NCBI GenBank assembly: GCA_021774435.1
Contig: JAJFJB010000415.1
Coordinates: 1-34,324, forward strand
Length of the DNA stretch: 34,324 nucleotides
Direction of reading: 5' to 3'
From: Alphaproteobacteria bacterium
GTDB lineage: Bacteria; Pseudomonadota; Alphaproteobacteria; UBA8366; GCA-2717185
Each line of letters opens with the position of its first letter. Position 1 is the stretch's first letter. Shown piece after piece: positions 1 through 34,324 of this stretch. The notes under the pieces are model-generated. The model saw only the letters and a program-made list of their open reading frames with translations. It made no database searches and was not told the origin of the DNA. Position numbers and translations under genes: made by a program.

Positions 1-92
1 GCTCGCGGTTCCGGTTGATCCGGCATTGAACAGCTGCTGCGCCAGTTGCGATTGGCTATGGAATTCGCCATTCGCATGCAATAGCATCTAAA

Positions 93-118
93 AATACAAT
101 GATAAAAAACACTGTATT
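93..118. promoter_or_regulatory. Inverted repeat upstream of PAS gene
   Basis: AATACA and TGTATT are exact reverse complements separated by 14 AT-rich bases, ending 12 bp before the ATG at 131. The spacing, about two helical turns centre to centre, would suit a dimeric regulator. No convincing promoter boxes or Shine-Dalgarno sequence is seen. The first 90 bases hold no gene that can be supported: short open stretches exist in both directions, but none has an end or a family signature. Confidence 0.25.
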
Positions 119-130
119 GAGTGAATACGC

Positions 131-928
131 ATGACGAGCAAGCGAGCCGATGCCAAAGCGCTGCTAAAGAACGTCCTGGAGACAGTGAACGAAGGTGTTG
201 TGATCTTCGACCCGGATGATCGGCTGGTTGTTTGCAATACGCGTTTTCGAGAAATCTATGCACCGATTGCGAAGCGTCTGATGCCTGGAACAAAATGCGA
301 GGACCTTTACCGCGCCTGGGGCGAACTCGGCTTGTTTGACCTAAGGCGAGGGACAATCGACGAACAAATTAAGGCGAGTCTCTATCGCCACAGAAATCCG
401 AATGGCCCATTCGAATTACATACGACCGAACGTTCGCTTCGGATCGAAGAACGGGTGACCGAGGATGGTTTTGTGATCGCAACGCATACCGATATTACGG
501 CGTGGAAACAGATGGAACGTGCCTTTCATGATTACGAAGGCCAACTCCCCGGCGCGGCGCGGCGACCGGCGGACAGGTTTTGGACGATGGACGCCAATCT
601 TCGGTTTACCACATTGGTCGACTATCCGAATTCTAGCATAATTGCCTCCCCAAACGCTTATATAGGTCACACGCGTTGGGAGGTCGTTGGGAGTGACCCC
701 AATTCCGACGACGCATGGCGTAAACATCGCGAGGACCTGTTGGCGCATCGGGCTTTTGAAAATTTTCGCTATTCTTCCGACGATGGGTTTGGCGGCGTTT
801 ATCATATGAGTGTTAGCGGAACGCCGGTTTTCGATGAAGATGGTGCATTTGCCGGCTATCACGGGACGACGACACGAATAAGCGACGCTGATGCCGATGC
901 CGATGATAAGGACGGTGTGGGTGAGTGA
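131..928 (+). CDS. PAS-domain protein without output domain
   Basis: This 265-residue soluble protein contains two PAS-like regions. The first spans about residues 10-130 and has the typical opening (EGVVIFDPDDRLVVCNTRFREIY) and closing (VIATHTDITAWKQME). The second spans about 140-250, with WTMDANLRFTTL and a PVFDEDGAFAGYHGTTTRI ending. PAS modules bind small ligands or cofactors and normally feed a kinase, GGDEF/EAL or DNA-binding domain. Here the chain stops after the second PAS, followed only by a low-complexity acidic tail (SDADADADDKD) encoded by a short GATGCC repeat. It could be a stand-alone sensor acting on a partner encoded elsewhere, or the remnant of a longer signalling protein. 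The start has no strong ribosome binding site. The methyltransferase gene follows after a 125-bp gap. Confidence 0.75.
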   Translation: MTSKRADAKALLKNVLETVNEGVVIFDPDDRLVVCNTRFREIYAPIAKRLMPGTKCEDLYRAWGELGLFDLRRGTIDEQIKASLYRHRNPNGPFELHTTERSLRIEERVTEDGFVIATHTDITAWKQMERAFHDYEGQLPGAARRPADRFWTMDANLRFTTLVDYPNSSIIASPNAYIGHTRWEVVGSDPNSDDAWRKHREDLLAHRAFENFRYSSDDGFGGVYHMSVSGTPVFDEDGAFAGYHGTTTRISDADADADDKDGVGE

Positions 929-1053
929 CTTGAGCGCCGTTGGCTCGTGAGTTCTCCGAGGCCGGTTAGACGATCGCAGCAGGTCACTGGAACGAGGGGC
1001 GTCGGTTCAGGCATACTGGCTGCGAGACGTTAGCCGGAAATCAGGAGGCCGTT

Positions 1054-1845
1054 ATGTCACTCGACTCTTATTACAAGGACCATTGGGTCGAAATCGAGCC
1101 AGACCGGTTGGATCGGTATGAAGATCAGTTCGTGTGGGGCCCCGGGCGCGACCGGCTTCTCGAACCAGCTGAATTGAGGGTGGGCCAATCCGTTGCGGAT
1201 TATGGATGCGGCCCTGGATATTTATCGGTCGAATTGGCGAAACGGGTTGGCGAGGCAGGGCATGTGCATGCTTTCGATATCAACGCCAACTTCGTTGAGC
1301 GAACGCTGGCGCGGGTGGCATCGAACGGCTTCGCCGATCGGGTGACGGTGACGCATTTGCAGAACGACATGCTACCGCTTGCCGATGATACCTTGGACCG
1401 GTTGGTGATCAAAAATGTCATGGTCTATGTCGATGATCCGCTCGCCAGCTTTCGGGAGTTTCGGCGCGTTGTGAAACCAGGTGGCAAGGTCCATGCGATT
1501 GACAGCGATTTTTATATGACCGCGTTCGATCCCGTTTCGCCGGAAGATTGGCGTATCGTTCTGGATTCGGCGCTGCACGCTTTCCGCACGCCGGCCATTG
1601 GACGCAAGATGCGCGGGTTTGCACTGGAAGCGGGCTATACGGATGTTCAAGTTCAGGTCATCGCAAACCCTGAGACGACCGGCCGGATGTTCAACTTTAT
1701 CCAGAACATGGCAGGATATGCCCGTGAAGGGGGACAGCACGATGAAGAAACGGTCCAGCGGGTCGTCGATATCGCGTCGCGCGCCGTCGAGGACGGTACC
1801 TTCTTTTCCCTAAATCCGCAGTTTCTCGTAACCGCGACGGTTTGA
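1054..1845 (+). CDS. Class I SAM-dependent methyltransferase
   Basis: The protein has 263 residues. The SAM-binding motif I lies at about residues 47-58 (VADYGCGPGYLS), the acidic residue after strand 2 is in AFDINANFVE, and a motif near DRLVIKNVMVYVDDP is followed by the VKPGGKVHAID segment typical of Methyltransf_11/25 enzymes. The start is supported by an AGGAGG sequence six bases ahead of the ATG. The substrate cannot be read from the sequence; related enzymes act on small molecules, quinones or lipids. It is convergent with phaZ, with only 10 bp between the two stop codons, so no shared function is implied by position. Confidence 0.85.
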   Translation: MSLDSYYKDHWVEIEPDRLDRYEDQFVWGPGRDRLLEPAELRVGQSVADYGCGPGYLSVELAKRVGEAGHVHAFDINANFVERTLARVASNGFADRVTVTHLQNDMLPLADDTLDRLVIKNVMVYVDDPLASFREFRRVVKPGGKVHAIDSDFYMTAFDPVSPEDWRIVLDSALHAFRTPAIGRKMRGFALEAGYTDVQVQVIANPETTGRMFNFIQNMAGYAREGGQHDEETVQRVVDIASRAVEDGTFFSLNPQFLVTATV

Positions 1846-1855
1846 GCCTTACCGT

Positions 1856-3073
1856 CTAAACCGACCGCATCATATCGCAGATGCGTGGCTGGATTTCCGT
1901 GCGCCAGCGGGTGCCGTTGAACACGCCATAATGGCCGACGCCCGGTTGGACATAATGGAAGCGACGGTCATCCGGTACGTTGACGCACAGATCATGCGTG
2001 GCTGCGGTTTGGCCGACGGCGCAAATATCGTCTTTCTCTCCTTCGACCGTCATCAAGGCCGTTTTCTTAATGGCGGCCAGATCGACCGGGTTGCCACGGT
2101 GCTGCATTTTCCCTAACGGTAATTGATGCTCCTTGAAGACTTTCCGGATTGTCTGCAGGAAAAACTCCGCCGGCAAGTCCATCACTGACAAATATTCTTC
2201 GTAAAACTTTTTATGTTGCGCGACGGAATCGCAATCGCCCTCCACGAGATGATCGAAGTAGCGATGATGCGCAGTGATGTGGCGATCCAGATTCATTGAC
2301 AGAAAACCGCTAAGCTGAATGAAGCCTGGATAGACTTTGCGCATTGCACCGGGATTGGGCCAGGGCACGGTCGAGATCACCATCTGCTCGAACCAATGCA
2401 TGTCTTTTGATTCGGCGTGTTTGTTGACCACGGTCGGACTCCGACGCGTATCGATGGGGCCACCCATCAACGTCAGCGACGGCGGTTGGCAAGGGTCATT
2501 ATCCGCGGCCATGAGAGCCGTGGCGATCAAGGCAGGCACGGCTGGTTGACAGACCGCGATAACATGGGTGTCGGGGCCGAGAAATTGGATAAAGTCGCGA
2601 ACATAGTCGACGTAATCGTCGAGATCGAAGCCACCGTCGTAAACAGGAACGCTTCGCGCATCGCGCCAGTCGGTAATGAATACATCGTGTTCCGGCAACA
2701 TGGCTCGAACAGTGTCGCGCAAAAGCGTTGCATAATGGCCGGATAATGGAGCGACAATTAGGACGCGTGGATCGTTTGTACAGTCAGAGGCTCGCTCAAA
2801 ATGCAACAGATCACAGAACGGTTTCGACAGAACAACTGTTTCGGTGACGGCAACCGGTGCCCCGTTGACCTGTGTCGTTTCGTGTCCGAATTCTGGTTTG
2901 CCGTACCGTCTTGTCAGGCCTTCGAAGACATCGCACGCGGCAGACGTATGACGCCCCCATAATGTTTTGCCGAGAGGATTAAAGGGAAAATCGAGTGCAA
3001 GTTTTACACCATGCGCGGCAGCGCGCATCGGCGAGATCCAGGCATGGGCGAGTTCATAGGCATGATATTGCAA
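1856..3073 (-). CDS. phaZ: Intracellular polyhydroxyalkanoate depolymerase
   Basis: The enzyme hydrolyses intracellular PHB granules to hydroxybutyrate units, mobilising stored carbon. The 405-residue product has the family's usual length and N-terminus (LQYHAYELAHAW). It has the alpha/beta-hydrolase fold with a cysteine nucleophile in VCQPAVP (Cys175), a candidate acid in GEKDD (Asp348) and a histidine in GVGHYGVF (His381); this spacing matches the Cys/Asp/His triad known for PhaZ of Ralstonia. An ATG lies 27 codons further upstream (3154) but has no ribosome binding site. The TTG at 3073 is preceded by AGGGAAG eight bases away and gives the family N-terminus, so TTG is chosen. No phasin or synthase gene is adjacent. 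The upstream region carries paired TGC-N3-GCA dyads that suggest control by PhaR. Confidence 0.9.
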   Translation of the reverse strand: MQYHAYELAHAWISPMRAAAHGVKLALDFPFNPLGKTLWGRHTSAACDVFEGLTRRYGKPEFGHETTQVNGAPVAVTETVVLSKPFCDLLHFERASDCTNDPRVLIVAPLSGHYATLLRDTVRAMLPEHDVFITDWRDARSVPVYDGGFDLDDYVDYVRDFIQFLGPDTHVIAVCQPAVPALIATALMAADNDPCQPPSLTLMGGPIDTRRSPTVVNKHAESKDMHWFEQMVISTVPWPNPGAMRKVYPGFIQLSGFLSMNLDRHITAHHRYFDHLVEGDCDSVAQHKKFYEEYLSVMDLPAEFFLQTIRKVFKEHQLPLGKMQHRGNPVDLAAIKKTALMTVEGEKDDICAVGQTAATHDLCVNVPDDRRFHYVQPGVGHYGVFNGTRWRTEIQPRICDMMRSV

Positions 3074-3170
3074 GACGGGCTCTTCCCTGTAGTTCGACCT
3101 GGCTGCTCCAACCCGAGTGACGCACGACGGGAAAGCCAATCCTCGAGTCACCATAGTATTACACTAACGC

Positions 3171-3201
3171 TGCAACGCAAAATACACTTGTTGCAGTGCA
3201 A
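3171..3201 (-). promoter_or_regulatory. Two PhaR-like TGC-N3-GCA dyads before phaZ
   Basis: TGCAACGCA (3171-3179) and TTGCAGTGCAA (3191-3201) each contain TGC-N3-GCA, and their centres are 21 bp apart, close to two turns of the helix. Read in the phaZ direction they cover the area of a possible -35 element, with a TACTAT -10-like box at 3158-3153. PhaR of Paracoccus and Rhodobacter is known to bind TGC/GCA dyads near PHA genes; assignment to PhaR here is inference. Confidence 0.5.
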
Positions 3202-3215
3202 GCGCTGTGCGTCCC

Positions 3216-3225
3216 GTCACGTGAC
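3216..3225. promoter_or_regulatory. Ten-base palindrome GTCACGTGAC
   Basis: This is a perfect 10-bp palindrome in the divergent gap between phaZ and the MBL-GAPDH-ArsJ operon, 15 bp from the PhaR-like dyads. It could be a binding site for a dimeric regulator, but chance occurrence is not excluded. Confidence 0.25.
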
Positions 3226-3233
3226 TTAAAATT

Positions 3234-3265
3234 TATTAACTAATTGAAATAACGTATATTAACTA
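3234..3265 (+). repeat. Direct repeat TATTAACTA, 23 bp apart
   Basis: TATTAACTA occurs at 3234-3242 and 3257-3265 within the most AT-rich part of the window. The 23-bp period is roughly two helical turns. It lies upstream of the two inverted repeats that precede the arsenate operon and may be part of an UP-like or regulator-binding region. Confidence 0.3.
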
Positions 3266-3275
3266 TTGATTATTG

Positions 3276-3300
3276 CACTTATTGCGGGTGCGAATAAGTG
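3276..3300. promoter_or_regulatory. Inverted repeat 1 upstream of arsenate operon
   Basis: CACTTATT (3276-3283) and AATAAGTG (3293-3300) are exact reverse complements around a 9-bp GC-rich spacer. No T-tract follows, so it is unlikely to be a terminator. It lies about 70 bp upstream of the TATAAT box at 3370 and is a candidate operator for the MBL-GAPDH-ArsJ operon. Confidence 0.45.
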
Positions 3301-3310
3301 TCGGCACAGT

Positions 3311-3338
3311 CAGCAATTCGGCTTATTTCGAATTGCTG
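3311..3338. promoter_or_regulatory. Inverted repeat 2 upstream of arsenate operon
   Basis: CAGCAATTCG (3311-3320) and CGAATTGCTG (3329-3338) form a perfect 10-bp inverted repeat with an 8-bp spacer, ending 6 bp before the TTGTTA -35-like hexamer. The arms are too long to be likely by chance in a gap this size. The following bases are not a T-tract. It is best read as an operator; it does not obviously match the ArsR-family sites I know. Confidence 0.5.
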
Positions 3339-3344
3339 TCGAAT

Positions 3345-3375
3345 TTGTTATTCCCTCTGCACAACCGCTTATAAT
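3345..3375 (+). promoter_or_regulatory. Probable sigma-70 type promoter
   Basis: A perfect TATAAT box lies at 3370-3375. The best -35 candidate is TTGTTA at 3345-3350, giving a long 19-bp spacer. Transcription would start near 3382, just upstream of an AGGAGG at 3385-3390, and continue into the leader ORF and the MBL gene. The long spacer suggests a weak or activator-dependent promoter. Confidence 0.45.
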
Positions 3376-3401
3376 GAGAGATATAGGAGGCTTCTAAGAA
3401 C

Positions 3402-3434
3402 GTGAACCGCAGGGCTGTCGCCGTTTGGCGTTAA
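3402..3434 (+). CDS. Possible 10-codon leader peptide
   Basis: A GTG at 3402 opens a 10-codon frame (MNRRAVAVWR) ending in TAA at 3432. The strongest Shine-Dalgarno in the gap, AGGAGG at 3385-3390, lies 11 bases ahead, slightly too far for ideal initiation. Nothing else starts downstream of that AGGAGG: the MBL gene has its own GGAAGGA at 3444-3450. A short translated leader could couple or attenuate translation of the operon. This is inference from position only; the peptide resembles no family I know. Confidence 0.2.
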   Translation: MNRRAVAVWR

Positions 3435-3456
3435 TTGAGGATCGGAAGGAACCAAA

Positions 3457-4197
3457 ATGGCTGTCCAAGTTAATTTTGTCGGGTCGGGGGATGCTTTCGG
3501 CACGGGTGGCCGATACAACACATGCATCATGGTCGACGGATCGGACGTCCGATTCACGATCGACTTCGGGGCCTCGTCGCTGGTCGCGTTGAACAAGCAG
3601 GGCATTTTGCATAATTCGATCGATGCGATCCTGCTGACCCATATTCATGGTGACCATTCCGCTGGTATTCCTTTCATGCTGTTGGACGCAATGCTGGGCG
3701 CCAAACGTGACAGGCCGCTGACAATTGCTGGCCCAAAAAACCTGGAGGCCCGATTGGCGGAGGCTGCGGAAGTGCTGTTTCCGGGCATGAGTGAAATGAT
3801 CCCGAAATTTTTAATTGATTACGTTGAGCTCAAAGTAGGAGAGCCAAATCAGGTCTTGGGATTAACCGTTACCCCTTATGCCGCAAAGCATACGTGGCAA
3901 ACCGATCCAACAGCGTTGCGCGTCGATGTCGATGGTAAGACTGTCACTTATTCTGGAGACGGTGACTGGACACCTGATTTGCCGAAAGCAACCAAGAACG
4001 CCGACCTATTCATCGCTGAATGTTACTTTTATTCGAAGCCAGTGAAATGGCATCTCAACTATCACACCATCCAAGAACACAAGGAAGAGTTCGGCGCCAA
4101 GCGCATGATCCTTACCCATATGGGACCCGAGATGCTGGCAAAGGCGGACGAGGTCCCTGAGGAGTGCGCTGAGGATGGGCTCGTCATCACCTTGTAA
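3457..4197 (+). CDS. MBL-fold metallohydrolase
   Basis: The 246-residue cytoplasmic protein has the metallo-beta-lactamase fold of the RNase Z/phosphodiesterase-like branch. The zinc motif HIHGDH is at residues 62-67, with further likely ligands in AAKHTW, the TYSGDGDW strand and the C-terminal LTHMGPEM. It lacks the extra arm expected of true tRNase Z, so the substrate is unknown; phosphodiesters or thioesters are typical for relatives. GGAAGGA precedes the ATG by six bases. It is the first gene of an apparent operon: the GAPDH-like gene begins 44 bp downstream on the same strand and arsJ follows. An MBL protein is not an established part of the arsenate pathway, so a role there is only suggested by position. 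Confidence 0.8.
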   Translation: MAVQVNFVGSGDAFGTGGRYNTCIMVDGSDVRFTIDFGASSLVALNKQGILHNSIDAILLTHIHGDHSAGIPFMLLDAMLGAKRDRPLTIAGPKNLEARLAEAAEVLFPGMSEMIPKFLIDYVELKVGEPNQVLGLTVTPYAAKHTWQTDPTALRVDVDGKTVTYSGDGDWTPDLPKATKNADLFIAECYFYSKPVKWHLNYHTIQEHKEEFGAKRMILTHMGPEMLAKADEVPEECAEDGLVITL

Positions 4198-4241
4198 CAA
4201 CAAGGTCACAGGATACGGCGAACAGGAATGAAGGATGAGAC

Positions 4242-5327
4242 ATGACGGTGCGGATAGGGATCAACGGGTTTGGGCGGATGGGACGGCTGGCGATGCGTGC
4301 GGCGTGGGGCTTCAATCCGGCGCGGCCAGAAAGTCTGTCACAGCCGAGCGGCGTCTGGGGTAACGGAGATCTTGAATTCGTGCATATCAATGAAGCCAAA
4401 GGAGACGCGGCGACGGCAGCGCACTTGCTGGCATTCGACAGTGTGCATGGTCGCTGGCCGATCAAGGTCGTATCTGGTGAAAGTGACATTGCCGTTGGAG
4501 AAAGACTTGTTAGTTACTCAAATTTAGACACGCCCGGGGCCGTGCCTTGGCAGGAACTTGGTGTCGACATCGTTCTGGAGTGTACCGGAAAATTCAAGAC
4601 AATGGAGACGCTTCAGCCCTATTACGATGGGGGTGTGAGCAAGGTCATTGTCGCTGCTCCCGTCAAGGAAGAAGCGGCACTCAATATCGTGATGGGCGTG
4701 AACGACGACCTATATGAGCCGGACCGGCACCATCTCATAACGGCAGCCTCTTGTACGACCAACTGTTTGGCGCCCGTGGTCAAAGTAATCCACGAAGGGC
4801 TTGGTATCCGTCATGGCGTTATTACCACGGTGCATGATGTGACCAATACGCAGACCGTGATTGATGCGCCGCATAAGGATTTGCGCAGGGCCCGGTCATC
4901 GCTGACGTCGCTGATTCCGACGACGACTGGGTCTGCCAAGGCAATAGCCATGATCTATCCCGAACTGGAGGGGAAGTTGAATGGCATTGCGATCCGCGTT
5001 CCAATCCTGAATGCATCGCTGACCGATTGTGTGTTTGAAGTCTCCCGGGAAACATCTGTCGAAGAGGTGAATGGATTATTCGAGGCGGCATCGGTTGGCG
5101 CACTGAAAGGCATACTTGGCTATGAAACGCGCCCGCTCGTTTCGGCCGATTTTGTAAATGACGAACGCTCCTCGATTGTCGATGCGCCCTCGACCATGGT
5201 CGTCGACGGTACGCAGGTGAAAGTGTTTTCGTGGTATGACAACGAATATGGATATGTTTGCCGCATGGTCGAACTCGCCAATAAGGTGGCGGCGGGAATG
5301 TCAACGGGCCGTAGAGCCGCTGAGTAA
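4242..5327 (+). CDS. ArsJ-associated glyceraldehyde-3-phosphate dehydrogenase
   Basis: GAPDH uses NAD and inorganic phosphate to oxidise glyceraldehyde 3-phosphate. With arsenate in place of phosphate it makes 1-arseno-3-phosphoglycerate, which ArsJ exports. The protein has 361 residues. It shows the Rossmann motif INGFGRMGR (7-15), the catalytic loop SCTTNC with Cys171, the partner His198 in VHDVTN, and a conserved end ([15 protein letters not shown]). An insertion of about 20 residues after the first helix (around 24-43) makes it longer than housekeeping GAPDH. This fits the separate GAPDH-like lineage encoded with arsJ. GGATGAG lies just ahead of the ATG. The stop is 3 bp before the arsJ start, indicating tight coupling. 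No phosphoglycerate kinase or other glycolytic gene is nearby, which also argues against a housekeeping role. Confidence 0.9.
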
Positions 5328-5330
5328 AGT

Positions 5331-6590
5331 ATGGTCGATATTCGAAATTACGCCGTCGTAACGGCCGCCTATTGGGGATTTACCCTGACCGACGGTGCAT
5401 TGCGTATGCTCGTATTGTTGCATTTCCATACGCTGGGCTACTCGCCGCTGGAGCTGGCCTTTTTGTTCATGCTTTACGAATTCTTCGGCGTCTTGACGAA
5501 CCTGCTGGGGGGCTGGGTTGGCTCCCGTCTGGGGTTGCGAATTACGCTTTATGCCGGCTTAACGCTGCAGGTGTTTGCCCTCTGGCTGCTTTCGCAACTC
5601 GATCCAGCGTGGTCGCGTCTGTCATCGATCGCATTCGTTGTTGTGGCGCAAGGGCTTTCCGGTATCGCCAAAGATTTGACCAAGATGAGCTCTAAGAGCG
5701 CCATCAAACTTGTCGTGCCGGACGATGCGCATTCCTCGTTATTCAAATGGGTTGCTGTTTTGACCGGCTCGAAGAACGCGCTCAAGGGGGCAGGGTTCTT
5801 CCTCGGCGGTTTTCTGCTGGCAGCACTCGGGTTCGAACAGTCGCTGTGGGCCATGGCGAGCGGTCTGGCCGTTGTTTTGCTGGCCTGTGTGGTTTGTCTC
5901 CGAAGCGAGCTCGGTAAAGCCAAAGCAAAAGTGAAGTTCACGAAAATTCTTTCGAAGACCCGTGCGATTAATCTGCTGTCCGCTGCGCGCTTTTTTCTCT
6001 TTGGCGCACGCGACGTTTGGTTTGTTGTCGGTGTACCGATTTTTCTGCACGAAGCACTAGGTTGGGGATTCACCGAAGTCGGCGGTTTTCTTGCGGCCTG
6101 GGTGATTGGTTACGGATGCGTCCAGGCCATAGCACCAAAATTCATCAAACGGTCCGTTGATGGCAAGTCGTCGGAGACACGGGCGGCGCAGTTCGGCGCC
6201 TTCCTGCTGACGGCGATCCCAATAGCCATCGTCATCGCCACACAAACCGGAGTCGATCCGACAGGGGCCGTGGTTGGTGGTCTAGCCCTGTTCGGCATCG
6301 TATTCGCACTCAACTCGTCGGTTCATTCCTACCTGATCCTTGCCTTTACCGACTCTGACAAGGTCGCGCTGAATGTTGGCTTTTACTATATGGCTAACGC
6401 AGGCGGCCGACTCATGGGGAGCCTTCTATCCGGGCTGTCCTATCAGCTCTGGGGGCTCAATGGCTGCCTTTTGATGGCATCCGCACTTCTCGCTGCGGCG
6501 GGGTTCATAACAATTGTTCTCGCTGCCGATCAGGCAGTGGCGGCGATAACCGACGCTACAGGACGCCGCATCGGCAGCGACGGCGCATAG
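5331..6590 (+). CDS. arsJ: ArsJ organoarsenical efflux permease
   Basis: ArsJ is an MFS permease of the inner membrane that exports 1-arseno-3-phosphoglycerate, which then breaks down to arsenate outside the cell. The 419-residue product is highly hydrophobic, with about 11-12 membrane segments and the family-specific start (NYAVVTAAYWGFTLTDGALRMLVLLHFHTLGY). The MFS-like loop is GGWVGSRLGLR and the region KDLTKMSSKSAIK is conserved. Pairing with the GAPDH gene directly upstream is the classic arrangement. No arsR, arsC or acr3 is seen in this window, so regulation is probably by a factor encoded elsewhere acting on the inverted repeats near 3276-3338. Confidence 0.92.
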   Translation: MVDIRNYAVVTAAYWGFTLTDGALRMLVLLHFHTLGYSPLELAFLFMLYEFFGVLTNLLGGWVGSRLGLRITLYAGLTLQVFALWLLSQLDPAWSRLSSIAFVVVAQGLSGIAKDLTKMSSKSAIKLVVPDDAHSSLFKWVAVLTGSKNALKGAGFFLGGFLLAALGFEQSLWAMASGLAVVLLACVVCLRSELGKAKAKVKFTKILSKTRAINLLSAARFFLFGARDVWFVVGVPIFLHEALGWGFTEVGGFLAAWVIGYGCVQAIAPKFIKRSVDGKSSETRAAQFGAFLLTAIPIAIVIATQTGVDPTGAVVGGLALFGIVFALNSSVHSYLILAFTDSDKVALNVGFYYMANAGGRLMGSLLSGLSYQLWGLNGCLLMASALLAAAGFITIVLAADQAVAAITDATGRRIGSDGA

Positions 6591-6603
6591 TTTTCGCGGA
6601 CAA

Positions 6604-6634
6604 CAGATTAGTCTTATTGCTTGGGTTTAATCTG
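6604..6634. promoter_or_regulatory. Inverted repeat between arsJ and cupredoxin-like gene
   Basis: CAGATTA (6604-6610) and TAATCTG (6628-6634) are perfect 7-bp arms with a 17-bp spacer. A second short dyad, ACTAC-N6-GTAGT, lies at 6668-6683. They could be regulatory sites for the gene at 6713. Neither has the T-run of a terminator. The rest of the 122-bp gap shows nothing else clear. Confidence 0.3.
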
Positions 6635-6712
6635 CTTGCGCGGATGCTAGGAATTTGTATTTCGCTTACTACATTCCAGTAGTGATCAACTGCGTATGAT
6701 CGGAGTTTTAGA

Positions 6713-7105
6713 ATGAAATGGCTCATCGGAACGATGGTGGCTCTCGCCTTATTTTGTGTGCATCAAGCGACGGGCTTGCCAGGGAATGCAGCGGTCGCTT
6801 CGGAGAAAGCAACCGGCGTAACGGTCGAACGCCAAATCCAGAAAAGAAAAGTCGTTGGTTCAAACGTTGTCCGCGTTAAGGAAGGCCAGAATGTTGAATT
6901 GATCTGGCGTACAGACGAGAAGGTCGAACTACACCTGCACGGTTACGATATTGAAGTCGACGTCAAACCAGATGCGTCGGCAATGATGCGTTTCAAGGCG
7001 CATGCGACGGGCCGATTCCCCATAACAGCGCACGGCTTCGGTGATCATCACGGTAGCGGGCATGCCGAAAAGACGCTGCTCTATCTCGAAGTACATCCCA
7101 ACTGA
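6713..7105 (+). CDS. His-rich periplasmic cupredoxin-like protein
   Basis: The 130-residue protein begins with a signal peptide (MKWLIGTMVALALFCVHQATG, cleavage probably near 27-29). Beta-strand-like segments follow, ending in a GRFPITAHGF...LLYLEVHP pattern like the last strands of a cupredoxin fold. Histidines cluster in ELHLHGYDIE and in GFGDHHGSGHAEKT. The mature region lacks the copper-binding Cys of type I blue copper proteins, so a redox role is not supported. Metal binding or a structural role is possible. A GGAG precedes the ATG by nine bases. It follows arsJ after 122 bp and may have its own promoter, so link to arsenic resistance is unproven. Confidence 0.6.
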   Translation: MKWLIGTMVALALFCVHQATGLPGNAAVASEKATGVTVERQIQKRKVVGSNVVRVKEGQNVELIWRTDEKVELHLHGYDIEVDVKPDASAMMRFKAHATGRFPITAHGFGDHHGSGHAEKTLLYLEVHPN

Positions 7106-7140
7106 ATATATGACGGACAGTTTGGTCTCGCTATCGCTAG

Positions 7141-8025
7141 CTATGCGACTCGGGCTTTAAAGAAATCACCGACCTTACCGATTGCCTCCAACGCTTCGGG
7201 CAGGAAACCGACCATGTGCCAGCCATGGATCATATCCTGCCAAGGCTGGTATTCGACATCAACACCCGCGGCCTGAGCGCGCTCCGCGAAGACCCGGCTA
7301 TCGTCGAGCAAGGTTTCCGCAGTGCCCACTTGAACGAGCAGCGGCGGCAGGCCCGCCAGATCGCCGAACAAGGGCGACGCCAGTGGCGTCTTCGGGTCGG
7401 CGCCGTTGAGGTAGTAACCGGACATGCGGTCGAGATAGGGTTTGCTGATGGAAGGATCTTCATCGGCTTTTGTCTGCATCGAGCTCGCCATCTGCGTCAT
7501 GTCCGTCCACGCGCTCATGGGCGCTGCGCCGGCGGGGAGGGGATCGCCGTTCTCTTTCAGTTTCAGCAACAAGGCGAGCGTGAGCCCACCGCCAGCCGAT
7601 ATGCCGCCGACGGCCGTTTTTGCCGGATCCGCACCTTGAGACAGCAGCCACTGGTAGGTGCAATACACGTCGTCGACAGCTGCCGGAAACGCGTGCTCCG
7701 GTGCGAGGCGATAGCTGGTGGACAGGACTCGCGCACCTGTCGCTGCGGAAATCCGTGCTGCGGTCGGCCGGGTCGACTGCACTGAACCACGATAGTAACC
7801 GCCACCATGAATGAAGAGGAAGGTGCGATCCTGCGCAACACCCGGCGCCTCGATCCATTCAGCATAAACGCCGTTCGCATCGACGATCGTGTTTTTTGCG
7901 CCTTCCGGCATCGGCTCGTCACCACGCGCGTTCGATTCGGCGCGTAGTGCCTCGATGGATTTATTGCCGTCGTATGGATTGGCGCGTTTCGCGTCGATGA
8001 GCGTTTGCAGTTCCGGGCTGGCCAT
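7141..8025 (-). CDS. Alpha/beta hydrolase, HSL-type esterase
   Basis: This 294-residue cytoplasmic enzyme belongs to the hormone-sensitive-lipase (family IV) esterases, which cleave short-chain carboxylic esters. The oxyanion-hole motif HGGG is at 73-76, the nucleophile elbow GGISAGG places Ser143, the acid is probably Asp241 in ETLLDDS, and His267 sits in DMIHGWH. All catalytic parts are present. The elbow reads GISAG rather than the common GDSAG. It is a single gene, divergent from the DUF1194 gene across a 178-bp gap in which no strong operator was seen. The substrate cannot be inferred. Confidence 0.88.
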   Translation of the reverse strand: MASPELQTLIDAKRANPYDGNKSIEALRAESNARGDEPMPEGAKNTIVDANGVYAEWIEAPGVAQDRTFLFIHGGGYYRGSVQSTRPTAARISAATGARVLSTSYRLAPEHAFPAAVDDVYCTYQWLLSQGADPAKTAVGGISAGGGLTLALLLKLKENGDPLPAGAAPMSAWTDMTQMASSMQTKADEDPSISKPYLDRMSGYYLNGADPKTPLASPLFGDLAGLPPLLVQVGTAETLLDDSRVFAERAQAAGVDVEYQPWQDMIHGWHMVGFLPEALEAIGKVGDFFKARVA

Positions 8026-8203
8026 GGCGTAGATACCTTAGTGATGCATTTTTGATCTTTGTTATCCTAAAAGCCGGTGCCGTGCGTACGCAAATCGGAT
8101 CGAACGGATAGTCCGATGGACCGCATTTCTTTCCCGTCGACGGCGGGTTAATCTTGGGTGAAATTCGACCATGTTGAGCTTTGCGCGGGCAGGGGAGATT
8201 GCG

Positions 8204-8920
8204 ATGGGCCGGATCTGTATTACTGTGCTGCTGCTCTTTTTTGCCTTCGCGGCGTCGGCAGCGGAGGAGAAAGTCGACCTCGAGCTTGTCCTGCTGGCGG
8301 ATGCGTCCTGGTCCATCGATGACGCCGAAATCCGCCTGCAGCGCGAAGGCTACGTTGCCAGCATAACCCATCCTGATGTGCTGGATACAATCTCGGGCGG
8401 TTATTACCGCCGGATCGCGGTTACCTATGTCGAATGGGGCGATGAGAATTGGCAGGATATCGTCGTTCCCTGGACGATAATTGACGGACCCAAGAGCGCC
8501 GCCGCCTTCGCGCAGAAACTTCGTCAGGCGCCACGCCGTGCAACCGGGCCCAATGCCATTGGCAGCGCCCTTGCCGCGGGGCAGGCATTGATCGAAAGCA
8601 ACCAGTTGAGCGGGACACGGAAGGTCATCGATTTCTCCGGAGACAGCGCCAATACATGGAACGGTATCTTGATCCATGAGGCACGCGCGGCGGCCCTAAG
8701 GGCGGGTATCATCATCAACGGGTTGGCGATCCTGTGCCGCGACTGTAATGGTCGCCCGGTCGATTATGATTTGGAGCTTGCCTTCGAAACGATGATCATC
8801 GGTGGTCCCGGTAGTTTTGTGATTACTGCTGACGGCAATACAAGTTTTGCGCAAGCGGTATTAAGGAAGCTACTCCTGGAGGTCGCGGCTGCGCCGGGCG
8901 CTGCTACGGCGACGCGCTAA
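8204..8920 (+). CDS. DUF1194 secreted VWA-like protein
   Basis: The 238-residue protein starts with a clear signal peptide ending in AFAASAAEE, so it is exported. The body is a von Willebrand A-like fold of the DUF1194 family. An intact MIDAS-type metal site, DASWS at 33-37, is present, with further conserved pieces (VTYVEWG, RKVIDFSGDSANTWNG). Such domains usually bind divalent metal and mediate protein contacts; the biological role is not known. An ATG exists 11 codons upstream (8171), but AGGGGAG six bases before 8204 and the better signal peptide favour 8204. Its last 4 bp overlap, tail to tail, the end of the FAD protein gene. Confidence 0.85.
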   Translation: MGRICITVLLLFFAFAASAAEEKVDLELVLLADASWSIDDAEIRLQREGYVASITHPDVLDTISGGYYRRIAVTYVEWGDENWQDIVVPWTIIDGPKSAAAFAQKLRQAPRRATGPNAIGSALAAGQALIESNQLSGTRKVIDFSGDSANTWNGILIHEARAAALRAGIIINGLAILCRDCNGRPVDYDLELAFETMIIGGPGSFVITADGNTSFAQAVLRKLLLEVAAAPGAATATR

Positions 8921-10353
8921 CCTGTTTCCAGAACTTCGACAATTTCCGGCATGTGTTTACAAATATAGGACAGGATAAACGGCGTGCCTTGCGGGTCGCC
9001 GAACTGGCCAATCGTAAGCGGTCCGAAAATACGCAGGCACGGGTCACTTGCGCCATTGGCGTTGATTGCAGAACAGTTGTTGTCGACGTCGAAACCGACA
9101 CCAACAGGATGCACGCGTGCCAGACGGTTCGCGATGAGGGCTTGCATGAAGGGATTGTCGGTGCGGTCAGGGCGCGGTTCGGGGCCGGTGCAGTTTATCA
9201 CAGCGTCGAACATATCCGATCGGAGTTCGCCGCTGTACCGATCTTGCGTTGCGACGGTGATGGCGTCACCGGGTGCCAAGACGGACATGATATGTGCTGC
9301 CCGATAGCGCAGTTGTCCACGGGCTATCGCGATGTCGAGTTTCCCTTCGACTTGCGGCGGTAATCGAAACCGGTGCACGTCATACCGGGTCCGCAAGTGG
9401 CGCATGAAGCGGCGCTTCTCTGATAGCGGTAGGTGCGGCCAGACCTGCCATACCGAGTCCCGAAGGTCGTCGAAGGGCAATTGCCAGGGTTCCCCGCGCG
9501 CGGCGGCGGCGCGGATGTCCGCGCGGAGCGCGGCGACAACATCGAGAAGTCGTTTCTGCCGGCCATGCTTCGCCACGAACAGAGATGTTCCGCGCGTAAT
9601 CCGGTTCCAGAAAGGTTCGGTATAGGCGGCACCTGCGGCTGTCCTGCGGGTTGACCGGAAGCCGCGTCGTGACAGCGCCGTAATCGGCCCGCGATGTCCC
9701 AGGCGCAGCCGTGTCACGATAAGGTCGGCAGCGGTCAGCGCTGTGCCGACGAACAGCAGGCGTGCGTCTTTGGAAATTTCCTGGACGGCTTCAATATTCC
9801 AAGGATTGGCGATGAAGCCGGGGTGTTCCAATACCGTTTCGGCGAAGGGAGCAGGAACCGAGGGCCGTTCGTTACTCGTTGCAACAACGACTAAATTCGC
9901 GACGATGTCTTCACCGGATTCGAGCATTATTCGAAAACTCGCGCCCTGTTTTACCATGTCTATGGCTCGGTCGCGAATATGATCGATCGTAGCTCGGGAG
10001 GGATTGGCGTTCTGGTGCGAGATGAATTGCTCCGCCACGAAACGCCCAAAATCAAACCGGCGTAAAAATAACGGCCCATCCGCCATTTCCGCTTCCGCGT
10101 CATAGCGCGCGCCGCCCTGTTCCTCGAACCAGCGGCGCAGTTGTTGCTGATCGTCGGGCGTAACGAAATGCACCATATCTGGCGCGTTGAGCCGGTGTTC
10201 TGGATCCGTGGTGGAATAGGCCAAGCCTGCGCCGACAGTCTCGCGCGGTTCGATTACGGAAATCGTGTGCGCGCGGCTCGCATGCTGGCTTAACTGTATG
10301 GCAAAGGCCGCACCGGTATAGCCGCCGCCGATGATCGCGATGTGCTTGGTCAA
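8917..10353 (-). CDS. FAD/NAD(P)-binding oxidoreductase
   Basis: The 478-residue protein has an N-terminal Rossmann motif IIGGGYTGAAFA (7-18) and the NAD_binding_9-type continuation (SVIEPRETVGAGLAYSTTDPEHRLNAP). A second conserved region, DAVINCTGPEPRPD, and a C-terminal GFDVDNN...RIFGPLTIG segment are typical of this family of uncharacterised flavoproteins. No membrane segment or signal peptide is seen. Its ATG overlaps the stop of the upstream NTF2-like gene (ATGA, 10353-10350), so the two are translationally coupled and likely act together. The reaction is unknown. Confidence 0.82.
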   Translation of the reverse strand: MTKHIAIIGGGYTGAAFAIQLSQHASRAHTISVIEPRETVGAGLAYSTTDPEHRLNAPDMVHFVTPDDQQQLRRWFEEQGGARYDAEAEMADGPLFLRRFDFGRFVAEQFISHQNANPSRATIDHIRDRAIDMVKQGASFRIMLESGEDIVANLVVVATSNERPSVPAPFAETVLEHPGFIANPWNIEAVQEISKDARLLFVGTALTAADLIVTRLRLGHRGPITALSRRGFRSTRRTAAGAAYTEPFWNRITRGTSLFVAKHGRQKRLLDVVAALRADIRAAAARGEPWQLPFDDLRDSVWQVWPHLPLSEKRRFMRHLRTRYDVHRFRLPPQVEGKLDIAIARGQLRYRAAHIMSVLAPGDAITVATQDRYSGELRSDMFDAVINCTGPEPRPDRTDNPFMQALIANRLARVHPVGVGFDVDNNCSAINANGASDPCLRIFGPLTIGQFGDPQGTPFILSYICKHMPEIVEVLETG

Positions 10354-10856
10354 CGGGCCCGTTTTTCCGGATACTGTGCGACCAAGGTCGCCGCATCACC
10401 CCAGCCTTTTTCGAGCGTCGTCATACAATCCACGGTAATGACCATCTTCGAGAACAGCCATTGCCCGTCCTGGCGCGTGCATTCCCAGTCGTAACAGCCC
10501 CATCCGGCGAAGGACTCGCCGTCATTGGCATGCAGCACAAGCCAGTTGGACCAGGCGGTTGCGGTATCCGGCCCCGTGATATCGATTTGCTCGTTGACGA
10601 TGAAACGCTTCCGGTTGTTGAAGCGGCTCAAATAGCTCTTGAAGGCCCGAACGGCTTTGTCGCGGCCGATTGAAGGGCCGGGGGACCAGGGAAGCGTCTG
10701 AAAGACGACGTCGTCGGTAAAGATCGCTGCAAGCTCGTCGTCAATTTCCTCGTCCACGGCGCGGGCGTAGCGGGTGATCAAATGCCAGATTTCATCCTTG
10801 TCGGTCAGGGTGCGGATATCGGCTTCCAGTTTCTCAAGACGCGTTTCCGTGCTCAT
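10350..10856 (-). CDS. NTF2-like (SnoaL) family protein
   Basis: The 168-residue protein has the alpha+beta barrel signature of SnoaL_4-type proteins: a helical start (DEIWHLITRYARAVDEEIDDELAAIFTDDVVF) and alternating strands ending in GQWLFSKMVITVD. Members are small dehydratases, isomerases, dioxygenase beta subunits or ligand binders. The open frame extends to an ATG at 10949, but that would leave only a few bases to the divergent MFS gene. The start at 10856 (MSTETRLEK) fits the family better; 10868 is the alternative. It overlaps the FAD protein start by 4 bp, suggesting a two-component unit. Confidence 0.78.
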   Translation of the reverse strand: MSTETRLEKLEADIRTLTDKDEIWHLITRYARAVDEEIDDELAAIFTDDVVFQTLPWSPGPSIGRDKAVRAFKSYLSRFNNRKRFIVNEQIDITGPDTATAWSNWLVLHANDGESFAGWGCYDWECTRQDGQWLFSKMVITVDCMTTLEKGWGDAATLVAQYPEKRAR

Positions 10857-10954
10857 CGATGGTTCCATTCGCTGCTGTCGTACAGGGGGGTGCTTCGAAT
10901 AGAATAGCCTGGGATGGGCGAGGGAACAGCTTGAATGATTGAGCTGCACAGTTT

Positions 10955-12160
10955 GTGACTATGACCGAACTGACGGACCGGGGAGCAATCGCGCCGCTCG
11001 TGGCGACATCCGCCGTTCAAGTCATGGCGTCCCTGACAATGTTCGGCGTCGCGGTCATAGCGCCGGTGGCGGCGCCTGATATTGGTGTTGAAGCGACGCT
11101 CATTGGAACGTTTACGGCCATTGCTTACGGATCGGGCATATTGGGCGGTTTGCTGACAGGCGCGTTCTCCGACCGGTATGGCGCGATCCGCGTCGGGCAA
11201 ACGATGATGGTGCTGGCATTTCTTGGGGTCGCCTGCCTGGCCATGTCAAACCCCATCGCCGCGCTCCTGAGCGCGGTTGTCCTGGGCATTAGTTATGGTC
11301 CGATCAATCCGCTCAGTACCCATATTCTGGCCCGGGTCGTGCCGGAGCATCGGCGGCCCTTGTTCTTTTCTATCAAACAATCCGCCCAACCGGCAGGAAC
11401 GGCACTTGCAGGCGCGTTGTTACCGGGCCTGGTCATTTTCTTCGGCTGGCAGATTGCGATTCTGGCCACGGGGATTGCCGCTATTGTTACCGCCATTGCC
11501 ATTCAGCCCCTGCGACGTCGTTTGGATGGTGGCCGGGACCTTAGCCGGCACATTCGCGGCGGCAGCATCGTGGCACCGTTGCGTCTCATTTGGCGTGAAC
11601 CGAAGCTTCGCTGCTTGGCGCTTAGTGGGTTTTTCTTTTCAGGCAGCCAGGTATCGCTGGCCAGTTTTTACGTCGTGTATTTGACGGGCGAACTATCGAT
11701 GGCGCTGACCACAGCGGGTTTGATATTCACGACGGTGCAAGTTGGCGGTGTTGTGGGACGCCTTTTCTGGGGTGCCGTCGCGGACAGTCTGATCCCTGCG
11801 AGTATGTTGTTGCCGGGGCTGGGGTTTGCGACCAGTGTGTTTTCCGTCGTGTCGGGCATCTTTGCATTAGACTGGTCGATCCTGGTGCTGGGGAGCCTCA
11901 GTTTTGCGCTCGGCGCGACAAGTCATGGCTGGAACGGCATTTACTTCTCCGAACTGGTCAAATTCGCACCGCACGGCACCGTTGGCGACGCGGCCAGCGG
12001 CTGCCAATTCGCGACCTTGTCAGGCGTTGCCGTGGTTCCCGCCATTTTTGGGCTGATTGTCACGTTCAGTGACAGTTATTTTGCTGCCTTTGTGACGATC
12101 GCTGTCGCGATGTTCGTTGCATCTACCTATATGCGCCTGGTTTTGCGCCGCGGCGATTGA
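10955..12160 (+). CDS. MFS transporter
   Basis: This is a major facilitator superfamily permease of about 401 residues with some 12 membrane segments. The signature loop between segments 2 and 3 reads GAFSDRYGAIRVGQ, and a related loop in the second half is GRLFWGAVADSL. The start could be GTG at 10955 or ATG at 10961; neither has a strong ribosome binding site. It is divergent from the NTF2/FAD pair and convergent with chrA, 2 bp from its stop. The substrate is unknown; the sequence suggests a metabolite or drug exporter/importer of the general MFS_1 type. Confidence 0.85.
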   Translation: MTMTELTDRGAIAPLVATSAVQVMASLTMFGVAVIAPVAAPDIGVEATLIGTFTAIAYGSGILGGLLTGAFSDRYGAIRVGQTMMVLAFLGVACLAMSNPIAALLSAVVLGISYGPINPLSTHILARVVPEHRRPLFFSIKQSAQPAGTALAGALLPGLVIFFGWQIAILATGIAAIVTAIAIQPLRRRLDGGRDLSRHIRGGSIVAPLRLIWREPKLRCLALSGFFFSGSQVSLASFYVVYLTGELSMALTTAGLIFTTVQVGGVVGRLFWGAVADSLIPASMLLPGLGFATSVFSVVSGIFALDWSILVLGSLSFALGATSHGWNGIYFSELVKFAPHGTVGDAASGCQFATLSGVAVVPAIFGLIVTFSDSYFAAFVTIAVAMFVASTYMRLVLRRGD

Positions 12161-12162
12161 TC

Positions 12163-13557
12163 TCAAAGCAATAGATGCGCTGCGATAGCGCCGGCACCGC
12201 ATATCGCCAGGGTTTTCAGGACGTTGAGATGGAAGCGGAACATCGCAAGACCGGCAACCGCCGTGAGGGCGAGCGCTACGTAGTTGATGGTTGCGGCATT
12301 GGGAGCCGGCAACGACATGCCCGCGAAATCGACCGAGCCGACTTCGGCGAAGACGACACGCAAACCGAACCAGACCGCCAAGTTAAGGATTACGCCAACA
12401 ACCGCGGCGGTAATACCCGAGAGCGCAGCGCTAAGCGACCGATTGTCGCGAAGCCTCTCGATATAGGGCGCGCCCAAAAAGATCCACAAAAAACACGGTA
12501 CGAACGTGACCCAGACGGTGATCACGGACCCGATGACACCGGCAAGAATAGGATCGATACCCGTTGCATGACGATAGGCGCCGAGAAAGCCGACGAACTG
12601 CGTCACCATGATCAACGGTCCCGGGGTCGTCTCGGCAAGGCCCAGACCGTCGAGCATTTCCGCGCCTGAAAGCCACTGATAGGTTTCGACCGCCTGCTGC
12701 GCCATATAGGCAAGCACCGCATAGGCGCCGCCGAAGGTGACGACCGCGAGTTTGCTGAAGAAGGTGGCTTCCTCGGTGAAAACATGTCCGGCGCCGAGTG
12801 TTGCGAACAGCGCTACGATCGGACCCGCCCAAAGCAGGACAAAAATCAAAATCAAGCAAAGCGAACGTGATCGTGAGGGCGAGGTATGGGTGAGCTCGCC
12901 CCGTGCCGCCATGGCGTCGACAACGCTTTCCGTGCCGGCTTCGTCAACCGATTGCCCCTTGATGACAACGAACAGATCGGGCCGCGCCATGCCGCCGACA
13001 AAACCGACTACAGCAGCCCCGGCGACGATCACGGGAAACGGCACGGCGAACAGGGCAATAGCGATGAAGGCGCCAACCGCGATGAGATACATCGGTCCGG
13101 TCTTGAGGGCCCGTTTACCGATCCGTAACACAGCTTCGACGACAACAATCAGGACCGCGGCCTTGACGCCAACGAAGGCGGCGGCAACGAGTGGGAGGTC
13201 GGCGTAAAGCGCATAAGCGATACTGAGAGCAAGCATCACCGCGGCTCCCGGTAGTACGAACAACAAACCGGCGATTAACCCGCCAACGGTCCGATGCAGC
13301 AACCAGCCAATATAGGTTGCGAGTTGCTGCGCTTCCGGCCCGGGCAGCAGCATGCAGTAGTTCAAGGCATGCAGGAACCGAGACTCATCGACCCAGCGCC
13401 GTTCCTCGACGAGCATCCGGTGCATGAGCGCTATCTGCCCCGCCGGCCCACCGAAACTAAGCAGGCCAATTTTGAGCCAGACCCGGAACGCGTCCGCACG
13501 CGACGGGGTTTGGTTGCTATCCGCTTTGTCGATCATGGGGAATTCCAGACTGCTCAT
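12163..13557 (-). CDS. chrA: Chromate transporter ChrA
   Basis: ChrA exports chromate from the cytoplasm, driven by the proton motive force. The 464-residue product is of the long, two-domain type. The first CHR domain has WLKIGLLSFGGPAGQIALMH and the LLPGPEAQQLATYIGW motif. The second has VTFGGAYAVLAYMAQQAVE and ETTPGPLIMVTQFVGFLGAY. About ten membrane segments are expected. The frame is open to 13611, but the ATG at 13557 overlaps the TGA of the upstream chrB-like gene (ATGA), supporting translational coupling. An ATG seven codons later is a possible alternative. The gene ends 2 bp from the convergent MFS gene. Confidence 0.92.
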   Translation of the reverse strand: MSSLEFPMIDKADSNQTPSRADAFRVWLKIGLLSFGGPAGQIALMHRMLVEERRWVDESRFLHALNYCMLLPGPEAQQLATYIGWLLHRTVGGLIAGLLFVLPGAAVMLALSIAYALYADLPLVAAAFVGVKAAVLIVVVEAVLRIGKRALKTGPMYLIAVGAFIAIALFAVPFPVIVAGAAVVGFVGGMARPDLFVVIKGQSVDEAGTESVVDAMAARGELTHTSPSRSRSLCLILIFVLLWAGPIVALFATLGAGHVFTEEATFFSKLAVVTFGGAYAVLAYMAQQAVETYQWLSGAEMLDGLGLAETTPGPLIMVTQFVGFLGAYRHATGIDPILAGVIGSVITVWVTFVPCFLWIFLGAPYIERLRDNRSLSAALSGITAAVVGVILNLAVWFGLRVVFAEVGSVDFAGMSLPAPNAATINYVALALTAVAGLAMFRFHLNVLKTLAICGAGAIAAHLLL

Positions 13558-14378
13558 TGGCCGTACGCATGTGCCGGCCAGTTGTGGGTTTCCGAAACCG
13601 CGTTCCGGCACCAGGAATATAGCGCGTCATAGATCACCATGCCTTGAGAAAGGGCGGCATGGTCGTCATGGTTGGCGGCGGAAACGCCAAGCGATGCCGC
13701 GAGCAAACCGGCGGCTTCCGGTTCCAGGTCGAGGCGGGCGGTATCCGCACCCCTCACGATCCGGGCAAGATGGCGCAAAGCGCTGTCCTCGACATCGAAT
13801 CGATCGAGAAAGACATCGAAGCTGCACTTTTCACCTTCGTGACTAAAGTCCGTTTCCGGCACGTCGAAGGGGATCGCATCTAGTTCGATTGCGGTTTCTT
13901 TCACCCAATCCGCGTTGACATAGAGAATTTCCGCGGTCGTGTCGACAAAACGTCTGATGAACCACGGGCAGGCGATACGGTCGACTTTGGGATTCGCCCG
14001 CGTGACCCAACGCGTTGCACCATCGTGATAAGTTGGCAGCGCATCGGATTTTTTTATCGTGACCCCGCCGGCTTCGATATAAGCCTCAATGCCGCCTGCG
14101 AGTTGCCGGGCGTTGACGCCTTTCTCCCGCAAACGAGCTGTGGTGCTTAGGCTCATTTGGTGTCCATGCAGACAGTTCACGACCACGTCGGCGCCGGCTG
14201 AAATTTCACGGACCCAGTCATCGACGGCGCGATGAGAGCGCCATTTCGCGCCAGCAATAACGCGATCCAAAGCTTCAAACGCTTCGCCTCGGCAGGTATC
14301 GAACCGTATCGGCGCGCGGGCCGTACCAATCGTACGGATTAAGTCTTCTGCGGTAATCGAAAAAGGAGCCATTGACAT
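13554..14378 (-). CDS. chrB: Rhodanese-like/ChrB-domain chromate resistance protein
   Basis: The 274-residue protein has an N-terminal rhodanese-like domain (about 10-115) with Cys69 in the loop NCLHGHQMS, followed by a ChrB C-terminal domain (about 130-265: RWVTRANPKVDRIACPWFIRRFVD...FSHEGEKCSFDVFLDRF). ChrB C-terminal domains regulate or support chromate resistance; the classic N-terminal DNA-binding region is replaced here by the rhodanese domain. It may therefore sense or process sulfur or redox species rather than bind DNA. The frame is open to 14600, but that would overlap the divergent lysR gene. GGAAAG seven bases before the ATG at 14378 supports this start. The stop overlaps chrA. 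Confidence 0.85.
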   Translation of the reverse strand: MSMAPFSITAEDLIRTIGTARAPIRFDTCRGEAFEALDRVIAGAKWRSHRAVDDWVREISAGADVVVNCLHGHQMSLSTTARLREKGVNARQLAGGIEAYIEAGGVTIKKSDALPTYHDGATRWVTRANPKVDRIACPWFIRRFVDTTAEILYVNADWVKETAIELDAIPFDVPETDFSHEGEKCSFDVFLDRFDVEDSALRHLARIVRGADTARLDLEPEAAGLLAASLGVSAANHDDHAALSQGMVIYDALYSWCRNAVSETHNWPAHAYGQ

Positions 14379-14453
14379 AATTAATCTTTCCATCAATTTA
14401 CGCTTGCCAGAAAATGACCTGTTTCCTGCGGCCTGAAAAACGAATATATTTCT

Positions 14454-14464
14454 TAATGTCATTA
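14454..14464. promoter_or_regulatory. Dyad in chrB/lysR divergent promoter
   Basis: TAATGTCATTA is a perfect 5-1-5 inverted repeat, 20 bp upstream of the LysR-type gene and within the roughly 105-bp gap shared with chrB. LysR regulators commonly bind short dyads with a T-N11-A core in such gaps and control both directions. The 11-bp length is short of the usual site, so this is a candidate half of a larger site. Confidence 0.35.
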
Positions 14465-14483
14465 GTAAAATTAATGGGTCGCG

Positions 14484-15398
14484 ATGGATAGTTTGCCGAG
14501 CACCCAGTGTCTGCGGAGCTTTGAAACAGCGGCACGTTTGCTGAATTTCACGCGTTCGGCGGAAGAACTGAACCTCACGCAGGGCGCCGTCAGTCATCAA
14601 ATCCGTGAGTTAGAGACCGTACTCGGCGCAAGTCTGTTCGAACGCAAAGCGCGCGGCCTCGCTCTGACTGACGCGGGTACGGCATATCTGCCGTTCGTCC
14701 GCGAAGCCCTGGAGCGCCTGCGCACCGGTGCCGAGTCGCTGCGGCGCGACCGTCAGGAGCGCGTTCTGACGGTTACCATGTCGCCCAATTTTGCGAGCAA
14801 ATGGCTGGTGCCGCGACTTGGTGATTTCGCCGAGGCACATCCGGAAATCGATCTGAGGATCAGCGCGTCGCGCCGGCATGTCGATTTTGCGACCGATGGT
14901 ATTGATCTTGGCATTCGTCATGGCACCGGTGATTGGCCGCACCTGCAAGTAACCCGGCTTTGCGCCGAATGGTATTTTCCGGTTTGCAGCGCGGGTTTTG
15001 CGTCGGCACATAAGATTGCCCTCCCATTAGATCTCGCGGATTACCGCCTCTTGCATGATCAGGAGCGCTCGCGCTGGCGCGAATGGCTCGCGGCTTTTGG
15101 CGTACCCGATGCAACGGCCAGGCAGGGCCCAATCTTTTCCGACACGAGTTTGGCGATCGATGCTGCCGTGGCGGGGCAGGGTATTGCCTTGGCGCGGAGC
15201 GCGCTTGCGACCTTGGATTTGAAGGCGGGACGGCTTGTGCGGCCCGTAAAGGATTCCGTTCCAGCCGCGATTGCTTACTGGATCGTTTGTCCAAAAGGAT
15301 CGGCCGAGCAGCCCGTCATTCGTGCATTTCGGACTTGGCTCCTGGCCGAAGCGGACCGCGATCAGGAAGTCGCGTTGCCGATTGGCGAACCCGGCTGA
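14484..15398 (+). CDS. LysR-family transcriptional regulator (GcvA-like)
   Basis: The 304-residue protein has an N-terminal winged helix-turn-helix (about 1-65: LRSFETAARLLNFTRSAEELNLTQGAVSHQIRELE) and a C-terminal periplasmic-binding-like effector domain (about 90-295). It resembles GcvA-type regulators in the stretch TDAGTAYLPFVREALERL. It is divergent from the rhodanese-chrB/chrA operon and probably controls that operon, itself, or both; the effector is unknown. The last 37 bp overlap, tail to tail, the desaturase gene. A plain GGG lies close before the ATG. Confidence 0.88.
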   Translation: MDSLPSTQCLRSFETAARLLNFTRSAEELNLTQGAVSHQIRELETVLGASLFERKARGLALTDAGTAYLPFVREALERLRTGAESLRRDRQERVLTVTMSPNFASKWLVPRLGDFAEAHPEIDLRISASRRHVDFATDGIDLGIRHGTGDWPHLQVTRLCAEWYFPVCSAGFASAHKIALPLDLADYRLLHDQERSRWREWLAAFGVPDATARQGPIFSDTSLAIDAAVAGQGIALARSALATLDLKAGRLVRPVKDSVPAAIAYWIVCPKGSAEQPVIRAFRTWLLAEADRDQEVALPIGEPG

Positions 15399-16384
15399 AC
15401 GTTGGCTTTCGGCGCGAGTACGCGGCGGGCGGTCTCGAAAACGCTTCGGACTTCTGCGCGCTCCAATAATCCAAGCTGTGCCATTTCTTCATGACATTTG
15501 GGCAAATTATAGTGCGGTATCGACGGATAAAGATGATGTTCGACATGGAAATTGACATGGTGCGGGAACATCCACCAGCGTAGCCACCACGGTGCCTTAT
15601 TCGTCCGCGCAGCAGTGAGAGGCGAGGCAAAGTCGGTGACCGCGCCATGTTCGCAAATAGCGCGAAAGCGCAGGAGCGCTTGCAGGACCGTGATCAGTGG
15701 TAATATCCACAGAATCAGATATTCGACGCCATATCCCGCATAGAAAGCGGTAAGTGGCGCCGCGATATGGAACCCGGCGACAATCCATCGGTCTTGGCGC
15801 GCGGCTTTGCGCAATGCCGGCGAGGTATCGTCAAGCGGCCGGTTTGATTTTGTCGTATCGTCGTTGATCGCCGGCGCACCAAAAAAATAGGAATAGGTTT
15901 TGTAGGCGGTCAGTCCCAAAAGGTCCTTGGTCAGCTTCTTGGCAAGATAGGCGCGACCGCGCGGGTATCCGCCGTGCAGGGGCGTATCTGGGTCACGTTC
16001 TTCATAGAGATGATTGTGATGCAGGCGATGCAGGACGCGATAAGTGCACATCGAAATCCCGACGACCACAGCGAAGGCACGGCCAACTGTGTCGTTCAAG
16101 GTGCGGCTTTCGAACATCCGATAATGCGCGGCGTCGTGCGCCAACACAAAACACGCCTGTTGCCGGCCGGCGATAACGATAATCGCGGGGATCACGATCC
16201 AGGGCGTCCACCAGATTAAGGATACGGTGATTGCAGCAGAGAGTATCACCAGTGTTTCAAAGGCCGCATACAAGGACTTTGTGGGGTCAATCGCCGTGAG
16301 GCGTTTCACGGTTTCCGGCGGCAGCCGTCTCGCCTGCCGTCGATCGTCCCGGAATTCGGTGCCTTTCTTCGTTGAATTGTGCAC
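15362..16384 (-). CDS. Membrane fatty acid desaturase family protein
   Basis: The 340-residue integral membrane di-iron enzyme carries the three histidine boxes of the family: HDAAH (83-87), HRLHH (119-123) and HVEHH (280-284). Four or so membrane segments separate them. Members introduce double bonds into acyl chains or hydroxylate related substrates; the exact substrate is open. The ATG has a GGGAGG about 15 bases upstream, an unusually long spacing. It lies 18 bp behind the first GST gene on the same strand, so the three minus-strand genes 17669-15362 may be one operon. The 3' end overlaps the convergent lysR gene by 37 bp. Confidence 0.88.
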   Translation of the reverse strand: MHNSTKKGTEFRDDRRQARRLPPETVKRLTAIDPTKSLYAAFETLVILSAAITVSLIWWTPWIVIPAIIVIAGRQQACFVLAHDAAHYRMFESRTLNDTVGRAFAVVVGISMCTYRVLHRLHHNHLYEERDPDTPLHGGYPRGRAYLAKKLTKDLLGLTAYKTYSYFFGAPAINDDTTKSNRPLDDTSPALRKAARQDRWIVAGFHIAAPLTAFYAGYGVEYLILWILPLITVLQALLRFRAICEHGAVTDFASPLTAARTNKAPWWLRWWMFPHHVNFHVEHHLYPSIPHYNLPKCHEEMAQLGLLERAEVRSVFETARRVLAPKANVQPGSPIGNATS

Positions 16385-16402
16385 TTGCCTAACCTCCCGC
16401 AG

Positions 16403-17023
16403 TTACGATGGCGCGACACTCGCAAACGCACCCATGGTCGCGCAGCGCGTTGCGAGTACGGCGAGATAAGGAAACCTTTCAGCCACCTCTAGCTTCGGGC
16501 GCGCCAGCTCCGTTTGTGCGAATGCTATTGAGCCGCTGACGTCGGCCTGACTGATACGGTCACCGCCTGCGAGCCAGTCATCGCCGGCGGTTTTGGCGCA
16601 ATCATTCAAGTAATCGAGCCCCCCGAGGGTTTGCGCCTCGTTATGAGCAATCCAGGGTTCGTGAACTTTGTCCTCGGGTCGGAACCGCTTCTCGTAGATG
16701 GACCAAATTAATTTGTCGATCGTACCGGTGGCGATTGCGGTAAGTTTCATCACGCGACGGCGTCCCGGCCCGCATTGCGGTATCAACTGCCTACCCTCTT
16801 CGGCTAGCTCGTTGAGGGTATCGAGAATAGCATAGCTCTCCACCAATGTTTCTCCGTTGTCCAAGACCAGAGTTGGCACCCGCGACAACGGATTAAACTG
16901 TCTCACCGAGTCCTGATCGTTGAACGGTGATGTCGGTTCGTGCTCGTAGGCGATACCCATCAAGTTGATGCTGACGGCGACGCGCCGTACGTAAGGGGAG
17001 CGATAGCCGCCGATTAGTTTCAT
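16403..17023 (-). CDS. Glutathione S-transferase family protein (copy 1)
   Basis: The 206-residue protein has an N-terminal thioredoxin-like domain (1-80) with the start MKLIGGYRSPYVRRVAVS, the RVPTLVLDNGETLVESYAIL glutathione-binding region, and a helical C-terminal domain (90-200). The frame continues upstream to 17380 but only as readthrough into the next gene; GGGGAG ten bases before 17023 and the match to copy 2 support this start. It is a close paralogue of the gene just upstream (17052-17669), matching in length and most motifs, which points to a tandem duplication. Substrate unknown. Confidence 0.88.
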   Translation of the reverse strand: MKLIGGYRSPYVRRVAVSINLMGIAYEHEPTSPFNDQDSVRQFNPLSRVPTLVLDNGETLVESYAILDTLNELAEEGRQLIPQCGPGRRRVMKLTAIATGTIDKLIWSIYEKRFRPEDKVHEPWIAHNEAQTLGGLDYLNDCAKTAGDDWLAGGDRISQADVSGSIAFAQTELARPKLEVAERFPYLAVLATRCATMGAFASVAPS

Positions 17024-17051
17024 GGCGTTTTCACTCCCCATTTTGTCGTAC

Positions 17052-17669
17052 TTACGGTGCGACGCTGGAGAACGCTTCCGTGGCTTCGCAACGGGTAACG
17101 AAAGCGGCCAGGTCTGGGCACTTTTCAGCGAGGCCCAGCTTCGGGCGCGCCATGTTGGTGAAGGCGTAGGCAATGGCGCCGCTGACATCGGCCTGGCTGA
17201 TACGGTCGGTGCCTGCGAGCCAGCCGTCGCCGGCAGCCTTGGCGCAGTCATTGAGGAAACCGAGGCCGCCGCAGGCCTGCTCTTCATTGTGTTCAATCCA
17301 GGGACGATGGACCTTTTCCTTGGGATGGAAGCGGCCTTCGTAAACCGCCCAGATCGCTTTATCCATTGTGCCCGTTGCAACGGCGGTGAGTTTCATGACA
17401 TTCCGGCGTTCGGGCCCACTGGCCGGCATCAGTCGCTTGTCCGGCCCGGCCATTTCATCAAGGGTATCCAAAATCGCATAGCTCTCGACCAACGACTCGC
17501 CGTCATCGAGCACGACTGTCGGCACGCGAACCAGCGGATTGAATTTCCGCACCGCATCCTGATCGTCGAATACGGGGATGGGGTCGTGCTCGAACACCAT
17601 GCCCATCAGGTTCATACTGACCGCAACACGGCGGACATAGGGCGAACGGTAGGCACCAATCAGTTTCAT
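17052..17669 (-). CDS. Glutathione S-transferase family protein (copy 2)
   Basis: The 205-residue protein matches copy 1 almost motif for motif: MKLIGAYRSPYVRRVAVSMN, VRVPTVVLDDGESLVESYAIL, GTMDKAIWAVYEGRF and DRISQADVSGAIAY. The thioredoxin-like domain covers about 1-80 and the all-helical domain 90-200. It is the first gene of the likely GST-GST-desaturase operon, 28 bp from copy 1. The active-site position Ser9 (in RSPYVRR) suggests a serine- rather than tyrosine-type GST. Divergence at many positions shows that the duplication is not recent. Confidence 0.88.
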   Translation of the reverse strand: MKLIGAYRSPYVRRVAVSMNLMGMVFEHDPIPVFDDQDAVRKFNPLVRVPTVVLDDGESLVESYAILDTLDEMAGPDKRLMPASGPERRNVMKLTAVATGTMDKAIWAVYEGRFHPKEKVHRPWIEHNEEQACGGLGFLNDCAKAAGDGWLAGTDRISQADVSGAIAYAFTNMARPKLGLAEKCPDLAAFVTRCEATEAFSSVAP

Positions 17670-17739
17670 AGTTTCTTTGCTCCCAAATTCAGAATGAATC
17701 GATTACGCGCAGAGTGGCATGACAGCCGATAGCGTGGAA

Positions 17740-17764
17740 GTCTAAATCTCCGCTACAATTAGAC
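17740..17764. promoter_or_regulatory. Inverted repeat in divergent GST promoter region
   Basis: GTCTAA (17740-17745) and TTAGAC (17759-17764) are perfect arms with a 13-bp spacer, centred between the minus-strand GST operon and the plus-strand GST gene. A TACAAT -10-like box at 17754-17759 overlaps the right arm. A regulator bound here could control both GST units. Confidence 0.35.
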
Positions 17765-17789
17765 CCTAATCCTGATGAGGAGTTTTGCC

Positions 17790-18461
17790 ATGCTGACCAT
17801 ATGGGGCCGCCCGACCTCCGCTCGGACACAGAAGGTTCTCTGGGCACTTGCGGAAACGGGCATTGAGTTCGAATTGATCCTCGCCAGTGCGACAATGGGC
17901 CCGGACGGCAGTGTCGAGAATGGCAGCAAGCCTTACGGCATTGTCGATACGCCGGAATACCGTGCCATGAACCCGAACGGGACCGTGCCGACGATCAAGG
18001 ATAGCGACTTCAGCCTGTGGGAGTCGAACAGCATAATCCAGTATCTGGCGATGAAATATGCACCGGACTTGATGTATGGCGACGATCTGGAGACGTTCGC
18101 ATCGGCGAGCCGCTGGATGGATTGGGAAGGAAACGTCTTCCTGCCGCACCAACACACGCTGGTTATGAATTTGGTTCGACTACCGCCGGCAGAGCGAAAT
18201 CCGGATGCTGTTGAAAACGCGCGCCAAGCGTTGTTGGGGCCGTTGGGTATCATTGAAAATCAATTGGCGCGATCGCCTTTTATTGCCGGAGACCAATTCA
18301 CGATGGGAGACATTCCGGTCGGCATGCGCGTGCATCGCTGGTTCCTATTCGATCTCGAAACACCTGAGTTGCCGAACCTGCGTCGCTGGTATGATGTGAT
18401 CAGACAACGGCCCGCCTTCCTTCAACACATAGCCGATCCGGCATTGCATTTGTCTGGTTGA
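17790..18461 (+). CDS. Glutathione S-transferase family protein (third, distinct)
   Basis: The 223-residue protein has a GST N-terminal domain (LTIWGRPTSARTQKVLWALAETGIEFELI; NPNGTVPTIKDSDFSLWESNSIIQYLA) and a helical C-terminal domain (95-215) with DQFTMGDIPVGMRVHRW. It is clearly not a copy of the two minus-strand GSTs. An in-frame ATG at 17775 is possible, but GAGGAG seven bases before 17790 decides for the later start. The dehydrogenase gene follows after 23 bp, suggesting a two-gene operon. Confidence 0.88.
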   Translation: MLTIWGRPTSARTQKVLWALAETGIEFELILASATMGPDGSVENGSKPYGIVDTPEYRAMNPNGTVPTIKDSDFSLWESNSIIQYLAMKYAPDLMYGDDLETFASASRWMDWEGNVFLPHQHTLVMNLVRLPPAERNPDAVENARQALLGPLGIIENQLARSPFIAGDQFTMGDIPVGMRVHRWFLFDLETPELPNLRRWYDVIRQRPAFLQHIADPALHLSG

Positions 18462-18484
18462 TAGAAATTTGGGAGTAGATTGAC

Positions 18485-19411
18485 ATGCATATTGCTATCG
18501 CCGGCGCGGGATTGGTGGGCGCCGGATGGACCATTGTGTTCGCCCGGGCCGGTGAGACGGTCAAACTTTACGATGCTTCCGAAGTCAGCCGCGCCCGTGT
18601 TCGCGACGATATTCGCGGACGGTTGGGAGATCTGAAGAATTACGATTTGGTTGATGATGTCGAAGCGATCATGAAAAGGATCGAGGTCTGTGATTCCCTG
18701 GCCGAAGCCGTCGATGGGGCGAAGTATGTGCAGGAATCGGTTCCGGAGCGCGTTCCGCTAAAACAGGATATCAGCCGCGAGCTCTCCGCATTGCTGGGTA
18801 ACAAAACGGTTGTGGGAAGCTCTACGTCCGGCATTCCGGCATCTGCCTTTACGGAAGACCTGTCCAACCGTGGCCGGTTTCTGGTCGCGCACCCGGTAAA
18901 TCCGCCGTATCTGGTGCCCGTGGTGGAGGTGGCGCCCGCGCCCTGGACGGATCCGGATGCAGTCGAGGTCGCCATGTCGGTGATGACGGCAGTCGGGCAG
19001 TCACCCATTCTGGTGCGCCGTGAGATTGAAGGCTTCGTGCTCAACCGATTGCAGGGCGTCTTGTTGCGCGAAGCATGGGCATTATTCGAAGAAGGATATG
19101 CGAGCGCCGAGGATATCGACAAAACCGTGCGGGAAGGGCTGGGATTGCGCTGGTCATTCATTGGTCCTTTTGAGACCATTGATTTGAATGCACCGGCGGG
19201 TGTCCGCGAGTATGCTGAGGTTCTGGGGCCGCTTTATCATTCGATCGATGCATCCCGCTCGGATCCTCAGCCTTGGAGCAGCGTTCTGATTGAGAAAGTC
19301 GAGGCGGAGCGACGCGAGTATGTTTCGAGCGAAGAACTGGAAGAGCGTCGGAATTGGCGCGACCGCAGGCTCATGGCGCTCGCCGCGCATAAGAAGAAGC
19401 AAGAAACTTGA
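18485..19411 (+). CDS. 3-hydroxyacyl-CoA dehydrogenase family protein (CRYL1-like)
   Basis: The 308-residue NAD-dependent dehydrogenase has the Rossmann motif IAGAGLVGAGWTIVFARAG (4-22), the catalytic-domain motifs SSTSGIPAS and AHPVNPPYLVPVVEV, and the C-terminal helical domain from about 185. The HPVNPPY form and the overall length are typical of lambda-crystallin/L-gulonate 3-dehydrogenase relatives rather than beta-oxidation enzymes, so a hydroxy acid such as L-gulonate or a carnitine-like substrate is plausible. GGGAG precedes the ATG. It is coupled to the third GST gene. Confidence 0.85.
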   Translation: MHIAIAGAGLVGAGWTIVFARAGETVKLYDASEVSRARVRDDIRGRLGDLKNYDLVDDVEAIMKRIEVCDSLAEAVDGAKYVQESVPERVPLKQDISRELSALLGNKTVVGSSTSGIPASAFTEDLSNRGRFLVAHPVNPPYLVPVVEVAPAPWTDPDAVEVAMSVMTAVGQSPILVRREIEGFVLNRLQGVLLREAWALFEEGYASAEDIDKTVREGLGLRWSFIGPFETIDLNAPAGVREYAEVLGPLYHSIDASRSDPQPWSSVLIEKVEAERREYVSSEELEERRNWRDRRLMALAAHKKKQET

Positions 19412-19577
19412 GCGGGTGAGGCGCCTATTACCGCCCGCCACCAGGCCGAAGCGTAAATTGCCGCACTTGCAACCCCGCCGCTTTGCCGTCAAGTTTCGAC
19501 AATAAGTCGTTTGATCGCTCGCCGCGACAAGCCAGATCAATAGCGAACGCGAATATCCGAGTGGAGGGTGCAGCCGG

Positions 19578-21008
19578 ATGCTTGATTTCCTGGACGCGAC
19601 GTTATTGGCGCGGCTTCAGTTTGCCTTCACGGTTTCCTTTCATATTGTCTTTCCGGCCTTCACGATAGGTCTTGCAAGTTACCTCGCAGTACTTGAAGGG
19701 CTTTGGCTATGGCGCAAGGACGATACCTACCTGACCGTTTTCGAGTATTGGAAAAAGATATTTGCCGTCACCTTCGGCATGGGCGTGGTTTCGGGTATCG
19801 TGATGAGTTACCAGTTCGGGACCAACTGGAGTGTTTTTTCCGATAAGGCGGGCCCAGTTGTTGGCCCGCTCATGGGGTATGAGGTTCTCTCGGCCTTCTT
19901 TCTCGAAGCGGGCTTCCTCGGCGTGATGCTCTTCGGATTGAAGCGGGTCGGACCGAAGCTGCATTTCCTGGCGACGGTGATGGTCGCAATCGGGACCCTG
20001 TTTTCCGCTTTCTGGATATTGTCGGTGAACAGCTGGATGCAGACCCCGGCGGGATATGCGATCAACGATGTCGGCCAATTCATTCCCGCAGACTGGTGGG
20101 CGGTCGTCTTCAATCCCTCCTTCCCCTACCGGCTCGTTCACATGATATTTGCCGCCTATTTGACCACGGCCTTTATCGTCGGGGGCGTCGGGGCTTGGCA
20201 TCTTCTTAAAAACAGCCGCGACCATGGGGCAAGGATCATGTTCTCCATGGCGATGTGGATGGCGGCAATCGTCGCCCCGCTGCAGATCGTCGCCGGCGAT
20301 TTCCATGGGCTGAATACCTTGGAACATCAGCCGGCCAAGATCGCCGCCATGGAGGGTCATTTCGACACGCGCAAGGGAGCGCCTTTGATCCTGTTCGGTA
20401 TCCCCGATGAAGCCGACGAAACGGTCAATTATGCCATTGAGATACCCCATTTGGGCTCGCTAATTCTGACCCATGAATGGGATGGGGAGATAAAGGGGCT
20501 TAAAGAATGGCCAAGGGAAGACCGCCCGCCGGTCTTCATCGTGTTCTGGAGTTTCCGTATTATGGTCGGAATTGGCTTTGCCATGGCCGCCCTTGGCCTG
20601 TGGTCTTTGTGGCATCGTATGCGCGGCCGGCTATTTGAGAACAAGTGGCTGCACAGAGCCGCCGTTGCGTTGGGGCCGGCGGGTATTGTGGCGGTCCTGG
20701 CGGGATGGATTACGACTGAAGTCGGGCGTCAGCCTTTTACGATTTATGGGTTGCTGCGGACCGCCGACTCGGTTTCGCCCCTCGAGGCCCCTGCGGTTGC
20801 GGCGTCGCTGGTTGCGTTTTTTGTCGTCTATGTCTCCGTCTTTGGCGCCGGTATCTATTATCTGCTGAAGCTGATGCGAAAATCGCCCGATGCGGGGCTG
20901 GCCGATATCGAGTTTGGACCGACCCGGGCCGCCGGGATCACACCAGCCCAGGCGGTTTCGGCCGAGGTTGGCGACTTGACGGGTAAAGGAGGCGATCATG
21001 GAAATTGA
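19578..21008 (+). CDS. cydA: Cytochrome bd-type quinol oxidase subunit I (CIO type)
   Basis: Subunit I carries the haems of the bd oxidase, which reduces oxygen to water with quinol in the inner membrane. The 476-residue product has about nine membrane segments, a haem-ligand histidine at His22 (VSFHIVFPAF), the GDFHGLNTLEHQPAKIAAMEG quinol region, and GRQPFTIYGLLRTADSVSP. The Q-loop is short, as in cyanide-insensitive (CIO) oxidases. GGAGGGT precedes the ATG. The 166-bp gap upstream contains TTGATC-N18-GATCAA (19511-19540), too widely spaced for an FNR site, and no other clear signal. The 3' end overlaps cydB. Confidence 0.93.
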   Translation: MLDFLDATLLARLQFAFTVSFHIVFPAFTIGLASYLAVLEGLWLWRKDDTYLTVFEYWKKIFAVTFGMGVVSGIVMSYQFGTNWSVFSDKAGPVVGPLMGYEVLSAFFLEAGFLGVMLFGLKRVGPKLHFLATVMVAIGTLFSAFWILSVNSWMQTPAGYAINDVGQFIPADWWAVVFNPSFPYRLVHMIFAAYLTTAFIVGGVGAWHLLKNSRDHGARIMFSMAMWMAAIVAPLQIVAGDFHGLNTLEHQPAKIAAMEGHFDTRKGAPLILFGIPDEADETVNYAIEIPHLGSLILTHEWDGEIKGLKEWPREDRPPVFIVFWSFRIMVGIGFAMAALGLWSLWHRMRGRLFENKWLHRAAVALGPAGIVAVLAGWITTEVGRQPFTIYGLLRTADSVSPLEAPAVAASLVAFFVVYVSVFGAGIYYLLKLMRKSPDAGLADIEFGPTRAAGITPAQAVSAEVGDLTGKGGDHGN

Positions 21009-22002
21009 TCTTCCCTTCATTTGGGCGGGGATCATAGCCTTTGCCATTCTCGCCTATGTCATCATGGACGGATTCGACCTTGGAATCGGGATCCTGTTTC
21101 CCGTTCTGGCGCGAGAATCGGAACGCGATCTGGCGATCAACACGGTGGCGCCTGTGTGGGACGGGAACGAGACCTGGCTAGTTCTGGGCGGCGGCGGCCT
21201 TTTTGCCGTATTCCCGCTGGCCTATGCGGTCGTGATGCCGGCACTTTATGCGCCGCTGGTGGCTATGCTGTTGGGTTTGATTTTCCGGGGTGTCGCATTC
21301 GAATTTCGGTGGCGGTCTCCCGCGAGCAAACGGTTCTGGGACAAAGCCTTCATCGGTGGGTCAATCGTCGCCGCCTTCTCGCAAGGCGTCGCACTCGGTG
21401 CGTTGGTGCAAGGGATCGAAATCAGTGGCCGGGCTTATGCCGGTGGGTGGTGGGACTGGCTAACGCCCTTCAGTCTGCTGACCGGCGTCGCGCTGGTCGT
21501 CGGTTATGCGCTGCTTGGGGCGACGTGGTTGGTGATGAAAACCGAAGGGCAGGTTCATGCCCATGCGGTATCGTTGGCCAAGAAAGCCGCCTTCGGCACG
21601 CTCGGGCTTATCGGGGTCGTGAGCTTGTGGACGCCGTTTCTGAACCCAATCTACCTCGAACGCTGGTTCGCATGGCCGACCGCTATTTTCAGCGCGGTTG
21701 TGCCGGGTTTCGTGCTGATATCCGCCGGTATTCTGTTCAGAGGGCTTAACGGCCGCAGCGACGTAACGCCCTTTGTCGCGGCGCTCTCGATCTTTGTATT
21801 CTGCTTCGCCGGGATCGGTGTCAGTTTCTATCCCTACATGGTGCCACCCGGCCTGACGATCTGGGATGTCGCCGCACCGGACGAGAGCTTGCGATTTCTG
21901 CTGGTCGGCGCCGCCATACTGGTTCCGATGATCCTTGCCTATACGGCGTACGCCTATTGGGTCTTCCGGGGAAAGATTGACCCGAACGAGGGCTATCATT
22001 GA
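20998..22002 (+). CDS. cydB: Cytochrome bd-type quinol oxidase subunit II
   Basis: The 334-residue membrane subunit has about eight segments and the conserved start MEIDLPFIWAGIIAFAILAYVIMDGFDLGIG, then WDGNETWLVLGGGGLFAVFPLAYA. It forms the oxidase with CydA. The start lies inside the end of cydA (11-bp overlap), and AAAGGAGG precedes its ATG, so the two are translated together. The end is 22 bp upstream of a tiny membrane protein gene. Confidence 0.93.
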   Translation: MEIDLPFIWAGIIAFAILAYVIMDGFDLGIGILFPVLARESERDLAINTVAPVWDGNETWLVLGGGGLFAVFPLAYAVVMPALYAPLVAMLLGLIFRGVAFEFRWRSPASKRFWDKAFIGGSIVAAFSQGVALGALVQGIEISGRAYAGGWWDWLTPFSLLTGVALVVGYALLGATWLVMKTEGQVHAHAVSLAKKAAFGTLGLIGVVSLWTPFLNPIYLERWFAWPTAIFSAVVPGFVLISAGILFRGLNGRSDVTPFVAALSIFVFCFAGIGVSFYPYMVPPGLTIWDVAAPDESLRFLLVGAAILVPMILAYTAYAYWVFRGKIDPNEGYH

Positions 22003-22024
22003 CCGGGTTACGACGGTCAAACCG

Positions 22025-22123
22025 GTGCTGAAAAAAATCATATGGTTCATATTTCTTTGGGCTGCGGGCGTTGCCGTGGTCGGGCTGCTCGGTTACGGCA
22101 TCAAGTTCGCGCTGACGTTATAG
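22025..22123 (+). CDS. Small single-helix membrane protein (DUF2474/CydX-like)
   Basis: The 32-residue frame starts at GTG and reads VLKKIIWFIFLWAAGVAVVG plus LLGYGIKFALTL: two lysines, then one membrane helix. Size, position just after cydB and composition match the small accessory subunits (CydX, DUF2474) that stabilise bd oxidases. The frame is open upstream to 21935, overlapping cydB, but only the final part resembles the family. No strong ribosome binding site precedes the GTG; reinitiation from cydB, 22 bp away, is likely. Gene finders would usually miss it. Confidence 0.65.
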   Translation: MLKKIIWFIFLWAAGVAVVGLLGYGIKFALTL

Positions 22124-22131
22124 CGGCGATG

Positions 22132-22148
22132 GCGAAACTGTGTTTCGC
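22132..22148 (+). terminator. Possible hairpin after the cyd operon
   Basis: GCGAAAC and GTTTCGC form a perfect 7-bp stem with a TGT loop, 8 bp after the small ORF. The following bases are T-rich (GGTATTCCTTTGG) but not a clean T-run, so termination would be weak or partial. Confidence 0.35.
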
Positions 22149-22219
22149 GGTATTCCTTTGGTTTGTGTTATTCTCCATGGCAGCAATGTTCGTCGCAGAG
22201 ATTCCGGAGGGAACGTGAA

Positions 22220-22507
22220 ATGAGCAAACAATCGCCGGACTTTGTCTGGGCTGCGATTCGGAACCGATTGGAAACGAAGCGCAAGGAAACCTTTCAGGCA
22301 TTGCGCAATTATCCGCGTCAAGTTGCCGGATGCGACACGCACTACCAGCACCTTGCCGAACAAAGAGCCAAAATTTCAAGCGAATTGAGACAGCTCAATG
22401 CGCTTCGGCGAGAGAAGCCGAATGGCGGTATCGACGAATTCGTGAAAGCGTCCGCCTATGTCGATGAGGATATAGTCGCGTCCCTTGAAGCGGATAAAGT
22501 CTGTTAA
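22220..22507 (+). CDS. Hypothetical 95-residue helical protein
   Basis: I do not recognise this protein. It is small and charged, with no signal peptide or membrane segment, and is mostly predicted helix; HLAEQRAKISSELRQLNALRR looks like a coiled-coil or helical hairpin. Two cysteines are present (in AGCDTHY and at the C-terminus, KVC). The frame opens at 22163, but GGAGGG nine bases before 22220 gives a strong start there (MSKQSPDFVWAAIRNRLETKRK). It stands alone between the cyd operon and moxR, with 137 bp to moxR. Confidence 0.6.
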   Translation: MSKQSPDFVWAAIRNRLETKRKETFQALRNYPRQVAGCDTHYQHLAEQRAKISSELRQLNALRREKPNGGIDEFVKASAYVDEDIVASLEADKVC

Positions 22508-22644
22508 CGGGCAGTCGGTCCGCGTGTTGGTGTTCCGGCCATGGTACTTTGCCAGCGCCCGAAATCGATGACACCCGCACCTGTTTCGTGGCAATTTCCG
22601 CCGATGCGTTCCCATAGGTAACGAACAACAAACACGAGTATGGT

Positions 22645-23616
22645 ATGACGGGCGATGGAGATCAGACGGCGGTTGTACAGCATCTGGCGGAAAGGGTGCG
22701 GGAAGGTGTCCAGCGCGTCATTGTCGGAAAATCCGATGCGATAAACCTCGCGTTGGCGGCATTGCTGGCGCGCGGCCACGTCTTGATCGAGGACGTTCCC
22801 GGCACCGGTAAGACAACATTGGCTAAAGCAATGGCCGCGACGCTTCGCTGCGACTTCGGCAGAATTCAATTTACGCCGGATCTCGTGCCGGCGGACGTCC
22901 TGGGCGTTAATATTTTCGATATGAACCGGCGTGAATTCGAATTTCAGCCGGGGCCGGTATTCACGCAAGTTCTGTTGGCCGACGAAATTAACCGGGCGAC
23001 GCCGCGCACGCAGTCGGCCTTGCTGGAAGCGATGCAGGAGCGCCAAGTGTCGATTGACGGCACGACCAGACCCCTGCCAATGCCATTTTTCGTCATTGCC
23101 ACGCTCAATCCAGTCGAACTGGAAGGAACCTTTCCGCTCCCGGAAGCGCAGTTGGACCGCTTTCTGCTCCGTCTCGAACTCGGCTATCCCGGTGGAAAAG
23201 AGGAGGCGGCGATGTTGGAGCGATTCCAATCGAATCAGGAAGTGCCGGCTTTCGAGCCCGTCGCGGGACCGGAAGAAATCGCGGAAGCGCAAGCTGCGGT
23301 TGACGGCGTCACGCTCGACGTTGCGGTGCGCGATTACCTGTTGGCGATTGTGGGCGCGACAAGAACCGATGAGCGGCTTCGACTGGGCGCGAGCCCCAGG
23401 GCGGCTTTGGCGTTGCAGCGCGCTTGTCAGGCATACGCGGCGATCGAGGGAAGAGGCTTTGTGTTGCCGGATGACGTCAAGGCTCTCGCAGCACCGGTGT
23501 TGGTGCATCGCTTGTTGATCGATTCAGGTGTGCGGTTGCGCGGCGTGAGCGCCGCCGATGTTATCGCGGATATTCTCGACCAAACGCCTGTGCCGATTGA
23601 AGGTGAAGCTGGGTAA
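22645..23616 (+). CDS. MoxR-family AAA+ ATPase
   Basis: The 323-residue cytoplasmic ATPase has Walker A (VPGTGKTT, around 51-58), Walker B (VLLADEINRA, 109-118) and the family's TPDLVPADVLGVNIFD and PLPEAQLDRF segments. MoxR proteins act as chaperone-like ATPases with DUF58 and VWA partners in cofactor insertion, stress resistance or envelope maintenance. It is the first gene of a three-gene operon; the DUF58 gene starts 5 bp after its stop. There is no strong ribosome binding site, and the 137-bp upstream gap shows no clear operator. Confidence 0.92.
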   Translation: MTGDGDQTAVVQHLAERVREGVQRVIVGKSDAINLALAALLARGHVLIEDVPGTGKTTLAKAMAATLRCDFGRIQFTPDLVPADVLGVNIFDMNRREFEFQPGPVFTQVLLADEINRATPRTQSALLEAMQERQVSIDGTTRPLPMPFFVIATLNPVELEGTFPLPEAQLDRFLLRLELGYPGGKEEAAMLERFQSNQEVPAFEPVAGPEEIAEAQAAVDGVTLDVAVRDYLLAIVGATRTDERLRLGASPRAALALQRACQAYAAIEGRGFVLPDDVKALAAPVLVHRLLIDSGVRLRGVSAADVIADILDQTPVPIEGEAG

Positions 23617-23621
23617 CGGTC

Positions 23622-24893
23622 ATGGCGGTCGACGACACGCGGACATTTGAACCCCATCTGAGCCGCTGGACACGGTCGGGCTCCGTAATTTCCGACCTGA
23701 TTGTCGCGGTCCTCTTTGTCGTCGCCATTGTCGGCGCCGCCGCGGGAAAACTACTAATCGCAGCGTTGTGTGGCGTAGTTCTGGTGCTGGTTGTCGTGTC
23801 CCGGCTGTGGGCGCGCTTGGCACTGGCGGAAGTCGATTATCGGTGTGTGCCGTCCAACAATCGATTCATGGAAGGGGATTTGTTCGACCTTGCCATGACA
23901 GTGGAGAACCGTAAGCCCTTGCCGCTGCCTTGGATCAGCATTACCGAATTTGTTCCAACCGGTCTCAAGCTTGCGCAATCCGATGCGCCGCGGTTGAGCC
24001 AATTTGGCATGGTGGAGGTCAAGCAAGAGACGAGTCTGGGCCAGTATGAGCGCGCGACCTTCCGGCATCGGTTGCTTGCCGCGAAGCGAGGCCACTATGC
24101 CTTTGGACCGTCGCGCATCGTCAGTGGCGACATCTTCGGTTTCTATCAGGCAAGTCTCGAATCCTTCCGGCGTCCCCAGGGCGTTGTCGTTTATCCCCGG
24201 ATGGTGCCGCTGCCGAACTTCTACCTGCCGCCTTCTCGTCCGATCGGCGATTCGCTAAGCCGTGTTCGGCGTGTCGATGATCCGACCCGGCCTAGCGGTT
24301 TGCGCGAGTACCGGCCTGGCGACCCGGCGCGGCACATCGATTGGAAAGCGACCGCGCGCCGCGACGCGGTCTTCGTCCGCACCTTCGATCCAAGCGTCGC
24401 TCAGCAAGTGATGATTTTGGTGGAGTGTAATACGAGCGAACTCGATCGTTGGAGCAACCGACCGGAATTTCTGGAGGCAGCGGTCACTGGCGCAGCGTCG
24501 GTTGCCGTTCGGTCGATTGACCTCGGCTGCGCGGTCGGTGTCGTCGTCAACTGCAATATTGCGGGGGGCGTGGCGCCGCCTTTCGTTGCGCCCGGTGCTG
24601 GACCGAACCAGTTAACCGCGATCATGACCTCGCTGGCCGGAGCGACGTCGATGACGACACGGCCCCTGGAGGACGTCATAGAACAGAACGGGTCGGTGCC
24701 CTTTGGCGCGACGGTCGTTTATGTCGCGGGTCTTTTTCGGCCGGCATCGATTGAACTTCTGAAGCGACTGAAGCGGCGGGGCCACAGCATTGTGACGCTG
24801 TATGTCGGTGACGATGCGTTACCTGAAATTTCCGAAATCGTCGTCGAAGATTATCGATCCGTTTTCGAGCGGACGGATTCCGCCGATGCTTAA
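23622..24893 (+). CDS. DUF58 domain protein
   Basis: The 423-residue protein has two N-terminal membrane segments (about 20-65) followed by a long soluble region. The DUF58 signature is YRPGDPARHIDWKATARRDAVFVRTFD, around residues 225-252, after which a VWA-like fold continues (VMILVECNTSELDRW). It is the standard partner of MoxR ATPases and is probably anchored in the inner membrane. The end overlaps the next gene by 8 bp, indicating coupled translation. Confidence 0.9.
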   Translation: MAVDDTRTFEPHLSRWTRSGSVISDLIVAVLFVVAIVGAAAGKLLIAALCGVVLVLVVVSRLWARLALAEVDYRCVPSNNRFMEGDLFDLAMTVENRKPLPLPWISITEFVPTGLKLAQSDAPRLSQFGMVEVKQETSLGQYERATFRHRLLAAKRGHYAFGPSRIVSGDIFGFYQASLESFRRPQGVVVYPRMVPLPNFYLPPSRPIGDSLSRVRRVDDPTRPSGLREYRPGDPARHIDWKATARRDAVFVRTFDPSVAQQVMILVECNTSELDRWSNRPEFLEAAVTGAASVAVRSIDLGCAVGVVVNCNIAGGVAPPFVAPGAGPNQLTAIMTSLAGATSMTTRPLEDVIEQNGSVPFGATVVYVAGLFRPASIELLKRLKRRGHSIVTLYVGDDALPEISEIVVEDYRSVFERTDSADA

Positions 24894-26241
24894 CAAGCGA
24901 GATCTCATCGTTATCGCAATAACGGTCGTCGCGGAGGCATTCTGGCTCTTCCCGGTTCTGCATTTGTCGGGGTTCCTATTGGATCAGGGCGGCGCGCCAT
25001 TGCCGCTCTACGTCGTGCTTGTGTTGATCATGGTGGGTGCGACTGCGATGCGGTTGATCTCGAGCACCAAGCCAAATCTGCGGAGTCCAGGCGTCGCACA
25101 GGCACTGCTCGGCATGCTCTCGGTTTATCTTGCGATATCGTCCGTCTCCGGTGACTTACTATGGGGACCGCGTACTATCGGTGGCGGCTATGCGGGCAAG
25201 GCACTGGCGGGATTGATCATCGGCACCATGATGGCCGGCTTGTGTTGGTACCGGGGGGTGCGGATTGCCATTGATACCCATCCCCAGGCGCGCTTGCTAC
25301 TAACCTTTCGCACCGGGATCGTCGGTTTGGCGTGCACCATGTTGGCCGAACAGGTGTTCAAGGCCGACTTTGACGCAACCATTATGATTATTCCGTTCTT
25401 CGCCATCAGTCTGGCCGGGCTGGCGTTTGCCCGAATGGCATCGGCCGCAACCTGGCCCCGTACGATCGGCCTTGCGATTTCTGTGGTGATTGGCGGCGGT
25501 CTTGTTATCGGTTCAATCGGCGCGTTGTTTGGCGGCGAAGGATTGCGGCTCTTGCTGGCTGGCTGGAACCGGTTCCTGGACGCCGTGTCCTGGGTGCTGA
25601 CGGTGTTGCTTGTCCCGGTTTTCGAGATAATTTTTGACATTATCATCTGGCTGTTCGGGGAGACCGTACCGCGAAGCCGCGCCGACCGAGTTGTGACACC
25701 GCGTGAAAATCCTTGGTGGGAGAATATAGAAACCGGAAGCGTGCCGCCGTTTGTCGAATTCGTCATTGAACTGCTTAAATATCCGCTGCTTCTGCTTGCG
25801 ATCTATCTTTTGTACCGCGCTCTTCTATGGGCCTATAAAGCGCACGCGGCGCGGGTCGTAACCATCGCTGAGGTGGATCGTGAATCCATCCGGGGCAATT
25901 CCAACGCGGCGTCCGATTTGATCAGCCTGGCGTTCGGCTTGTTGCCGGACTGGATGATTCCTACTTCTGCGCCAGTAGGGTTGCGTTATCCGAAAGGCAA
26001 GCCGGGCATTTCGGAAGTCTATCGGTTGTATTTCGATATGCTGGCTGCCGCACGAAAACGTGGATACGAGTTTGTACCGTCCGCAACGCCGCGCGAACGA
26101 CGGCCCGAACTGGAGCAAACCATCCCCGAGGTGCCGGTGCGTGAAATCACCGACCGCTTCAATGCGGCGTGCTACGGCAATATCACGACAGATCAGGCCG
26201 TCATCGCAAAACTGCGTTCGGATCTGGAAGCCGCTGCCTGA
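24886..26241 (+). CDS. Polytopic membrane protein with DUF4129-like C-terminus
   Basis: The 451-residue protein has seven or more membrane segments in residues 1-270 (starting LIVIAITVVAEAFWLFPVL), another at about 295-315, and a soluble C-terminal domain (from about 335) that resembles DUF4129: YRLYFDMLAAARKRGYEFVPSATPRER...ITDRFNAACYG. In MoxR-DUF58 operons the third gene is often a TgpA-like protein with membrane segments, an extracytoplasmic transglutaminase core and DUF4129. No Cys-His-Asp transglutaminase core is visible between the two parts here. The ATG at 24886 overlaps the DUF58 stop; the frame is open to 24802, but that start is less likely. Confidence 0.75.
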   Translation: MLNKRDLIVIAITVVAEAFWLFPVLHLSGFLLDQGGAPLPLYVVLVLIMVGATAMRLISSTKPNLRSPGVAQALLGMLSVYLAISSVSGDLLWGPRTIGGGYAGKALAGLIIGTMMAGLCWYRGVRIAIDTHPQARLLLTFRTGIVGLACTMLAEQVFKADFDATIMIIPFFAISLAGLAFARMASAATWPRTIGLAISVVIGGGLVIGSIGALFGGEGLRLLLAGWNRFLDAVSWVLTVLLVPVFEIIFDIIIWLFGETVPRSRADRVVTPRENPWWENIETGSVPPFVEFVIELLKYPLLLLAIYLLYRALLWAYKAHAARVVTIAEVDRESIRGNSNAASDLISLAFGLLPDWMIPTSAPVGLRYPKGKPGISEVYRLYFDMLAAARKRGYEFVPSATPRERRPELEQTIPEVPVREITDRFNAACYGNITTDQAVIAKLRSDLEAAA

Positions 26242-26263
26242 CCCGCTGGTGACGGCACCAATG

Positions 26264-27790
26264 CTACATTTGCGCCCAGGTTTGCCAGGGGACGAATTCA
26301 GTATCGCCGACGCCGATTTCCTCTGATTTGGTTAGGTCACCAGACGCGACGGCGAGTATTTTTTGGAAAATGTTCTCGCCAACGTCCTCCAAGCTCTCGG
26401 TTCCATCGACAACGGTGCCGCAATTGACATCCATGTCTTCCGCCATGTGGTTGAACATGGGCGTATTGGTGGCCAATTTTATGGAAGGCACGGGTTTGTT
26501 GCCGTAACAGGATCCACGGCCCGTCGTGAAGCAAACAAGATTACAGCCCGACGCGACTTCGCCCGTAATCGAACAGGGGTCGTATCCGGGACTATCCATG
26601 AAGGCGAAGCCCTTCGTGGTAATCGGTTCGCCATATTTGTAAACGCCGACCAAATTGGTGGAGCCTCCCTTGGCAACGGCGCCGAGCGATTTTTCGAGTA
26701 TTGTCGTCAATCCGCCTTCCTTGTTCCCCGGCGTTGGGTTGTTGTTCATGTTGCTGTTGTGTTTGGCGGCATAGTCTTCCCACCAATGAATGCGTTCGAT
26801 CAATTTTTCGCCGACGTCGCGAGAGACAGCGCGGCCCGTCAGCAAATGCTCGGCGCCGTAAATTTCCGGTGTCTCCGCCAACACGCCGGAACCGCCATGC
26901 CGCACCAGGGTGTCGACCGCAATGCCGAGTGCCGGATTGGCGGTGATCCCGGAATAGCCATCGGATCCGCCGCATTGCAGGCCGACGGTCAGCTCGGATG
27001 CGGGAACGGTTTCCCGTCGCATGGCATTGGCCCGCGGTAGGACGCTCTCGAACCATTCCACGCATTCTTCGACCGTCTTGCGGGTCCCACCTTCCGCCTG
27101 AAGGGTGGTGTAGTGAAAGGTTTCCTCCGACGGCTTACCCATCACATCGAGCATCAACGGGATCTGGTTTGCCTCACAGCCGAGGCCTAGCATCAGCATG
27201 GAGGCGAAATTAGCGTGCCGCGCATGGCCCCAGATGGTCCGCTGGAGCATGCGAAATGCTTCGTCGTCCGTGCCAATGCAGCAGCCCGCCCCATGTACGA
27301 TGGGGACAATCCCGTCCACATTGGGATAGTCGTCCAGGATACCGCGCTTTTCGATTTCCTTGGCGATGAGGCGTGCGGCTGTCGCGGAACAGTTCACCGA
27401 GGTGACGATACCGATGAAGTTGCGCGTGCCGACTTGTCCATCTTCGCGCCGAAAGCCTTGGAAGGTCGCCCGGTCCGCTTCTGGCACCATGTCGGTTGGC
27501 TGCGCGCGTTCGCCATAGGCGTAGTCGCGTTCGAAATCACCCATGGATACGTTGTGAACATGCACATGTTCTCCAGGCGCAATATGGGCGGAAGCGAACC
27601 CGATGATCTGGCCGTATTTGATGACCGGTTCGCCTTCCTTGATCGGGGCGACCGCGAGCTTGTGCCCACGTGGGATCGGTTCGCGTGCAGTGAGGCATAT
27701 CGTTTCGAGCGTCTCACCCTTGGCGATATTAGCAAGCACCATCGCCACATTGTCGGTTTCGCTCAGCTTGATCGATGTTGTTGCCGTCAT
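26264..27790 (-). CDS. UxaA/GarD-family sugar-acid dehydratase
   Basis: The 508-residue enzyme belongs to the altronate/galactarate dehydratase family, which removes water from hexonates or hexarates to give 2-keto-3-deoxy products. The N-terminal SAF domain (about 10-100: IPRGHKLAVAPIKEGEPVIKYGQIIG) is fused to the catalytic domain, with VPIVHGAGCCIG, LGLGCEANQI, CGGSDGYSGITANPALG and GRGSCYGNKPVPSIKLATN. Cysteines in these motifs fit iron binding. The full two-domain form is in one chain, like UxaA or GarD; which substrate it uses is open. AGAGGGAC precedes the ATG. It is divergent from marR and could share its operators. Confidence 0.88.
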   Translation of the reverse strand: MTATTSIKLSETDNVAMVLANIAKGETLETICLTAREPIPRGHKLAVAPIKEGEPVIKYGQIIGFASAHIAPGEHVHVHNVSMGDFERDYAYGERAQPTDMVPEADRATFQGFRREDGQVGTRNFIGIVTSVNCSATAARLIAKEIEKRGILDDYPNVDGIVPIVHGAGCCIGTDDEAFRMLQRTIWGHARHANFASMLMLGLGCEANQIPLMLDVMGKPSEETFHYTTLQAEGGTRKTVEECVEWFESVLPRANAMRRETVPASELTVGLQCGGSDGYSGITANPALGIAVDTLVRHGGSGVLAETPEIYGAEHLLTGRAVSRDVGEKLIERIHWWEDYAAKHNSNMNNNPTPGNKEGGLTTILEKSLGAVAKGGSTNLVGVYKYGEPITTKGFAFMDSPGYDPCSITGEVASGCNLVCFTTGRGSCYGNKPVPSIKLATNTPMFNHMAEDMDVNCGTVVDGTESLEDVGENIFQKILAVASGDLTKSEEIGVGDTEFVPWQTWAQM

Positions 27791-27918
27791 TTTCAGTCCC
27801 TCTGCTCAAAGCGGTGCCGCAGCTAAGGGGAAAAATTCGAATTCCGTCAATCGAAATGTCCGCGCATGGGTAATTAGTTCGTTGGGGTGGAATTTTTCAC
27901 AGGCAATTCGGGCCGGAC

Positions 27919-27961
27919 TTGACATAACGTGTATATGCACATAAAAGAGGGGATATACACG
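27919..27961 (+). promoter_or_regulatory. marR promoter with two operator copies
   Basis: A perfect TTGACA -35 box lies at 27919-27924, with a weak TAAAAG -10-like box 17 bp later. Within it lie GTGTATATGCAC (27929-27940, one mismatch to the palindrome at 28434) and GGGGATATACAC (27949-27960, two mismatches), with centres 20 bp apart. Together they give the outer dyad CGTGTATAT-N16-ATATACACG. Binding here would block RNA polymerase, which suggests autorepression by MarR. Confidence 0.6.
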
Positions 27962-27979
27962 TAAATTGAAAGCTAGAAA

Positions 27980-28408
27980 ATGCCCCATGATCCAGCAGAC
28001 TGCGCATGCATGAATCTTCGCAAGGCGGCCCGATTGATGGCGCAATTCTACGATCAGCAACTCCAACCGAGCGGCTTGCGGACCACGCAATTTTCATTGC
28101 TCGTTACCTTAAAGCGGCTTTCGCCGGTGCCCATATCGCGGCTTGCGGACCATATGGGAATGGATCGGACGACATTGACCCGGAATATTAGGCGGCTCGA
28201 AAAGGACGGATTGCTGCGAACACAGCCGGGAGAAGACGCGCGCGTCCGGTTGCTTGTTCTCACGGAAGAGGGGCGGCAAGCGATAGAGGCGGCGCAACCC
28301 TATTGGAATGGCGCACAGTCGGCGTTTCTAAAATCATTTGGCCAAGACCGCTGGTCGTCGCTTCATGGTGAGCTGAGCGATGTAAATCACGCTGTGGCCT
28401 CTCACTGA
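27980..28408 (+). CDS. MarR-family transcriptional regulator
   Basis: The 142-residue protein has the MarR winged helix-turn-helix: LRTTQFSLLVTLKRL, VPISRLADHMGMDRTTLTRNIRRLEKDGLLR, then the wing EDARVRLLVLTEEGRQAIEAA. It lies between divergent uxaA and the co-directional MBL hydrolase, 50 bp upstream of the latter. The recurring GTGTATATACAC motif before both marR and the hydrolase is the natural candidate operator. An N-terminal cysteine pair (DCACM) could allow redox sensing, but this is speculative. An in-frame ATG at 28010 is an alternative start. Confidence 0.88.
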   Translation: MPHDPADCACMNLRKAARLMAQFYDQQLQPSGLRTTQFSLLVTLKRLSPVPISRLADHMGMDRTTLTRNIRRLEKDGLLRTQPGEDARVRLLVLTEEGRQAIEAAQPYWNGAQSAFLKSFGQDRWSSLHGELSDVNHAVASH

Positions 28409-28415
28409 GAGGTCC

Positions 28416-28434
28416 CTTTATTTACCAAATAAGG
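28416..28434 (+). promoter_or_regulatory. AT-rich hairpin-capable dyad after marR
   Basis: TTATTT (28418-28423) and AAATAA (28427-28432) flank ACC, with a wobble and a C-G pair extending the stem. The dyad lies between the marR stop and the operator at 28434. It may be a weak processing or attenuation hairpin or an extra binding site; no T-run follows. Confidence 0.3.
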
Positions 28435-28445
28435 TGTATATACAC
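28434..28445. promoter_or_regulatory. MarR-type palindromic operator before MBL hydrolase
   Basis: GTGTATATACAC is a perfect 12-bp palindrome, 13 bp upstream of the hydrolase ATG. Near-identical copies occur in the marR promoter (27929-27940 and 27949-27960). Recurrence of the same palindrome at both target positions is strong internal evidence for a MarR operator. Confidence 0.65.
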
Positions 28446-28458
28446 TGAAAGGTGAGCT

Positions 28459-30489
28459 ATGAAATTCAAACTTTTATTTCCCTTTGCACCGATCGCCATT
28501 GTCTTCGCCGCACTGTCCGTTTCATTGGCCGATCGGCCTGCTACCAGTCCGGTACAGGTCTCGTCGTTGAAATCCGGCAAGCCGGCTGTGCAACAGACAG
28601 GTCGCGCGGGATTGGTCGATTCGCTTAAGCCGGCTGTCAGTTTCGAACCCTTCGCAATAAATAATCCAGACAAGGTTTATCGCAGCGACACCGAATTTTT
28701 AGAAACCGTTCTGTCCTACGGACGAAATGAAGACCCGCGCAATACGTTCGTTCTGGTCAATGCTTATCTCAATGCCAACCAACAGAAGGTTGGCATCGCA
28801 TTTTTCGAGCAATTGTTAAAACGCTACGGTGGCGACATGAGCAGTCAAGTCCGGGCAACCTACTTGGCCGCCTACGCGATCCTGCGCGCGACATACGCCG
28901 ACAGAGTGCCATTGCTGGACCGTGTCGGTTGGGTCCATGACACCTTTGATATTCTGGACGAAGCGGCACGGCTTGCGAAAGGCAGAAATGTTTTGGTGCG
29001 TTGGTCCGCGGGTATGATTTATGCGCAGGTCCCGTTCTTCTTCTTCAAAAGAGATGCCGCGTACGCGGAGCTCAACTGGCTTGCGGAACATCCCGAATCC
29101 GAGCCGACGATGGGCTTTTTCCGCGAGGTGTATCGCACGCTCGCCAGGCTGCATGCCGAGGACGGCAACACGGAAGAGGCGGGAAAGTTCGCGAAATTGA
29201 GCGGATACGGCACACGTGATCCACAGGCCATGTTTATGGGCTGGTTTACCGCCGAGAGTTCCGGCGCATCGATGGCGTCGACGCCGACGATGGAAGAGAT
29301 TGTGCCGGGCCGGGTGTTCGCATTCTACGGATACGGATTCTCCGACGTTTATTTCGTACTGTCCGACGATGGTGAAGAACTGATTGCGGTCGATGCCGGC
29401 ACGCAACCCCATAGCTTGAAGGCAGCGCATGACGACCTGAAAAACCGATTTCCGAATTTACCAAAGGTAACGGCTGCCATCGTGACGCATGCGCATTGGG
29501 ATCATATTGGCGGTCTTACTTATCTGAAATCGATCAGCCCAAATTTAAAAGTTTATGGCCGTGGAAACTTTAAGGGAACGCTCGGCCGTGCGCTTCGAAA
29601 ACACAGTTACCACCAGTATCGCGGAGACAATTTCAAGCGGGAATGGATCGAGTCCTACCGGCCCGATATCCCGGTTGATGTGCGCACCAGTATTTCCATC
29701 GGGGGCACAAAAATTGATTTGATACCGGTCGCCGGTGGCGAAACGGAAGATGCGCTGTTTGTCCACCTGCCCGGGTTGAAGACAATGTTCGTCGGTGACT
29801 TCCTGATGCCGTATTACGGCGAACCGTGGGTGGAGGAAGGTTTGATCGATGAAGCCATCGCGGCAATGGATACGGTAATCGCGGTTGATCCGAAATACAT
29901 TTTGCACGGTCATCGCCCGCTGACAATTCTCTATGCGCCAGAGCCGTTAAAACGGTTCCGGGACGATTTCAAGTGGCTCGTCGACGCCACGCGAACGCAT
30001 CTCAAGAATGGCTTTGCCGTCAGCGATATCGTGCGCCTGAATTTGATCCCGCCCGGCCTGCAAAATCGCCCCGATGCGTATATCTCCTATCTATCGCCGC
30101 GCGATCACATCATCGCGCGCGTCGGTGACAAGATGGTCGGCATTTGGCGTGAAGACATAACGGGCCAGGAACCCCGAGGCCTGGATACGCTGACCGCCGC
30201 CGACTACGGACGCTTCCTGGAGAACTATTTGCAGCTTTCGCCACGGGGTGTCGTGCTCGCACTGCGCCGGGCGATCGATGCCGGTGACAATGCGCTTGCC
30301 TTCAGTTTGGCAACGGCGGCTTTGAAGCGCTTTCCCAAGGAAGATGCAATCAAGCGTTTGCGTGCGGAGGCCGCGGACCGCCTGCGCAGTGCGGCACAAT
30401 TTTTCGATCCGTTCAAATTCATCGCCTACACGGAAATGGTCGGCAGTGAACACCGACCGATGCCGCGATCACAGGTTAATGAACGCTAG
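28459..30489 (+). CDS. Secreted MBL-fold hydrolase, alkylsulfatase-related
   Basis: The 676-residue protein starts with a signal peptide (MKFKLLFPFAPIAIVFAALS, cleaved near residue 24). Residues about 70-265 are an unrecognised helical, TPR-like region. The metallo-beta-lactamase domain follows (about 285-500), with HAHWDH at 344-349, a GGETED segment and HGHRP as likely zinc ligands; the glutamate-containing form recalls alkyl sulfatases of the SdsA/BDS1 group. Residues about 555-645 (RRAIDAGDNALAFSLATAALKRFPKEDAIKRLRAEAADRL) resemble their dimerisation domain. The SCP2-like C-terminal domain is missing. Substrates may be sulfate esters or other esters in the periplasm. A GTGTATATACAC operator and AAAGGTGAG precede the ATG; the gene is probably controlled by the upstream MarR. 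Confidence 0.78.
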   Translation: MKFKLLFPFAPIAIVFAALSVSLADRPATSPVQVSSLKSGKPAVQQTGRAGLVDSLKPAVSFEPFAINNPDKVYRSDTEFLETVLSYGRNEDPRNTFVLVNAYLNANQQKVGIAFFEQLLKRYGGDMSSQVRATYLAAYAILRATYADRVPLLDRVGWVHDTFDILDEAARLAKGRNVLVRWSAGMIYAQVPFFFFKRDAAYAELNWLAEHPESEPTMGFFREVYRTLARLHAEDGNTEEAGKFAKLSGYGTRDPQAMFMGWFTAESSGASMASTPTMEEIVPGRVFAFYGYGFSDVYFVLSDDGEELIAVDAGTQPHSLKAAHDDLKNRFPNLPKVTAAIVTHAHWDHIGGLTYLKSISPNLKVYGRGNFKGTLGRALRKHSYHQYRGDNFKREWIESYRPDIPVDVRTSISIGGTKIDLIPVAGGETEDALFVHLPGLKTMFVGDFLMPYYGEPWVEEGLIDEAIAAMDTVIAVDPKYILHGHRPLTILYAPEPLKRFRDDFKWLVDATRTHLKNGFAVSDIVRLNLIPPGLQNRPDAYISYLSPRDHIIARVGDKMVGIWREDITGQEPRGLDTLTAADYGRFLENYLQLSPRGVVLALRRAIDAGDNALAFSLATAALKRFPKEDAIKRLRAEAADRLRSAAQFFDPFKFIAYTEMVGSEHRPMPRSQVNER

Positions 30490-30503
30490 GGGGAGGGCAT
30501 CTC

Positions 30504-31406
30504 ATGCCTATCGGTATGTCGAGCAAGCAATGGGCCGTCCTGCTTCTCACAGCGGCGTTGTTCGGAAGCTCATTCTTTTTCATCAAGCTGGCGGTCGGCA
30601 GTATTCCGCCGCTGACTATTGCGGCGGGTAGAGCGCTGATTGCTGCGGTCGTGGTCTACGGCTTTTTGCGGTCGATGGGTTTGCGTTTTCCCGGGACGAT
30701 TAGTGGATGGACTCCATTGCTGATCCTGGGCGTTCTCACGGCCGCAATTCCCTATGCGGCGATTGCCTGGGGACAGGCACATATCGATAGCAGCCTTGGC
30801 GGCATTTTGTTTGCAACAATACCGGTTTTCAGTGTGCTCATCGGTCCATTATTGCTCGACGATGAGACATTTACCTTGCAGCGCCTGACAGGCGTGGCCA
30901 TCGGGTTCGCCGGTGTCGTCGTCATTATCGGTCCGACGGTATTGGCCGGACTTGGCACGCAGGTTGTCGGTGCCGCAGTAACGGTACTCGCCGCTTTGAG
31001 TTATGCCGCCGGCGGCATTTATGCACGCCGTCAACCTCAGTTGTCGCCTGTGTTGATGGCAGCCGGGCAGCTCGTTACCGCGTCTCTTCTGCTGATCCCA
31101 ATGGCACTGTTTGCCGATAGGATATGGCTTCTCGAGCCTTCGGATATTGCTGTCGGGAGCCTGCTTGTCGTCGCACTGTTCAGCACGGCGGTACCCGTCC
31201 TCTTACTCTTCTGGCTGGTGCGCAACGCGGGCGCGACCAATGCGTCGCTCTTGGCCTTCTTCATGCCGGTGGCTGCTGTGCTGCTCGGTGTCGGCGTGCT
31301 TGGCGAGCAATTGTCGTTAACCGCGGTCGCGGGCTTTGGACTGATTATCCTCGGCGCCGCGATCGTGACGGGTAACGTTACGCTGCGGAAACTGCGCCGC
31401 AACTAG
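30504..31406 (+). CDS. EamA (DMT) family transporter
   Basis: The 300-residue protein has ten membrane segments in two EamA repeats (about 8-140 and 150-295). The first begins WAVLLLTAALFGSSFFFIKLAVGSIPPL, and the second contains LAALSYAAGGIYARR. Such inner-membrane permeases move metabolites, often exporting amino acids. GGGGGAGGG precedes the ATG, and the gap to the MBL hydrolase is 14 bp, so it may be transcribed with it under MarR control. Confidence 0.88.
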   Translation: MPIGMSSKQWAVLLLTAALFGSSFFFIKLAVGSIPPLTIAAGRALIAAVVVYGFLRSMGLRFPGTISGWTPLLILGVLTAAIPYAAIAWGQAHIDSSLGGILFATIPVFSVLIGPLLLDDETFTLQRLTGVAIGFAGVVVIIGPTVLAGLGTQVVGAAVTVLAALSYAAGGIYARRQPQLSPVLMAAGQLVTASLLLIPMALFADRIWLLEPSDIAVGSLLVVALFSTAVPVLLLFWLVRNAGATNASLLAFFMPVAAVLLGVGVLGEQLSLTAVAGFGLIILGAAIVTGNVTLRKLRRN

Positions 31407-31421
31407 CAATGTGACGCAGTG

Positions 31422-31943
31422 CTATTCCTGCGGGTAGCGCCACGGACTCTCCGGTTGATCGGCATCCTCGTCGATGGTCCATTGCGGGATCGCGAAGCCG
31501 TCGCTGACGTCGACAAAGACCATTCTGAGCCGCGTTCCGATACCGACCTGCTTGATCATTTCCGGCGGCGCGAATTCACCGTCCGCGGTGACCAGGTTTC
31601 CCGCAACGCGGATTGCTTCGTCGGCGCTGGGCTCGCCCTTCTGCGTGTCGAGGTCCGCCAGGATAATCATGTAGGGAACCTTGTCCTTGAACGCCGGTTG
31701 AATCGGGTGGTGCACTTCCGCGTAGGAATGCACGGTGCCCTTGCCTTCGACCGAGACCCATTCCGACTCGCGGTCGCTCGTCCAGGGGCAGGCGGTCGCC
31801 GGCGGATATCGTAGAAGCCCGCTTTCCTTTCCCCGCTGCAGTCGGAAATCCCGCTCGGCGCAATAGCGGAAGAAGTCCAAATTCTCACCATCGAGATCGT
31901 CGATGGTCAGCATCATGCCCATATAATCGCCTTGTACTGGCAT
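31422..31943 (-). CDS. DUF35 OB-fold protein with degenerate zinc ribbon
   Basis: The 173-residue protein has the DUF35 arrangement: N-terminal helix (about 20-35), zinc-ribbon region (35-57), then an OB-fold (60-160: GKGTVHSYAEVHHP, PYMIILADL, GTRLRMVFVDVSDG). The ribbon normally has four cysteines in two CxxC pairs; here only Cys52 remains (QRGKESG...TACPWTS). DUF35 proteins partner thiolase-like proteins, for example ChsH2 with Ltp2 in steroid side-chain aldol cleavage. The thiolase-like gene lies directly upstream, 13 bp away, and GGGGGAG precedes this ATG, so the two form a pair. Confidence 0.85.
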   Translation of the reverse strand: MPVQGDYMGMMLTIDDLDGENLDFFRYCAERDFRLQRGKESGLLRYPPATACPWTSDRESEWVSVEGKGTVHSYAEVHHPIQPAFKDKVPYMIILADLDTQKGEPSADEAIRVAGNLVTADGEFAPPEMIKQVGIGTRLRMVFVDVSDGFAIPQWTIDEDADQPESPWRYPQE

Positions 31944-31956
31944 TTTCCGTCTCCCC

Positions 31957-33225
31957 CTACCGTGCGTCTTTGGCCATGACCATCGCCGATCCGGTACCAG
32001 GCATCGCCCAGCCCAGATTGGCGGTCAGTTCGGCACCCTTCACCTGCCGGCAACCGCCTTCGGAATAGTCATAGGTATGTTGTTTCTTGCCGTCCGGCCC
32101 CACCGGGCATGAATCGTCGACAGCGCCGCGCAGCTGCCTTGTGTTCTCGATGACCATATTCATGCCGTGCGTATAGCCTTCGCACAGATGTCCGCCGGAC
32201 GTGTTGTTCGGCCGTGCGCCGCCCAGCTCGATCGTGCCGTTCGAAACATAGTCACCGCCTTCGCCCTTCTTGCAGAAGCCGTAATCCTCAAGCTGCAGCA
32301 TCGTGGTGAAGGTGAAGGCGTCGTAGGATCCGGTAACATCGATGTCCTCCGGTCCGACACCAGCATTCGGCCACAGGATATCCTTGGCGTAATGACCGGC
32401 AACGGTCGAAATCGGACCGTGCTGATAATGCATGTCGATGCGCGGTTTGCAGCAGCGCCCGACGACCGACTGGATGACCGCCGGCGCATTTTTGCAATCG
32501 CGGGCCCGGTCGAGGCGGGTCACGATGATGCAGGTGGCGTTGTCGGTTTCCACGCAGCAATCCAGCAGATGCAGCGGTTTGCAGATGATCCGCGAATTGA
32601 CGACATCCTCGACCGTATAGCGCTGCTTGTAATAGGCCTTCGGATTGTTCGAAGCGTGCTTCGAATGCGCGACTTTGACGCCGGCAACCTGTTCCGGTGT
32701 CGTGCCGTAATCGTACATGTGGCGCAGGAACGTCGGCGCGAACATTTGTCCGGCGCTTTGCCAACCGTACGCGCGATGGTGGATCTGGTCGCCGTTAATC
32801 GGCACGGCGGAACGCGCGCCGGTGCCGCCGATGCGGACGGCGCTGTAGCCGTTCATGGCGCGGAAAATCGCCACGGTCTTGCACATGCCGGCTTCGATGA
32901 CGCCGATGGCGATGCCGATCAGCGCTTCCGTCGAGGAGCCGCCGCCATGCACGTCCATGTAGAAGTTCAGGCGGATGCCGAGGTCACCGGCGACGAAGGT
33001 CGAAAATGTCGAGTCGTTGCCGGAATAGCTCAGCATGCCGTCGATATCGCCGGCCTCCATGCCGGCGTCGTCCATCGCATTCTTGATTGCCCAGGTCCCC
33101 AGCGCGCGCGTGGTTTCGTTGGAGCCGCGCCGATAGGTCGTCTCCCCAATACCGCAGATCGCATATTTTCCCCGGAGGAATTTTTCCGTTGAGGCATCCG
33201 CCTCGTTGACACTTGATGTCGCCAT
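31957..33225 (-). CDS. Thiolase-like (lipid-transfer/SCP2-thiolase) protein
   Basis: The 422-residue protein has the thiolase-like fold of the SCP2-thiolase/Ltp group: YAICGIGETTYRRGSNETTRALG at the start and NTSGGHLCEGYTHGMNMVIENTRQL near the end. The usual catalytic cysteine position in the first half is GGGSSTEALIG, so the nucleophilic cysteine seems absent. This matches proteins that act with DUF35 partners as aldolases or have lost thiolase activity. The frame is open to 33594, but GGGAG nine bases before the ATG at 33225 and the family N-terminus decide the start. The DUF35 gene follows immediately. It is divergent from the dioxygenase gene. Confidence 0.85.
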   Translation of the reverse strand: MATSSVNEADASTEKFLRGKYAICGIGETTYRRGSNETTRALGTWAIKNAMDDAGMEAGDIDGMLSYSGNDSTFSTFVAGDLGIRLNFYMDVHGGGSSTEALIGIAIGVIEAGMCKTVAIFRAMNGYSAVRIGGTGARSAVPINGDQIHHRAYGWQSAGQMFAPTFLRHMYDYGTTPEQVAGVKVAHSKHASNNPKAYYKQRYTVEDVVNSRIICKPLHLLDCCVETDNATCIIVTRLDRARDCKNAPAVIQSVVGRCCKPRIDMHYQHGPISTVAGHYAKDILWPNAGVGPEDIDVTGSYDAFTFTTMLQLEDYGFCKKGEGGDYVSNGTIELGGARPNNTSGGHLCEGYTHGMNMVIENTRQLRGAVDDSCPVGPDGKKQHTYDYSEGGCRQVKGAELTANLGWAMPGTGSAMVMAKDAR

Positions 33226-33352
33226 GTGACTTTGCTCCCTTCCGCCGCCGGCTTGCAGTCCGGCCCTGTCCGTTGGAATATTGTCCGTGTAAACGAGACG
33301 ATGTTTGACCGCCTGCGTCAAGAGGCGCAGCCAAATCGAGAGGGCGACTGTC

Positions 33353-34252
33353 ATGGGACTAGAGGTGATACCCACCGATGCAACGCTGGGAGCTACTGTG
33401 CGCGGCGTCGATCTGACCCGGCTTGATGATGGCACGTTTAAAAAAATCGAGGATGCGTGGCACGAGCATGGGGTTCTGATTTTTCCGGACCAGCAACTCG
33501 ACGATGCGGCGCACCTGGCGTTTAGCCGCCGCTTTGGCGCGCTGGAGCAGAGTATTCGGCGAACCCGGTCGACAGGCATTTCCAATCTCAGCAATGTGCA
33601 GGCCGACGGGGCGGTCGCGCCGCGCTCCAGTCTTCAGGCGAGATTTCTCGTTGGCAATACCTATTGGCACAGTGATAGTTCCTACAAACGTGTCGGCGCA
33701 AAGGCATCGATCCTGGCGGCGCATATCGTGCCGGACACGGGCGGCGAAACCGAGTGGGCCGATATGCGCGCGGCCTACGATGCGCTGGATGATGACAGGA
33801 AGGCGTGGCTTGAGGATAAGGTCGCCGTGCATGATTACGCCTTCAGCCATGCGCCGTTTGGCGGCCTCGAGATTCTGAACAAGGAGGAACTCTCTCATCT
33901 GGCACCGGTCGAACATCCGGTCGTCCGCGTTCACCCGGCGACGGGCCGCAAAAACCTGTTCGTGGGCCGGCATGCCAGCCACATACGGGGCGAAGATCTG
34001 GAGGAGAGCCGAAAATTGCTGGCAGACTTGACCGAGGAAGGTGCGCAACCGCCGCGCCTCTACAAACATATATGGCAGGTCGGCGACATCGTGATTTGGG
34101 ACAATCGCTGTGTTCTGCATCGCGGGCACCGTTGGCCGGAGGACCAAGCGCGCACGATGGTGCGCACGACGGTTGCGGGCGAAATTGCCGGTAATGAATG
34201 GGCAATTCGAAGTGAGTCACCTCGCGATAAGGTCGTTCAGGGGGAGTTTTAG
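33353..34252 (+). CDS. TauD/TfdA-family Fe(II)/2-oxoglutarate dioxygenase
   Basis: The 299-residue cytosolic enzyme has the iron-binding triad His106 and Asp108 (TYWHSDSSY) and His256 (CVLHRGHRW), with Arg271 fifteen residues later for 2-oxoglutarate, as in TauD. Members hydroxylate taurine, 2,4-D-like aryloxy acids or other carboxylates; this one is closer in length and motifs to the TfdA branch, but the substrate is open. The ATG at 33305 is possible; GAGAGGGCG ahead of 33353 and the family start (VIPTDATLGATVRGVDL) decide for 33353. It is convergent with the SDR gene at the window edge, 3 bp from its stop. Confidence 0.9.
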   Translation: MGLEVIPTDATLGATVRGVDLTRLDDGTFKKIEDAWHEHGVLIFPDQQLDDAAHLAFSRRFGALEQSIRRTRSTGISNLSNVQADGAVAPRSSLQARFLVGNTYWHSDSSYKRVGAKASILAAHIVPDTGGETEWADMRAAYDALDDDRKAWLEDKVAVHDYAFSHAPFGGLEILNKEELSHLAPVEHPVVRVHPATGRKNLFVGRHASHIRGEDLEESRKLLADLTEEGAQPPRLYKHIWQVGDIVIWDNRCVLHRGHRWPEDQARTMVRTTVAGEIAGNEWAIRSESPRDKVVQGEF

Positions 34253-34255
34253 GGA

Positions 34256-34324
34256 TTAAACTCCCTTGAAGTTCACACCGCCTTCCAGTGCAATGACTTC
34301 GCCCGATGTCGGGGTTCGCCGAGC
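34256..34324 (-). CDS. C-terminus of SDR family oxidoreductase (partial)
   Basis: The last 69 bases on the minus strand encode ...TSGEVIALEGGVNFKGV and a TAA stop at 34256. The G-x-V-I-x-L-E-G-G-V pattern is the usual end of short-chain dehydrogenase/reductase proteins (compare the common TGQVIxVDGG). The rest of the gene lies beyond the window. It is convergent with the dioxygenase gene. Confidence 0.6.
   Translation of the reverse strand, partial: ARRTPTSGEVIALEGGVNFKGV

Follow-up and report, generated by a model that had tools for sequence, protein, structure and literature searches.

We propose that the marR gene of the window, the 34,324-nucleotide stretch of alphaproteobacterial DNA analysed here, encodes a self-repressing thiol-switch repressor of the MosR type that controls a detoxification module, a model to which we assign a probability of roughly 70%. 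A MosR-type MarR dimer would bind G-TGTATATACA-C operators, occupying the -35/-10 spacer at marR and covering the start region just before the gene at mbl, which encodes an exported metallo-β-lactamase-fold hydrolase. In its reduced form MarR would shut off both promoters; oxidation or alkylation of Cys8/Cys10 would loosen it from the DNA, and its release would switch on marR itself, the exported hydrolase and an EamA exporter, a module that most likely would hydrolyse and expel a toxic compound. Sequence comparison shows the operators and how widely they are conserved among phyla, together with the cysteine pair and the layout of the operon; from there we infer that MarR binds and represses, that it senses through thiols, and that the module detoxifies.

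What identifies the palindrome as an operator? The earlier note had described a perfect palindrome before the hydrolase gene, copies with one and two mismatches 20 bp apart in the marR promoter, and a perfect TTGACA box just before those copies, and each of these was borne out (Table 1). The start-to-start spacing of O1 and O2 corresponds to two helical turns, and O2 is a weak copy. O1 fills the spacer between the -35 element and the presumed -10 element, a placement that would block RNA polymerase; at the place equivalent to the presumed -10, locus L015 has TATTAT. In the window and in L012, L015, L016 and L017, the start of TTGACA or TTGACG precedes that of the operator by exactly 10 bp; other orthologs have a TTGACA-like box 19-30 bp ahead of it, and L012 and L015 also have paired operators, 19 and 21 bp apart. 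Shuffled versions of the window gave a mean of 0.25 palindrome matches, and none of 100 contained three.

Table 1. Features of the marR-mbl locus in the window, and operators of the MarR paralogs in the host genome.
Feature	Position	Strand	Sequence or product	Remarks
-35 element of marR promoter	27919..27924	+	TTGACA	From sequence; 4 bases ahead of O1
Operator O1	27929..27940	+	GTGTATATGCAC	1 mismatch to palindrome; marR-proximal site kept in orthologs
Presumed -10 element	27942..27947	+	TAAAAG	Inferred from spacing only; 17-bp spacer
Operator O2	27949..27960	+	GGGGATATACAC	2 mismatches to palindrome; only one half-site intact
marR	27980..28408	+	MosR-like repressor, 142 aa	Pfam MarR, E 3.5e-12
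Operator O3	28434..28445	+	GTGTATATACAC	Perfect 12-bp palindrome; ends 13 bp before mbl start codon
mbl	28459..30489	+	Exported metallo-β-lactamase-fold hydrolase, 676 aa	Pfam Lactamase_B, E 1.6e-16; orthologs 47-59% identical
eamA	30504..31406	+	Exporter	Pfam EamA, E 6.1e-41; presumed second gene of mbl operon
C352 (window) operator				Outer pair G/C
C116 operator (L005, L066; G000:C116)			ATGTATATACAT	Outer pair A/T; upstream of marR paralog
C206 operator (L006, L067; G000:C206)			CTGTATATACAG	Outer pair C/G; between marR and NmrA-family gene

The earlier note had proposed a motif search of the genome. The exact 12-mer of O3 is present once in the 7.29 Mb genome and its 10-bp core exactly three times, each core adjoining one of the three closest MarR paralogs, all of a single subfamily. 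A reversed control pattern of the core occurs once. A few core copies could therefore be accidental, but chance does not explain why all three adjoin these genes, and judged on the sequence this coincidence alone is enough to link the motif with the MarR subfamily. A further site, GTGTATATCCAC at C346:14525, was dismissed as accidental: with one mismatch allowed, six matches to the reversed control stand against three sites. At the C116 locus, a divergent ccmC-like gene is preceded by ATGAATATACAT.

The motif would have lost support had orthologous marR-hydrolase loci lacked it, and the outcome favours the motif. A scan with the hydrolase found 23 loci in Alphaproteobacteria, Gammaproteobacteria, Bacteroidota and one bin labelled Chloroflexi, most of them 49-60% identical; the gene is rare, and at E 1e-60 a phylum sample of 398 genomes yields 3 that have it. 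In the 250 bp ahead of mbl, 15 of 21 loci contain the core (0.23 expected), which ranks first there among all 1,024 ten-base palindromes. An O3-like placement is seen in most ortholog loci, the core ending 9-29 bp ahead of the mbl start codon in 10 of the 15. In L019, L021 and L031 the operator instead precedes the gene immediately upstream of mbl, and an adjacent marR, where present, carries its own operator copy. L018, L027 and L064 have no operator before mbl. An HxlR-type gene (L018:3385-3837) and a TetR-type gene (L064:731-1360) stand beside mbl in MarR's place, as in regulator turnover around a conserved target. Beyond the mbl loci, 84 of the 385 genomes sampled from the class contain relatives of the subfamily, and across 102 distinct related marR loci the core, within one mismatch, is near the gene in 55 (0.6 expected), while about half have no recognisable site. 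Since the marR-operator-hydrolase arrangement recurs in three bacterial phyla, with operators beside the regulator, the palindrome is very probably a genuine MarR operator. The Bacteroidota loci L019, L022, L023, L025, L029 and L031 have the marR-operator-mbl module with a T/A outer pair, and their hosts include species with sponge-derived names; these copies suggest an old transfer between phyla.

The outermost base of the operator differs between paralogs, being G, A, C or T, and it covaries with residues 63-64 of the recognition helix, residue 63 having the highest z-score among 18 helix columns tested. Arg63-Thr64 goes with an outer G in 31 of 33 unambiguous cases, and other residues at these positions with a non-G base in 17 of 18 (Fisher p 2e-10, shared ancestry ignored): an outer A is seen with Gln, C with either Ala or Pro, T with Lys, and A as well as T with Arg-Ser. 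The Arg-Thr class is not uniform, as it includes two cases with a clear A and some sites that are mixed. Eight helix-class changes and 10 base changes were placed on a weakly supported tree, and one independent pair lies on well-supported branches, too few to give significance once phylogeny is taken into account. An outer-base specificity code is thus likely but unproven. On balance we lean slightly towards a MosR-like subfamily that would hold the core in common, its paralogs being kept apart by the outermost base pair as read by residues 63-64. A single genome could then operate its G, A and C circuits as three thiol switches without overlap, and the code would extend to Bacteroidota (T).

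What would such a switch control? By inspection, the Mbl protein carries a signal peptide, and the ortholog alignment, likewise read by eye, shows lipobox-like cysteines in several sequences. Its structural model (mean pLDDT 75.9) best matches SdsA1, PisA1 and YjcS (Foldseek E about 1e-12, about 445 columns). Like these class III alkylsulfatases, it has the alkylsulfatase-like fold with an HxHxDH metal site and a glutamate (E428) where lactamases have the third histidine; H344, H346, D348, H349, E428, D447, H483 and H485 are invariant across the orthologs. It differs from them in being only 13-18% identical and in having an extra N-terminal helical domain. Pfam reported Lactamase_B families and TPR_19 only, with no alkylsulfatase dimerisation or C-terminal model, and the C-terminus follows soon after a dimerisation-like region, in which the alignment to YjcS is weak. 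A plasmid search with the hydrolase gave only weak matches (24-31% identity), and PADLOC found nothing. Mbl represents an unassigned alkylsulfatase-like family that occurs in at least three phyla. The eamA gene starts 14 bp past the mbl stop codon and has no operator of its own; the mbl-eamA adjacency recurs in L017, L034 and L064, and EamA genes lie beside mbl or a related marR in L012, L017, L034, L054 and L064. It is probably co-transcribed with mbl, and the predicted regulon would comprise marR together with mbl and eamA.

The MarR protein itself scores 46.4 bits against PF01047 (curated cut-off 24.6), its model has the MarR fold (pLDDT 89.8), and PADLOC gave winged-helix cross-matches only. 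The closest solved structure is Mycobacterium tuberculosis MosR (PDB 4fx0/4fx4, E 1.4e-26), the next solved relative being 14 orders of magnitude behind (E 2.6e-12); structural alignment with 4fx4 places residues 7..142 on 9..149 at 39% identity. The sole cysteines, in C8-A9-C10 at the N-terminus of helix 1, align with Cys10 and Cys12 of MosR, which form a reversible disulfide linked to MosR leaving DNA (PMC5823404, PMC11351531). Cys8 is one of 11 residues invariant in 13 orthologs from proteobacteria and Bacteroidota, and it is kept even in Bacteroidota orthologs at 20-25% identity; of the 102 relatives, 101 have Cys8 and 77 have C-x-C. The Bacteroidota orthologs retain only the first cysteine, so a C-x-C disulfide is not universal. 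The hallmarks of 2-Cys OhrR are a sensing cysteine, two conserved tyrosines and a resolving cysteine near the C-terminus (PMC5201249). Cys10 and Tyr24 of the window protein align with OhrR residues (in an alignment to the OhrR-like 5hlh), the position of the second tyrosine is Thr35, and a C-terminal cysteine is absent. Kinship to MosR, a cysteine pair that accounts for all cysteines, the invariance of Cys8 and the absence of OhrR features together make a thiol switch more likely than a carboxylate or phenolic ligand, and the trigger is probably oxidative or electrophilic stress rather than a small acid. The earlier note had suggested small carboxylates or phenolics as the signal, which is unlikely for a MosR-like protein that keeps this Cys-x-Cys oxidation sensor.

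The same operator could nevertheless be read by a MarR of the classical ligand-binding kind, in which the cysteines are structural and a small molecule, such as a phenolic acid or the hydrolase's own substrate or product, triggers release. Most MarR proteins sense small ligands, a hydrolase together with an exporter is a typical substrate-induced pair, and the overall fold matches the ligand-binding HpaR and CouR about as well as MosR. We consider this unlikely, as the E-values among solved relatives single out MosR by the margin given above, the protein has no cysteines apart from the two that match the MosR redox pair, and Cys8 survives at such low identity. Control of sugar-acid catabolism through O1/O2, with a uronate-type acid as signal, is very improbable. 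The uxaA dehydratase gene is divergent from marR across a common 189-bp intergenic region, and it adjoins the marR-mbl locus in L021 as well. It has its own promoter-proximal stretch, TTGACGGAATTCG..., which is conserved in L021 with no operator before the gene, and uxaA orthologs in the same genus and family have neither operator nor marR-mbl. We therefore rejected uxaA as a target, and it probably lies outside the regulon; of the regulon predicted in the earlier note, marR autoregulation, the hydrolase target and EamA through co-transcription stand, and uxaA does not.

That the palindromes are an AT-rich promoter feature, near marR by accident and read by another regulator or by none, is scarcely credible. 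Their alternating TATATA does look like promoter sequence, no MarR gene was found beside mbl in the site-bearing loci L012, L013, L015, L020 and L024, and L018 and L064 have other regulators in MarR's place. Against this, the exact cores of the genome coincide with MarR paralogs, sites recur at more than half of the related marR loci, and the flanking base covaries with the recognition helix.

The fold, redox logic and autoregulated layout of the proposed thiol switch are already known from MosR, OhrR and EstR. MosR (Rv1049) likewise has its C-x-C pair where helix 1 begins, the two recognition helices compare as ERTTLTRN against DRTTLTRN, and the enzyme that MosR represses is exported and serves in defence against oxidative stress (PMC5823404, PMC11351531). 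Its target is a short-chain oxidoreductase, whereas the predicted target here is a metallo-hydrolase. Among the best 14 first-look candidates per genome in 296 actinomycete genomes there was no MosR relative at E 1e-15, a result that shows little. The EstR-EstC system of Agrobacterium tumefaciens, in which a cysteine-sensing MarR repressor adjoins a hydrolase gene and induction is by organic hydroperoxide, is similar in having the hydrolase beside the MarR gene and two operators over two promoters, with an SDR gene nearby (PMC5201249). It differs in its operator, GTTATCGCGATAAC, in the OhrR-type sensing Cys16 and extra Cys114 near the C-terminus of EstR, and in EstC being an α/β hydrolase (PMC5201249). 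In the SCO3205-DNA complex of Streptomyces coelicolor, few recognition-helix residues read bases, and Arg72 lies at the outer edge of the half-site (PMC3737563). The SCO3205 operator is different (PMC3737563), and judged by pattern alignment only, the Arg72 contact falls one base pair outside the variable pair described here. In a partial literature search we found no description of the operator, the cross-phylum marR-operator-hydrolase module or the outer-base rule, and no MarR paper with the operator strings; an earlier description is possible. For this uncharacterised MarR subfamily we predict an operator, regard a thiol signal as likely and offer a rule against crosstalk between paralogs that can be put to the test. 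M. tuberculosis MosR is linked to a broad proteobacterial group and would be predicted to read a G-type operator.

The surroundings of these loci vary. The uxaA genes of the window (26264-27790) and of L021 (6197-7726) are 93% identical, and a marR-mbl locus adjoins both; its orientation relative to uxaA differs, and marR and mbl are only about 53% identical, which hints that the cassette was repeatedly inserted or replaced near uxaA. Other neighbours are glutathione S-transferase genes in L013 and L015, SDR genes in L023 and L029, an α/β hydrolase gene in L022 and the NmrA-family gene at the C206 paralog, a set that would fit a role in stress or detoxification. Two glutathione S-transferase-like ORFs, recognised by eye, lie about 10 kb from the locus in the window (17052-18461) with no operator near them; in other genomes such genes adjoin mbl. 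In L013 and L015 mbl and a glutathione S-transferase gene diverge from a common interval that contains operators, and in L015, which has no adjacent marR, this interval (3795-3995) holds two near mirror-image promoters, each strand bearing TTGACGTAAAG followed by the operator.
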